From contig CP070638.1 in the NCBI GenBank assembly GCA_020354025.1, positions 1,322,388 to 1,378,141 of the forward strand: 55,754 nucleotides of DNA. The letters are read 5' to 3'. Position numbers and translations under genes: made by a program. Below are positions 1-55,754 of the stretch, piece by piece; position 1 is the stretch's first letter; each line of letters begins with the position of its first letter. A model generated the notes under the pieces. It had not been told where the DNA came from, did no database searches, and saw only the letters and a program-made list of their open reading frames with translations. The DNA is from Fidelibacterota bacterium. GTDB lineage: Bacteria > Fidelibacterota > Marinisomatia > SCGC-AAA003-L08 > TS1B11.

Positions 1-1
1 G

Positions 2-652
2 TCAGGGTCCGAGGAAGGCTTCCAGCGTGCCCTCGAGCTCAGTCAAAGCAGTAGGGATGTCCATGAGTGGTATGCGTTTTACTTAACACAGATGGGCCGC
101 TTTGACGAAGCCATTGCCGAGACTAAGCGTGGTATGGAGCTTGACCCCTTCAATCCCTTAATGAGTGCAAGTTTGGGGTGGACTTACTTCGTGGCCCGCC
201 GCTACGATGAGGCTATTGGTCACCTGAAGAAAGTCGTCGAGCTGGCTCCAGACCTCGCAATGACACATATATGGCTATCCTGGAGCTACCTCATGACAGA
301 GCTATATGGGGAAGCCATTGACGAGGCCGAGCAAGCCTTTTCCTTGGATCCCAACCCGATCACCATCGCATTTCTCGCTTATGCTTATGGGGCATCCGGT
401 AGACGGGACGAGGCGCTGAACCTGCTGGATTCATTGCTGGCGCTATCGACACAATTGTGGCTGGATCCTATCATTGTGGCCTTTGCCTATATGGGAATCG
501 GTGAAAATGATCAAAGCCTGGAATGGCTTGAAAAAGGCTATAAGGAGCGCTCACCCATGCTTGTTCACCTTAGATTGTTTCCCCCGGCCGACCACCTGCG
601 CGCCGATCACCGCTTCCAGGACCTGATGCGTCGGATGAACTACCCGGAGTGA
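2..652 (+). CDS. TPR-repeat protein, C-terminal part (5' truncated by window edge)
   Basis: The frame is open from base 2, so the gene begins before the window and only its last ~216 codons are seen. At least three tetratricopeptide repeats are visible (for example GRFDEAIAETKRGMELDP and RRYDEAIGHLKKVVELAPD), each a ~34-residue helix pair that mediates protein contacts. The tail (WLEKGYKERSPMLVHLR, then DHLRADHRFQDLMRRM) matches the C-terminal signature of large bacterial TPR proteins. In those proteins the TPR array usually follows a winged-helix, adenylate cyclase or Ser/Thr kinase domain. That N-terminal domain lies outside the window, so the molecular role cannot be assigned. The gene is followed by hairpins and then alaS. 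Confidence 0.8.
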   Translation, partial: SGSEEGFQRALELSQSSRDVHEWYAFYLTQMGRFDEAIAETKRGMELDPFNPLMSASLGWTYFVARRYDEAIGHLKKVVELAPDLAMTHIWLSWSYLMTELYGEAIDEAEQAFSLDPNPITIAFLAYAYGASGRRDEALNLLDSLLALSTQLWLDPIIVAFAYMGIGENDQSLEWLEKGYKERSPMLVHLRLFPPADHLRADHRFQDLMRRMNYPE

Positions 653-702
653 GTGTTCGGTTTCAAAACCGCTGAAGCGGTTATAATATGCTTTATCCTT
701 CT

Positions 703-732
703 GTTAGTCCAGGGCTTAAGCCCTGGACTAAC
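703..732. repeat. 30-bp perfect palindrome after the TPR gene
   Basis: Two perfect 15-base arms (GTTAGTCCAGGGCTT and its complement) abut with no loop. A second hairpin, AACCGCT-GA-AGCGGTT, lies just upstream at 667-682 and runs into a TATAAT hexamer at 682-687. There is no T-run, so this is not a classic terminator. Such GGGCTTAAGCCC palindromes are commonly dispersed intergenic elements. It may still stop transcription from the TPR gene or process the alaS leader. The TATAAT could be an alaS -10 box, but no good -35 box is seen. Confidence 0.6.
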
Positions 733-844
733 AATCGCATAACGTATGACGGATTCCCTTCAGGGATTTTCGCTCTATACCAGTATTAAATTCGATCCTT
801 CATAGCAGGCACTGAAGAACGTAAGTTCAACGGGAAAAAATCGC

Positions 845-3478
<2,634 letters not shown>

Positions 3479-3483
3479 GCCCA

Positions 3484-4941
3484 GTGAGCGACGCCCCCCT
3501 GCTCATTTTCGACCGCTCCGTTCCGGGACGGGTTGGACTCAGCCTGCCGAAGTCCGATGTCCCGCCGGTAGAGCCAGCTGAGGTTTTGCCCGCCCACCTG
3601 CTGCGCAAGGTCCCGGCGCAGCTGCCGGAAGTATCCGAGCCGCAGATAGTGCGTCACTATATCAACCTGTCCACCAGGAACCACCATGTGGACAGGAACC
3701 TCTACCCGTTGGGCAGCTGCACCATGAAGTACAATCCCAAGGTGAACGACGCCATGGCGGGCTTGCCGGGCTTCAGCGGATTGCATCCCGGACAGTCCGA
3801 GGCTGCCTGTCAGGGTGCTCTGGCATTGATGTACCGGCTTGAACAAGCCCTGGTAAAGATAACCGGTATGAGCCGCTTTACCCTCCAGCCGGCGGCGGGC
3901 TCACAGGGTGAAATGGTGGGTGTGCTCATTATGCGGAAGTATCATGAAACCAAGGGATCCCGTCGCAAATATGTGATCATTCCCGAATCAGCCCATGGCA
4001 CCAATCCCGCCAGTGTTGTCATGGCCGGCTACGAGACACTGAAGGTTGCCACTGACGGGCGCGGGCGAGTGGACCTGGAGGACCTTCAGGGCAAGCTCAG
4101 CGACGAAGTGGCGGGTATGATGCTCACCCAGCCCAACACCCTCGGCCTGTTCGAGGACGAGATCGTCAGCATCACTGGACTCGTCCACGGCGTTGACGGC
4201 ATAATGTACATGGACGGGGCCAATCTCAACGCCCTGATCGGCCTGACCCGTCCGGCGGATATGGGCTTTGATATTACCCACATCAACCTGCACAAGACCT
4301 TTTCTACGCCCCACGGTGGTGGCGGCCCCGGCTCCGGTCCCATCGGCGTGGTAGAGCGGCTGGCGGAGTTCCTGCCCCGGCCGCTGGTTGAAGCCTGTTC
4401 CGATGGTACCCACAGGTGGGACGACGTCGGGCCGAATAGCATCGGCCGGGTGCTCTCGTTTTATGGCAATTTCGCCATGATGGTGCAGGCCTATGCCTAT
4501 ATCCTCAGCCTGGGCGAGGAGGGGCTGAAAAGCGTCTCCCGCCGGGCCGTGCTGAACGCCAACTACCTAAAGACCCGTCTGGTGGATATTTTCGACCTGC
4601 CTTTCGGAGAAGGCATCATGCACGAGTTCGTCCTCTCCGGCAGCCGGCAGAAAGAGCGCGGTGTCAAGACCCTGGACCTGGCCAAAGCCCTGCTGGACTA
4701 TGGCTTCCACGCGCCGACGATCTACTTCCCCCTGGTGGTGCCCGAGGCCCTCATGATCGAGCCAACCGAGTCCGAGACCAGGGCCACCCTGGACCGCTTT
4801 GCAGCAGTCATGCATGAGCTCGACCGTCTTATCGACGACGATCCGGATAGCCTCCTGGAGGCCCCGCGGAACACCCCCGTCGGCCGCCTGGACGAGACCC
4901 GCGCCAACCGTCAGCTGGACGTGCGCTGGCGCGGACCGTAG
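3484..4941 (+). CDS. gcvPB: Glycine dehydrogenase (decarboxylating) subunit 2
   Basis: C-terminal half-subunit of the two-chain P-protein of the glycine cleavage system, which decarboxylates glycine with pyridoxal phosphate and loads the aminomethyl group on lipoyl-GcvH. The PLP lysine sits in HINLHKTFSTPHGGGGPG. Other family blocks are YPLGSCTMKYNPK near residue 75 and PTESETRATLDRF near the end. At 485 residues it has the normal length. The start is a GTG five bases after the alaS stop; no other start fits the conserved N-terminus. Its partner gcvPA and gcvT/gcvH are not in the window, so the system must be split across the genome or continue elsewhere. Confidence 0.95.
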   Translation: MSDAPLLIFDRSVPGRVGLSLPKSDVPPVEPAEVLPAHLLRKVPAQLPEVSEPQIVRHYINLSTRNHHVDRNLYPLGSCTMKYNPKVNDAMAGLPGFSGLHPGQSEAACQGALALMYRLEQALVKITGMSRFTLQPAAGSQGEMVGVLIMRKYHETKGSRRKYVIIPESAHGTNPASVVMAGYETLKVATDGRGRVDLEDLQGKLSDEVAGMMLTQPNTLGLFEDEIVSITGLVHGVDGIMYMDGANLNALIGLTRPADMGFDITHINLHKTFSTPHGGGGPGSGPIGVVERLAEFLPRPLVEACSDGTHRWDDVGPNSIGRVLSFYGNFAMMVQAYAYILSLGEEGLKSVSRRAVLNANYLKTRLVDIFDLPFGEGIMHEFVLSGSRQKERGVKTLDLAKALLDYGFHAPTIYFPLVVPEALMIEPTESETRATLDRFAAVMHELDRLIDDDPDSLLEAPRNTPVGRLDETRANRQLDVRWRGP

Positions 4942-4953
4942 CATCACCCTGAG

Positions 4954-4974
4954 CGCCGTCGCCGTGCGATGGCG
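4954..4974 (+). terminator. Weak hairpin after gcvPB
   Basis: CGCCGTCG and CGATGGCG pair with one G-U/mismatch around a 5-base loop, 12 bases after the gcvPB stop, followed by TGTTTG. The T-run is poor, so this is only a candidate terminator for the alaS-gcvPB unit. Confidence 0.3.
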
Positions 4975-5063
4975 TGTTTGAATTGCATTAAATGCCCTTC
5001 GAGTATTCCTCTTTTCTACTCAGGGAAAGCCCAGGCGCGACCACTTCTATCTCTAACTACTCC

Positions 5064-5095
5064 TTGGCTTTATATAGTAAATGGCATTACCTTTA
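5064..5095 (+). promoter_or_regulatory. Bacteroidota-type promoter, copy A
   Basis: TTG (5064-5066), a 21-base spacer, then TACCTTTA (5088-5095), close to the -33 TTTG / -7 TAnnTTTG consensus of Bacteroidota primary sigma factors. The surrounding ~75 bases are recognisably the same as those before the next two paralogues, which supports function. The predicted transcript start lies about 35-40 bases before the ATG at 5138. Confidence 0.6.
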
Positions 5096-5137
5096 TATAG
5101 CCCTATCAATTATTATCATAAATGTCACGAGGTGACA

Positions 5138-6307
5138 ATGCACGGTTTCCACTATACCAGCCGGTCTCTTATGGGCTTGATCCTCGCCGGTATAGTACTC
5201 TTCCACGTGAGTCCTCTACCAGCTCAGAATATACCCATGGCCGTGATAGAGTTGGAGGGAGTCGGAATATCGCGGGCCGTAGCAACCACCCTGACTGATA
5301 GACTGCGCAGTGAGCTCCTCCGTTTGGGCACCTTCGATGTGATCGCACGGGGCAAGATGGAGAACACACTTGCCGGGCATTACTTCCGACAGACTGGTTG
5401 TATTACTGATGAATGCCTGATAAGAGCTGGTGGTCTTGTGGGTGCCTGGCTGGTAGCGGGTGGTCGTATCAGCCGGAAAGGGACCGTGTACACCGTCTCC
5501 GCCCGATTGATTGATGTTGAGACCGGGCAGGTACTGGGGGTCTCTCATTTTGAACTGCAAGGCGGCATTGATGACCTGCTGAACTTCGGAATGAAGCGGG
5601 CAGCACTGCTGCTGTCAGGTGACCAGGAGGGCGCCCGGCAATTGGCCGAACAGCAGATATATCAGCCTGCTACGCCGGCAACTCGTACCGGGAGTACCTC
5701 CGCCCGGCAGAGACAATTGGCTGTATCGGCGCGTCCCGCCGATACCAAGCCTCGCCGGTGGCAATCACGCATTGGAGCATGGGAAAGCGAATATGACTTC
5801 TGTTTTTCATTGCCTTTCTCATACAATTTAGAGGGTGACCTTAACCTGGGGAGTACTAGGCTACAACGAGTTGTCTCGGGAGGGTACCTCTACCGTAGCT
5901 ATTATGAGGGGGAATATGAGGACTATAGGGAGAGTGAAGGTCTCCTGTATGGTATGCTGGAGTTCCACAAGAATTGGAGTTCGAGCACAGGCAACTCGGG
6001 AGTATCCGCTTATTTGGGTATTGGATGTGGTTCTGGTTTTTATGAGTCGTATGATGAAGAGTATTACTACGTGGACGGGGATGGATATGATGAGATTGTT
6101 TCCTTCCTATTTACGGTTGGCGCTCAGGCTAGAGCCCGGCTGCTCCCGGTTCTCCCGACCTTGGTCGGCGATATCAGTCTGGTAGTTACTCCAAATTATG
6201 GAGCATCGACCGTCCTGACGGTTGGCGGGCAGGGCAGCTTCGTCCAGTTGGCTTCCGTATGGGGTTTTATATTTTTCATGATCTTATCGGCCGAGGGAGG
6301 CTTCTAG
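5138..6307 (+). CDS. CsgG-like secreted protein, tandem paralogue 1
   Basis: 389 residues. A signal peptide (LMGLILAGIVLFHVSPLPAQ) precedes a ~150-residue domain of the CsgG/TolB-N/LpoB type (NIPMAVIELEGVGIS, RLRSELLRLGTFDVIARG, TVSARLIDVETGQVLGVS). Related domains occur in envelope proteins such as curli secretion CsgG and PBP activator LpoB. A conserved cysteine pair sits in GCITDECL. The C-terminal half alternates hydrophobic strands with Tyr/Asp/Glu-rich loops and looks like a small outer-membrane beta-barrel. The ATG at 5138 was chosen over 5081 because GAGGTGAC precedes it, it gives the signal peptide, and the paralogues start at the same point. It is the most divergent copy (IARG replaces VxRG). 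Exact function unknown. Confidence 0.75.
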   Translation: MHGFHYTSRSLMGLILAGIVLFHVSPLPAQNIPMAVIELEGVGISRAVATTLTDRLRSELLRLGTFDVIARGKMENTLAGHYFRQTGCITDECLIRAGGLVGAWLVAGGRISRKGTVYTVSARLIDVETGQVLGVSHFELQGGIDDLLNFGMKRAALLLSGDQEGARQLAEQQIYQPATPATRTGSTSARQRQLAVSARPADTKPRRWQSRIGAWESEYDFCFSLPFSYNLEGDLNLGSTRLQRVVSGGYLYRSYYEGEYEDYRESEGLLYGMLEFHKNWSSSTGNSGVSAYLGIGCGSGFYESYDEEYYYVDGDGYDEIVSFLFTVGAQARARLLPVLPTLVGDISLVVTPNYGASTVLTVGGQGSFVQLASVWGFIFFMILSAEGGF

Positions 6308-6391
6308 AGTAATACTGCAGCAAATCATCTCTATTGTGTTACTGATATGATCATTATACTTTGCTCACGACAACGTTTCACCATCTCCCCC

Positions 6392-6423
6392 TTTGGCTTT
6401 GTCCACATAAGTCATTACCTTTA
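6392..6423 (+). promoter_or_regulatory. Bacteroidota-type promoter, copy B
   Basis: TTTG (6392-6395), exactly 20 bases, then TACCTTTA (6416-6423). The sequence between and after the boxes (CATAAGTCATTACC, then ATTCTCACGTA) is shared with copy C. The predicted start of transcription is ~35 bases before the ATG at 6467. Confidence 0.65.
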
Positions 6424-6466
6424 GCCACCCATCATCAGCGATTCTCACGTATATCATGAGGAGACA

Positions 6467-7624
6467 ATGACACGTCCACGTCGCACGATTCGTTATTATT
6501 TGGGCTTTTTACTGACGGGTACGTTCCTGTTCCAGGTGACGCTCCTCCCCGCCCAGAGTATACCTATTGCTGTGCTGGACTTTGACGGCTTTGGCATATC
6601 TCAGACCGAGGCTATCGCCCTCTCTAATCGGTTGCGAAATGAGCTCTTCAAGCTGGGTACCTTTGAGGTGGTTGACCGGGGGATGATGGAGAGTATCCTG
6701 GCTGAGCAGGACTTCCAGATGGCGGGGTGTACCTCGAATGAATGCCTGGTTGAGGTGGGCCAGCTTCTGGGTGCCCGGCAGATGGTGGGCGGAAGCATCA
6801 GCAAGGTGGGGGAGACCTTCACGGTTTCGGCCCGAATTGTCGATGTGGAGACCGGGAAGGTGCTCCGGGTCTCGGATTACGACCTGCAGGGTGATCTGGA
6901 CCTACTGCTTACACGGGGGATGGGTGTAGTGGCCGCCCGCCTGGGGGCCGCCGAAGCGCCACGGGCCCCGGACAAACCTCCGTCAGTGCGTGAAACCGAT
7001 CTGGGAGCCATCTCCCCGCCAGCGACTTCCGTCCAAACCCACCCCTGGCAGCCGCTCATCGGATTGACTCCCCGAGGCCAGGAGTCCTTATCAATGTTGC
7101 TTAGCTATGACATCCCCGCGAAGTGGCGCCTGTGGCTGGTCGATATACAGCCCTTTCTCTCCATTGGCTCCCTGCACCAGGGCTATTACGCCAGTGATTT
7201 CGATATAGCTGACAGCAGCGGGTGGTCCGAAGATGAATATGAGGACATGTATTATGGTCTGTTGGGCGTTGCCGCCCGGTGGGCCACCCCTGACGAAAGC
7301 CTGCGCCTGGCGGCCTATATTGCAACCGGAGCGGGCATCTTTGATTATTATTACTACTTTGAAAGTTATCAGGAGTTTAGCGGAATATATGAAACGCTCG
7401 ATTATAGCTCCGATGAAGACGGGGGGCTTGGCTGGATCTTTACGACTGGGGCTCAGGTAGTTGCAAAACTGCCGGTCATCCCCACCTTGGTTATCGATAC
7501 CCGCTTCTTATTGACACCGGTCTTGGGTCCTTCCATGGCCGTATCGCTGGGAATGCAGCTGAATACCTGGCAGGTGGGGATTGTTGCCGGTGGTTTTCTC
7601 ATGATACTTATTGGTGCTGATTAG
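6467..7624 (+). CDS. CsgG-like secreted protein, tandem paralogue 2
   Basis: 385 residues with the architecture of its neighbours: signal peptide ending FQVTLLPAQ, a CsgG/TolB-N-like domain (SIPIAVLDFDGFGIS, RLRNELFKLGTFEVVDRG, GGSISKVGETFTVSARIVDVETGK), the cysteine pair GCTSNECL, a Pro-rich linker near residues 165-190, and a Tyr/Asp-rich barrel-like C-terminus. The start codon follows GAGGAGAC at a good distance. The N-terminal domain is closer to paralogue 3 than to paralogue 1, while the C-terminal halves have diverged strongly. This suggests that the conserved half has a common envelope role and the barrel half is specialised. The substrate or partner cannot be told from sequence. Confidence 0.75.
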   Translation: MTRPRRTIRYYLGFLLTGTFLFQVTLLPAQSIPIAVLDFDGFGISQTEAIALSNRLRNELFKLGTFEVVDRGMMESILAEQDFQMAGCTSNECLVEVGQLLGARQMVGGSISKVGETFTVSARIVDVETGKVLRVSDYDLQGDLDLLLTRGMGVVAARLGAAEAPRAPDKPPSVRETDLGAISPPATSVQTHPWQPLIGLTPRGQESLSMLLSYDIPAKWRLWLVDIQPFLSIGSLHQGYYASDFDIADSSGWSEDEYEDMYYGLLGVAARWATPDESLRLAAYIATGAGIFDYYYYFESYQEFSGIYETLDYSSDEDGGLGWIFTTGAQVVAKLPVIPTLVIDTRFLLTPVLGPSMAVSLGMQLNTWQVGIVAGGFLMILIGAD

Positions 7625-7647
7625 ATCATTCCCTTCATATCTCGTAC

Positions 7648-7678
7648 TTGGCTTTGTACGCATAAGTCATTACCTTTG
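7648..7678 (+). promoter_or_regulatory. Bacteroidota-type promoter, copy C
   Basis: TTG (7648-7650), exactly 20 bases, then TACCTTTG (7671-7678), a full match to TAnnTTTG. It is nearly identical to copy B over about 70 bases, including the leader up to the start codon, so the duplication unit included promoter and gene. Confidence 0.7.
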
Positions 7679-7720
7679 CCTACCCTCATCAGCAATTCTC
7701 ACGTAAGTCAAGAGGTAACG

Positions 7721-8731
7721 ATGACACGTCCACGCTTAATAATGAAGTCCTATTCGAGCCTACTACTTGCCGGTGGCGTCCTGTTCCAGATGACATTCCT
7801 CCCCGCCCAGAATATCCCCATCGCAGTCATGGATTTTGACGGCCGGGGGATCAGCGATATCGAGGCCTCCGCCCTGACAGACCGCCTGCGCAATGAGCTC
7901 TTCCGGCTGGGTGCCTTCGAGGTGGTCGAACGCGGTTTGATGGAGAATATCCTCACCGAGCAGGACTTCCAGCTGACCGGCTGCACCTCCAACGAGTGCC
8001 TGGTGGAAGTGGGCCGCCTGCTGGGTGCCCGGCAGATCGTGGGGGGGAGCATAAGTAAAGTCGGCGGAACCTTCACCGTCTCGGCCCGGCTGGTGGATGT
8101 CGAGACCGGGAAAGTGCTGGGGGTTTCGGACTTTGACCTGCGCGGCGAGCTTGATGACATGCTGACGACCGGAATGCAGCAGGTAGCGGTTATGTTATCG
8201 GGAGAGCAGGCCGTTGCGGAACGGCAAGTCCAGACCTTCGAACCTCCCCGGCCCAGGCGGGCAGTTGTTTCGGGGCGTACCCCTTGGCAGGTACTCATCG
8301 GTATTCCTGCCGGGGAGGGAGGATATGGCGCCGAGGCGTCCAAGTTTATCGGTAGCGGCTGGCCCATAGGACCGGTTCACCTGCGACCGGCGTTCTCTGG
8401 AGGGCTTCTTGATCGGTGGTGGGAAGACACGGAGTACGAAGAATACTACTACGATTTCCGAGGGTACCTGTCCCTGACAGGGCATGGGGTTATGGAAAGG
8501 GATCGCATCGGTGGAAGTATATATCTAGGGCTTGGCCTGAGTGTGGGTGAGTATTGGGAGGAAGTTGAGGGGGATGATTGGTACAGCGATGAAATGGAAT
8601 TGCTGCTCTCCTTGGGCGCGCAACTGAGGCTGCGATTCATCGACACGCTTCATCTCCTGGCCGACACCCGGATAGTCTCTACCTCCAACTACGGGGCATC
8701 CTTCATGTTTCAAGTCGGGCTCCAGCGTTAG
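7721..8731 (+). CDS. CsgG-like secreted protein, tandem paralogue 3
   Basis: 336 residues. A signal peptide (SSLLLAGGVLFQMTFLPAQ) is followed by the CsgG/TolB-N-like domain (NIPIAVMDFDGRGIS, NELFRLGAFEVVERG, GCTSNECLVEVGRLLGARQ, TVSARLVDVETGKVLGVS) and a shorter barrel-like C-terminus with YEEYYYDF and a final amphipathic strand. The ATG at 7721 was taken rather than an earlier in-frame ATG at 7676, because AGAGGTAAC precedes it and the N-terminus MTRPR matches paralogue 2. The leader and promoter are duplicated as well. No known substrate; likely periplasmic or outer-membrane. Confidence 0.75.
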   Translation: MTRPRLIMKSYSSLLLAGGVLFQMTFLPAQNIPIAVMDFDGRGISDIEASALTDRLRNELFRLGAFEVVERGLMENILTEQDFQLTGCTSNECLVEVGRLLGARQIVGGSISKVGGTFTVSARLVDVETGKVLGVSDFDLRGELDDMLTTGMQQVAVMLSGEQAVAERQVQTFEPPRPRRAVVSGRTPWQVLIGIPAGEGGYGAEASKFIGSGWPIGPVHLRPAFSGGLLDRWWEDTEYEEYYYDFRGYLSLTGHGVMERDRIGGSIYLGLGLSVGEYWEEVEGDDWYSDEMELLLSLGAQLRLRFIDTLHLLADTRIVSTSNYGASFMFQVGLQR

Positions 8732-8952
8732 GGACAGGTTCATTTGTAGTCTAATTCCCCTATAAACGGTAGTGATGATGTATTGCTGTCGCGCTAATCA
8801 CTTATTACCGGTGTTTCCTCGTGTGATTCTCCTTTATAGCCGGGTCTCAGTATTGCTAGCCCAAATCCTTTACTTAGATCAGAACAGACCACGGAGGCCG
8901 TCGGCCTCTACGGCCAGGTTTAGCACTTATGTTTAGGAATTGGGGCTAGAGG

Positions 8953-8980
8953 CTCGAAACTAGGAACTCGAAACTGGAAA
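8953..8980. repeat. 14-bp tandem repeat before ridA
   Basis: CTCGAAACTAGGAA followed directly by CTCGAAACTGGAAA, with a partial third unit CTC. It lies in the 263-base gap between paralogue 3 and ridA. The gap also holds a GAGGCC-GTC-GGCCTC hairpin at 8894-8908 and a short stretch (8890-8922) resembling the 5' end of ridA. Confidence 0.6.
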
Positions 8981-8994
8981 CTCATAGACCAACC

Positions 8995-9375
8995 ATGCGC
9001 ACCATCATCCATACTGACAAAGCCCCGAAAGCCGTCGGCCCTTATAGCCAGGCCGTATGCTGCGGCGAGCTGATCTTCACCGCCGGGCAGATACCCCTTG
9101 ATCCCTCCACCGGCAAACTGGTTGACTGCCCCTTCGAAGAGCAGGTTGAGCAGGTTCTGCGGAACCTGTCCGGCATCCTCACCGCCGGTGGCAGTGACCT
9201 TGACCACGTAATTAAGTTCACCGTCTTCCTCAGCGACTTGAGCAACTTTCCAATCCTTAACCAGGTCTTCGAGAAACACTTTACCAAGGACCCGCCGGCC
9301 CGCTCGGCCGTGCAGGTGGCGGCCCTGCCCCTGGGGGCCGAAGTGGAAATCGAAGCGGTGGCGCTGAGAGAATGA
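8995..9375 (+). CDS. ridA: RidA-family enamine/imine deaminase
   Basis: 126 residues, the normal length for the trimeric RidA/YjgF/YER057c family, which hydrolyses reactive 2-aminoacrylate and other enamines made by PLP enzymes. Family blocks: KAVGPYSQAV, GQIPLDPSTGKL, and PARSAVQVAALPLGAEVEIEAVA, with the substrate-binding arginine in PARSAVQV and the closing glutamate. It overlaps the following lipid kinase gene by four bases (ATGA), indicating translational coupling. Cytoplasmic. The presence of gcvPB and serine-synthesis PLP enzymes elsewhere in the window fits, but does not prove, a shared role. Confidence 0.93.
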   Translation: MRTIIHTDKAPKAVGPYSQAVCCGELIFTAGQIPLDPSTGKLVDCPFEEQVEQVLRNLSGILTAGGSDLDHVIKFTVFLSDLSNFPILNQVFEKHFTKDPPARSAVQVAALPLGAEVEIEAVALRE

Positions 9376-10256
9376 AGCAGGTCCTCGTCATCGCCAATCC
9401 GGCCGCCTCCCGTGGTGGGGCGGTCAAAGCGCTGGTGAAGGTACGCAAGCTTGCCAAGGCGCATAAGGACTGCTGCGATTTCGACTTCATGGTAACCGAG
9501 AATCCCTTGCACGCCACCGAGCTGGCCCGGACCCACGCGCGCGACTACGACCTGGTGGCCGCCTTTGGCGGTGATGGTACCGTCAACGAAGTGGTACAAG
9601 GTCTGGTTGGCGGGAATACCCCGCTGGCGGTGATCCCCTTCGGGACGGGCAATGACTTTGCCCGCAGCGCCGGAATACCGATAGGCCTCGAGGAAGCCAT
9701 TGGAGTGCTTTGTCGCGGGACACCTGCGCCGATTGATCTAGGCTTTGTCAATGGGCGCTATTTTGTCAATGCGACGGGCATAGGCTTTGATGGGCGGGCC
9801 AACTACGAGGCTGAGCAGATCACGTGGCTCAAGGGACCGCCAGCCATCTTGCTGGCCATTTTTCGTACTCTCAGGTACTGGAAAGCCGTTCCAATGACCC
9901 TGGCCGTTGACGGCCAGACCATCTCAAGCGTGTCCTACCTTGTTGGCATCGGCAATGGGCCATTCATCGGCGGGGGACTGAAACTTACCCCCGATGCCCG
10001 CGTTGACGATGGAAAGCTGAGCGTTTGCCACGTGGCTGATATCTCACCCCTCAAGGTCATTTTAAATTTTGGCCGTCTCAAGACGGGTACTATTGGTAAA
10101 CTCTCGGAAGTGACCCATTTGTCAGGTGCCAATATCATCGTAGAGAGCGAGCTCCCCATGCCGGTGCACGTGGACGGGGAGGTGCAAGGCCTGGATATCC
10201 ACAAGCTTGATATACGGATATTGCCCAAGGCCATCCAGCTGGTGCGGAATCCTTAG
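9372..10256 (+). CDS. Diacylglycerol/lipid kinase family protein (YegS/BmrU type)
   Basis: 294 residues, typical for the YegS/Rv2252/BmrU lipid kinases. The N-terminal nucleotide-binding domain shows NPAASRGGAVKAL, the catalytic-loop signature FGGDGTVNEVVQGL and IPFGTGNDFARSAGIP. The C-terminal beta domain contains GNGPFIGGGLKLTPDARVDDGKL and HVDGEVQG. It transfers phosphate from ATP to diacylglycerol or a related membrane lipid at the cytoplasmic face. It overlaps ridA by 4 bases, and its stop codon shares one base with the GTG of the next gene (TAGTG). Confidence 0.92.
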   Translation: MKQVLVIANPAASRGGAVKALVKVRKLAKAHKDCCDFDFMVTENPLHATELARTHARDYDLVAAFGGDGTVNEVVQGLVGGNTPLAVIPFGTGNDFARSAGIPIGLEEAIGVLCRGTPAPIDLGFVNGRYFVNATGIGFDGRANYEAEQITWLKGPPAILLAIFRTLRYWKAVPMTLAVDGQTISSVSYLVGIGNGPFIGGGLKLTPDARVDDGKLSVCHVADISPLKVILNFGRLKTGTIGKLSEVTHLSGANIIVESELPMPVHVDGEVQGLDIHKLDIRILPKAIQLVRNP

Positions 10257-10765
10257 TGAGAACACTAAACTGCCTGTTGTTTGTGGTGGTGCTGGCCACA
10301 GTCTTTCCTGGTTCTGCTAGAGGGCAGACAGAGGCAGATTCGACGGCGCAGCCTGACACTACTCAGCGCACACCCAATCCCCGGACCGCCCTCATGCTGG
10401 GATTGATCCCCGGCGGGGGACAGATCTATAACGGGATCTATGACGGGATCAACGATGGGAAATGGTTAAACGGGAAATGGTTGAAAGCTCTCATCGTGGT
10501 AGCCGTAGATGGATACTATATTCGTCTGTTTCAACAGAACAGGGACTATTATAATCGTTACGATGAGTTCGATCCCCCATTGCCATTTGAAAGGGAACAT
10601 TATCTTGGTGAGCGAAACAGGTTAGCCTGGCGGGTCTTGTTTGTCTATATTCTCGGCTTGTTGGATGGCTATATAGACGCACATTTGAGTACTTTTCCGC
10701 CAGATTCGTCGTATCAGGCCCAATCACTACCGCCATCCAACCAGCCTGTTGAGGAGGATCAATGA
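10256..10765 (+). CDS. DUF5683 domain membrane protein
   Basis: 169 residues, starting at GTG overlapping the kinase stop by one base. A cleavable signal peptide (CLLFVVVLATVFPGSARG) precedes a low-complexity Thr/Asp linker. Next comes the DUF5683 signature NPRTALMLGLIPGGGQIYNG, then two hydrophobic segments and the closing DGYIDAHLSTF, where a hallmark 'DAHL' occurs. DUF5683 proteins are widespread in Bacteroidota and relatives, envelope-located and of unknown function. It overlaps the transporter gene by four bases (ATGA), so it belongs to the ridA-kinase-transporter operon. Confidence 0.85.
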   Translation: MRTLNCLLFVVVLATVFPGSARGQTEADSTAQPDTTQRTPNPRTALMLGLIPGGGQIYNGIYDGINDGKWLNGKWLKALIVVAVDGYYIRLFQQNRDYYNRYDEFDPPLPFEREHYLGERNRLAWRVLFVYILGLLDGYIDAHLSTFPPDSSYQAQSLPPSNQPVEEDQ

Positions 10766-12132
10766 CCAGGACGCGAGAACACTGGGGCAGCCGCATCGGC
10801 TTTATCCTGGCGGCGGCGGGATCGGCCGTCGGTCTGGGAAATATCTGGAAGTATCCCTATATGGCCGGCCAGCACGGCGGGGCTGCCTTCACGCTGATCT
10901 ACCTGATCTGTATTTTCGTGGTGGGATTGCCGATCCTGCTGGCCGAATTCGCCATGGGGCGGCGTACCCAGCTGAATCCGGTGGGCGCCTTCCGGACCCT
11001 GTCCGGCAATAAGACGTGGAAATGGGTCGGATTCCTGGGGGTGTCGGCGGCATTCATTATCCTCTCATTCTACAGTGTTATTGGCGGCTGGACAATCAAA
11101 TACACCTTTCTGGCCCTGCTTGGTGCCTTTGGTGATTTTACTCCGGGTAGCGATGTTTCCGCTCGTATGTATGACGCGTTCATTAATAAACCCTTTGAAC
11201 CGGCCCTCTGGCATCTGCTTTTCATGGCACTGTGCATCCTGATCATCGCCAGGGGCGTGAAAAGCGGTATTGAGCGTTGGAGTAAGATCCTGATGCCGCT
11301 GCTGCTGGTCATCCTGGTGGTCCTGGTCATCCGGGGTATCACCTTGGAAGGTTCCATGGAAGGGATACGATTCCTGTTTCAACCCAAATGGGGCGATCTG
11401 GGTGCTAGCGGGGTGGTAGCGGCCTTGGGGCACGCTTTCTTCACCATTAGTCTTGGGATGGGCGCCATGATCACCTATGGCAGCTATCTGCAGCCCGATT
11501 CGGATCTGCTCAAGTCCGGTCTGGCAATTATCCTGCTTGATACGGCCATCGCGCTTCTGGCCGGTATTGCCATTTTCACCGCGGTTTTCGCTTTCGGCGA
11601 GAATCCGGCCGAAGGTGAAGGCCTGATCTTCGTGGTGTTGCCAACCCTTTTCCCCCAAATCCCAGGCGGTTCCATTTTCGGTATACTATTCTTCTTCTTG
11701 CTTTTTGTTGCAGCCCTCACTTCCGCCGTCTCAATTTTGGAGGTGGTCACAGCATATTTCATCGACGAGAAGGGCTGGAATCGGTCCCGGACTACCTTTC
11801 TTTTCGGCGGTATCATCGCCTCCATCGGCGTGCTTGCCTCTCTGTCACTAAGCGGCTACAATATCCTTTCGCCGCTGGGCGATCTCACCTTTTTTGGTCT
11901 GCTTGATACGGTGTCATATAAGTACATGCTTCCTGTAGGCGGATTCCTGACCGCCGTTTTCGTGGTCGTACGTTGGGGAGTCCCTCAGTTCATCGAGGAG
12001 CTTATCAGCGGTACCTCGCTATCCCGTGCGCCGGTACCGGTGGTGACGACTTTCTTCGTGGTGGCAGGCCTAGTAGTGGCTTATATCCTTTTAAGCGAAG
12101 TCTGGGTGGTTGTAAAATCATGGTTCGTATGA
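10762..12132 (+). CDS. Sodium-dependent transporter (NSS/SLC6 family)
   Basis: 456 residues, about 11 transmembrane helices, as usual for bacterial LeuT-like members with 11-12. The TM1 block REHWGSRIGFILAAAGSAVG, then LGNIWKYPYMAGQHGG, is diagnostic: it includes the unwound TM1 region that binds sodium and substrate. TM6-7 regions AALGHAFFTISLGMGAMITYG and the SAVSILEVVTAYFIDE helix also match. It symports an amino acid or related small molecule with Na+; the substrate cannot be read from the sequence. It starts inside the end of the DUF5683 gene after GAGGAGG. Confidence 0.93.
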   Translation: MTRTREHWGSRIGFILAAAGSAVGLGNIWKYPYMAGQHGGAAFTLIYLICIFVVGLPILLAEFAMGRRTQLNPVGAFRTLSGNKTWKWVGFLGVSAAFIILSFYSVIGGWTIKYTFLALLGAFGDFTPGSDVSARMYDAFINKPFEPALWHLLFMALCILIIARGVKSGIERWSKILMPLLLVILVVLVIRGITLEGSMEGIRFLFQPKWGDLGASGVVAALGHAFFTISLGMGAMITYGSYLQPDSDLLKSGLAIILLDTAIALLAGIAIFTAVFAFGENPAEGEGLIFVVLPTLFPQIPGGSIFGILFFFLLFVAALTSAVSILEVVTAYFIDEKGWNRSRTTFLFGGIIASIGVLASLSLSGYNILSPLGDLTFFGLLDTVSYKYMLPVGGFLTAVFVVVRWGVPQFIEELISGTSLSRAPVPVVTTFFVVAGLVVAYILLSEVWVVVKSWFV

Positions 12133-12152
12133 GCAAGGTATATTTATAACCT

Positions 12153-13553
12153 ATGTGTGGCATAATCGGCATATACGGCAATCCTGAGGCCGCCACCCTG
12201 GTCTATTTGGGCCTTTATGCCCAACAACACCGGGGGCAGGAGGGCGCTGGGATCGTCTCCTATGATGGTGAGCAGGTCCACCGGCATATGGGGCAGGGCC
12301 TGGTTGCCGATGTCTATTCGGACCCTGGTACCCTGCAAGCGTTGCCAGGCTCGTTGGCCATTGGGCACACCCGCTACTCGACCACAGGTGGATTGGATGC
12401 TAAAAACATCGGCCCACTGCTGTTCAACGTCGAAGAAACACCCGTCTCCGTCGCTCACAACGGTAACCTGGTGAACCTGGGAGCCATGCGCCGGCAGCTG
12501 CAGAAAGAAGGGGCCATATTCCAGACCACCACGGATACCGAAATCATAGTTCATCTTATGGCCCGGGCTTCGGGGGAAAGGATGGCGGACCGTTTGTCGG
12601 CGGCACTGGAGCAGGTGGAAGGGGCCTTTTCCCTGCTCGTCCTGACCCATGAAGGAATTATCGCCGCCCGGGACCCGTACGGCTGGCGACCGTTTGTCCT
12701 GGGCAGGCTGGGGGATACCTGGGTGGCGGCGTCCGAGACCTGCGCCCTGGATCTCATCGGTGCCAAGGAGCTGCGCGATGTTGAGCCGGGAGAGGTCCTG
12801 CTCATCAACGACGATGGCCTCCAGACCGTTCACCGCCTCCCCGAACAACGCCCCAAGCATTGCATCTTCGAGTACATTTACTTTTCCCGGCCCGATTCCC
12901 GCATTTATGGAGCTAATGTGGACAAACTTCGCCGCAAACTGGGCAAAACCCTGGCCGAAGAGGCCCCGACTCCCACGGCGGATATTGTCATATCAGTGCC
13001 CGACTCCAGTAACACCGCCACCGTAGGCTATGCCTCCCGCAGCGGGATCAAACACGAAATTGGACTGATCCGCAACCACTACGTTGGCCGGAGCTTCATT
13101 CGACCCGAACAGGAACTCCGGGACCTTACCGTCAAGCTCAAGTTCAATACCGTTAAAGGTGTCCTGGCAGGCCGGGAAGTGGTTATTATTGACGACAGCA
13201 TCGTCCGTGGTACCACCATGCGCAATCTCGTGCGCCTGCTGCGTGAGGCTGGGCCTAAAAAAGTGCATGTACGGATCAGCTCGTCGCCTATCAGGCACCA
13301 TTGTCAATTCGGTTTGGATTTCCCCACTGAGGAAGAGCTGATAGCCAACCAGCGGACCAAGGATCAGATCGAGGCCTACCTGGGCGTCGATAGCCTGATG
13401 TATCTGTCTCTGGAAGGCATGCTGACCAGCATGGATCAGCCGCCTGACCATTTCTGCACTGCCTGCTTTTCAGGTGAATACCCCATTACCCTGAATGAAG
13501 TGGGTAGAAAGGATGCATTTGAACCGTCCAAGCCGGAATTCGACGATCACTGA
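12153..13553 (+). CDS. purF: Amidophosphoribosyltransferase
   Basis: First committed enzyme of de novo purine synthesis: PRPP + glutamine to phosphoribosylamine. The catalytic cysteine is Cys2 after Met removal (MCGIIGIYGN), followed by the Ntn glutaminase domain (LYAQQHRGQEGAGI, GHTRYSTTG). The C-terminal phosphoribosyltransferase domain has the PRPP loop VVIIDDSIVRGTT. 466 residues is normal for the family; no long propeptide is encoded because Cys is residue 2. It lies 20 bases after the transporter stop. Two cysteines near the C-terminus (FCTACFSGEYP) and others may bind an Fe-S cluster as in Bacillus-type enzymes, but this is uncertain. Confidence 0.96.
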   Translation: MCGIIGIYGNPEAATLVYLGLYAQQHRGQEGAGIVSYDGEQVHRHMGQGLVADVYSDPGTLQALPGSLAIGHTRYSTTGGLDAKNIGPLLFNVEETPVSVAHNGNLVNLGAMRRQLQKEGAIFQTTTDTEIIVHLMARASGERMADRLSAALEQVEGAFSLLVLTHEGIIAARDPYGWRPFVLGRLGDTWVAASETCALDLIGAKELRDVEPGEVLLINDDGLQTVHRLPEQRPKHCIFEYIYFSRPDSRIYGANVDKLRRKLGKTLAEEAPTPTADIVISVPDSSNTATVGYASRSGIKHEIGLIRNHYVGRSFIRPEQELRDLTVKLKFNTVKGVLAGREVVIIDDSIVRGTTMRNLVRLLREAGPKKVHVRISSSPIRHHCQFGLDFPTEEELIANQRTKDQIEAYLGVDSLMYLSLEGMLTSMDQPPDHFCTACFSGEYPITLNEVGRKDAFEPSKPEFDDH

Positions 13554-13569
13554 TCCTTATATTTTCACC

Positions 13570-14574
13570 ATGACGAATTCTACCCGCGCACAAACCGAAC
13601 CAGGCAGTCTAGGAAGGCTCCTTGACCGCCTGTTGGGGAGGTTTTATTCCCGGCTGGATTGGCTTTTCCTGTTGCGGCCGGTCGTCCTCATTCCTATCTG
13701 GGCCGCCACCGCAGCCGGGCTGGGTGTAGGCCACTGGCTCTCACGATCTAGCCTATTCTGGCACGTAGCCTGGGATTGGCGCATATTCCTGCTGTTCATT
13801 GGCGTGACCTTGATCACTGGAGCAGCCTTTATCTGGATTCAATTACAGGTAGGCGGAGAGACGGAAATCAAAGGATACCCCTCGATGCTTGAGGAGGGCG
13901 GCCTATCTCCCGCGAAGGCTCGACGTCTTTTATGGATCGCTCTGGGGCTGGGTTTGGTGCTGGTTTTACCTGGAGGTTGGTTGGCATTCCTGGCGGGCGT
14001 GGCCCTATTTCTGATATGGGGTTTGCTTTACGGATCCACTCACTTCTTGTGGAAAGGTCGACCGGCTGTTGAGACTATCATCCATGCCCTGGCCGGTGTT
14101 GCCCTGTTCTACTTGGGCTGGGCTGTCAGCGGAGCCCCGCTGGAGACCAGTCTGAATCTGGCAGCGCCCTACGTTCTGGCCTTTACCAGCGTCGCCGCGC
14201 TGACCGCTATCATGCCCGGTCCCCGCTATCCTAAAGACAAGGCCCGGCCAGGCAATACAACTATCTCCATCGCCCTTGCGGCTGCTGCCCTTATGGCTGT
14301 CGCGGCAACTGTCTGGGGATATCGCAACGGCGACCCGGTGATATCAACAACCGCTGTTCTCACCCTCCCCTTCTATGCGGTTGCGCTATTCTATCGTCGG
14401 GAGATCGACGTTGTACGAACCAGCCGTTATTCCGTCTTGATCTTTGTGATTTTCGTAGGCGCCCGCTATCCGCTGTTGTTCATACCGGTAATAATCACTT
14501 TTTACCTGTCCCGGTACTACTATCGGCGGCGCTTCGGATTCGTACACCCAGCCTTTCACGTCGAGCACGATTAG
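13570..14574 (+). CDS. UbiA-like polytopic membrane protein
   Basis: 334 residues with about 8-9 hydrophobic helices. The order of blocks resembles UbiA-type prenyltransferases: LLRPVVLIPIW at the start of helix 1, a cytoplasmic loop ending LSPAKARRLLWIALGLG after helix 2, and a second loop (YPKDKARPGNTTISIAL) after the middle helices. The Asp-rich magnesium/diphosphate motifs (NDxxD and DxxxD) are missing: the first loop reads GGETEIKGYPSMLEEGG. The protein may therefore be inactive as a prenyltransferase or act differently. ATG 13570 was chosen because the upstream in-frame start (13495) lies within purF. The last 80 bases overlap the 3' end of dnaE2 on the other strand. Confidence 0.6.
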   Translation: MTNSTRAQTEPGSLGRLLDRLLGRFYSRLDWLFLLRPVVLIPIWAATAAGLGVGHWLSRSSLFWHVAWDWRIFLLFIGVTLITGAAFIWIQLQVGGETEIKGYPSMLEEGGLSPAKARRLLWIALGLGLVLVLPGGWLAFLAGVALFLIWGLLYGSTHFLWKGRPAVETIIHALAGVALFYLGWAVSGAPLETSLNLAAPYVLAFTSVAALTAIMPGPRYPKDKARPGNTTISIALAAAALMAVAATVWGYRNGDPVISTTAVLTLPFYAVALFYRREIDVVRTSRYSVLIFVIFVGARYPLLFIPVIITFYLSRYYYRRRFGFVHPAFHVEHD

Positions 14575-17500
14575 TTTCCTTAATACCCTTTCCCATCACC
14601 CTTGACAAACTGGCCAGTTTCTCGATAGTCACGGTATAGACCCCCCAGGTTTCCTCCACCTTGCCGCGGATGAGGAACAACCGTTCCCAGCGCACCAAGT
14701 CGTTGAATAGCTTATACTTGGTGGGGAAGAGGACGCACTCGAACAGGTCTGTCCGGTCCTCGAAGGTGAGGAACTCCATGGGTTCACCGGCCCTGGTCTT
14801 CACCGTCTTGGTGGTGAGGCACACCCCCGCCAGGGTAATGGTACGCCCTACACAGCGGCGGATATCCCTGGCCGGAGTCACCCGTCCCTTGAGCGCTTCC
14901 TGGAACGGTTCCAGGGGATGCCAGGAAACAGGGTAGCCGAAGGACTCCATCTCCATGTCGAATTGCTGCTGCTCGGTGAGAGGACGCATGGGCGGGCGGC
15001 GCCTTCCCCTGCCATCTGAGTGTGTTGGACAATGCAGCTGGCCCTCCATGCCCGCCAGCACACTACTGGAAACCTGAGTACGGGCATCGGCGGGTGCCTG
15101 GTGCTCCATCAGCTGCAGCAGCAGGTCGGGTCGGGAGTGGCCCACCAGGCTGGAGTCACCGGATAGGCCCGTTCCCAACTCATCAAAGCAGCCGGCACGG
15201 ATAAGGGCCCGGCTGTCGGCAAAGGGAATGTCGCAGCGGTCCAGGAAATCGGCCAGGGAGGTGAAATCACCCCGCTTCCGCTCCTTGAGGATAGCTTCGA
15301 TACTGCCTGCCTGGAGGGACCGGATCTCCATGAAGCCCACCCGGATCTTGTCCCGGTGTCCCTTCCATTCCCGGAGGCTGCGGTTGATATGGGGCAGTAG
15401 GATGGTCACGCCCCGCCGCCGGGCCTCGCTCATATAGGCGTATGGCGAGTAGTACCCGCCCCGGTTGGAGATCACCGCCGCGAGAAACTCGGCCGGATAG
15501 TGGGTCTTCAGGTAGGCGCAGGTGAATGACAGCATGGCGTAGGAGGCCGAGTGGGGCTTGCAGAATGAATACCCCTGGAAGCTCTCAATCATGTCCCAAA
15601 TTTGGCGTACCATATCCTCGTTATAGTCGCGGCTAATTGCCTGTGAGATAAACTTCTCCTTTAAGGTGGGGATCATGGGGCGGAGGGACTTCTTGGTGCC
15701 GATTTTGCGCAGGGTGTCAGCCTCGCTGTAGGAGAAACCCGCCAGCGCCACCGCCGCCAGGAATACCTGCTCCTCGTAGACCATGATGCCGTAGCTTTCG
15801 TTCAGGAAGTCCAGGTCGGGGTGGAGCAGCTCCCAGGGAGCGCCATGGATGCGTTCGATGAGCAGGTTGATGAATCGGTTGGCGGCGGGCCGGATGATGG
15901 AAGAGTAGATCACCACGTGCTCGAAGTCCACTTGGCCGGCCCTGGCCAGCAGCTGGCGGGTGGCGGGACTCTCGATGTAGAAAATGCCCATGGTGCGCCC
16001 CTGCTGCATGAGGGCGGCAGTTCTGGCGTCCCCCATGGGTTGAATGTGGTGATAGGACAGGTGGTCCTGGGACCGGCGGTAGAGATTTATGTGACGCAGA
16101 CAGTCCCGCACCACCGCCAGGGAGCGGTTGCCCAGAAGGTCGATCTTCACCAGCCCGGCGTCTTCCACCTGGTCCTTTTCCCATTGGACAATGGGCACAC
16201 CCTTCGGAGCGGTGAGCACCGGCACGTACCGGCGGATCTCGTCGGGCACCACGATAACGCCCCCGGAATGCACCGACGGGTAATGAAATATCCCTACCAG
16301 CCGCATGGCCAGGTTGAGGATGCGTTGCAGGGTATCGTCCAGGTTGAGTGCGGGTGCGGATGCGGTCTCCAGGGTGGGAAGGCTAGTGGTGTCCAGGTGC
16401 AGGGGATGGATATCCCGGCCGAAGAGATTGGCGTGTCCCGCTTCGGCGAACACCAGGGCGATGCGCCGGGTCACCGCCAGGATCTCCTCGTTGGAAAGGC
16501 CGAAGACCTTGGCTACTTCCCGCACGGCGGCCCGGGGCTGAAGCGTCACGTGATTGGCCACCATGGCCGCCCGCTCGCGGCCGTACTTTTTGAAAACGTA
16601 GGCCAGCACGTCGTCCCGCTCATCCCAGGCGAAGTCCACGTCGATGTCGGGCAGGTCGGTGCGCTCCTCGTGCAGAAACCGTTCGAAGGTGAGGTTGTGG
16701 CGCAGGGGGTCCACCTGGGTGATGAACAGGCAGTAACTCACGATGGAGGCCGCGCCGCTCCCCCGGCCGATGGTGAGGCGATTCTGGCCCACGATGTCGG
16801 CTACTACCAGGAAATAGGGCGCGAACCCTTTGCGGCCGATCAGGTCCAGCTCCTTTTCGATGCGGGCCACCACCTCGGGAGCCAGGGGAGAGTGGTAGCG
16901 CCGGACGGCTCCGGCATAGACCAGTCGTTGCAGTTCGGCGTTGGCATCACTACCCGGTGCGGCTCCAGGAAAGATCGTGGCGGAGAAGTCCCACTCGGTC
17001 TGGCACCTCCGGGCCAGGGCGGCGGCATTGTCTATCGCCTGGGGACAGTGGGGATAGCGGCGGCTTATCTCCGCCTCATCGGCAAAGTGGTGGGCGGAGG
17101 ACTTGAGCTCCCACTGGGGCAGGTCGGAAAGGCGCTCGTTCCGGTCAATGGCCCGCAGGAGGTGATAGAGCTCGGCGTCTTCGGCTGCCAGGAAACATAC
17201 CTCGCCGGTGGCTACGGGCTCCAGCCCCAGCTCGTCGCAGGCGGTCAGGATAGGGGTGCTGTCCCGGCCGGGGCGCAGCTCGCCGTAAATGTGGTCAGCG
17301 GACAGGATACCGGCTAGGCGCTGGAGCAGGGTCGGATAGGGACACAGCACGAACAGGCCCTCGCCGAAGGTCTCCAGCAGGGTTGCCAGGTCGCTGTCCG
17401 GTTCATCGTGGACCCGCGACAGGAGGCGGCAGAGATTGGCGTACCCCTCATGGTTATCCCCGCCAGAGACGGGGTTTTCCACCAGGAGCACCACGTCCTG

Positions 17501-17731
17501 GGCCGGTGGTGTATCGGGACTACCGCCCAGCAGCACGTGGGTGCCGCAGACGGGCTGCAGGCCGGCCTGGTGGGCCAGCTGGGTAAAGCGCACGAACCCC
17601 CACAGACCGTTTACATCCGTGAGGGCCAGGTGGCTCATGCCCAGCTCCCGGGCCCGGTCCACCAGGGCCTCAATGGGGACCGTCCCCCGCATGGGAGAGG
17701 CGTGAGAGTGGACGTTCAGGTGGCAGAACAT
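14495..17731 (-). CDS. dnaE2: Error-prone DNA polymerase III alpha subunit (DnaE2/ImuC)
   Basis: 1078 residues, the usual size of DnaE2, shorter than replicative DnaE. An N-terminal PHP domain (LNVHSHASPMRGTVPIEAL, LALTDVNGLWG) is followed by the C-family palm. The palm has catalytic aspartates in LPDIDVDFAWDERDD (about residue 362) and KIDLLGNRSL (about residue 530), so the polymerase should be active. Fingers, helix-hairpin-helix and an OB-fold (TITLAGVCLTTKTVKTRAG) follow. DnaE2 performs translesion synthesis and causes induced mutagenesis with ImuB. It is the last gene of lexA-imuB-dnaE2, 44 bases after imuB. Its 3' end overlaps the convergent UbiA-like gene. Confidence 0.92.
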   Translation of the reverse strand: MFCHLNVHSHASPMRGTVPIEALVDRARELGMSHLALTDVNGLWGFVRFTQLAHQAGLQPVCGTHVLLGGSPDTPPAQDVVLLVENPVSGGDNHEGYANLCRLLSRVHDEPDSDLATLLETFGEGLFVLCPYPTLLQRLAGILSADHIYGELRPGRDSTPILTACDELGLEPVATGEVCFLAAEDAELYHLLRAIDRNERLSDLPQWELKSSAHHFADEAEISRRYPHCPQAIDNAAALARRCQTEWDFSATIFPGAAPGSDANAELQRLVYAGAVRRYHSPLAPEVVARIEKELDLIGRKGFAPYFLVVADIVGQNRLTIGRGSGAASIVSYCLFITQVDPLRHNLTFERFLHEERTDLPDIDVDFAWDERDDVLAYVFKKYGRERAAMVANHVTLQPRAAVREVAKVFGLSNEEILAVTRRIALVFAEAGHANLFGRDIHPLHLDTTSLPTLETASAPALNLDDTLQRILNLAMRLVGIFHYPSVHSGGVIVVPDEIRRYVPVLTAPKGVPIVQWEKDQVEDAGLVKIDLLGNRSLAVVRDCLRHINLYRRSQDHLSYHHIQPMGDARTAALMQQGRTMGIFYIESPATRQLLARAGQVDFEHVVIYSSIIRPAANRFINLLIERIHGAPWELLHPDLDFLNESYGIMVYEEQVFLAAVALAGFSYSEADTLRKIGTKKSLRPMIPTLKEKFISQAISRDYNEDMVRQIWDMIESFQGYSFCKPHSASYAMLSFTCAYLKTHYPAEFLAAVISNRGGYYSPYAYMSEARRRGVTILLPHINRSLREWKGHRDKIRVGFMEIRSLQAGSIEAILKERKRGDFTSLADFLDRCDIPFADSRALIRAGCFDELGTGLSGDSSLVGHSRPDLLLQLMEHQAPADARTQVSSSVLAGMEGQLHCPTHSDGRGRRRPPMRPLTEQQQFDMEMESFGYPVSWHPLEPFQEALKGRVTPARDIRRCVGRTITLAGVCLTTKTVKTRAGEPMEFLTFEDRTDLFECVLFPTKYKLFNDLVRWERLFLIRGKVEETWGVYTVTIEKLASLSRVMGKGIKETNRARRERLGVRIRSAADSSTGTGKK

Positions 17732-17775
17732 CTTCGCTTCTTCTCAGTTCCAGGCATCTTCCTTCAGTCCCTCTC

Positions 17776-18984
17776 TCAGGTAGAGGGAGCGGGTGGGGGG
17801 GCCGTCGCCTGCCCCGGCGGCAGCGCGCTGGCCGGCAGCATCCCGCCACTCCCGTGCTTCCGGCGGATGGTGTCCAGGGCCTGGGTGAGGCGCTCCTGTC
17901 GCTCCTCCTGTCGGGGCCCGAAGAGGGATATCTGCTCGGCGAAGGACTGCAGGTTGTCGGCGTCCACCGTCAGGGCCCGCACCCGACCCCGTCGCCGGTT
18001 GGCCCGACGGTAAAGACCCACCAGCTCCTGCACCACGGTGATGGCGTCGTTGCGCGGTAGCCGGCCGCGGGCACTGTGCTCGTAGCCGTCGGTATAGTGC
18101 ACCTGGAGCGTCACCCGCCGGGCCGTGCGCCTCGACCGCCGCAATTGATAACCTACCGTCTCCGCCAGCAGCTGCACCGCCCCGTGAAGCCGGTCCTCGT
18201 CGTTGGTGTCCTCCGGGAGGGTGTACCGCTCCACGATGCGGTCCGATCCCGTGCCAAGTTGGGCGGGCCTTACCACTGACGTATCAATACCCCGGGCCTG
18301 GGCCGTCACCTGCCGGGCGAAGGGGCCGAACACCGCCCGTTGCGGATACTCCCACATGATCAGCCGCTGCACGTCCTCGACGATGAGCAGGTTGAGGTCT
18401 CTCAGGGCACAGCTCACGGGCTTTTCCCGGGCCACGGGCAGGATGGCGCTCTGCAAAGGGGCCAGGAACACCGGCTCGTCCCCGTGGGGGACCTCCAGCA
18501 CCGGGTCGTCACGAGAGACCCGCGTGGCGATGGCGCTCACCAGCTTGTTGCGGCCGATGCCCACCCGGGGGATCAGGTCCAGCTGGGCGACCATGTCCTC
18601 GGCCAGGAGATGGCCCGCCCGGTCAAAAGAGCGGTAAATGCCCGTCATGCCGCTCATGTCCAGGAAAAAGCTGCCGTACCCCGCCGGCTCCACCGCCGGT
18701 GAAAACCGCACCAGGCGGCTGAAAAGCATCCCCTGCACCTTCTGGTACAGGGACGCGTTGAAGGGCAGCAGCACGGCGATCCGTGAGACCTTCCGCGCCA
18801 GCGAGACCCGCATGCCCTGGACCAGCCCCTCCTCCCGCGCCTCGGACGAAAGGGCCAGGATGGTGCCGTTCTGCGCCGGGGAGGTGATAACGGCGATGGG
18901 CCGGGTGGCTAGGGTGGGGTCCACCAGACGCTCCGCCTGCACGGCGAAGTGTGCCAGCCGCGTATGGAATACCCGGGTGAGCAT
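17776..18984 (-). CDS. imuB: ImuB-like inactive Y-family polymerase homologue
   Basis: 402 residues with Y-family fold blocks. The position of the first catalytic Asp (DMD in DinB) reads VFHTRLAHF (residues 5-13). The second site (S-LDE in DinB) reads GYGSFFLDM (102-110), so the metal-binding acidic residues are absent. That loss is the defining trait of ImuB, a non-catalytic adaptor that links DnaE2 to the beta clamp. A clamp-binding pentapeptide QISLF lies at about 351-355. The tail after ~380 is Pro/Ala-rich. ATG 18984 is three bases from the lexA stop, so translation is coupled. It is shorter than typical ImuB (~500), and no imuA precedes it. Confidence 0.85.
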   Translation of the reverse strand: MLTRVFHTRLAHFAVQAERLVDPTLATRPIAVITSPAQNGTILALSSEAREEGLVQGMRVSLARKVSRIAVLLPFNASLYQKVQGMLFSRLVRFSPAVEPAGYGSFFLDMSGMTGIYRSFDRAGHLLAEDMVAQLDLIPRVGIGRNKLVSAIATRVSRDDPVLEVPHGDEPVFLAPLQSAILPVAREKPVSCALRDLNLLIVEDVQRLIMWEYPQRAVFGPFARQVTAQARGIDTSVVRPAQLGTGSDRIVERYTLPEDTNDEDRLHGAVQLLAETVGYQLRRSRRTARRVTLQVHYTDGYEHSARGRLPRNDAITVVQELVGLYRRANRRRGRVRALTVDADNLQSFAEQISLFGPRQEERQERLTQALDTIRRKHGSGGMLPASALPPGQATAPPPAPST

Positions 18985-18987
18985 GGC

Positions 18988-19587
18988 CTAGAACCTGCGG
19001 ATGACCCCGATGGCCACCCCCTGGATGCGGAAATCGTCCTCGGGGGCGATGGTGATGACCGGGTAGTCGGGGTTGGCCGGGTGCAGCTCCACCTGCCCGC
19101 CCCGGCGCATCAGGCGCTTGAGGGTGGCCTCGCCGTCTATCAGGGCCACCACCATCTCCCGGTGGCGGGCCTCATCCACCCGCCGCAAAATGATCACGTC
19201 ACCGTCCAGTACCCCGTCGCCCGCCATGGAATCACCCTGGACCTTCAGGGCGTAATGGTCCGGCCCTGTCAAGGTGGGGGGGACCTCCACGGTCTGGTCA
19301 TCCGGCAGGGCCTCGATGGGCTTCCCCGCCGCGATGATCCCCGCCAGGGGGATTTCCAGGGGTGTATCCGGCGCCTGAGGCGCCACCTCCAACGCCCGCT
19401 TGCCGTGGTAGCCCTTGGTATTGACCAGGTATCCCGCCCGTGTCAGCGCCCGCACGTGGTAGCCCACCGTCGACAGCGACCGCAGCCCCAGCGCCGCCCG
19501 GATCTCCCGGAACGAGGGAGAGGGACCGCCTGCCTCAATGCGGGTGTGTATGTAGTCGAAAACCTGCTTCTGCCGGGTGGTCAGCAT
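18988..19587 (-). CDS. lexA: LexA repressor
   Basis: 199 residues, normal LexA length. The N-terminal winged helix (LTTRQKQVFDYIH, PSFREIRAALGLRSLSTV) binds DNA. The C-terminal S24 domain has an Ala87-Gly88 cleavage site in GIIAAGKP, nucleophile Ser120 in GDSMAGDGV, and general base Lys157 in EATLKRL. It should therefore self-cleave on RecA filaments. A strong AGGAGG ribosome site precedes the ATG. It heads the imuB-dnaE2 operon, implying autoregulation and damage induction of the whole cassette through the palindrome at 19613-19637. It may be a cassette-dedicated second LexA rather than the global one. Confidence 0.93.
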   Translation of the reverse strand: MLTTRQKQVFDYIHTRIEAGGPSPSFREIRAALGLRSLSTVGYHVRALTRAGYLVNTKGYHGKRALEVAPQAPDTPLEIPLAGIIAAGKPIEALPDDQTVEVPPTLTGPDHYALKVQGDSMAGDGVLDGDVIILRRVDEARHREMVVALIDGEATLKRLMRRGGQVELHPANPDYPVITIAPEDDFRIQGVAIGVIRRF

Positions 19588-19612
19588 GGTGTTGCGCCTC
19601 CTTCTGCAAATA

Positions 19613-19637
19613 GAACATTAATCGTACATTAAAGTTC
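19613..19637 (-). promoter_or_regulatory. Candidate LexA operator upstream of lexA
   Basis: A 25-base interrupted palindrome, arms GAACATTAAT and ATTAAAGTTC in + orientation around TCGTAC-centred bases, with one arm mismatch. It lies 26 bases before the lexA ATG. The outer GAAC/GTTC half-sites recall the GAAC-N4-GTTC and GTTC-N7-GTTC LexA boxes of other phyla, but the spacing differs from both. A TTGACT on the minus strand at 19660-19655 could be the -35 box of the same promoter. The family-wide operator of this lineage is unknown to me; assignment rests on position and symmetry. Confidence 0.5.
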
Positions 19638-19759
19638 CTAAGAAATCGGGCTAAAGTCAAGAGGACACTTACCGGCTCGCTAGAGAGCTGCCTGTCTGGA
19701 CTTGCCGTATCTAGGACGCAGGGGCTCCGAATCCTCGATACTTACTCGTTCCATTTTAC

Positions 19760-19790
19760 TTGGGTAGGAAAGGGGTGGGCCTTATCTTTT
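19760..19790 (+). promoter_or_regulatory. Bacteroidota-type promoter before the 19843 gene
   Basis: TTG (19760-19762), exactly 20 bases, TATCTTTT (19783-19790), followed by G. This matches the same layout as the three promoters of the CsgG-like genes. It places transcription start ~45 bases before ATG 19843. The 255-base gap between lexA and this gene holds the two divergent promoters and nothing else recognised. Confidence 0.5.
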
Positions 19791-19842
19791 GTCTATAAGT
19801 GCGCCCTGTTCCTCATAACATACAAATTCAAAGGTATCATCC

Positions 19843-20274
19843 ATGTTGAATCAACCACTTAGACCCCTGGCTATTACCGTGGCAGCCGGTGGTATCTGGG
19901 ATGCCTTTTTAGGCATCGGTTATGTCTTTCTGATCGGGACCGGACGGAGCATCGACCAGCCGCCACCCTTAACGGGCTTCTATGCCATCTTCATTGGGCA
20001 ATTCTTCCTGGCTTTCGCTTACCTTCAGTTGCTGTCTGCCTTCAATATCCGCCGCTATCTTATCACTGTCGGGGTGGTTGCCTTTGGCAGGCTGTTCTAT
20101 CTGGTCCAGATGGTCCTGTTCACCCTCCTGGTCGGCGGTCTCACGGGATTATTCTATCTCGGCGCCGTCATCGACGCCGCTTTGGTCGGTTTGTGCTTCT
20201 TCTTCGCTCTGAGGGGCGGCCGCCAGCTGCGCGATCTCTTCTTACCTGCCCGGGGTCCGATTGTCGAGAGCTGA
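19843..20274 (+). CDS. Small polytopic membrane protein, unknown function
   Basis: 143 residues with four predicted transmembrane helices (AVAAGGIWDAFLGIGYVFLI region, FIGQFFLAFAYLQLLSAF, VGVVAFGRLFYLVQMVLF, and LGAVIDAALVGLCFFFAL). Loops are short and the C-terminus ends in an Arg-rich cytoplasmic tail (RGGRQLRDLF). The pattern resembles small DoxX/DUF-type membrane proteins, but no family motif is secure. It is divergently placed from lexA and has its own promoter candidate, so it could be expressed independently of the SOS cassette. Confidence 0.7.
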   Translation: MLNQPLRPLAITVAAGGIWDAFLGIGYVFLIGTGRSIDQPPPLTGFYAIFIGQFFLAFAYLQLLSAFNIRRYLITVGVVAFGRLFYLVQMVLFTLLVGGLTGLFYLGAVIDAALVGLCFFFALRGGRQLRDLFLPARGPIVES

Positions 20275-20380
20275 TAGCCAATCACGGATTACCACCCCGC
20301 GGTGGGGATGAGGTCTATCAGGTGGGATGGAACTTCAAAGCTTATCCCGCGTTATGGAGCGAAATCGGACGTGAATAGGT

Positions 20381-20397
20381 TGTGATATTTGATCACA
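20381..20397. promoter_or_regulatory. CRP/FNR-like palindrome
   Basis: TGTGAT-ATTTG-ATCACA, a perfect 6-base inverted repeat with 5-base spacer, ~110 bases before the secreted protein gene at 20508. It resembles a CRP/FNR-family operator (TGTGA-N6-TCACA), with the spacer one base longer. No matching regulator is in the window. Confidence 0.35.
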
Positions 20398-20507
20398 TCC
20401 GCCTCACATCTTGCTTGATATAAAAAGGATCAGGCTTTAAGATTATGCTATCAACCACGCTTGTATAGCGGTCTTTCGTGAAATGTTCTAATCTGGAGGG
20501 ATACCAA

Positions 20508-20945
20508 GTGATCCGATCCAACCGGTATCGTAGAATACTTTTGCTGTCCTTGGCGGTGGCACTCTGTTTGTCCTTCGTCACCATGGCTCGTGCAAATATC
20601 AATTTCTTCGTCAACGTGATGCGGAACCTTCAGCATTACCGGGTGTCGGGCGAACTGGTCAGCATGGACCTGGAGGGGAAGGGGACGGGGAATCTGACGT
20701 TCAACCTGACCTTGCCCAGCCGGCGCACTAACACAGATGAGGTTATCATGTATGGGTACTTGTCCACCGGGTATGCCATCAAACGCACCGGATTGAAGGT
20801 AAGGACGATCAATGTGTCTGCTATTATTCCCTCCGCCGGTGATCAGATGATTTGCACCACGACAAACGCTGATCTGTTGGCTCGGGTGATATCGGAAGAG
20901 ATCGATCCTCACCGGTTCCTGGGGGAGATCGAATGGATCAAATAA
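20508..20945 (+). CDS. Secreted protein of unknown function
   Basis: 145 residues starting at GTG 20508, eight bases after GGAGG; an upstream ATG at 20478 lacks a ribosome site. A classical signal peptide (RRILLLSLAVALCLSFVTMARA) is followed by a small mature domain rich in beta-strand patterns (YRVSGELVSMDLEGKG, NLTFNLTLPSRRTNTDEVIMY, and a closing FLGEIEWIK). No cysteine lipobox, so probably periplasmic or secreted. No family recognised. Two hairpins after the stop make it a single-gene unit. Confidence 0.65.
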   Translation: MIRSNRYRRILLLSLAVALCLSFVTMARANINFFVNVMRNLQHYRVSGELVSMDLEGKGTGNLTFNLTLPSRRTNTDEVIMYGYLSTGYAIKRTGLKVRTINVSAIIPSAGDQMICTTTNADLLARVISEEIDPHRFLGEIEWIK

Positions 20946-21004
20946 GGGGTGAAGTAACGATATCACCCCCTGACACTTTAAGAGCCCTGCCCCGTCGGTG
21001 GGGC
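20946..21004 (+). terminator. Two hairpins after the secreted protein gene
   Basis: GGGGTGA-(10)-TCACCCC (20946-20969) starts at the stop codon; GCCCC-GTCGGT-GGGGC (20989-21004) follows and is succeeded by TTATTC. Neither has a long T-run, but together they probably end the transcript. Confidence 0.4.
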
Positions 21005-21063
21005 TTATTCATTCAGGGAGGGCAAAATGCCCGGTAGCCAGCTGAAGACAGTCCAATATTTTC

Positions 21064-21092
21064 TTGACTTCTGCCCAGGATAATTGTATCCT
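21064..21092 (+). promoter_or_regulatory. Sigma70-like promoter with overlapping operator
   Basis: TTGACT (21064-21069), 17 bases, TATCCT (21087-21092). The -10 box lies inside a perfect inverted repeat, CAGGATA-ATTG-TATCCTG (21076-21093). A bound repressor there would block the promoter. Transcription would start ~20 bases before the ATG at 21121, leaving a very short leader. Confidence 0.5.
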
Positions 21093-21120
21093 GATATGAG
21101 AATTGAAAGAGCGAGTTCCA

Positions 21121-21786
21121 ATGCGCTATAGGACGGTCGTGGCCGCTTTCCCGGATAGGTTTTCCCCGGAGCCTGTTGTACGGGCACTGGCTTCGCAGGT
21201 GCTGATCCATGCTGTGGGCTCGACGGTCTACGATGCCGTTGACTATTTCGAGCGCGCCCTGTTCAGAGGCGGGCTCGGCACGCCCTGCCGGGTCACCCGG
21301 CGCGTTCCGCTCCGAGCGATCACGAGCCTGCACAACAGCGACGGCATGCGGGACCTGCCGCAGATAGCGGGCATGATAAGGCAAATCCTCGCCGGCGGCG
21401 ATGTCCTCCACGTGAGCGGACTGCCCAATATGAAAGTAGTAGTCACCTGGGAGAACGAAACGGTGCTCTTCGATGGGCACCACACTGTGATGGCCTACCT
21501 GGCCACCGGGCGTAACTACCTGGACGAAGTGCCGCACCTGATTGTGCATGATGGGAAACGCCGGGTGGCGGACCGGGAGATACTTGTGTTCTTCGGAACT
21601 CATTCAAAGGAGCTGACGCCCTCAGACTGGAGGGATTATGTAATCAACTGGCAGGCGCCCGCGGATCATCAGCTCTGCTGGCGGACACAGGGCAATGTTG
21701 GCGAGCTGTTCGACACACTTTATGCCCAGATCTCCGTACTGAACACGCTGCCGACCATATCGGCGGATTCCACCTTCAGTGATTAA
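21121..21786 (+). CDS. Hypothetical protein with ParB-like DGHH motif
   Basis: 221 residues, soluble, no signal peptide. The central stretch TVLFDGHHTVMAYLATG resembles the 'vDGHHRlaA' core of ParB/sulfiredoxin-type nucleotide-binding domains, preceded by a beta-strand (MKVVVTWENE). The Arg of the canonical motif is replaced by Thr, and the flanking GxxR/ERR motifs of chromosome-partition ParB are not evident, so no partition role is claimed. The ATG at 21121 is favoured over TTG 21103. It has its own promoter with an overlapping palindrome, suggesting repressor control. Function unknown. Confidence 0.6.
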   Translation: MRYRTVVAAFPDRFSPEPVVRALASQVLIHAVGSTVYDAVDYFERALFRGGLGTPCRVTRRVPLRAITSLHNSDGMRDLPQIAGMIRQILAGGDVLHVSGLPNMKVVVTWENETVLFDGHHTVMAYLATGRNYLDEVPHLIVHDGKRRVADREILVFFGTHSKELTPSDWRDYVINWQAPADHQLCWRTQGNVGELFDTLYAQISVLNTLPTISADSTFSD

Positions 21787-21916
21787 CTCCATGCGCTAGA
21801 CCCGAACGGGTAGCGCCGTGGGGGCAAGTTCCACACCTTATCCTTTCACATGCGATGCCAACCGGTGCAGTAAATTCCGTCTGTTGCAATAGGATCGAGC
21901 ATCAAAGGAGACTGTC

Positions 21917-22324
21917 ATGCCATACCACCTGGGCCGCCTTATTGATCACGTCCATCTGCGCGTCGCCGACCTGGAGCAGAGCAAGCGTTTCTACACCGCC
22001 GTGCTGGGCGCGCTGGGTCTGTACCTCATTGGTGAGGGCGAGGGCTTCTTCTACGCCGATGAACTGTTCGTGAGTGACGACGCCGAACCCACGGCCCGGG
22101 TGCACCTGGCCTTCCAGGCTGATGGTCCGGAGAGCGTTCGAGGGTTCTATGAGGATGGCCTCGAGGCGGGGGGCCGGGACAACGGCGCGCCCGGTGAACG
22201 CTACTACCATCCCGGCTACTACAGCGCCTACCTGCTCGATCCTGACGGCAACAACATCGAGGCCGTCTACCACGGCCCCGCGGAGCGCTCGGTTCCCTCA
22301 GTACTGGTCACGCCGGTCGAATAA
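21917..22324 (+). CDS. VOC (glyoxalase/dioxygenase superfamily) protein
   Basis: 135 residues forming two beta-alpha-beta-beta-beta modules. The first has the metal-ligand histidine in LIDHVHLRVADLEQSKRFY; the second ends in the ligand glutamate of YLLDPDGNNIEAVYHG. A middle histidine (ARVHLAF) may complete the site. VOC proteins range over glyoxalase I, ring-cleaving dioxygenases and antibiotic-binding proteins; the short single-domain form with DPDGNNIE is usual for uncharacterised lyase/isomerase members. AAAGGAG precedes the ATG. A strong hairpin follows immediately, so it is probably monocistronic. Confidence 0.88.
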   Translation: MPYHLGRLIDHVHLRVADLEQSKRFYTAVLGALGLYLIGEGEGFFYADELFVSDDAEPTARVHLAFQADGPESVRGFYEDGLEAGGRDNGAPGERYYHPGYYSAYLLDPDGNNIEAVYHGPAERSVPSVLVTPVE

Positions 22325-22346
22325 GCACCCGCTGTCAGCGGGTGCT
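22324..22346 (+). terminator. Perfect hairpin after the VOC gene
   Basis: Two 11-base arms (AGCACCCGCTG / CAGCGGGTGCT) with a one-base centre, beginning in the stop codon. No T-run. A similar CACCCGCT hairpin terminates the DUF5916 gene at 37602-37629, so this may be a terminator-associated repeat. Confidence 0.5.
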
Positions 22347-22850
22347 AGGAGACAGACTATATCCGTTCTCCCGGCACCAGTCAGCAGCGGTAATCCACTC
22401 AGCTCCCGGCCTTTCGACTTCGCTCATGGCAGGCCCCCTCAATATTAACTCACCCCCTTAATCCCCCTCTCTTCGTATGGGAGGGGAAGACACAGCCGCC
22501 CCGCCTGTTTAATTAACTGTAGCTTTCTTATAATTACCATAATAAGCTTGATACATTACAATACGCTATGTACATTATGCTTGTGGCTTTATTTCGAAGA
22601 CTACAATGTTAATTGATAGACTACAGTGCCGCTGAGGTACTGGTCATAGTCCCGCCTAAGTAATCAAGTATCTGCGTCTGTAATTATCTCGACTTAATGA
22701 CGAGTGCCTATGGCTCTAGCCTTCACTTACGCTTGCTTATTCCAGCGTGAAGAGCTTGGCGGACAGTCTCTGAGGTGTGGGAAGAATTCGTGTCATGGGT
22801 AGACCATATAAATAGAAACTAGACTCTTGGGGAAGAAGGGAGATATATAA
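22347..22850. other. Intergenic gap, ~500 bases, no gene seen
   Basis: Contains a degenerate dispersed hairpin (CCCCTC...GAGGGG at about 22465-22487) embedded in CTCACCCCCTTAATCC. AT-rich sequence follows, with a possible TTGATA-N17-TACATT promoter at about 22548-22576. An inverted repeat CTTCAC...GTGAAG lies near 22720-22752. No ORF here looks coding. Confidence 0.5.
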
Positions 22851-23444
22851 ATGGGAGAGCCTTTCAGCTTTACAGTGCTAGTATCAGCAGTGTGTGGTCT
22901 GGTAATGGTAGTAGGTGGAATAGCTTTGCTGTGGCGAGGCGCAATCTCCCTCGATACCGTCTCGAATACTGAGGCGCTATCTGTGGAATGGAAAAAACAA
23001 TTTCGATTAACAACTCACGCGCCTGCTTTGGCCCTTTTCATTATCGGACTCGGCTTTATTGTTGTACCGTTGTGGATGGCGAAGCCAAAAGCTCTACCAA
23101 TCGTTGAGATTACAGGCGAAAAGGATGAAGGCATTTCTCAGCCAATCAGGCTAATAATCGAAACCGAACCATGGATATCGGGGAAGCCGCATGAACAAAT
23201 GATTGAAGAGGAACTAGATCTTAGTAACATTATCCTGGTGATTAAAGCGACAGCAGCACTTCATAATGAGCAGGAGCAGCGGCGGATTCCCTTAGGTAGA
23301 CTCTTAGGAGGTGATCTAGATTTAAGTAAGATCGAACTTCAACGTGTTGTCGGCGAAATTTCAGCGACTGCGAATGAAGAATTGATCGATTCACTCCCGA
23401 TAATAGCATCACCATTACATAAAGCAGGAGCTTTCGGAAAATGA
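22851..23444 (+). CDS. Two-helix membrane protein, unknown function
   Basis: 197 residues. Two transmembrane helices (LVSAVCGLVMVVGGIALLW and ALFIIGLGFIVVPLWM) flank a short basic loop. A soluble C-terminal part of ~120 residues follows, rich in Glu/Ile and ending with repeated LDLS motifs (ELDLSNIILV and GGDLDLSKIEL). GGGAG precedes the ATG. It overlaps the next gene by four bases (ATGA), so the two products probably act together at the membrane. Composition is clearly AT-richer than the neighbours, suggesting acquisition. No family recognised. Confidence 0.65.
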   Translation: MGEPFSFTVLVSAVCGLVMVVGGIALLWRGAISLDTVSNTEALSVEWKKQFRLTTHAPALALFIIGLGFIVVPLWMAKPKALPIVEITGEKDEGISQPIRLIIETEPWISGKPHEQMIEEELDLSNIILVIKATAALHNEQEQRRIPLGRLLGGDLDLSKIELQRVVGEISATANEELIDSLPIIASPLHKAGAFGK

Positions 23445-23791
23445 ATAAGAATAGCCGAATAGAATATTATTTCTTCTTGTTGCTTTTGACATTTTTCTTC
23501 TTTTCACAACTAAATGCCAAACGCGGTAATACCGTAGAGGTGAGTGGACGTGTTCTTCTTGAAAGGAATAATAATGTCGTACCGGTTCCTGGCTTAACCG
23601 TATATCTTGTAAGTGAGAGATATGGAAGAAGCGTAGCCAAAATAACTGATAACAGGGGCAGATTCTCTTTTCGGGAAATACCGCGTGACGGAATCCCCTA
23701 CTACATAGAGGTCTATTCAAATAGAGAGTTGCTGTATCGCAGGCAATTAGATGTCCAGAGCGACACCGAGCACGAGGTTCGGCTCAGGTAA
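23441..23791 (+). CDS. Secreted carboxypeptidase-regulatory-like domain protein
   Basis: 116 residues: a signal peptide (YFFLLLLTFFFFSQLNA) followed by a single seven-strand prealbumin-like domain (VEVSGRVLLERNNNVVPVPG, LTVYLVSERYGRSVAKITDN, RGRFSFREIP). This is the usual 'CarboxypepD_reg' pattern of a small exported Ig-like fold. It overlaps the preceding membrane protein gene by ATGA. Such domains usually occur as parts of larger envelope proteins; as a stand-alone it may be an accessory binding subunit of its neighbour. AT-rich like its partner. Confidence 0.7.
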   Translation: MNKNSRIEYYFFLLLLTFFFFSQLNAKRGNTVEVSGRVLLERNNNVVPVPGLTVYLVSERYGRSVAKITDNRGRFSFREIPRDGIPYYIEVYSNRELLYRRQLDVQSDTEHEVRLR

Positions 23792-23882
23792 GAATACGGT
23801 CTAACTTTCGCTTCGCCCAATGGGTGTGTTGAGCCCGGAAGGCCATGATCTGTTCTTCCACCCCCCTCGGTGCACCATTGGG
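23784..23882 (-). pseudogene. Transposase helix remnant (IS481/IS3-like)
   Basis: A minus-strand frame encodes GVEEQIMAFRAQHTHW then AKRKLDRILT before a stop. It recalls the 'ilalRrehprWGprKLr' helix that follows the HTH in IS481/IS3 transposases and integrases. The rest of the transposase is absent, and the fragment ends inside the 3' end of the preceding gene. Short length makes this a weak call. Confidence 0.3.
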
Positions 23883-23949
23883 GTACCGTCTGGGCGCTTG
23901 GCTGCGGTTGCTCAACGCCGCCGTCCCGCCCTTTTTATTCCAAAGGGAT

Positions 23950-24035
23950 TCCACCGAAAGCTCCTTCTCCCTGATAGGGGAGGCCAGAGCCTGCCCTGAG
24001 CGACGACAAAGAAGGAGTCGAAGGGGAGGGTGAGG
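23950..24035. repeat. Degenerate intergenic hairpin repeat
   Basis: Sequence of the form CTCCTTCTCCCTGATAGGGG, then CCCTGAGCGACGAC and GTCGAAGGGGAGGGTGAGG, matches a family of dispersed G/C-rich inverted repeats seen again near 22465, 25990, 44380 and 47626 in this window. It lies in the 439-base gap between 23791 and 24231. Confidence 0.45.
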
Positions 24036-24075
24036 TCTTCTACTGCCTGCCAGCTCATGATATTCCAATATATTG

Positions 24076-24178
24076 TTGACTATAGTCAAGCAAACTCGTA
24101 TACTGGTAAAAGTATAAAAGCAGTATCTCAACGTGAGATTGGTAGATTAAAGGCGTTGATACTGTATATATACAGTAT
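24076..24178. promoter_or_regulatory. Three palindromes upstream of the ankyrin gene
   Basis: TTGACTA-TAGTCAA (24076-24089, perfect), ATCTCA-ACG-TGAGAT (24125-24139, perfect) and ATACTGTATA-TATACAGTAT (24159-24178, perfect 20-base palindrome), all within 155 bases of ATG 24231. Each has the size of a repressor-dimer site. The last resembles an E. coli LexA box but has CTG-N8-CAG, not N10, and differs from the palindrome before this organism's lexA. Confidence 0.5.
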
Positions 24179-24230
24179 AAGATGATTAAAGGCTGCCAGC
24201 CGTTAGGTGTCCTTATAAGGAGAGTTTCCT

Positions 24231-25823
24231 ATGCGAATAGACGTAAACAGGCTCATACCTCATTTAGCTCTATTCATCTGTGTTGCTCTCTTTGCTGCTG
24301 GCTGTGCAACCACAGCTCCATTGATCAAGGCAGCAAAGAAGGGTAACACTATTGCCGTTGAATCCTTGCTGGTAGAAGGCGCGGACATCAATGCGAAGGA
24401 CAAGGACGGCAAGACAGCCCTATTGTGGGCGGTACTAAAGGGCAGAACATCTATCGTGTCGGCCCTGTTGGAGGCTGGTGCCGATGTCGATGCGGGAGAC
24501 AAGAACGGCTGGACGCCCCTGATGGCCGCCGCATATTCTGGCCATGACGTTATTGTCCAGACCTTGTTGAAGGCAGGTGCCGATCTGAACATTCGGACTC
24601 GCGAATCATCTGCTTCCCTGGACTTTGCCGTTCAAGGAGGTCACCTCGAGATAGTAAAGCGCTTGTTAGATAACGGTGCCGACGTAAATGCATCCGGTTA
24701 TAAGGGCAAGACTCCTTTAATGATTGCGGTACGCGCTGGTCATATCGATATCATTAAGTATCTAATCAAAGTCGGCGCGGATATCAACGCCAAAGACGAT
24801 GCAGGCTGGACAGCTTTGATCGCCGGGGCAAATGAAGGCCAAACCACCGCCGTGAATATCTTGTTGGAGGCGGGCGCCGATGTCGATGTAAAACCCAGGG
24901 ATGGCTGGACGGCCTTGATCTGGGCAGCAGCCGATGGCCACACCGCTATTGCCCGAGCCTTGATAAAAGCTGGTGCCGATGTCAACGTGAAAGACGATCA
25001 CGGACAGACGGCCCTGATTGAGGCAGCCCATGAAGGTCACACCGATATTGTTGAATCCTTATTAGAGGGAGGTGCTGACACCGAGATCAAGGACCAGCAA
25101 GGTTCTACGGCCTTGATGCGTGCCGCATACAACGCACACGCGAGTATCGTGTTGGCCCTGTTGGATGCGGGTGCCGACATCGATGTAAAAAGCAACCAGG
25201 GTTATACGGCCTCGATCGCTGCTGCAAGCCAGGGCCGCACCGACATTGTGCAATTGCTATTGGTAGGCTCCTTGGAGCGTGAGTATTCCTCGGACTCGCC
25301 AAAGCTTGAGTCGTTGCACGGGATCATGATTACAGAAATACCTGAGGGCCTTGGAGTTCCCGCCATGATTCTAGCATCAAAGATTTGGGCCAAGGGTGAC
25401 AGCGGGCGATCGGAAATAGCTAGCGGCAAGCAGAAGACTATCACCATTCGACACAGGGATCTCTTGTACACGTACGGGGAGGGCTCAATAATTGGGAAGA
25501 AACAGCATTGCGGGTCCGGATTGGGTGCGATGGGTCTGATCATGCAAATTGAACGGGTAAAAGCGCAGGGGAGGAAGGTCGACTCACAAGAGATTAAGGG
25601 TGTTTTATATGACAAATACGTGTATGATGAGGATTATCCCCGAGAAATGGCGCTGGTATTCTTGTCGGCTAAAACCTCACTGCCTCGTAAATGGGTGAGC
25701 ACGGTCATAGTTGACGACAAAACTACCAGCGTTATGAAAATGTACTATAGGGACATGAAGGCAAATGTGGACATTTCCGACGATATGTTTACGCTTCCAC
25801 CGAATGTTATATTTTCAGAGTAG
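24231..25823 (+). CDS. Ankyrin-repeat lipoprotein with LolA-like C-terminal domain
   Basis: 530 residues. A lipoprotein signal peptide (ALFICVALFAAGC, lipobox AAGC) anchors it to the envelope. About ten ankyrin repeats follow (residues ~35-345; for example DKDGKTALLWAVLKGRTSIV and LLEAGADVDAGDKNG), giving a binding surface. The C-terminal ~170 residues (KTITIRHRDLLYTYGEGS through MKMYYRDMKANVDISDDMFTLP) look like the outer-membrane lipoprotein-sorting/DUF4412 half-barrel. AAGGAGAG precedes the ATG. Ankyrin plus LolA-like is an unusual fusion. The 5' region has three palindromes. The partner protein is unknown. Confidence 0.8.
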   Translation: MRIDVNRLIPHLALFICVALFAAGCATTAPLIKAAKKGNTIAVESLLVEGADINAKDKDGKTALLWAVLKGRTSIVSALLEAGADVDAGDKNGWTPLMAAAYSGHDVIVQTLLKAGADLNIRTRESSASLDFAVQGGHLEIVKRLLDNGADVNASGYKGKTPLMIAVRAGHIDIIKYLIKVGADINAKDDAGWTALIAGANEGQTTAVNILLEAGADVDVKPRDGWTALIWAAADGHTAIARALIKAGADVNVKDDHGQTALIEAAHEGHTDIVESLLEGGADTEIKDQQGSTALMRAAYNAHASIVLALLDAGADIDVKSNQGYTASIAAASQGRTDIVQLLLVGSLEREYSSDSPKLESLHGIMITEIPEGLGVPAMILASKIWAKGDSGRSEIASGKQKTITIRHRDLLYTYGEGSIIGKKQHCGSGLGAMGLIMQIERVKAQGRKVDSQEIKGVLYDKYVYDEDYPREMALVFLSAKTSLPRKWVSTVIVDDKTTSVMKMYYRDMKANVDISDDMFTLPPNVIFSE

Positions 25824-25984
25824 GAAAATACGCTCCCGGTCTGCACCAGGGTGCGAGAGCCTATAGGAATGACCTGGCAGTGTGGCTAGCTAACCGGCCG
25901 CACTGGATCCCGCCACTTCGCTCTGCCATAGCACATGGCTTTAAGCCGGTGATGTATCTGGGATTCCCCCTTGGGCACGACGAT

Positions 25985-26115
25985 AATTTACAATCCACCC
26001 ATCGTAAAATCCCCTCTCTCATGAGAAGCGGCCTCGAGAAGCGCTGAGCCTGTCCCGACCTTGCGTCGGGAGGGTGAGTGCTTTCGGGCCGCGAAGTGTG
26101 GGGGTGAGGTCTCTT
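25985..26115. repeat. Dispersed hairpin repeat between ankyrin and beta-lactamase genes
   Basis: In the 335-base gap between convergent genes. It contains CCCGAC-CTTGC-GTCGGG (26054-26070), the phrase GAGCCTGTCCCGACC, and GGGTGAG/GGGGTGAGG ends, shared with other intergenic copies (a reverse-complement match to GCGTCGGGAGGG occurs near 47626). It may act as a bidirectional terminator. No gene seen in the gap. Confidence 0.45.
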
Positions 26116-26158
26116 AATAGGGGCTACTATCAACGCAAACGCTGCGCATCGCTACACC

Positions 26159-27976
26159 CTACCTCCTCTTCAACCTCAGCCCCGAAAACACCAGCAACTC
26201 GCCCTCTTCCTCGAACCGGACGGTCTCGCCCAGGTTCCGGCCTTGGCCGATCGTGATGGCCTCCGTGTCGTTAACCGGTTCCAGTGGGAACACCATGCGC
26301 GAACCCAGGGCCTTAATCTTAAGCAGCAGCAGGCTCGCTTTCTTGTCGTAGTCCAGCCTGAAGTCGCCCATCATCGCGTTTTCTTCGCCTTCGATATTCT
26401 CGTATTTACCCACCCGTTCCAGCCAGACCTCCGGAATGGAAACCGGCTCGAACTTTCCGGCCAGGCCCATTAACATATCATTCATGTATAGGGCTAGATA
26501 CTGTGAGCCTTCGATCTCGTGCCGGTCGAAGCGGATGGTTTCCAGAATTGGGATCTTCAACGGGATCAGCCCGAAAAGCCGGAACCGGACGGAGAACCTG
26601 TTGCCCGGGTGGGGGACCAGGTCAAGGTTGAATCCCGCTAGCCGGATTATGGCGCGATTCCCCTTGCGCGTTACTCGGCTCAAGCCCATGAAGGTGGAGT
26701 ATGTGCCGGTCAGGGCGGTCAATTCGCTGTCATCAAGGGCGATCACTGGCCTGACCTCATCAGCCCTGGGCCGTTTGCCGGTCTTTATCTCATGGGCCAG
26801 TCGTATCGTCTCGATGGCGATCTTCATCACCGACGTGGAGCTCTGATCAGAATTGGACATCACCACCACGCCTAGCCCTTCGCTTGGTAGCGTCACCAGT
26901 ATTGCGTGGTACGGCGGCAGGTCGCCTCCGTGACTGGCCGGATATCCCGCCAGCTCCAATCCCATGGGATTAACCAGCCAGAATGCCAGCCCGATCCGGA
27001 AGTCCAGGTCCAGCGGCACCTCCTCGTTTTGAGGCACGAACACGCGCTCCAGGGTCTCAGGGCTCAGCACTCGCGTCTCACCCAGTGTTCCTTTACCCAG
27101 GATCATCCCGATGAACCGGGCCATGTCGTTGGCGCTGGAGAGCAGCGATCCGGCCGGCAGGTCGCGGATGTATGGCGTTTCGGATTCCTTTTTCCCGGTG
27201 TAGCCCTTGGCAAGGTCGCCACGGATCCTGTCATTCACGATCACCGCACTCCGTTCCATACCCAGCGGTTTCAGGATGTGGTTCTCAATATAATCGGGAT
27301 AGCTCTCTCCGCTTACCCTGGCGATCACGTTCCCCAGCAGGCTGAAGCCCAGGTTGGAGTAGGCGAAAGCCGCGCCCGGCGGACGGGCCATGTAATCGTC
27401 GGTAAACTGGGTAGGCAGCTCCAGGAAGACCTCTTCGTAGTCATCCGGCGGCGGGCTCTCCCACGCCCAGTCCTTGAAACGGTCGGATGGGAGGCCGGAG
27501 TGATGGGTCAGCAGGTCCCGCAGGGTGGGTGCGCGCATGTCCGCGAACCGGCTTTTAATGCTGAATTCCGGCAGGTAGGCGCTGATGGGGTTGTCGATGT
27601 CCACCAGCCCCTGCTCCGCCAGCTGCATGATGCCGATGGCCGTGAACAGCTTAGTGATCGAACCGGCGCGGTAGACCGTGTTGCCCTCCGCCAGCTTCTT
27701 CTGCGACTTCACCGCGTACCCGAATCCTTCCGACCACACCGTCTCCTGGTCGTGAACCACGGCAATGCTCAGTCCCACGATCTTGTTCAGCTTCATATCT
27801 GCCCTGATCAGATCTGTGATATAGGTTTTAAGGTACGAGTAATCCCCCGGGGCCTGGTCAACTGGTAACTGGGGAGGCTCGATTCTGGCGGCACATCCCA
27901 CCAGTACCAGGGTGGCCATGAGTAGTACATATCTGAATAGACTTCGATAGGGCTTTGTAAAACGCCTGTTCCTCAT
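26159..27976 (-). CDS. Serine beta-lactamase-like lipoprotein (class C / D,D-peptidase family)
   Basis: 605 residues. Lipoprotein signal peptide (YVLLMATLVLVGC, lipobox LVGC). Beta-lactamase/transpeptidase domain at ~50-390 with the active-site SxxK in AGSITKLFTAIG, the YxN motif in FAYSNLGFSLLG and the third-box HGG in PASHGGDLPPYH (family HxG in place of KTG). The ~200-residue C-terminal extension is beta-rich, as in many peptidase/esterase relatives. Probably hydrolyses a peptide, ester or lactam substrate in the periplasm; true beta-lactam resistance is not implied. GAAGGAGAG precedes the ATG. Converges on the ankyrin gene. Confidence 0.88.
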   Translation of the reverse strand: MRNRRFTKPYRSLFRYVLLMATLVLVGCAARIEPPQLPVDQAPGDYSYLKTYITDLIRADMKLNKIVGLSIAVVHDQETVWSEGFGYAVKSQKKLAEGNTVYRAGSITKLFTAIGIMQLAEQGLVDIDNPISAYLPEFSIKSRFADMRAPTLRDLLTHHSGLPSDRFKDWAWESPPPDDYEEVFLELPTQFTDDYMARPPGAAFAYSNLGFSLLGNVIARVSGESYPDYIENHILKPLGMERSAVIVNDRIRGDLAKGYTGKKESETPYIRDLPAGSLLSSANDMARFIGMILGKGTLGETRVLSPETLERVFVPQNEEVPLDLDFRIGLAFWLVNPMGLELAGYPASHGGDLPPYHAILVTLPSEGLGVVVMSNSDQSSTSVMKIAIETIRLAHEIKTGKRPRADEVRPVIALDDSELTALTGTYSTFMGLSRVTRKGNRAIIRLAGFNLDLVPHPGNRFSVRFRLFGLIPLKIPILETIRFDRHEIEGSQYLALYMNDMLMGLAGKFEPVSIPEVWLERVGKYENIEGEENAMMGDFRLDYDKKASLLLLKIKALGSRMVFPLEPVNDTEAITIGQGRNLGETVRFEEEGELLVFSGLRLKRR

Positions 27977-28114
27977 ACCTGGCTCTCCTTCTTTTAGGCC
28001 ATTGAATGATCTGCGATGCCCAATGACGTCCGGTGTCTTTGATCGTCTTTAGCGGCAATAATGCCGGAAGTTTCCTTTGAACATGCCGGAATTTAATCTG
28101 AACTCACCTCCTAG

Positions 28115-28380
28115 TCGCGCACCTCGCGCACCAGGCGCACCAGGCGCACCAGGCGAAAGACAACTCCCGGCCGCAAGCTTATATTCCGGTGCTATGATTC
28201 TGCTAGCGCCATATCACCCGTACCATCTGGTCGCTGTCGACCCCTGCTATGCCCGCTGGATCCCGCGGCCGCCTCTCCGGCCTTATTCCCATTTTGCATT
28301 TTGCATTATTTTCCCGGCTTCCCGTCGGCAAAAAACTCTAAAATGCAGAATTTTGGTGGGATTTTGCGGAATTTTACGCC
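28115..28380 (+). repeat. Long non-coding repeat element, copy 1
   Basis: Begins with four 9-base units (TCGCGCACC twice, AGGCGCACC twice). It continues with ATATTCCGGTGCTATGA and GCGCCATATCACCCGTACC, then ATTTTGCATT repeats, and ends in ATGCAGAATTTTGGTGGGAT and TTTGCGGAATTTT. The same blocks in the same order occur on the minus strand at 44379-43978. No coding frame is conserved between the copies, so this is a dispersed non-coding element. It fills most of the 499-base gap between the beta-lactamase and RRM genes. Confidence 0.75.
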
Positions 28381-28398
28381 GGTCTCTGCTTGCCTATC

Positions 28399-28433
28399 AA
28401 AAAAGGGGGCACAACATGTATGCGCCCCCCTTT
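28399..28433 (-). terminator. Rho-independent terminator of the RRM gene
   Basis: On the minus strand: AAAGGGGGGC, loop, GCCCCC followed by TTTTTT. A strong G/C stem with a six-T run, 43 bases after the RRM stop codon. It also reads as a stem followed by TTTAAT on the plus strand. Confidence 0.85.
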
Positions 28434-28475
28434 AATCTGTATCAGGCCGGAATAGGCCTGACTTGTTTTAGGAAC

Positions 28476-28748
28476 CTAGAAGCGGCTTGGACGGGATCTT
28501 TCCTGACGCTCCCTGGCCTCATTGACTTTCAACGGCCGGCCATCGAATTCCTGCCCATCCAGGGCTTTCATAGCGGCATCGGCGCTGTCGGCATCCTCCA
28601 TCTCGACGAAACCAAAACCCCGGAGTCTTCCGGTATCTCGATCAGTTATCAGATTGACGGAATTCACGGTGCCGTGTTCTTCAAACAGCTTTCTAACCGC
28701 TTCTTCTGTGGCGCTGAAGGGTAAGTTTCCAACATAGATGTTCTTCAC
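28476..28748 (-). CDS. RRM-domain RNA-binding protein
   Basis: 90 residues, a single RNA recognition motif. RNP2 is IYVGNLP (residues 4-10), RNP1 is RGFGFVEM (about 43-50); both aromatic RNA-stacking positions are kept. The tail (ARERQERSRPSRF) is Arg/Ser-rich, as in the small bacterial 'Rbp' proteins of cyanobacteria and Bacteroidota that bind single-stranded RNA, often cold-induced. The start is GTG, with GAGGA 10 bases before. Monocistronic, ending at the terminator 28399-28433. Confidence 0.93.
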   Translation of the reverse strand: MKNIYVGNLPFSATEEAVRKLFEEHGTVNSVNLITDRDTGRLRGFGFVEMEDADSADAAMKALDGQEFDGRPLKVNEARERQERSRPSRF

Positions 28749-29060
28749 GTTGTTCTATTCCTCATACTTAAATGATTCCAAACGGCTTTTCAGCATCAGC
28801 TGTGCTCGCTCTGAAATCGTTTTGTTTTATTTCACACCCCATTGTCGGAGAAATGCTCTGGATCATGTATCCAGAAGCTCTCCGGCGATGAGGCAACTCA
28901 TGCTCAGGATTACGAAGACTTCTATGTGATCGGGAATGGAGCAAGAAGGGTTAAGACTGCAAGCTACTATAAACGAACAACTGAAGACTCCAAATTTCGA
29001 GCCGACAGAGGTTACACTCATTCAGGTGAGGGTGCAAGTAGATAATTGATGCTGCTAAAA
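28749..29060. other. Intergenic leader region, no gene seen
   Basis: 312 bases upstream of the RRM gene on the minus strand. It probably holds the RRM promoter and leader. Small plus-strand frames here (28738-28929, 28842-29045) have no ribosome site or recognisable product. Confidence 0.4.
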
Positions 29061-29168
29061 TCATCCCATCTGCCACAAACTCGGCAAAAACCGGTAGCGA
29101 ACGCGTTCGGCAAATGCCGAATAACCAGCCAACTCCGCCGGTAGAGTTTAGTTTTCCAGCATTGTCCG
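29061..29168 (-). pseudogene. Relic of an isoprenylcysteine methyltransferase-like gene (C-terminus)
   Basis: Read on the minus strand in one frame: RTMLEN, stop, TLPAELAGYSAFAERV then RYRFLPSLW. This aligns with the C-terminus of the intact gene at 33222-33956 (RTALEDRTLLAELEGYSDYA, then QSVRYRLVPGVW). An in-frame TAA lies at 29148-29150, and upstream homology is lost. A decayed paralogue or duplicated fragment. Confidence 0.7.
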
Positions 29169-29235
29169 CGCCCTGGATTATCCGCCGGTTTGAGCCTTGG
29201 CGGTCGTTGCCCTGGTGAGGACGAGTGCCTTCAGG

Positions 29236-30717
29236 CTAGGGCGTGATGAACCGGGCTCCGATGGTAACGAATAAGCCGGTGGGATTGATCTCCGGTGCGC
29301 CGTCATTCCAGACCGCTTGCTTGGTTTTGTCGGAATCGCCGTCGCTCTCGGTGTAGAACCACAGGTCGGTGGGAACACCCAGACGATATCCGAGGCCGAG
29401 GATCCAGTCTCGGTGTGGAGTGGCAAGCAGTTCCAGTTCGGCTCCGATTGTGAGTGCCGGTGCAAAGGCGAAGACCAGATGGTCCTCATCATCATTCCGC
29501 ATGGGAAAGGCCACCTCCAGGCCAGCTTTCATCAGGAGCCGTGATTTCAGGGTGAAAGACCGTCGCAGTCCGCCGGAGACGCTGAGATTGAAGCCGCCGT
29601 TCGTCTTTCCCCCGCTATCTTGGAGAAGGGCGTATCCCAGCCCCAGGCTTATATCTATCGGTCCTGCTGCCGCGAGCGTGCCAGCGAGTCCGACGGCATT
29701 CTTGCCGTCGCCAGCGGCTGGCAATAATTCCACCCTTCCAGCCACCAGCGGCTTGATGCGCTCGGTTGCCTGATATCCCGGTAGAATGTTCTCCCACTGG
29801 CGTATAACGGTTGCGCGGCCAGCTTCCTCACCGATCGCCCCGATCCTGGCATAGCCCACCGCATCACCTGGTACGGAGATGGTTCGCCCGGCGTAGGTTT
29901 CGGTCCGGTCGGGCTGGATAATTCGAAAGACCATCCCCCGACGAAGGCCTAGCTCTGATCCCAACGGTAAAAGCAGCTCATTGCCGTTCACCGCCAGGAC
30001 TTCGGTTCCCAGCCGATAGAAAGCACGCAGCTTGGCCTCAATTTTCCTTTGTAGGACTTTCATGGCCGTGGCGCGGGACTTGCCGGCAGAACCACCGGTG
30101 TGACTGGCTTCCACGATGAAGGAGTTGAGGGTCTCACTGGTTTCGACATCGATGTTTTTCACCTGGGCAGTGATCTGGGTTTGCATATTATGTGACCATG
30201 GATCGGTCTCCTGACGCCATTTCATGGGATTAGGAATATCCGACACCCCTCTAAAAATCTGGGCGACGATGAGCCAGGCCCAAAATCCACCCTTGTCATC
30301 ATCGTCGTCATCCTTGTCATCGCTTTTTTCAGGAACACCCTGTTGACCGAAGTTGAGCACTGAGACCAGCATTGCCTCCCGGGCCGCTGCGATCTTCCCC
30401 AGAGAAACAGCCGAGGAATCATCGATAAGTCCGAGTAGAGACAGATCCTGCTCAAGTAGGATGTCCTCAAGATGATTGCGATCAATGATCTCGAACCTCC
30501 CCAAGGAGATGGCAACGCTGGCTACCGTCTCGGTTACTTCCAACTGGATGCCGGTCGTGTCGTCACTCTGGGCGGGGAGGACCAGCAAGCGTTTTTTCTC
30601 AACGGTCTGCGCGGGATTAGCGGCAGGCTCCGTCACTTGCCCATCGACGATAGAAATGACTGTAGAGAACACCAGTGTGTAGTACATGATTCGGGCGAGA
30701 CGGGATAGTCTGTTCAT
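29236..30717 (-). CDS. Large CsgG/TolB-N-like secreted protein with barrel C-terminus
   Basis: 493 residues. Signal peptide (YYTLVFSTVISIVDGQ), then a CsgG-like domain (KKRLLVLPAQSDDTTGIQL, AISLGRFEIIDRNHLEDIL), which the polar linker KSDDKDDDDDDKGG interrupts. A small beta domain follows (LLPLGSELGLRRGMVFRI). The C-terminal ~170 residues form strands ending in PTGLFVTIGARFITP, terminal phenylalanine near the end, as in outer-membrane barrels. Distant cousin of the triplet at 5138-8731. The start at 30717 was preferred to 30762 because it puts the signal peptide at the N-terminus; the ribosome site (AAAGG) is weak. Function unknown; envelope. Confidence 0.7.
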   Translation of the reverse strand: MNRLSRLARIMYYTLVFSTVISIVDGQVTEPAANPAQTVEKKRLLVLPAQSDDTTGIQLEVTETVASVAISLGRFEIIDRNHLEDILLEQDLSLLGLIDDSSAVSLGKIAAAREAMLVSVLNFGQQGVPEKSDDKDDDDDDKGGFWAWLIVAQIFRGVSDIPNPMKWRQETDPWSHNMQTQITAQVKNIDVETSETLNSFIVEASHTGGSAGKSRATAMKVLQRKIEAKLRAFYRLGTEVLAVNGNELLLPLGSELGLRRGMVFRIIQPDRTETYAGRTISVPGDAVGYARIGAIGEEAGRATVIRQWENILPGYQATERIKPLVAGRVELLPAAGDGKNAVGLAGTLAAAGPIDISLGLGYALLQDSGGKTNGGFNLSVSGGLRRSFTLKSRLLMKAGLEVAFPMRNDDEDHLVFAFAPALTIGAELELLATPHRDWILGLGYRLGVPTDLWFYTESDGDSDKTKQAVWNDGAPEINPTGLFVTIGARFITP

Positions 30718-31067
30718 GGTAAGTAGGCCTTTGTATAATAATCCGGATTTTCGATCAAGCATAATTTAATAAACTGTTAGCCCAGTCCTCATATCTTATA
30801 TCGATATGTGTGTTCATCAGCTCAATGACTGACGAGGTATTGAATCCCGTTTATTCAGGGAGCGGGGAGGATCCACCACGCTGACGAATGGGAGTGAGTT
30901 GAACAAAGCAGAGATGATCGGCCAACGACACCGATTGGGCAGTGTCGGCGTGGCTACAAGACAAACTCGGTTAAGGTTTGGGTGTTAGTATTAAATGACG
31001 TTTAGGCTTAATTTTTTGCGCCCAGTATGGAAATATATTAAAAATATTTTAATTGGGAGGAGAGACA
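30718..31067. other. Divergent promoter region, no gene seen
   Basis: 350 bases between two divergent genes, AT-rich near 31030-31050. It contains the 10-base palindrome ATATCGATAT near 30798-30810 and a strong GGGAGGAGAG ribosome site before ATG 31068. No conserved promoter boxes could be fixed. Confidence 0.4.
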
Positions 31068-32573
31068 ATGAGGGAAAAATCACTTATTGAATTTTACATA
31101 GCTCTTGGTATCATTAGTGCAATTCTATTTACATGCTCAAACATGCTGATGGCGGGCACTAGTCATTTTAATGGTCCTCTGCGCACGCATCCGGAAAATC
31201 CACGTTATTTTACCGACAACACCGGCCGGGCGATTTACCTCACCGGCTCGCACACCTGGGCCAATCTGCAGGAAATCGGCATACCGGGCAGCCCGGTCTT
31301 TCCGTGGAACGAATACCTTGAGATGATGGTCGAACACAACCACAATTTTATACGCTTATGGATGTGGGAACAACCGGAGCGTGCCCCGTGGACCGAAGAC
31401 AGAATCCGGTTCACGCCACTGCCCTGGGCAAGGACTGGACCCGGCAAAGCTGCGGACGGCAAGCCCAAATTCAACTTGGGAAAATGGAATGAGGCTTATT
31501 TTCAGCGCCTGCGTGAACGTGTTGAAGCCGCGGGGGAGAGCGGCATCTATGTGGGCATAATGCTGTTCCAGGGTTGGAGCCTTAACAAGACTGCTACCGT
31601 TGAAGGTGATCCCTGGCCAGTACACCCGTACAATCCCGTAAACAACGTACATAACACGGGAGCACGGATCGGAACAGCAGATGAAGATGGGAAGGCCACA
31701 GTGCATAGCTTGCTCAATCCCGAATTGTTGGCTTACCAAGAGTCGTATGTAAGAAAAGTCATTGACACGGTTAATGATCTTGACAATGTTCTATATGAGA
31801 TCCTCAATGAGGGTGGCGCCAAGGACTGGCAAATTCATATGATTAATTATATTCATGAGTATGAAAAGACTAAATCCAAACAGCATCCTGTAGGTATGAC
31901 ACATCGCATTGCACCGAAGATGTTCAACGAGGAGCTATTGGAAAGTCCAGCTGAATGGGTGTCGTTTGCATGTGAACCACAGGATTGGTTGTATCCCGGT
32001 TCCGTTTACCTGCAGGATCTAAAAGCCGATCCTCCAATATGCAAGGGGCGCAAGGTGTCTATTTTAGACACTGATCATCTATGGGGACATGGCGGCAACC
32101 CGGCATGGGTGTGGAAAAGTTTTATGCGTGGTCACAATCCCATTTTTATGGATCCCTGGTGGTCCCTCGGCGGCAAGCTTAATCCCGAAAACGTGCCTTG
32201 GATGTTCATCAAGGGCGGCATTAGCAAAGACACCCGCGATTATCCTAACTGGGAACCCATTCGTGTTGCCATGGGGCAAACAAAGCTCTATGCTGATAAA
32301 ATGAACCTCGCAGCAATGGCTCCACGTGCAGACTTGGCATCCACACGCTATTGTCTGGCTAATCCTGGCGAGGAATACCTGGTCTATTTCCCTGAAGGTG
32401 GTTCAGCCACTTTGAATTTATATCGTGTCGACGGTGACTTCCGCGTCGAGTGGTTCATCCCGTCGCAAAATCGCACGTTGGTAGGGCCAAAAACAATAAA
32501 GGGCGGTGACTACACAATGCTCACAGCCCCCTTCACCGGAGATGTTGTGCTGTACCTACAAAAGATTAAATAA
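31068..32573 (+). CDS. Secreted glycoside hydrolase-like protein (apiosidase/DUF4038-like, collagen-binding C-terminal domain)
   Basis: 501 residues. An N-terminal hydrophobic segment (FYIALGIISAILFTCSNMLMA) serves as signal or anchor. It is followed by a TIM-barrel whose opening HPENPRYFTDNTGRAIYLTG then SHTWANLQ is typical of DUF4038-type glycosidases. A likely acid/base glutamate sits in LYEILNEGG (~residue 240). The C-terminal ~90 residues (LASTRYCLANPGEEYLVYFP, FRVEWFIPSQNRTL, MLTAPFTGDVVLYL) form the putative collagen-binding beta domain that accompanies these enzymes. Probably cleaves plant or algal polysaccharide side chains outside the cytoplasm; substrate unknown. GGAGGAG precedes ATG 31068. 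Confidence 0.85.
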   Translation: MREKSLIEFYIALGIISAILFTCSNMLMAGTSHFNGPLRTHPENPRYFTDNTGRAIYLTGSHTWANLQEIGIPGSPVFPWNEYLEMMVEHNHNFIRLWMWEQPERAPWTEDRIRFTPLPWARTGPGKAADGKPKFNLGKWNEAYFQRLRERVEAAGESGIYVGIMLFQGWSLNKTATVEGDPWPVHPYNPVNNVHNTGARIGTADEDGKATVHSLLNPELLAYQESYVRKVIDTVNDLDNVLYEILNEGGAKDWQIHMINYIHEYEKTKSKQHPVGMTHRIAPKMFNEELLESPAEWVSFACEPQDWLYPGSVYLQDLKADPPICKGRKVSILDTDHLWGHGGNPAWVWKSFMRGHNPIFMDPWWSLGGKLNPENVPWMFIKGGISKDTRDYPNWEPIRVAMGQTKLYADKMNLAAMAPRADLASTRYCLANPGEEYLVYFPEGGSATLNLYRVDGDFRVEWFIPSQNRTLVGPKTIKGGDYTMLTAPFTGDVVLYLQKIK

Positions 32574-32802
32574 CTTTACCTGATTTATTATAGTTTAGAT
32601 AATGGAATAGTCTGTTCGTGAGCGACGATGGTTTTCCCACCCAGCGAGAGTGTACGCTTACACACCGGTTATGAAAGCGACAAACCGAATCGCCGGGCGC
32701 AGGAATGGATTTATCTTTGTCGCATAAGCTCTTATCCTTATTGATTGAATCGGCTCAATAAACCGAACACAGCGTTGAGAATCTACTTGTCATTAAGCGT
32801 TA

Positions 32803-33141
32803 TTACTTGAACATATATTCAACTGCAAATCCAATACTTTGCAGTTCAACTCCCAGCACAAACGCCCACTTGCCGATCCCAACTTCGCCGATAAAATATG
32901 GAGTTAGACTGAACACATCCAGGCCAATCCCATAATGCAGCAAATTGGACCACGAAGACTTCTCATTTGTTGCTTGGTAGGGCATGTGCATCATCAATTT
33001 CTCCGTCAAGCATGGGTGATATATGCAATTCAACATTGTGTTTGAGACCTTCTTTTCTGCATGACTATCATTGCCGCTCATGTACGAAGGTACTGATATC
33101 ATTATCAGTATTATGCCAATAAGAGCCATTCGTTGAATCAT
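32803..33141 (-). CDS. Small secreted protein, unknown function
   Basis: 112 residues from ATG 33141 (GGGAGA five bases upstream); an alternative start at 33156 adds five residues. A signal peptide (MALIGIILIMISVPSYMSG) is followed by a short Cys-containing segment (LNCIYHPCLTEKL) and hydrophobic strands (GIGLDVFSLTPYFIGEVG, WAFVLGVELQSIGFAVEYMF). Ends in Phe-Lys; might be a fragment of an outer-membrane protein or a small exported polypeptide. No family recognised. Confidence 0.5.
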   Translation of the reverse strand: MIQRMALIGIILIMISVPSYMSGNDSHAEKKVSNTMLNCIYHPCLTEKLMMHMPYQATNEKSSWSNLLHYGIGLDVFSLTPYFIGEVGIGKWAFVLGVELQSIGFAVEYMFK

Positions 33142-33221
33142 AGGTTCTCCCGTCATTTTTAACTTTTTTTCGGTTTTATTGCATTGGTTGTCCAGAAAAT
33201 CTCGTTAGTCTGCATCCAACC

Positions 33222-33956
33222 TCACCACACCCCTGGCACGAGCCGATAGCGGACGCTCTGAGCATAATCAGAATAACCCTCCAACTCCGCCAGTAGGGTG
33301 CGGTCCTCAAGAGCTGTCCGGACAATAGTGAGGATCGCCGTTACTCCTACCGGCACCAGAGCCCACAGGGTATCGAGGAGCACCGGTATTGCACAGTAAG
33401 CCAGAATCCCGCCGATATAAGAGGGGTGCCTCACATAGCGGTAGGGACCGGTGGTAACAGTTGTGTGTCCCCGGTCTTTCTGTATCCGCACCACTGCCGA
33501 GAAGAACCTGTTCACCGCCATAGCCCAGACACTTAAGCTGTAGCTCAGTATCATCACTACTAATGCCACCACTTGCCAAGTAGCAGGCACTGACGGCGAC
33601 CAGCCGAACCGGTAGTCCAAACCCGCCACGACCCAGACTACCAGAGGGCCGTATAAGGCCATAAGGATTACGAAAAGCCGGTCCCACCTTTTTGCGTCTT
33701 CCACTTCAGCGAAGCGGGCGCGTTCCACCAGCAGGCTTGGGTGTTTCCGTGCGACGATGACCCTGCTTATAACGGTAACTGCTACCGTGAATCCAATCAG
33801 AATCCATCCCATAGCCCAGTTCAGCGTCCCCGCTGACAAGAAGAGTGCCACGGGCATCAGCAGGATGTAGATCGCAAAACGGAGGATGGCTTTCCAGCCG
33901 ATGCGCCGGGTATCGATTGAACCTTGCTCCTGATCAGGATAGGTGGTCATGTCCAT
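33222..33956 (-). CDS. Isoprenylcysteine carboxyl methyltransferase family protein
   Basis: 244 residues with five to six transmembrane helices. The conserved C-terminal S-adenosylmethionine site of ICMT/PEMT/NnrU-type membrane methyltransferases is present: GPYRYVRHPSYIGGIL, followed by EDRTLLAELEGYSDYAQ and SVRYRLVPGVW. In bacteria these methylate lipids or unknown small molecules rather than prenylated proteins. AAGGAG precedes the ATG. A decayed copy of its last ~36 codons is at 29061-29168. Confidence 0.87.
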   Translation of the reverse strand: MDMTTYPDQEQGSIDTRRIGWKAILRFAIYILLMPVALFLSAGTLNWAMGWILIGFTVAVTVISRVIVARKHPSLLVERARFAEVEDAKRWDRLFVILMALYGPLVVWVVAGLDYRFGWSPSVPATWQVVALVVMILSYSLSVWAMAVNRFFSAVVRIQKDRGHTTVTTGPYRYVRHPSYIGGILAYCAIPVLLDTLWALVPVGVTAILTIVRTALEDRTLLAELEGYSDYAQSVRYRLVPGVW

Positions 33957-34030
33957 AAATAACTCCTTGTTATATAGGTGTCCCCATGATGGTCGAGCTC
34001 CAAGCTATTATTGAATCAGCGAAAATAGCC

Positions 34031-35314
34031 TCACTGCCCGAAAGCCTGCAATCGCCCCTCAGTATCAAATTCCAGCTGTAGCGGCGTATCATCTACTGTG
34101 ATCCCTGCTTGCTCGTGAAGTTCCGATAGAACCGCCTCGGTGGCCCAGAATGTCGATAGAGAAAGGGTATTAACGATCCGCGCTATCCGTACCTGCTCAG
34201 GCTGCGGGACCAGATATAAGGCCGTTGCTAAGACAGCCCGATCGTTTTCTAAAGCCATGGGTAAGCGGGAGCCGCTCAGGATGCCCGAAGTAATGGCATT
34301 GGTATAGGTTACCTTGGGGTCTATCTTATCGATGACGCGGTGGGTGGTTAGATCCACCATGCCGATGGCCATGGCATTGCCGTAGGACTGGGGCGTGAGG
34401 TCCAGGACGATGAGGGTGCGGTAATCAGGCTGTCGGGGGCCGCCGTCCCTTCGCCAGAATCCCACCACGTTAGGATCAATCCCGGCGCCGCTGATGTTCT
34501 TTCCCATTTCATCTACTATCAGGATGTCTAGATCGTCCAGAGGGATCCGGGGAAATAGCCTTTTGGCTTCCTGCAGCAGTGCTCGGTCCGTTTCAACGAA
34601 CTCATGCGGCAACACCGCCTTGATCGTATGGGTCCGCTCCAAGGCATTCTCCAGAATGGCTAGGCCGCAAAGGACGGGAACCTGTTCGAGAATCATCCGA
34701 GCGGCGGGAATGATAGAAGCAGCCAGGTCGTATTTGTGCATGTTCGACGCGCCCTGCTGTTTCCCACAGCCCACGGCCAGCATTTTGCACAGACCGGATT
34801 CCACTTCTCCGCGCAAGACCGTATGCCGCTTCACGCGGTTTATGACGATCAGGTGATCCGCTTCAATTGCATCTTGGGCAATATAAACATTCGCCCCGGA
34901 TTCCAGCTGGCCTAGGGAGACTGTCTCCATATTGGAGATGACCGGCGCTCCTACGGAGGACTCGGTAATGCCGAGCTTACTGAGCACCTCAGCCTGCCCC
35001 TTGGCCGTGGCACCGCCATGCGATCCCATAGCCGGGATAATATACGGCTTAAGCCTCAGGTCAGAAAGATGATCGATCACAGTGGATACGATGGTTGGAA
35101 GGTCGTGGATGCCCCTGGAGCCTACGGCAACCGCCACCGACTGCCCAGACCTGACCTGATCTTCGAGTTTGCGATTGGAGAGCTTCCGGTAAATGGTTCC
35201 CGCAATGTCTTCGATGGATGTGTTATCCAGCCGCTGCCGAACTCGGTACATGACGGGAAAGGCTATGTTCGAGTCATCAACTAACTTCATGTCAAGCGTT
35301 ACGATATTGTGCAT
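34031..35314 (-). CDS. LarA-like nickel-dependent hydroxyacid racemase/epimerase (DUF2088)
   Basis: 427 residues, LarA-family length. Residues matching the LarA active site are all there: His99 in AMGSHGGAT, His164 in RVKRHTVL, Lys177 in SGLCKMLAVG (the lysine that carries the nickel-pincer cofactor) and His193 in SNMHKYD. It should isomerise a 2-hydroxyacid stereocentre; the exact acid is unknown. ATG 35314 has GAGGAAG before it and lies inside the end of the 2-hydroxyacid dehydrogenase gene (23-base overlap), so the two are translationally coupled. Cofactor-synthesis genes larB, larC and larE are not in the window. Confidence 0.85.
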   Translation of the reverse strand: MHNIVTLDMKLVDDSNIAFPVMYRVRQRLDNTSIEDIAGTIYRKLSNRKLEDQVRSGQSVAVAVGSRGIHDLPTIVSTVIDHLSDLRLKPYIIPAMGSHGGATAKGQAEVLSKLGITESSVGAPVISNMETVSLGQLESGANVYIAQDAIEADHLIVINRVKRHTVLRGEVESGLCKMLAVGCGKQQGASNMHKYDLAASIIPAARMILEQVPVLCGLAILENALERTHTIKAVLPHEFVETDRALLQEAKRLFPRIPLDDLDILIVDEMGKNISGAGIDPNVVGFWRRDGGPRQPDYRTLIVLDLTPQSYGNAMAIGMVDLTTHRVIDKIDPKVTYTNAITSGILSGSRLPMALENDRAVLATALYLVPQPEQVRIARIVNTLSLSTFWATEAVLSELHEQAGITVDDTPLQLEFDTEGRLQAFGQ

Positions 35315-36272
35315 ATACTTCCTCGGGGATCGGGAATTCCGGCTCCTGTCCCTCAATAACCCTCAATATGTCGCGGGCAACCAGGCTCATCCTTATCAAA
35401 GCCTCTTCGGTATGAGCTGCCATGTGGGGAGTACCTACAAAGTTATCCATTTCGAACAATGGATTATCCGGCGAAGCCGGCTCTACTTCAAACACGTCAG
35501 AACCCACACCGGCAATCCAGTTTTCCTTGAGAGCTCGGACAACATCGGCCTCATTCCATACCGGACCCCGCGCCATGTTAATCAGAAAGGCCGTGGGCTT
35601 CATGAGCTTCAGTAGGTCAGCATTGATCAATCCCCTGGTTTGTGGCAGCAAGGCCAGGTTGAGGGAGATGAAGTCCGCTTCCGAGAAAAGCTGCTCAAGT
35701 GGCACGCGCCGGGCGCCCAGCTCATTCTCCGTCTCCGGGAAGTCCAGGACATCGTGATACAGCACCGACATATTAAAACCTCTCCGGCATATACGGGCAG
35801 TCTGCTGACCAATCCTGCCGAATCCAACAATCCCCAGAGTTTTACTGTGAAGCTCCCGGCCAATGAGCTCCAAGCGGGCTTTCCAGTTGCCTGCCCGGAG
35901 CGCTCTATCAGCTACCCTCATTTTACTGGCCAGCATGAGGGCAAGCCCCATGAAGTGTTCAGCGACACTATGGGCGTTTGCCGTAGGGGCATAGACGACG
36001 ATAACTCCATTTTCCCGGGCAGCTGTCAGGTCAATGTTCTCTACGCCCACGCCGTGTCTCCCGATCACCTTGAGATGGGGCGCCGCTTCTATGAGCCTCC
36101 TTGATACAGCTCCGTTAGCCCGGATGAAAATACCGTCCACATCAGCTAGTAAGCCGATCAAATGCTCCTCATCTAAGGATGTAGGGTAAACCACATCACA
36201 CTTCTCTTCCAGGAGATGGGTCCCCTCGCTATGGACCGGCTCATATATCAACACTTTCCATCTTTTATTCAT
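35292..36272 (-). CDS. D-2-hydroxyacid dehydrogenase (phosphoglycerate dehydrogenase-like)
   Basis: 326 residues, NAD-dependent. Rossmann signature LGIVGFGRIGQQTARI, substrate/catalytic Arg in NMARGPVWNEADVV, Glu in DVFEVEPASPDNPL and catalytic His in TPHMAAHTEEAL. It lacks the ACT domain of the SerA encoded at 41048-42634, so it is probably a catabolic or general hydroxyacid dehydrogenase. ATG 36272 follows GGGAGA; the frame opens slightly upstream at TTG. Coupled to the LarA-like racemase, suggesting that the racemase supplies the D-isomer for oxidation to a 2-oxoacid. Confidence 0.9.
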   Translation of the reverse strand: MNKRWKVLIYEPVHSEGTHLLEEKCDVVYPTSLDEEHLIGLLADVDGIFIRANGAVSRRLIEAAPHLKVIGRHGVGVENIDLTAARENGVIVVYAPTANAHSVAEHFMGLALMLASKMRVADRALRAGNWKARLELIGRELHSKTLGIVGFGRIGQQTARICRRGFNMSVLYHDVLDFPETENELGARRVPLEQLFSEADFISLNLALLPQTRGLINADLLKLMKPTAFLINMARGPVWNEADVVRALKENWIAGVGSDVFEVEPASPDNPLFEMDNFVGTPHMAAHTEEALIRMSLVARDILRVIEGQEPEFPIPEEVYAQYRNA

Positions 36273-36309
36273 CAGCAATGTTCTCCCGATCCTCGGTGTG
36301 AGTTAGGCA

Positions 36310-37104
36310 TCAGATTTGCGAATACGAAGCAGGCCGCAGGAAGCTGACATTGATATTGGAAACCGTATCGGCGTAGACCGGATTAGCACTGAGCTCTTTC
36401 CACTCCGCACTGCTACTGAATTTCTGCCAGGTCTCATCGCGTTGATCCATATCATCGAAAACGACCATATAGGTAAGGTTCGGTAGATTCGATCCTATCA
36501 GGGTCTCGCCGAAGAAAACCGGCTGCAACCCGATCTCGAGGAAAAGGGCAATCTCACCACCGGCGTTGAACATCTCGATCTTGTTATCTGCCTTCTTTTT
36601 ACTATGACTTTCGTAGGTGCGTAGCTCGAAGATGCGCGGTTTCTTCTTCGCTGTTGCTGCCGGCAATACTAACCTCGGCATCTGATCGAAAGCTACCATC
36701 AGTGAGCTATCGATGCGCACATAGGCTGGATCGGACAACGGTGCGTCCAGGAAGGAAGCGCCAGCCCGTTGGTACCTGGCATCCGCCGCCAGGCGCTCAT
36801 CGATACTGGAAAAGGACTCAAGTGACTTGTGTGGAAGAAGGACGTAGACCGTTGGGCGGTTGGGGCCATACATAACATTGAAGACACCAACCGGCTCGAT
36901 CCCATTACGGTTCAGCGCAGGTAGAGCAGCATCGCGTAGAAAATCGTCCAGGCGCTTCCTTGCCACGCGCGAGAGCAAATAGTACTGCCTCAGTTCATAG
37001 TATTCGGGATCCGACTTTCCTTTCCGGGTCGTGGCAGCGGTGATGGTTTTCAGGGGTGCTGCCCCTGCTAATGCTGTGGCCGCTATAAAATCGCGTCGCT
37101 TCAT
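36310..37104 (-). CDS. Tat-exported NIPSNAP-domain protein
   Basis: 264 residues. A twin-arginine signal (MKRRDFIAATALAGAAP) marks export of a folded protein. Two ferredoxin-like NIPSNAP domains follow: YYELRQYYLLSRVARKRLDD near residue 35 and KPRIFELRTYESHSKKKADN near residue 155, each opening with the 'ELRxY' motif. NIPSNAP proteins are dimeric alpha-beta-barrel-like proteins, often found with sugar or aromatic catabolism genes, and of unclear chemistry. AGAGGAG precedes the ATG. It is first in the NIPSNAP-dehydrogenase-LarA set (37-base gap). Confidence 0.87.
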   Translation of the reverse strand: MKRRDFIAATALAGAAPLKTITAATTRKGKSDPEYYELRQYYLLSRVARKRLDDFLRDAALPALNRNGIEPVGVFNVMYGPNRPTVYVLLPHKSLESFSSIDERLAADARYQRAGASFLDAPLSDPAYVRIDSSLMVAFDQMPRLVLPAATAKKKPRIFELRTYESHSKKKADNKIEMFNAGGEIALFLEIGLQPVFFGETLIGSNLPNLTYMVVFDDMDQRDETWQKFSSSAEWKELSANPVYADTVSNINVSFLRPASYSQI

Positions 37105-37601
37105 TGTGTGATGCTCCTCTGTTTAGCTGTTCATAGTATCCGGTTGGCATCAATAATAACGCAAATCCAGGCTATACGGTAATGTTTTTCGATAAAATAT
37201 CAGAGATAATTCGTAGTTCTGATGCCATTATTATAGGGAAATAAATATACGAAATACTCGCCCTTGATTCACAAGTCAAGTTGGCATAATTATCCCGAAA
37301 TATTCAGTCTTTCGCTTAGCAATTGCTAATAGTGATAATATCGTGCCGTTGCTTTTAGCTTCAATCCTGATCTGCAGTGTGCAGTAATTTGCAGCGAGCC
37401 GCATCAGTGGACTCATTATCTGATGCCTCCCAATGAGTGAAATCCACGTCTTTGCAGAACCGTATCGTGAAGTTTAGAATATTCAAGTTTTATTGTCGGA
37501 GATGCTATTTTCGAAGTCTTTACTTTGGATTTTCCCGACATTCTGCGGGATAGACAGTCGATTGATTTCCCTAGCGGGTTGACGAATTAATATTATAAGA
37601 T
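37105..37601. other. Intergenic gap, no gene seen
   Basis: ~500 AT-rich bases between the NIPSNAP gene start and the DUF5916 terminator. Visible: TTAGCAA-TTGCTAA (37316-37329, perfect 14-base palindrome), a CTTGA-N8-TCAAG hairpin near 37263-37280 and TCCCG-N8-CGGGA near 37533-37551. The NIPSNAP promoter should lie near 37110-37180. No coding frame. Confidence 0.4.
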
Positions 37602-37629
37602 AAAGCACCCGCTCCATGACGGGTGCTTT
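37602..37629 (-). terminator. Terminator of the DUF5916 gene
   Basis: Ten-base perfect arms AAAGCACCCG / CGGGTGCTTT around an 8-base loop, 28 bases after the DUF5916 stop; A and T tracts flank both sides, so it can work in both directions. Confidence 0.85.
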
Positions 37630-37657
37630 ATTGCCGGCCGAAGAACAGAGTTAATAA

Positions 37658-40312
37658 TTAGAAGTTAAGCAGGTAGCTGGCCTTTAACATAAACACGTTC
37701 TCCCCGTCGGAGCGCAGCAGCCGCCACACATCGCGACCATAGCTGAAATCACCGTCAGTGATAAAATGACTCAGGTTGCTAGACCATACCATGTAGAGCA
37801 CTGAGCCGGTCTTGTACTCCCATCGGACCACCAGGTTGGAGTGGAACTCCTTATAGTTGAAATCCCGGTTAGCCGGCACTTCGAAGTTGGTGATCCCGTC
37901 GCGATCAATATCATAGGTGTCGGAATTGCCATCATATTCCCACTCCGCATCGGTAAAGATATGAAAGCGGTCGTCGAAATTAGCATGCCGGGCATTCACC
38001 ACCAGTTTATCCTCGGAGAATTTGCCAGCGTCCAGGTAAGGTGAGCCGTAGAACTGTATTGTCAGATCCGGAGTCAACGTCAAGTCGAATCTCAGAGTAG
38101 TAGTTAGTTGCGTCTGGTCCAAGGTCGCCATGATAAACCGCTCCTCGCCAGTCTGCTGATCCACTATCGGTCCGTAGCCCAGCCATGGCATCCAGGTGTC
38201 GTGGGAATCCATCAGGTCGGCTGACGCGGTGAGGGAGAAGAACCGAGTGGGTCGCCACGTCAGGCTGGGACTGAGAAAAGTATACCAAAGATTACTTTTC
38301 GGTGCTCCGTTCCTATTGCCTTGTAAAGTGATATACAGCGGCTTGCGATCATCGCTTCCAATAAACCAAAACACGCCGTAAACGGGATCGGTAGCTAGAG
38401 CTGGTCCGCCCCAGAGGGCGGTAATATGCAGAGCCGGCGGATTCATGAAGGCACCGATTCTGAAGAGCCAATAATTCAAGAAAGTCAGGTTAGTAAAGAT
38501 ATTACCGCCCCGCCCCATTATCTCGCCTGGATTACCGTAGACATGACTATAGAATCCATTCAGGTTCACGTCCCAGCGCCGGATAATCCGGCCCGGATCA
38601 TCCTCGCGATATTGCAGGTAAGCATTATATTGATTCTGGCCAACAAAGCCATGATACCCTACATCATTGGCCTCGAAATAGGGTGATGTCATACGGGTTC
38701 GCAGGTTGCCGCGGATATGTTCACCACGGACTTTCTCCAACGCCAGTTTGTATGTGTATCCGGTCATACGCGTTGCGTCGTAGTCGACTGATAGAACGTC
38801 ATCGTCATCTGGCCGCTGGAAATAGTGGGTGGAACTCATCTGGGTGGCGGTAATCGCCGTTCGGCTACCACGCACGTCACTTATCGCCGCCATGCCGTAC
38901 AGATTATAGGTCTCGTTGCTGAAGCGGTGGGAAAAGTCCAGCCCGGCGACATAGGCGTCCCGCCGCAGGAAATCGAGGGCTGAGTCGTTTAATTTGCGGT
39001 TTACGGAGGAAATAATCCCGCCTAAAGTGGTATTGCCAGCCCGGAAGTCCTGCTGTACCCGGCTAGCAAAGTAGTTGCTCAGAGGCTCCACCCTCGCTTC
39101 CTCGGTTGGCTGGTCGGTGTAATATACGGTGGCCACTTCCTCGGCGGTGACGGCATTCATTACACCCACAGAAGTACCACCAGCGGTTTTACCGCTGAGT
39201 TTGCCGGCCGCCAGGATAGTCGTGGCGCTGGGGGCTTCCACATAGCTGGCACCGTATATACTCCGTTGGGGCTGCCTCCCGATGCGCCGTGGATAGAACA
39301 GGTTCTGAGCATTGCCACCAAAAGCCATAGGGAAGTGGAAAATGTTGCTCCCTTCAACGAAAAAGGGACGTTTCTCCTCGTAGAAGGTCTCAAAATCGGT
39401 GAGATTCAATACCGCCGGGTCGGCCTCCACCTGTCCGAAATCAGGATTTACCGTCACGTCTAGGGTTAGATTGTTAGTCACCCCCAGTTTGATATCCACA
39501 CCCATGTTGGGCTTCAATTTGTAATTATTGGAGTCGAAATCGGTTACGTACTGTTCCGACACAGCATACTGGCCGGTTGAGTAAGGAGCAATGTATATCC
39601 GCCTTTGTTGGGGGACGCTGTTAATCTGGGTTAGACGGCCATAGTGTCGCACGTGACCGGATTCTTCCTTTGGCCAGTAGGTCCAGTAGATGTCCTCATT
39701 CTTGCGTGATATATGACGGTATACCTGCAGACCCCATGACTGGTTGGCCTGCCCTGAGAACCGCAGCTCCCGAAACGGGATGCGGAACTCCGCCGACCAG
39801 CCTTCTTGATGTACCGATGTCTTGCCGTCCCAAATGGCGTCCCAGTTCATGTCCTCTTCCGAATCGTCGAATCGGCGGATGTCCCGTTTCACTCCCTGGG
39901 GATTTAGCCAGAATTCGAAAGCCGTGCGGTTATCGCCATAGCTGTCAAGCGAAATGTGCACCCAGTCACTGGGTGTCTCTTCGTCACGTCGGCTTAGGAT
40001 GCTACGGATGCCTCCGGGTTGAGTGTCGTGAGCCAGGATACTAACGTAGAGGAATTCATCATCGTACAGCACAGCAAACTCAGTCTCTTCGGTAGGTGCG
40101 TCACCCTCGATGGGATCCCGTTGTACGAAATCAGAAACGAACAGGGCGCTCTGCCACACTTCATCGTCAATAACTCCATCAATTCGAATATCACCGACAG
40201 GGATACGTATCGCCTGAACCGATCGGGGGTGTTCTAGATCCACACGATCCAGCTTAGCGCCCAGTGTAATGCCAACAACCGCTAATAAAATCATAATCGA
40301 CTTTCTTAACAT
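37658..40312 (-). CDS. DUF5916 outer-membrane protein with CBM9-like N-terminal domain
   Basis: 884 residues. Signal peptide (SIMILLAVVGITLGA). A CBM9-like beta-sandwich follows (IRIDGVIDDEVWQSALFVSD, FAVLYDDEFLYVSILAHD, WVHISLDSYGDNRTAFEFWL). Next is the DUF5916 region (WSAEFRIPFRELRFSG, KRPFFVEGSNIFHFP), and then a long C-terminal outer-membrane barrel ending in VFMLKASYLLNF with terminal Phe. Such proteins are common in Bacteroidota and relatives; likely binding or transport of a glycan or peptide at the outer membrane, not experimentally defined to my knowledge. AAGGAGG precedes the ATG. Monocistronic, with the terminator at 37602. Confidence 0.9.
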   Translation of the reverse strand: MLRKSIMILLAVVGITLGAKLDRVDLEHPRSVQAIRIPVGDIRIDGVIDDEVWQSALFVSDFVQRDPIEGDAPTEETEFAVLYDDEFLYVSILAHDTQPGGIRSILSRRDEETPSDWVHISLDSYGDNRTAFEFWLNPQGVKRDIRRFDDSEEDMNWDAIWDGKTSVHQEGWSAEFRIPFRELRFSGQANQSWGLQVYRHISRKNEDIYWTYWPKEESGHVRHYGRLTQINSVPQQRRIYIAPYSTGQYAVSEQYVTDFDSNNYKLKPNMGVDIKLGVTNNLTLDVTVNPDFGQVEADPAVLNLTDFETFYEEKRPFFVEGSNIFHFPMAFGGNAQNLFYPRRIGRQPQRSIYGASYVEAPSATTILAAGKLSGKTAGGTSVGVMNAVTAEEVATVYYTDQPTEEARVEPLSNYFASRVQQDFRAGNTTLGGIISSVNRKLNDSALDFLRRDAYVAGLDFSHRFSNETYNLYGMAAISDVRGSRTAITATQMSSTHYFQRPDDDDVLSVDYDATRMTGYTYKLALEKVRGEHIRGNLRTRMTSPYFEANDVGYHGFVGQNQYNAYLQYREDDPGRIIRRWDVNLNGFYSHVYGNPGEIMGRGGNIFTNLTFLNYWLFRIGAFMNPPALHITALWGGPALATDPVYGVFWFIGSDDRKPLYITLQGNRNGAPKSNLWYTFLSPSLTWRPTRFFSLTASADLMDSHDTWMPWLGYGPIVDQQTGEERFIMATLDQTQLTTTLRFDLTLTPDLTIQFYGSPYLDAGKFSEDKLVVNARHANFDDRFHIFTDAEWEYDGNSDTYDIDRDGITNFEVPANRDFNYKEFHSNLVVRWEYKTGSVLYMVWSSNLSHFITDGDFSYGRDVWRLLRSDGENVFMLKASYLLNF

Positions 40313-41047
40313 GATTGGGCCTCCTTTCTGGAGATGACCGCTGTTTATTTTAATTTTCTGCTATTATGACGAATTCGAGCATGAATAAACTCTATGTCAC
40401 CATGCCTTGTGCTGGGAATTAATGGGTATCTTACCTTTGACTCGGTTTGACAGCGTTTGGTTGTCCGATGAGATTAGTTAATTTGGAGCCCAGCTTTCGG
40501 GCCGGTCTGGACGACCGTTCTGTCGATCCATTCAACATATTCATGATTTTGTCCGATAGTCTGATGAAGAGTTTGCTATTTATGTGCCGGTCATGACCAA
40601 CATGCTCCGATCTCGAATCGGCTGGTTGCTGATCCGGTTTCGGGACGCAGGGGATTGACGCTATTTCCATCAGGTTGATATCCTTCACTATGTTTTCCTC
40701 ATACCGATTTCGTTGGCAAACCATGTTACCTATTATCATCAATTGGTTATTGACAGGACCATTATAACTGTCTAATACAATAATAACGGTTAGAATTTAC
40801 AAGCTATAAAACCAACCGGCAATAATTATATTACAGGTTAGGTGTGGTGCTGAAGAGGGATCTAATGAAATGGGGCGGAGGAAGCAGGGATCCCGTCTGC
40901 AGGGGAAGTCCGGCGATTGCTTGAGATAGCATTAAAAAAGCCCGGGTAAGCGCCGGTATCGAATGATATCAAACAGCTGCGGAGGACTATTTGCAGCATC
41001 TTCTCAGATGTCGCCGAGCGGCGATGCGACAAGCTTACAGCCAATGC
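40313..41047. other. Intergenic gap, ~735 bases
   Basis: Holds the DUF5916 promoter region and the 3' side of the serine operon. On the minus strand, a GC-rich CCGG...CCGG stem followed by GGGCTTTTTT at 40958-40934 may be the terminator of serA, ~90 bases after its stop. A 103-codon minus-strand frame (40431-40742) has no ribosome site and no recognisable product. Otherwise nothing seen. Confidence 0.4.
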
Positions 41048-42634
41048 CTATAGCACCACCTTCCGAATCGACATGATGCCCTCCAGCCCTGCCAAGGCTC
41101 GAAGCTGCCCCTCATCAGGGGCACTGTCCACCTTGACCACCAGGTAGGCATGTTCGGCGCTACGCTCGCGGTTGAGCAGCGCCTCACCGATGTTGATGCC
41201 GTAGCTGCCCAAGGCGGTCCCGACGCGCCCCAGGACTCCCGGCTCATCACGGTTACGGATGAACAGCATTGGCCCCTCAGGCTGCAGCTCCAGGTGATAG
41301 CCTTCGATCTCCACCACGCGGGGATGGCTTTTCCCATGGCTGCCGAAAACCGATCCGGCTATGGACGACTTACCTTTGCCAGTGGCTACCTCAACACGCA
41401 CAAGATTGGCATAGCCTACCTCACCCGATTCATAGGCATGGGTGAAGGTGATGCCGCGCTCATCGGCAACAGCGGCGGTGTTGACGAAGTTCAGTCTTGA
41501 GTCAAGCATGTGCTCCAGAACTCCGCGTACAGCAGCCAAGGCAATCGGGTGAGAGTCCTCCACGGTACCGGCACAGGTCACTTGCACAGATTCCACGCTA
41601 CCATCCACGAGCTGGCTCAGAATCCGGCCCATAGCGGCGGCCAGTTCCAGGTGCGGTTCCAGCAGCTTCAGCAAGGCCATGTCCGCTACCGGCATATTCA
41701 ACGCGCCGTGCAGCTTTCCATCCAAGAGGAAGTCGGCCACCTGCTGGCAGACAGCCACCGATACACCTTCCTGCGCCTCTTTAGTCGAGGCGCCCAGGTG
41801 CGGCGTGAGGACGACGTTATCAGCATTCAGCAGGGGATTATCCGCGTCGATCGGCTCACTGGCGAATACGTCCACAGCCGCCCCGGCGATGGTACCACTG
41901 TTAAGAGCCTCGGCCAGGTCAACCTCATTGACCACGCCGCCCCGGGCACAATTGACAAGTCTGGCGGTGGGCTTCATCTGTTTCAAACGTTGAGCATTAA
42001 TGAGATCGCGGGTCTCGTCGTTAATAGGCACATGGAGGGTTATGAAATCAGACCTGGCAAGCAGGTCGTCCAGTGCAACCAGTTCGATCTCCTCGGACTT
42101 GAGCAGCTGCTGCGGTGCGTACGGGTCGTACCCCAGTACCTGCATGTCCAGGGAGTGGGCATAGGTCATCACCCGGCTGCCGATGCGGCCCAGGCCGATG
42201 ATCCCCAGCGTCTTGCCGCGCAGCTCTACTCCCTTCAGCGCCTGGCGGTTCCACTCCCCCGCCTGGAGCTGACCGTGTCCCAAGTGCACATTCCGGGACG
42301 AGGCCATCATCAAGGCCAGGGTATGCTCAGCGGCAGAGATAGTATTGCCATCGGGGGTGTTCATTACCACGATGCCGCGCAGGGTAGCCGCCTCCACATC
42401 AATATTGTCCACGCCCACGCCGGCCCGGCCCACCACCTGCAGGCTCTCGGCCTGACCAAGCAGTTCGGCGGTCACCTTGGTGCCGCTGCGTACGATCCAA
42501 CCATGGACAGCGCCAACTTCTTCAATCATCTTATCCGCCGGCTTGCCAGCCAGGTCTACCACCTCCAGACCCCGCTGGGTGAGGATCTCCAGACCCTCGG
42601 GGGTAATCGGATCGGTAATAAGGACTCGTTTCAT
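41048..42634 (-). CDS. serA: D-3-phosphoglycerate dehydrogenase
   Basis: 528 residues, the long form: substrate/NAD-binding domains, allosteric substrate-binding (ASB) domain and C-terminal ACT domain. NAD signature LGIIGLGRIGSRVMTYA; catalytic block NCARGGVVNEVDLAEAL; catalytic His in LTPHLGASTKEAQEGV. ACT domain: GPMLFIRNRDEPGVLGRVGT, allowing serine feedback inhibition. First step of serine synthesis from 3-phosphoglycerate. Its ATG overlaps the aminotransferase stop (TGATG). Serine supply joins the glycine cleavage system (gcvPB in this window) in one-carbon metabolism. Confidence 0.96.
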   Translation of the reverse strand: MKRVLITDPITPEGLEILTQRGLEVVDLAGKPADKMIEEVGAVHGWIVRSGTKVTAELLGQAESLQVVGRAGVGVDNIDVEAATLRGIVVMNTPDGNTISAAEHTLALMMASSRNVHLGHGQLQAGEWNRQALKGVELRGKTLGIIGLGRIGSRVMTYAHSLDMQVLGYDPYAPQQLLKSEEIELVALDDLLARSDFITLHVPINDETRDLINAQRLKQMKPTARLVNCARGGVVNEVDLAEALNSGTIAGAAVDVFASEPIDADNPLLNADNVVLTPHLGASTKEAQEGVSVAVCQQVADFLLDGKLHGALNMPVADMALLKLLEPHLELAAAMGRILSQLVDGSVESVQVTCAGTVEDSHPIALAAVRGVLEHMLDSRLNFVNTAAVADERGITFTHAYESGEVGYANLVRVEVATGKGKSSIAGSVFGSHGKSHPRVVEIEGYHLELQPEGPMLFIRNRDEPGVLGRVGTALGSYGINIGEALLNRERSAEHAYLVVKVDSAPDEGQLRALAGLEGIMSIRKVVL

Positions 42635-43716
42635 CAGGCTTCCCCCTCGTCATCGAGCGCATGATCGAAGGTCTTCAGGAAGACATCAAGGTCCTCAGGC
42701 ATGACGGCCCCCATGTGGGCGATACGAAAGGCCTCGCCCCGCAGCTTGCCATAGCCCCGATCCATGCGATAGCCCAGCTCCTCAAGGTCTTCATAAAGGC
42801 GGTTAACGTCCCAGCCCCGGACATTACGGATTGCCGTGATTGTCGGAGATTCATACCCGGCTTCCGGGAACAGTTCCTGGCCGTGGCGGTCGGCCCAAGC
42901 CTGAGCAGTAGCGGCCATGCTCTGGTGGCGTTTAAAACGGGCAGCCAGTCCCTCCTGCTCAATATCCTTGAGGATCTTCTGGAGGCCGTACATATGCGGA
43001 ATGGAGGGCGTGCTGGGGGTCTGCTGCTTCTTATAATAGTTCTCATATACCATGAAATCGAGGAAGTAGCCTTTCCGCTGCATTTCGGCCGAGCGCTCCA
43101 GGGTGCGATCGGACACAGCACACACGGCGAATCCCGCCGGCAGGGCCCAGGCCTTCTGCACCGAGGCAAAACAGGTGTCCAGCCGCCACTCATCCACCTT
43201 AATCTCCGTCCCCATCATAGAACTCACAGCATCCACGTGCAGGAAGACATCGGGATATTTGCCGGAAACCAGGTCCGCGATCTCCCGCAGGGGACTCATG
43301 ACGCCCGTGGAGGTCTCATTATGCACCAGGGTCACGGCGTCGTACTTACCCGAAGCGAGGGCTTCATCCACGTCCTCGACATGAACGGCTTTGCCCCAGG
43401 GCTTCTTCAGGGCGTCGCACGCCAGGCCACAGGCATCGGTAACCGTATGCCACTTGGATGAGAAGGCCCCGTTAACGAGGTTGAGGCAGCGCTTCTTGAC
43501 GGTGTTGCGCACCGCCGCCTCCCAGACGCCGGTGGCGGGATTGGAAAACAGGAACACCTTACCGGCCCCCAGCACTTTCTCCAGCCCGGCGGTGACATCA
43601 GCCCAGAGTTCGGAGAACTCCGGCGTGCGATGGCCGACCTGGGGCTGGCCCATGGCTGCCAGGGTATCTTCAGCAACGGGCGTAGGACCGGGGATGAACA
43701 ACTTAGGATAGATCAT
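42634..43716 (-). CDS. Class V aminotransferase (alanine-glyoxylate/phosphoserine aminotransferase type)
   Basis: 360 residues, PLP fold type I. N-terminus LFIPGPTPVAEDTLAAMGQP and PQVGHRTPEFSEL match the alanine-glyoxylate/serine-pyruvate aminotransferase branch; the PLP lysine is in ASVQKAWALPAGF. Translational coupling to serA (TGATG) indicates that it works as the phosphoserine aminotransferase in place of canonical SerC, converting phosphohydroxypyruvate to phosphoserine. ATG 43716 is preferred to the in-frame TTG at 43722. The last enzyme, SerB, is not in the window. Confidence 0.88.
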   Translation of the reverse strand: MIYPKLFIPGPTPVAEDTLAAMGQPQVGHRTPEFSELWADVTAGLEKVLGAGKVFLFSNPATGVWEAAVRNTVKKRCLNLVNGAFSSKWHTVTDACGLACDALKKPWGKAVHVEDVDEALASGKYDAVTLVHNETSTGVMSPLREIADLVSGKYPDVFLHVDAVSSMMGTEIKVDEWRLDTCFASVQKAWALPAGFAVCAVSDRTLERSAEMQRKGYFLDFMVYENYYKKQQTPSTPSIPHMYGLQKILKDIEQEGLAARFKRHQSMAATAQAWADRHGQELFPEAGYESPTITAIRNVRGWDVNRLYEDLEELGYRMDRGYGKLRGEAFRIAHMGAVMPEDLDVFLKTFDHALDDEGEA

Positions 43717-43977
43717 GGTCAAGACTCGCTATAAATGATATTGCAGTTGAGAGTACGGAGGGTACTCATACTATATCAGGTAAGTTAGGCAGGTGGAAGG
43801 GACGGCGGCAATGGAGATGGAGCTTGCCCTGAGCCAGTTTGAGGGTTGAATGCCGGATGATAGAAGGATGAGAGCGCAATGAGAGGGGAGAGGGAGCATG
43901 ATGGATTGGGAAATGCAAAATGCAAATTGCAAATTGAAAAATAAAGAACTGATGAACTGGGGGCGGACCAGGAAAAG

Positions 43978-44379
43978 GCGCCAAAATTCCGCAAAACCCC
44001 ACCAAAATTCTGCATCCTGAGGTTTTTTCCCGACGATGTGCCAGAAGAAAAATGCAAAAGGTGGATAGGGCCGAAGAGGCCAAAGTCCAGTAGCACGATA
44101 GTAGCACGGTAGTGGCACGATAGTACCACGATAGTACCGCGATTGTACCACGCCTTCTGACGGGGGGCGTGATACCTCGCAGGGGGGTACCCCCCCCAAG
44201 GCCACGGGCGGCGGTGCCAGCAGACGCTGGCCTTAGGCGGTGCCAGCATACGCTGGCCGTAGCCAAAGGGGACGGGTGATATGGCGGTGGCAGCTTCATA
44301 GCGCCGGAATATAATACAGCGGCAGGGATTTGTCGTTCGCGTGGTGCGCCTGGTGCGCGTGGTGCGCGAGGTGCGCGAA
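43978..44379 (-). repeat. Long non-coding repeat element, copy 2 (inverted relative to copy 1)
   Basis: Read on the minus strand it starts with 9-base units (TCGCGCACC and variants, 44378-44343). It continues with ATATTCCGGCGCTATGA and ACCGCCATATCACCCGTCCC, and ends with ATGCAGAATTTTGGTGGGGT and TTTGCGGAATTTTGG, the same order of blocks as 28115-28380. It is ~135 bases longer: the middle carries two ~26-base units containing GGCCAGCGTATGCTGGCACC and an 11-base microsatellite. It occupies most of the ~900-base gap between the serine operon and the DUF4097 gene. Confidence 0.75.
44090..44154. repeat. 11-bp tandem repeat, six units
   Basis: Consecutive units GTAGCACGATA, GTAGCACGGTA, GTGGCACGATA, GTACCACGATA, GTACCGCGATT and GTACCACGCC. 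The period of 11 is not a multiple of three and approximates one helical turn. It lies inside repeat copy 2 and has no counterpart in copy 1, so it expanded after the copies separated. Confidence 0.85.
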
Positions 44380-44405
44380 AAACCTCACCCCCGTCATGCG
44401 GTCGT

Positions 44406-44429
44406 CCCCTCTCCGTAAACGGAGAGGGG
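44406..44429. repeat. Perfect hairpin of the dispersed CCTCTCC family
   Basis: CCCCTCTCCGT-AA-ACGGAGAGGGG, eleven-base arms, flanked by CCTCACCCCCGTC and GGCTTTAGGG. Best-preserved member of the hairpin family also visible near 22465, 23950 and 25990. Confidence 0.7.
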
Positions 44430-44629
44430 CTTTAGGGAGTAATGGGGAGAGGTGGTAGAAGCAGCTGGACAATCTGGCCTACGAGCTGCATGAGTTAACG
44501 GAGGCGGAATGACAGGGAGGAGGCTGGTGGCGGGTGGGTGAAGGTGCTGACAACCAATACGATCCCGGCGGGGTCTAAGCAGATAACATTACCGTTTCGC
44601 TAAATCATATGCATAGAAGGAATCCTACC

Positions 44630-45598
44630 ATGAAGCAAGTATCGGTCTATTTGTTTGCCGGTATCATCGCGCTGGCCACTACAGGGTGCGATCTCACTGA
44701 TGAGGGGGTATTGATCGAGACCAGCCTGGCCTTTGCCGGTGTCCAGGGCCTGATCATCGATGGGGTCAGCGGTGACTGTACTATTCAGCCCGCCGATGAT
44801 GACACACTCAGAGTCGACCTGAGCTACACTTATCCCGAGTCATGCTTCGAACCCAGATACGTGCGCGATGGAGTTGAATTAGAGATTAAGGAGGACTTCA
44901 CGGGGGCAACATGCAGCGGCAGTGCCCAGTGGGTAATCACCACCCCGGACGGAGTAGAGATCGAGTTTCAATCAGCATCGGGATCCTTCAGCCTGACCGG
45001 TCACCAAGGCGGTGTGGTCGTCAACACGGCTTCCGGTACTATTGACCTGGTGGAATATACCGGCCAGGCCGATTTAAACAGCGCGTCCGGCAACATCACC
45101 CTGGAAACCGTCAATGGTGTGATCAATGCCAATTGCGCCTCCGGACATATCAACGTGAGCGAGGCCACTGGTGAGCTGGACCTGAACTCCGCTTCAGGAA
45201 ATGTTGCCGTTAGTGATGCTTCGGGTGAACTGGACCTGAACAGCGCCTCCGGTGACGCCACCAGCGACAACGTGGTTTTCACCGCGACGAGCTCCTTCTC
45301 ATCCGCTTCGGGGGACGCAGGAGTAGTTGTGGCCGAGAGTCCCGCCTACGATCTGAGTCTCAGCAGTGCCTCGGGCAATTCCGTGCTTAATTACGGTGGG
45401 AACGATGTTCAGGGTTATTTCGAGTTCACAGCCCGCCAATCCGATGGTACGATCATCTCCCCATACCCGTTCGATAATGAGACAACATTTAGCCAGAATG
45501 GGGATACCTACATGCGGAAGTCCTTCACAAGGGTGAGCGGAACGCCGGTGATTACCATCAGCACCGCATCAGGAACGGCCGAGCTCAAGTTGAACTAG
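44630..45598 (+). CDS. DUF4097-family beta-repeat lipoprotein
   Basis: 322 residues. Lipoprotein signal peptide (VSVYLFAGIIALATTGC). The mature part is a right-handed beta-helix-like array of ~18-20-residue turns, each carrying an S-A-S-G motif: VEIEFQSASGSFSLTG, ADLNSASGNITLETVNG, ELDLNSASGNVAVSDASG and others, at least nine turns. This is the DUF4097 ('putative adhesin') pattern. ATG 44630 follows AGAAGGA; the earlier in-frame ATG 44609 lacks a site. Surface or periplasmic, function unknown. Monocistronic. Confidence 0.85.
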   Translation: MKQVSVYLFAGIIALATTGCDLTDEGVLIETSLAFAGVQGLIIDGVSGDCTIQPADDDTLRVDLSYTYPESCFEPRYVRDGVELEIKEDFTGATCSGSAQWVITTPDGVEIEFQSASGSFSLTGHQGGVVVNTASGTIDLVEYTGQADLNSASGNITLETVNGVINANCASGHINVSEATGELDLNSASGNVAVSDASGELDLNSASGDATSDNVVFTATSSFSSASGDAGVVVAESPAYDLSLSSASGNSVLNYGGNDVQGYFEFTARQSDGTIISPYPFDNETTFSQNGDTYMRKSFTRVSGTPVITISTASGTAELKLN

Positions 45599-45719
45599 AC
45601 CTGAGCGGCAGTAGCGAACTCACTATCAGGTAACCATTATCACACCAGTTGGGTAGGCCCCGGTGAGGGGAGAGATTCCCCGTCCGTCGGTTGCCGGACC
45701 CTAAATGACGGGGAGTGGG

Positions 45720-45880
45720 CTACTTCAGCAGCACTCCCGCCTACGGGCCCCGCCTGCGGCCCCGCCTACGGCGGACTACTCTGACGCTTACTTAAGTAAA
45801 CGCATCTTGATGGACCTGGTGTACTCCGGTGTGACCACCCGGGCGAGGTAGATGCCGGAGGCTTGATCTTTACCCTGGAT
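45720..45880 (-). pseudogene. Relics of two C-terminal sorting-domain gene ends
   Basis: Minus strand 45880-45788 translates as LHIQGKDQASGIYLARV then VTPEYTRSIKMRLLK and a TAA stop. It closely matches the last residues of the M4 peptidase (SGLYIARLVTPEYTKSIKMV). Next to it, 45734-45720 encodes VLLK-stop identical to the M4 end, separated by a GC-rich spacer and GGACTACTCTGACG. Only these 3' ends remain: the genes themselves have been lost, replaced upstream by the start of the DUF1593 gene. Confidence 0.75.
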
Positions 45881-45961
45881 ATGCAACAGGGATTCTTAAC
45901 TTCAAGGGTGGGCCAAAGAACAAGGGCCGGTCATATCAGTATGAGTCAAAAGGAGAAAACA

Positions 45962-47548
45962 ATGGGTTGGAAAAAGGGTGTTCTGCAGCGCCATTCGGGT
46001 CTGCTTGCCATTGGAGTGGTTATTATATACTCTTTTGCCAGTTGCACGAGTACAATGCCTTCCCAGGAGCGGATCCGCCCGCGCATCGTGGTCACGACTG
46101 ATCCCGAGTGCGACGACTCGAATTCACTCGTCCGCTTTTTACTCTACAGCACCGATTTCCAGGTGGAAGGGCTGATCTATGCCAGCAGCCAATTCCACTG
46201 GAAAGGCGACGGCAGGGGAACCAAGTGGTTTGTAGAAGGGCGGGAATATACGCGCTTCGGGTTGAATATGGGGCCAATGGAATCGTGGCGCTGGCCTGAA
46301 GGCGACAGCCACATTGAAGATGCCGTCGAAGTCTACGGGCGAGTGTATCCGAATCTGAAGGCGCATGACCCGGACTACCCAAGTCCCGGGGAACTCGAGT
46401 CGAAAATCCGGTACGGGAATATTGAGTTCGATGGGGATATCTCCAAGGATTCGCCGGGATCCGATTTAATCAAGTCACTGATGCTCGATGATGTCCCGGG
46501 ACCGTTGTATATCACAGCGTGTGGCGGACAGAGCACGATCGCGCGAGCCCTCAAGTCTATCCAGGAGCAATACGAGAATACGCCTGAGTGGGAGAGCATC
46601 AGAGAGAAGGTCTCGAGCAAAGTGGTTTTGCTTCCATCAGGTGACCAGGACGATGTGTATGCGAATTATATCAGGCCCAATTGGCCCGAAATCGATTACC
46701 GGCAGTTCAGTAGTGGAGCAGGCTTCGGCTATGGCGCCCAATCAAGGGCAACGGCCGAGAATGCCGTCTACTATACCTCGTCCTGGATGAATGAGCATAT
46801 CTCCAGTCAAGGGCCGCTGGGAGCTTTCTACCGGGTCTGGGGCGACGGCAAGCAGATGGTGGAGGGCGATATTTTCGACTATTTCGGTTTCTCGGGCTAC
46901 ACGGACGACGAACTAAGGGAGATGGGGTACATAGTGTGGTTGCCGGTCCAAGAGAAAGGCTCCTGGTTGGGAGAAGGAGACACCCCTACTTTTATGAACC
47001 TGCTGGACAATGGACTGCGCGCCTACGAAGATGCCTCGTACGGGGGGTGGGGTGGATACCGGCTAACGGCCTCAGCCGCCGGCCTTTCTCCCTGGCAGGG
47101 CGACTTTGGCGGCGCATCTCTCCAAGGAGCACAAGGAGCAACCGGCCCCGGTTATCCGGATTTCTTCCAGGAAGCCCAGAACGATTTTGTGACCCGCCTC
47201 CATTGGTCGGTAACACCCGAATATGCAGAGGCAAATCATGAGCCTGAAGCAAGCATTGAAGGGCCTCTCAGCGTCACGGCTCATCCGGGGGAAACGGTTA
47301 GGCTTGCAGGGGAAGTTTCGGACCCGGACGGGGACCCCGTCTCAATCAAATGGTGGGAGTTCCAGGCAGCGGATAGCTATGAGGGCGAGGTCACAATTGC
47401 GAGTCCAACATCGGCTTCGACGGATGTGGTTGTCCCCGCCGATGCCGAGCCTGGACAAACGATCCACATGATCCTGGAAGTGACCGATAATGCCCCACTA
47501 CCGCTCACACGGTATCAGCGAGTGATTATTACCGTTCAGGGGGAATAA
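45962..47548 (+). CDS. DUF1593 nucleoside-hydrolase-like lipoprotein
   Basis: 528 residues from ATG 45962 (AAAGGAG upstream). Lipoprotein signal (LLAIGVVIIYSFASC). Nucleoside-hydrolase-like domain with the calcium-binding Asp cluster in VVTTDPECDDSNSLVRFL and the family block GLIYASSQFHWKGDG. A second block LYITACGGQSTIARAL follows. The C-terminal ~100 residues are an Ig-like sandwich (VTAHPGETVRLAGEVSDPDG), as in Sde182-type cellulose-binding relatives. Probably hydrolyses a glycoside or N-glycosidic bond in the periplasm; true substrate unknown. Proximity to the deglycosidase pair downstream hints at glycoside use. Confidence 0.87.
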   Translation: MGWKKGVLQRHSGLLAIGVVIIYSFASCTSTMPSQERIRPRIVVTTDPECDDSNSLVRFLLYSTDFQVEGLIYASSQFHWKGDGRGTKWFVEGREYTRFGLNMGPMESWRWPEGDSHIEDAVEVYGRVYPNLKAHDPDYPSPGELESKIRYGNIEFDGDISKDSPGSDLIKSLMLDDVPGPLYITACGGQSTIARALKSIQEQYENTPEWESIREKVSSKVVLLPSGDQDDVYANYIRPNWPEIDYRQFSSGAGFGYGAQSRATAENAVYYTSSWMNEHISSQGPLGAFYRVWGDGKQMVEGDIFDYFGFSGYTDDELREMGYIVWLPVQEKGSWLGEGDTPTFMNLLDNGLRAYEDASYGGWGGYRLTASAAGLSPWQGDFGGASLQGAQGATGPGYPDFFQEAQNDFVTRLHWSVTPEYAEANHEPEASIEGPLSVTAHPGETVRLAGEVSDPDGDPVSIKWWEFQAADSYEGEVTIASPTSASTDVVVPADAEPGQTIHMILEVTDNAPLPLTRYQRVIITVQGE

Positions 47549-47629
47549 ACTGCTACGATGCCAGGGCACGGTGGTGGTGACGGAGTAGGCTCTAGAGGAG
47601 AGGGAAGGGATGGGGAATCACTCATCCCT

Positions 47630-47653
47630 CCCGACGCATGCGTTGGGATTTTT
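47630..47653 (+). terminator. Terminator candidate after the DUF1593 gene
   Basis: CCCGACGCATGCGTTGGG stem (one G-T pair) followed by ATTTTTG, 82 bases after the stop codon. The same CCTCCCGACGC phrase belongs to the dispersed hairpin family. Confidence 0.55.
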
Positions 47654-47727
47654 GCTTTCAAAGGTCACGTTTTCTGGCGGTGGTTTTACTATGAAATGAC
47701 TTGTGAAGATATTGCGTTATCGTTACA

Positions 47728-47749
47728 TTGAAATAGCCAGCTATTTCAA
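47728..47749. promoter_or_regulatory. 22-bp palindromic operator candidate upstream of the deglycosidase pair
   Basis: Perfect arms TTGAAATAGC and GCTATTTCAA around CA, ~155 bases before ATG 47904, in an otherwise gene-free 355-base gap. Size and symmetry fit a LacI- or TetR-type dimer site. No regulator gene adjoins, and promoter boxes were not fixed. Confidence 0.45.
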
Positions 47750-47903
47750 ATATCCATGAAATTCAAATGCTTTAGAAATGGCGATTGATCCTTGTTCCGG
47801 TATCGGTTTTTATGTAATAAAGCGGGTATCTTATTTTCCTATGATATCTTGTCCCAGGATATATTAATCAATCAGAACACCTATATTGAAGGGAGGAAGC
47901 ATC

Positions 47904-48929
47904 ATGAATGAAAACGAGAAAAAGGAAGACCAGCGTGATACGGCTTTGTCGCGGCGCAATTTCTTAAAGATGACCGCAGGTGCAGCCACACTTGCATCCA
48001 TACCCACTTCAGGTCTTTTAACGGCTTGTCGTCCGGCGGGAGACAGCGGTGCAGCCCCAACACCTGAGTTCAACGGAAAACCCAAACGGGGTGTTTCCAT
48101 TTACAGCTATTCGGGTGTATATGGAGTTACCATGACTCTCGAGGACTGCCTTGCCGATATATATGACATGGAAGCCGAAGGCCTGGAAATTCTGGCAAAC
48201 GGACATATCCCCAACTATCCTAATCCTACCGATGAATGGGTAGAGCAATGGTTTGCTATTTTGGACAAATACCAGATCATACCTGTTGAATATGGACACT
48301 GGGTTGACTCAAGGCTTCATGAGGGACGTGAGCTTACTTCACAGGAGTCCTATGATATGATTGTACGTGACATCAAACTTGCGAACAGATTGGGATTCAA
48401 AATCGGACGCACCAAATTGGGAGTTATTGATGAGATACTGACACCGGTAAAGAACTGGCAGGAGTTCATCGAGATGGCACTTCCGGTCGCTGAGGAGTAT
48501 GATTTTAAAATGTGCCCCGAGATCCATATGCCCACGGTTCTGAAATCAAAAATGGTCGATGACTATGTTGAATTCATCGAAAGGACCGGGACCAAGAACT
48601 TCGGGATTAACATTGATTTTGGAGTTTTCGCCAAAAGAGAGGGAAGGAGGATGATGCCGGGTGTCAGTAATGAACCCAGCGCTCCCGAGGATATGATACC
48701 TCTTCTGCCATATACTTATGCTTGTCACGCAAAATTCACCAACATGTCGGATGATCTAATAGAGACAACCATACCATATGACAGAATAATTGAAATTCTG
48801 TTGGAACACAAGTGGGAGGGCTATCTGCTCAGTGAGTATGAAGGACAAAAGAAAGATGTCCCGGATTACGCATCAGACCAGCTTCGCAGGCAACATGTTA
48901 TGATGAAACGCTATCTGGGCGAAGTATAA
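47904..48929 (+). CDS. Tat-exported sugar phosphate isomerase/epimerase-like protein; candidate C-glycoside deglycosidase alpha subunit
   Basis: 341 residues from ATG 47904 (GGGAGGAAG upstream). A twin-arginine signal (SRRNFLKM, residues 16-23) is followed by a hydrophobic run and Cys42 in GLLTAC, so the protein may be a Tat-exported lipoprotein. The rest is a xylose-isomerase-like TIM barrel. The expected metal ligands are visible: Glu206 (CPEIH), Asp238 (NIDFG), His275 (YACHAKF) and a Glu at 311/313 (LLSEYEG). The DUF6379-like gene 44 bases downstream is the known partner type (beta subunit) of C-glycoside deglycosidases, which cleave C-C glycosidic bonds after 3-oxidation of the sugar. Confidence 0.8.
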   Translation: MNENEKKEDQRDTALSRRNFLKMTAGAATLASIPTSGLLTACRPAGDSGAAPTPEFNGKPKRGVSIYSYSGVYGVTMTLEDCLADIYDMEAEGLEILANGHIPNYPNPTDEWVEQWFAILDKYQIIPVEYGHWVDSRLHEGRELTSQESYDMIVRDIKLANRLGFKIGRTKLGVIDEILTPVKNWQEFIEMALPVAEEYDFKMCPEIHMPTVLKSKMVDDYVEFIERTGTKNFGINIDFGVFAKREGRRMMPGVSNEPSAPEDMIPLLPYTYACHAKFTNMSDDLIETTIPYDRIIEILLEHKWEGYLLSEYEGQKKDVPDYASDQLRRQHVMMKRYLGEV

Positions 48930-48973
48930 TTATTTAATTACAGCTACAGTATTAAATACAGGAGATCAATAAA

Positions 48974-49384
48974 ATGCTGGAATTCCCAAATATACAATCG
49001 AGAGGATTCAGGAATATTTCAGAGGGTAATAATATTACTGGATTCCAGGTGCCTGTAAGACTCACACATTATAGAGGAGTGTGGCTTTCACAGTTAAGAC
49101 CGGCCACAGTTACCGTCGATGGGGAAAAGTTTGAAAATGAACAAATAACTTGGGTGATTGATGGGAAATCCTATGCACAGACGGATTTGCAGAATTATCC
49201 GAATATACAGTGGCACAGTCTTACTCCGGCTATTCTGAAGATAGAAAAACCGGGTGGTCTGCCACTGGGCATTCATGATGTCCAAGTGCAATTTGCGTAC
49301 AGCTCATCGTATCTGCCCCCAAGAATGGACCTGGGATTCGGTGCGGCTCAACCATATCAAAGAACGATGGTACTGGCAAGATAA
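48974..49384 (+). CDS. DUF6379-like protein; candidate C-glycoside deglycosidase beta subunit
   Basis: 136 residues forming a single beta-sandwich. Family blocks: SRGFRNISEGNNITGFQVPV, YRGVWLSQLRPATVTVDGEK, and IEKPGGLPLGIHDVQVQF. No signal peptide or lipobox is present, in contrast to its partner. AGGAG lies at the right distance before ATG 48974. In characterised C-deglycosidases the beta subunit binds the alpha TIM barrel and shapes the active site. The pair as alpha then beta in one transcript supports that role here. AT-rich relative to the peptidase gene beyond. The gene order and similarity are seen; activity is inferred. Confidence 0.8.
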   Translation: MLEFPNIQSRGFRNISEGNNITGFQVPVRLTHYRGVWLSQLRPATVTVDGEKFENEQITWVIDGKSYAQTDLQNYPNIQWHSLTPAILKIEKPGGLPLGIHDVQVQFAYSSSYLPPRMDLGFGAAQPYQRTMVLAR

Positions 49385-49475
49385 GTAGTTGAACCACAAG
49401 TTCTCATAATACAGAATCTCTCTGAAACTGACCAGTCCCCATTCTTTGTACTGTCTTTAAAGTCAGGGGCTTGGA

Positions 49476-49566
49476 TTTACCCTCCCTCCATCCGCTGCCT
49501 GCCCCCTCATTCCCCGTATCCGGTTAAACGGCTTTCTTTCTGACTTTCCCCTACTTCAGCAGCACC
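49476..49566. repeat. 3' flank of the M4 peptidase gene, duplicated at 53558
   Basis: TTTACCCTCCCTCCATCCGC, then CATTCCCCGTATCCGGTTAA and CTTTCCCCTACTTCAGCAGC, matches 53558-53647 over ~90 bases with few differences. It comprises the last five codons of the peptidase (on the minus strand) and the DNA just beyond its stop. Confidence 0.8.
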
Positions 49567-51833
49567 ATCTTGATGGACTTGGTGTACTCGGGCGTTACTA
49601 AGCGGGCGATATATAGCCCGCTTGGCACGTCGCTGCCTGCAGCGTTCCTCCCATTCCATACCACCGCGTGGTAGCCAGGCTCTAGATGCTCATCAACTAG
49701 CCGCACAACCTCCCTGCCAAGCAGGTCATAGACCACCAGTCGGGTGCGGATCGGCTCAGGCAGGCCGAAGGGAATGGTGATATTGGGATTGAAGGGGTTG
49801 GGGTAGCCGTGGGAAAGACTATAGACTGAGGGGATAGATTCTTCCTCGTCAGCAACAGGCTGTCCTTCAATGGTTTGAGCTGCCGGGGCCATCGCAACGA
49901 CTTTACCCAATGGCGAACCACCACCCTGAGCAGCTATGGCGTGGACCTTGCTGCCGGTACTTGCCGTGAAACCTGGCTTTAAATGAACACTGTCGCCCGC
50001 AAAAAACAGCACCTGAGCTCCACTTTGGATCGTAACAGATGGTCCCGCTGTGATTCTGTTATTTGCCAAATATATCACAGTGTCAGAAATGGTCTCATTT
50101 TGTAGAGTAATGTAATCCGGTATACTCGGGCCGACACCTACCGCATACCAGGCGTTCAGCGTCTGGGTTACCTCAACGCCGCCATATAAATCACTGGCAG
50201 CCCAAATAGCGCCTTCCCGAGAATCCGCGTACTCGGAAGAACTCCATAAATACCGGATGTGGTTGCGGTAAGCAATGGCGGCGGCTTTGTCCTTGCCGAT
50301 GCCTATTACCGAATAACTGTCATTATTCTCATTGGTCCCGCTGCCTCCTTCGGCCAGCAGATAGAACCAATAGTTTTGAACGCCTGAATTTGTGTGTACA
50401 AGTACACTTTGATTGGGTCCTGTGTACCAAAAAGGATCATTAGTCCCATATGTATCAGGATCATTTTCAGTGTGGGGATCAGACATATTACGTAACCTGC
50501 CACCAGCTGGTATAAAATCTTCACCTATGTAGTAGTCCCCTGAAGAAGCTCCTTCGACATAAAATTCTACCATTGTCCCATGAATATCCGCAAATGATTC
50601 ATCAAGAGCACCTGATTCATTGATCATTTCCAAATCCGCCGAATATTGATCAACGCCGTGGGAAAACTCATGGCCAACAACATCTAATGATACAAGATCG
50701 CTCCAAACAGCATTCCCATCCCCTAAAATGAGAACTTCAAGCACACCATCCCACCTGGCGTTCGCTCGGTTAGGCCAATTTGCGTACACATTAATTTCGG
50801 CACCATTCCCGTCGTAACTATCACGGCCATAAGGAGACGCGGCAGTCATGTCGTAAGTCATTTCAGCCGCCCAGTGAGCGCTAGCGCCGACTTGTGGGCC
50901 GCCAGCATTCCATACATTATCAGTGTCGGTATATTCATCTCCAGTTATGCTCACCTTATAAGTATAAGTATTGAGTTCTCGTGTGTGAATCCCATCCCCA
51001 CGTGAATCATCAACCAGTATGTAATCATCGGTCGGTGTTCGATACTCTGTTATGATGCTTCGTGAGGGGGGACTGTTATAAAGTGTGGATACGGTTCCAA
51101 CCGCAGAGTGAATCAGAGGCAATCTTTCGAAAACCTCTCCTGTTTGAGCATCAACATAAACTGCCTGTACATCAAAGGGAATAAGCGAATGGATGGTAAA
51201 TTTATATGCCAGTCGATAATGATCAGCATTCAGGGCCGTGTCTGATGCAGATCTCCTGAGCACCAGATCTGCTTTGGGATAAAAGGTAGCAGTAGAATCA
51301 TTCTTGCGTTCCTTGAGCTCCGCTTCCCACTCCGGGCTTTCCCACATGTAAGTCTTGGCGCTAAAGGCGTTCAGCGCGGAGTCCAGCGCCACCTCCCCGG
51401 AAATTGACGGCTGAATACTCACATCGAGATCGGTGACTATATTCCCATTTGTCCTCGCCGCATAGCCGTCCCGGGCATGGACCAGCATCTCGGCGCCTTC
51501 GACTTTTATCCCTTGGTAGGTCTGCTGGAACCTATAATGGGTGAATCCCAGGTTATCCTCTTCGGTACGATAAAGGTCCATCCGGTCATCTTTTCCAAGC
51601 TTGAACTCTGCTCTATACTCCTCGAATATATCCATGGGTGAGATCTGGCTATCGTAACGGAGTACGAGCCACTTCGATCCATGAGGCGTCACAATAATGT
51701 CTGCCACTTTTTCGGCCACGAAGTCCGGGGCAAGTCCGATGCTTCTTGCAGCTTCGTGATTTGGACCTTGCCCATAGGCAAATACGTGTAACACCACGAT
51801 AATTATTATAGCTACAATCTGGAGATTTCTCAT
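49551..51833 (-). CDS. Secreted M4 (thermolysin-like) metallopeptidase with type A sorting domain
   Basis: 760 residues. Signal peptide (IVAIIIIVVLHVFAYG), FTP/PepSY propeptide (~30-220, for example FTHYRFQQTYQGIKVEGAEM), then an M4 catalytic domain. The domain has zinc-binding HEFSH in LDVVGHEFSHGVDQYS (~residue 390), third ligand in NESGALDESFADIHG, and downstream His in SVLVHTNSGVQNYWFY. The C-terminus has a beta linker and a ~80-residue domain starting SHGYPNPFNPNITIPFGLP and ending YTKSIKMVLLK, the sorting domain used by type IX secretion or a FlgD-like anchor. Extracellular protein digestion. GGGGTG precedes the ATG. Confidence 0.93.
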   Translation of the reverse strand: MRNLQIVAIIIIVVLHVFAYGQGPNHEAARSIGLAPDFVAEKVADIIVTPHGSKWLVLRYDSQISPMDIFEEYRAEFKLGKDDRMDLYRTEEDNLGFTHYRFQQTYQGIKVEGAEMLVHARDGYAARTNGNIVTDLDVSIQPSISGEVALDSALNAFSAKTYMWESPEWEAELKERKNDSTATFYPKADLVLRRSASDTALNADHYRLAYKFTIHSLIPFDVQAVYVDAQTGEVFERLPLIHSAVGTVSTLYNSPPSRSIITEYRTPTDDYILVDDSRGDGIHTRELNTYTYKVSITGDEYTDTDNVWNAGGPQVGASAHWAAEMTYDMTAASPYGRDSYDGNGAEINVYANWPNRANARWDGVLEVLILGDGNAVWSDLVSLDVVGHEFSHGVDQYSADLEMINESGALDESFADIHGTMVEFYVEGASSGDYYIGEDFIPAGGRLRNMSDPHTENDPDTYGTNDPFWYTGPNQSVLVHTNSGVQNYWFYLLAEGGSGTNENNDSYSVIGIGKDKAAAIAYRNHIRYLWSSSEYADSREGAIWAASDLYGGVEVTQTLNAWYAVGVGPSIPDYITLQNETISDTVIYLANNRITAGPSVTIQSGAQVLFFAGDSVHLKPGFTASTGSKVHAIAAQGGGSPLGKVVAMAPAAQTIEGQPVADEEESIPSVYSLSHGYPNPFNPNITIPFGLPEPIRTRLVVYDLLGREVVRLVDEHLEPGYHAVVWNGRNAAGSDVPSGLYIARLVTPEYTKSIKMVLLK

Positions 51834-51912
51834 TTTTCACCCCGGTTATTGCATGAATTAATCGCCATACTTCCCTAGCGGGCTATCTATCGCATTGTTG
51901 ATTTTAATATAA

Positions 51913-52353
51913 TCACTTTTCCCATATAAGGATGGTACCATATCTTTCATATTGCGATTGACCGACTAAGCGGACCCCCGAGGTTATGAGCCTGGAATCC
52001 GCTACCTCCACAAACAGCGTGTCTTGTTCTTTGCTGAAAGCATAATTATGTACAAGATTTTCATGATTTGTGGAATGCACAACCAATATCGAATCAGAAA
52101 TCAGATTATACGTGCCGGATGAATAACCTTGTGCTCCCCCCCCAATATATCCTGAGCTGAAATCAAGTTGATAACTTTCGTCCTTACTGAATCGCCAAGT
52201 TGCTTGATAGCTGAAGTCATCATCAGCTGGTATATCCACTATCCATAACCCAACGAGCGGATTATCGAGATTCTGGTTGTTATCGTCAGTGCAACTAGTT
52301 AGTACAACCATGGAAGAAAACACAATTAGTAGAAAAAAAATTCTGTTGTTCAT
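51913..52353 (-). CDS. Small lipoprotein with lipocalin-like fold pattern
   Basis: 146 residues. Lipoprotein signal (IFFLLIVFSSMVVLTSC, lipobox LTSC) and an Asp/Asn-rich tether. The remaining ~110 residues resemble one small beta-barrel: LVGLWIVDIPADDDF, YQATWRFSKDESYQLDFSSG, GTYNLISDSILVVHST. The 'GxW' at the start of the first strand is typical of lipocalin-like/DUF domains in Bacteroidota. Sits between the GIGTTSP protein (56 bases upstream) and the M4 peptidase (79 bases downstream) on the same strand, so the three may form one transcript. Confidence 0.7.
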   Translation of the reverse strand: MNNRIFFLLIVFSSMVVLTSCTDDNNQNLDNPLVGLWIVDIPADDDFSYQATWRFSKDESYQLDFSSGYIGGGAQGYSSGTYNLISDSILVVHSTNHENLVHNYAFSKEQDTLFVEVADSRLITSGVRLVGQSQYERYGTILIWEK

Positions 52354-52409
52354 TGTTACAGCCCCTTAGCCCGATCTATAGCATCAGTTTAGATACTAGT
52401 TTTAGTTTA

Positions 52410-53360
52410 TTAAATCTCTAGCTTTGCCACCCGCGCTTTCAGCGCCCCGTTCTCTTTCTTTAACTCAATTATATACAAAGTTAACTCCTCGACCTTCTGC
52501 AGGAGCTTTGCTTGCATATCACCCAAGGATACGCCATTTCCCTCAACCTCGGAGGCGGAAGGCATATCCGGTAGGTGCTTATGCTCATTGGTGTACGTTT
52601 CCAGCTCATCAAGCGTTCTTAAATAATAGTCATCGTCAAAGACAAAATCAGGCCAGCCGCTATTGGTCACAACCACTTCCTTAGCAGTTATAATACCGTT
52701 GACGGCGAGCTTACTCTGCGGGCTAGTCGTTCCGATGCCGACTTTGCCTGCTGGGTCCAAGATAATGTGCTTGCTATTCTTTGTGCGAATGTAAAGGTTT
52801 TTCTCGTTAGACCCCGGATCATCTGCAATAATATAATTCCCTATATTATCTCCATAAATCGCGATGAAATTATCCCCTCCCGATCCTCGTGAAAAACGCG
52901 CAATAGGTGTCCCTGTAGGAGATGTGTCTAGCGTTCCGCCATCAACATCAAGCTTTGCCCCCGGACTTTCCGTCCCGATGCCAACTTTGCCGTTGTCCAG
53001 AATAACGAACTGTGTTCCACCTGCCTGGTTGTGATGAACGTTTATAGCACCCCCCTCAGACTGGAGATATAACGTTGATTCTCCACCGTTATTTCTCGCG
53101 ATAAATTCGTTATTATCCATGACAAGGTTGGTTCCATCCTGGTTGCCGATGATAATATATCCGCTTCCATCGCTTAATGAGGCGTCGCTGCCGCCTTCGA
53201 TGTGGAGCTTCTGTTTTGGGGCGTTCGTTCCGACGCCAACTTTGCCAGTGCGGTAAATAGGATCAGTGGTGTTGCTAGCGCCATCCCATTGTTGCCCGAA
53301 GATAAGATTGGGCAGCAGGGATATCATGATCAGGCACGCCATGAGGTAATGCATTTTCAT
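52410..53360 (-). CDS. Secreted GIGTTSP-repeat (tail-fibre-like) surface protein with C-terminal coiled coil
   Basis: 316 residues. Signal peptide (ACLIMISLLPNLIFG). Three copies of the 'GKVGIGTxxPxxKLxVxG' repeat: GKVGVGTNAPKQKLHIEG, GKVGIGTESPGAKLDVDG, GKVGIGTTSPQSKLAVNG. The C-terminal module WPDFVFDDDYYLRTLDELE, then KHLPDMPSASEVEGNGVSLG, leads to a coiled coil (KLLQKVEELTLYIIELKKEN). This layout is common in Bacteroidota exported proteins of unknown role and resembles phage tail-fibre trimers with an intramolecular chaperone-like end. Probably a trimeric surface protein. Confidence 0.82.
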   Translation of the reverse strand: MKMHYLMACLIMISLLPNLIFGQQWDGASNTTDPIYRTGKVGVGTNAPKQKLHIEGGSDASLSDGSGYIIIGNQDGTNLVMDNNEFIARNNGGESTLYLQSEGGAINVHHNQAGGTQFVILDNGKVGIGTESPGAKLDVDGGTLDTSPTGTPIARFSRGSGGDNFIAIYGDNIGNYIIADDPGSNEKNLYIRTKNSKHIILDPAGKVGIGTTSPQSKLAVNGIITAKEVVVTNSGWPDFVFDDDYYLRTLDELETYTNEHKHLPDMPSASEVEGNGVSLGDMQAKLLQKVEELTLYIIELKKENGALKARVAKLEI

Positions 53361-53557
53361 GTCATTTCTCCCTGTTATGTATAGTATTACTGTTATACCA
53401 ATGCCAATGTAATTATTCAGCGGTAATATATCAATCTATTCCTTCTTAAGTGCTTAATACAAATATTTCATAAGTACCTTCTCTCTCTTATTCAGCAAAC
53501 AGCTAATAATAAGCCCCGCCCGTCGGGAAATCTGAGACCACTCACCAGAATCCCGTT
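53361..53557. other. Promoter region of the 52410-53360 gene
   Basis: AT-rich; a TTTG-N21-TAGATTGA sequence on the minus strand near 53455-53420 partly fits the Bacteroidota promoter layout. CAGGGAGAA gives the ribosome site. No gene seen. Confidence 0.35.
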
Positions 53558-53698
53558 TTTACCCTCCCTCCATCCGCTGCCTGACCTCTCATTCCCCGTA
53601 TCCGGTTAAACGACTTTATTTTAACTTTCCCCTACTTCAGCAGCACCGCCGCCGACGGCCCCGCCGTTGGCGGGAATAAGGACGGGACTACTCTGACG
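53558..53698. repeat. Orphan copy of the sorting-domain gene 3' end
   Basis: ~90 bases match the 3' flank of the M4 gene (49476-49566), including CTACTTCAGCAGCAC, which encodes the last codons VLLK-stop on the minus strand. Homology then stops: a GC-rich spacer follows and GGACTACTCTGACG at 53685-53698, the same spacer end as at 45773-45786. No sorting-domain gene is attached, so this is a relic or a target/product of recombination. Confidence 0.8.
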
Positions 53699-53903
53699 AC
53701 CTACATGATTTCGAGACAAGATTTCTGGGTGTGATACAGAACAGGTCGTTTGAAGAGAGGACATTTCGCTATAACATCGTGGGGAGCATGATGGAAGCGG
53801 CGGTTCCAGATATTCGCGAGAAAGAAACAAAAATGTGATGGTTGTTTGAATGACAGGAATAAATTCAAAAAGTACAACGCTAGCATTATTAAAAGGAATG
53901 ACG

Positions 53904-54932
53904 ATGAGGCGCATCACCCTGGTAGTATGCATACTTCCCTTACTTTCCTCTTTGAGCTGTAATACGATTCGCGTCACCGAGGAAATAGCCTACCAATCGG
54001 GGCCTTTCCGGGTGGTGGGTGATCTGAGGTTACCGCCAGGAGTGGGGCCGCATCCCGTGATCATATTCGTGCACGGCGATGGGCCGAACAACCGTACGTC
54101 GGGTGTGACGTACCCGCCGATAATGGATCGGATGCTGGGTGCCGGCTATGCGACCTTTGCCTGGGACAAGCCGGGTACCGGTGAATCCACCGGGCAAATC
54201 GACCGCAACCGGTTGCTTGAGCAGCGGTCTCAAATCGTCCTGGATGCCGTCGAGATGCTCAAGGAGCTCCCGGAGATCGACACCCTACAAATCGGCCTGT
54301 GGGGTATTAGCCAGGCAGGTTACGTGATGCCCCGGGTCCTGGACTTGAGCGAAGACATCGCCTTTATAATCGCGGTTTCCTGTCCGGGTGAGCCCGGCGT
54401 GGAACAGGGTGCCTATCTCATCGCTGCCCAGGCCTTATGTGCGGGGGCTTCTGAAGAGGAGGCATCACAAATCGAATATTTACTCGCAGAGATCGAAAAG
54501 GCAGACGACTACGAAACCTACGTGCGATATAAAGAGCAGCTAGCCAGCTACGCGGTCCTTGAGGGTCTGGGCCTCAACCTGCGGGTCGCAACGGAAGAGC
54601 AATGGCACCACCCCAATTTCGAGGGTGATTACTTCAGGGATCCCATGACGGTAATCGAGCGCACCACCATTCCGATCCTGGCATTTTTCGGCGAGAAGGA
54701 TACTCAGGCCGACCCGATCCAAGGTGCCCAGGCCTATCGTGCGGCCCTCGAGCGTGCGGGGAACCAGAACTTCCGCGTGGAACTGATCCCTGGAGTGGAT
54801 CACAACCTGATCATCTCCGAGACCGGCAGCCTGAAGGAACGAGAGCGGAGATCGCGGAGCGGGTGGCAAAATTACGCGCCCATTTACCTGGATATTCTGG
54901 AAGAGTGGCTCCGGGAGCTGCGTCAGCAATAG
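53904..54932 (+). CDS. Alpha/beta hydrolase lipoprotein
   Basis: 342 residues from ATG 53904 (AAAGGA upstream). Lipoprotein-like signal (LVVCILPLLSSLSC). Alpha/beta-hydrolase fold: oxyanion HGDGPNNR, nucleophile elbow GISQAG (Ser ~150), acid in FGEKDTQADP and catalytic His in IPGVDHNL. It fits the S9/DUF-type 'dienelactone hydrolase-like' esterases and peptidases acting in the periplasm. A lid insertion rich in Glu (EEEASQIEYLLAEIEKADDY) lies between the elbow and the acid. Substrate not predictable. Alone on its strand. Confidence 0.87.
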   Translation: MRRITLVVCILPLLSSLSCNTIRVTEEIAYQSGPFRVVGDLRLPPGVGPHPVIIFVHGDGPNNRTSGVTYPPIMDRMLGAGYATFAWDKPGTGESTGQIDRNRLLEQRSQIVLDAVEMLKELPEIDTLQIGLWGISQAGYVMPRVLDLSEDIAFIIAVSCPGEPGVEQGAYLIAAQALCAGASEEEASQIEYLLAEIEKADDYETYVRYKEQLASYAVLEGLGLNLRVATEEQWHHPNFEGDYFRDPMTVIERTTIPILAFFGEKDTQADPIQGAQAYRAALERAGNQNFRVELIPGVDHNLIISETGSLKERERRSRSGWQNYAPIYLDILEEWLRELRQQ

Positions 54933-55039
54933 CTCTTTGACCTGCCTCTATTCTTGGGACCACTCCCCCAACCGCACACGATCCCAAGGCGAGACGCCGC
55001 TGTAAACAGCGGCGAAGCCGCGCCGGTTCCATGCGCCGG

Positions 55040-55741
55040 TTAGACACCAGCAACTCCATATGAATTGGCCCGCCCCCGTTTACCTATCAACTCGATCACT
55101 CTCCCTTTGCGTAGACAATAAGCCATCTTCTGCGCCAATGGTCTGCTAATGCCCATCGCTTCCGCCAAATCTCTCGTGGTAAATGTCTCTCCCAAACTCA
55201 CGGGGAGAAGCGCTCGCCAGTCCGCCAGCTCCTCAAACAGCCTCTGATCTACTACTTCAAGCAATCGGCGCTCCTCAATGACCCACCCTCTCCTGCGCCA
55301 ATTCCGCTTTCCCTCGTACCGCCTTACCTCTTCCTCCATTATCAACACTACTTCAAGCGAGAAGTGCGGGTTCGCCAGCAACTGCGGGAAGCTCACCATT
55401 ACCCAGAACAGATCCTCCACCCGCCCTTTCCTGGGCGACTTGCGGCGAGTTACTCCACCGCGGTTGTCCTTGGCCAGCTTAACGATCCACTTCTCCTGGG
55501 CTATTGGATAGATCAATCGTACCCGATGAGCACGTACAAGGTCAATCAGCTTTTACTTGATAGACGCGAAATTGCTGGTCTGGATTTCCAGCAACAGGTC
55601 ATCTTTAACAATGTCGATCACATACCCATCAACCGTTACTTCAAATCGGTCTACTGGTCGTGCGTACCAGTCCTTCAACGATGCGTGAAGCGGCTTCTCA
55701 TTCAGCAACCCAATGCCTGACATTTCAACCTCGGATTCCAT
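55040..55741 (-). pseudogene. PD-(D/E)XK nuclease-like / winged-helix protein interrupted by an in-frame stop
   Basis: One continuous minus-strand frame apart from a TAA at 55555-55553. The first 62 codons (MESEVEMSGIGLLNEKPLHA, FEVTVDGYVIDIVKDDLLLE, IQTSNFASIK) and the remaining ~170 codons (KLIDLVRAHRVRLIYPIAQE, KWIVKL through RANSYG) join without a frameshift. The D-x(10)-ExQ pattern recalls PD-(D/E)XK-type nucleases. The C-terminal FTTRDLAEAMGISRPLAQKM looks like a winged helix. Homologous proteins I recall read straight through the interruption. Nonsense mutation, recoding or sequencing error are all possible; a TTG restart at 55516 exists. The gene may extend past nothing important, since ATG 55741 lies 13 bases from the window end. 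Confidence 0.6.
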
Positions 55742-55754
55742 ATTGACCTATCTG

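Follow-up and report, generated by a model that had tools for sequence, protein, structure and literature searches.

The locus described here raises the question of whether a C-glycoside deglycosidase (CGD) may act outside the cytoplasm when only one of its two subunits carries an export signal. In the window, i.e., the whole stretch of 55,754 nucleotides that was analysed, a gene for a CGD alpha subunit is followed by one for a beta subunit (Table 1), and an earlier note on this DNA, which placed the pair at 47904-49384, had its limits exactly. Known CGDs have been studied as soluble enzymes without a signal, and no exported CGD was found in the open-access literature.

Table 1. Positions in the window of the alpha-beta pair, its motifs and its flanking signals.
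Feature	Position	Strand	Basis or remark
Hairpin resembling a terminator, with T-run, lying after the Sde182-like lipoprotein gene and before the alpha-beta unit	47629..47648	+	scan
CGD alpha subunit (TIM barrel, AP_endonuc_2), 341 aa	47904..48929	+	ATG 47904, TAA 48929
Tat signal peptide: SRRNFLK (residues 16-22), h-region of low hydrophobicity, lipobox LTAC, Cys42 predicted lipid site	47904..48029	+	
PEIHM motif: E206 (metal ligand) and H208 (catalytic base)	48516..48530	+	alignment A1; ligand list from PMC8563793
NIDF motif: metal ligand D238	48609..48620	+	alignment
CHAKF motif: metal ligands H275, K277	48723..48737	+	alignment
SEYEG motif: metal ligand E311	48831..48845	+	alignment
Shine-Dalgarno-like AGGAG ahead of beta	48960..48964	+	direct reading
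CGD beta subunit (CGDB), signal-less, 136 aa	48974..49384	+	

The alpha gene product had been proposed as a TIM-barrel subunit of a CGD, and this assignment is borne out by the Pfam profile scan (AP_endonuc_2, E=1.5e-10) and by the solved structures: the nearest chain, 7bvs_A (DfgA of EuCGD), matches residues 59-340 at 8.6e-110, and the next seven are 8qrz, 7bvr and five more CGD alpha subunits. In AgCGD2 the Mn ligands are E147, D179, H269, K271 and E305, and the catalytic base is H149 (PMC8563793); mapped by motif, they correspond to E206, D238, H275, K277, E311 and H208 of the window alpha subunit, in which the full CGD metal set (1His/2Glu/1Asp/1Lys) is present together with the catalytic His. 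All six residues are invariant in alignment A1 (20/20 alpha subunits), which was also used to build the AlphaFold model. The model is confident from about residue 54 onward, with residues 1-53 below 50, as expected for a signal followed by a linker; its top Foldseek match is again DfgA (TM by target 0.91 and 0.95). The earlier note had made its reading depend on the metal ligands lying together in a model, and the superposition on DfgA, along with sequence identity, indicates that they do.

The N-terminus of the alpha subunit reads MNENEKKEDQRDTALSRRNFLKMTAGAATLASIPTSGLLTAC. Against TIGR01409 (TAT_signal_seq) it scores above the cut-off (17.6 vs 16.7 bits), and slightly below that of Pfam TAT_signal (20.9 vs 22.7); the possible lipobox noticed previously is also present, with LTAC before Cys42 at the end of the h-region, lipidation itself being only predicted. 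The h-region, taken as the most hydrophobic 14-residue stretch of each signal, distinguishes these signals from those of the Sec type: its mean hydrophobicity is 1.60 in CGD alpha signals (n=11) and likewise 1.60 in the RR Tat proteins of the window's genome, vs 2.54 in 13 Sec signals of that genome, selected by eye, with zero overlap between CGD alpha and Sec values, and neither that choice nor one Tat entry (L051), measured over the wrong stretch, affects the separation. The genome also encodes TatC (7.1e-62).

The beta subunit matches Pfam CGDB (PF19906) at 5.7e-31 and the DfgB chain 7bvs_B at 4.8e-35; its previous description as “DUF6379-like” had the family right, but the Pfam name is now CGDB, and “DUF6379” was found in PDB entry names. 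Its N-terminus, MLEFPNIQSRGFRN, bears no signal, and an in-frame stop codon a few codons upstream of the ATG indicates that none was missed, so that a Tat signal on alpha only, as first read, is confirmed. Toward the C-terminus, around the beta7-beta8 loop, the subunit is shorter than DfgB; since this loop shapes the aglycone pocket, the aglycone, and with it the substrate, may differ from that of EuCGD. The alpha-beta pair is probably its own transcription unit. The gene downstream of beta lies on the opposite strand, and upstream there is the hairpin of Table 1, weak when taken alone (one found by the scan vs a mean of 2.1 in shuffles). No dehydrogenase adjoins the pair in the window's genome. 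The Sde182-like protein encoded on the same strand upstream of alpha (45863-47548) has a nucleoside-hydrolase-like domain and a Sec-type lipoprotein signal.

Among the characterised enzymes, EuCGD (DfgAB) from Eubacterium cellulosolvens (7bvs, 7dre) combines, like the window pair, a TIM-barrel alpha subunit with a beta-sandwich beta subunit, and its metal ligands and base are identical; however, the solved DfgA chain lacks a signal, DfgB is the longer one in the C-terminal loop region, and the partner enzyme is the oxidoreductase DfgE, no exported partner having been described. PuCGD (DgpBC, 7bvr) and AgCGD2 (CarBC, 7dnm) share family and active-site residues with the window pair, but they have no signal, and their alpha subunits contain an extra lid domain that is missing from both EuCGD and the window alpha subunit.

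The signal recurs among relatives, which were drawn from the genome collection and from a CGDB search across about 1,000 genomes. Eleven alpha subunits have a Tat-like signal, three with a canonical RR (window, L022 and L118) and the others with RK, RE or RN; apart from the window, the signal-bearing ones found among these relatives are confined to Bacteroidota. Two of the pairs (L002 and L118) belong to one genome, another genome holds three (L004/L120) and a further one (L119), and the remaining are L003, L022, L116 and L117. The beta subunit is signal-less in 10/10 pairs in which its N-terminus can be read (L003, the eleventh, stops inside alpha), and it is kept beside alpha, with a conserved sequence, in all readable cases. 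In a scan of ten of the alpha subunits, L117 being left out, those with RK, RE or RN gave no score against TIGR01409, and their export by Tat, judged from the motif, is less certain. No signal was seen on the alpha subunits of the Firmicutes, Gammaproteobacteria and Chloroflexi relatives, nor on those of L013 and L137 on the Bacteroidota side. On the tree, the signal requires five changes, at least three of which are forced by well-supported branches, so that signals were gained or lost repeatedly; the window alpha subunit clusters with L002 and L117 (99/97). The alpha gene of the latter (L117:6353-7354, genome G498) is split into two reading frames, by sequencing error or by decay, and the two pieces were joined solely to build the tree. 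At L116:33-952, two distinct CGDB genes stand in tandem ahead of one signal-bearing alpha gene.

TatC is encoded in 6/6 Bacteroidota genomes with a signal-bearing alpha subunit, and it was not found in the genome of Flectobacillus (L013), which may be incomplete and whose alpha subunit has no signal; that TatC presence tracks the signal is suggestive only, resting on this single negative case. Relatives in the same lineage with an alpha subunit devoid of the signal had been named as evidence against export. Within the phylum of the window's genome there is none, CGDB being absent from all its other genomes (1/245 positive, the window's own), whereas among Bacteroidota one close relative, that from Flectobacillus, is such a case.

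The pair looks acquired. Its uniqueness in the phylum, the position of Bacteroidota as nearest relatives (77% identity) and a GC content of 45% vs 54% for the window (2.6th percentile) are most simply read as a transfer from Bacteroidota. The low GC goes on downstream, at 49384-53360 (M4 peptidase 49%, 51913 gene 41%), so that the acquired segment may exceed the pair.

A C3-oxidising dehydrogenase with a Tat signal, which the earlier note had proposed to look for in the genome, exists there in the form of homologues, and in two related loci it lies directly beside the pair. In L116 and L118, the signal-bearing pairs adjoin a Gfo/Idh/MocA gene with a Tat signal (SRRNFLG or SRRGFLG), related to the solved dehydrogenases 8tdf and 8tdh. 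The closest homologues in the window's genome are 58-59% identical and two others 43-51%, one of the latter, with the signal SRRDFV, matching 8tdf at 9e-127. The genome has 39 Gfo/Idh/MocA matches, with RR signals in 15/30 examined, besides 10 PF06439 matches and several TIM barrels with Tat signals; its Tat dehydrogenases include the genes at C1:1466033-1467385, C1:1467519-1468880 and C1:1087646. A PF06439 lipoprotein gene is also found near the L117 pair. We take PF06439, 8tdf, 8tdh and 8tcr to be parts of one alternative glycan-breakdown pathway, that of gut Bacteroidota attributed to Nasseri et al. 2024, to which PMC12550630 refers, and in which 3-keto-glycosides are reportedly handled by C3 oxidation, elimination, hydration and reduction. 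The PDB title of 8tcr, 3-keto-beta-glucopyranoside-1,2-lyase AL1, agrees with this assignment. Compared with that pathway (AL1 lyase 8tcr, 8tda, dehydrogenases 8tdf and 8tdh), the window's genome has export-signalled homologues of the dehydrogenase and of the PF06439 enzyme and an export-signalled related TIM barrel; unlike the CGD, the TIM-barrel lyase of the gut pathway has no CGDB partner. Receptor genes (SusC/SusD or TonB-receptor-like) were dropped as evidence of periplasmic action, being found also beside the signal-less CGDs L013, L005 and L008.

A stretch of about 40 kb (G000:C1:1457785-1497551, L122-L124) is dense in Tat-signal genes, including Gfo/Idh/MocA oxidoreductases and TIM barrels. 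Within it, a lipoprotein ORF of about 500 codons (1464442-1465941; L081, L090) encodes a 3p6l-like TIM barrel and, fused to it, a PF06439 domain (3-keto-disaccharide hydrolase); it lies beside two Tat-signal dehydrogenases. The same stretch contains four tandem look-alike genes (1476149-1480323), one of which was scanned and gave no Pfam match, and a Pfam sulfatase (1490147-1491580) flanked by similar genes.

The account that we favour, with reasonable though far from full confidence, is that of a Tat-exported CGD whose beta subunit hitchhikes and which acts on 3-keto glycosides outside the cytoplasm. The alpha subunit would fold, take up its metal and bind beta while still in the cytoplasm; the SRRNFLK signal would then carry the folded heterodimer through Tat, and lipidation at Cys42 would tether the complex in the periplasm. 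There, glycosides would be oxidised at C3 by a separate exported Gfo/Idh/MocA dehydrogenase and cleaved by the Mn-dependent alpha-beta enzyme through beta-elimination, giving the aglycone and a 2-hydroxy-3-keto-glycal for other exported enzymes of the 3-keto pathway to process. Hitchhiking would be the simplest way of exporting alpha and beta without separating them, and the pattern of a signal on alpha and none on beta fits all ten readable pairs. Precedents are PaoABC (PMC4273604) and an FAD glucose dehydrogenase with a hitchhiker subunit (PMC6719666), in which one subunit likewise has a signal and its partner none; these are redox enzymes whose co-export is proven or accepted, while the window pair would be a metal-dependent lyase whose export is deduced from its genes. 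EuCGD is an alpha4-beta4 octamer (PMC8563793), a size that is large for Tat and counts against this route, unless assembly follows export. The wider proposal, namely that the preassembled heterodimer hitchhikes through Tat as the lyase module of a periplasmic 3-keto pathway, and that Bacteroidota and, through gene transfer, another phylum cleave C-C glycosidic bonds outside the cytoplasm, is put forward tentatively, as we would stop just short of giving it an even chance.

Could the pair instead remain in the cytoplasm, the N-terminal extension of alpha being a vestigial or inefficient signal inherited via gene transfer? The main paper on characterised CGDs (PMC8563793) mentions no export signal, beta is signal-less, several relatives have an RK, RE or RN motif, and the low GC and uniqueness in the phylum make the pair probably a fairly recent arrival, all of which would suit such a reading; we nevertheless regard it as unlikely, given the full consensus, lipobox and Tat-like h-region of the window signal, the presence of signals in three or more distinct regions of the tree, and the export-signalled 3-keto enzymes that neighbour related pairs. 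Export of alpha alone, to work in the periplasm without beta as a lyase or isomerase of 3-keto-glycosides, appears quite improbable. Beta-less TIM-barrel lyases do exist (AtOGE, PMC10628242; AL1, 8tcr), and further Tat TIM barrels of the genome lack a beta partner; however, the retention of beta next to alpha, an active site that in CGDs lies between the subunits (PMC8563793), and an identity, by structural alignment, of 57% to DfgA vs 14% to AL1 all speak for a two-subunit enzyme.

The substrate is a separate matter, compatible with export of the heterodimer: the pair might act mainly on 3-keto O-glycosides, C-C cleavage being incidental, which is possible but, in our opinion, less likely than not. 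PuCGE splits 3-keto O- and C-glucosides alike (PMC10628242), and related pairs sit among enzymes of general 3-keto-glycoside breakdown; on the other hand, the nearest solved relative, EuCGD, is a C-glycoside cleaver, and AtOGE, which is O-specific, has no sequence relationship to it (PMC10628242). C-C cleavage by the pair is likely but, considering the behaviour of PuCGE, need not be exclusive.

If the Tat-exported heterodimer is real, Gram-negative bacteria would be able to strip sugars from C-glycosides ahead of inner-membrane transport, and the CGD heterodimer would join the modules of the 3-keto-glycoside pathway. The pair would also represent a natural and testable Tat hitchhiker, with a metal-dependent lyase as cargo instead of a redox enzyme.

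The CGDB match in G969 (4.9e-7) was rejected as a CGD beta subunit, as it is the N-terminal domain of an HMG-CoA reductase. At L138:5009-6550 the profile matches the N-terminal domain of an HMG-CoA reductase at 1.3e-6, a similarity suggesting that PF25653 and the CGD beta subunit are related domains. Elsewhere in the window, a NIPSNAP-domain protein (36310-37104) matches Pfam TAT_signal with a score short of the cut-off, and three consecutive genes (5081-8731) give TolB_N, CsgG or LpoB-like matches.
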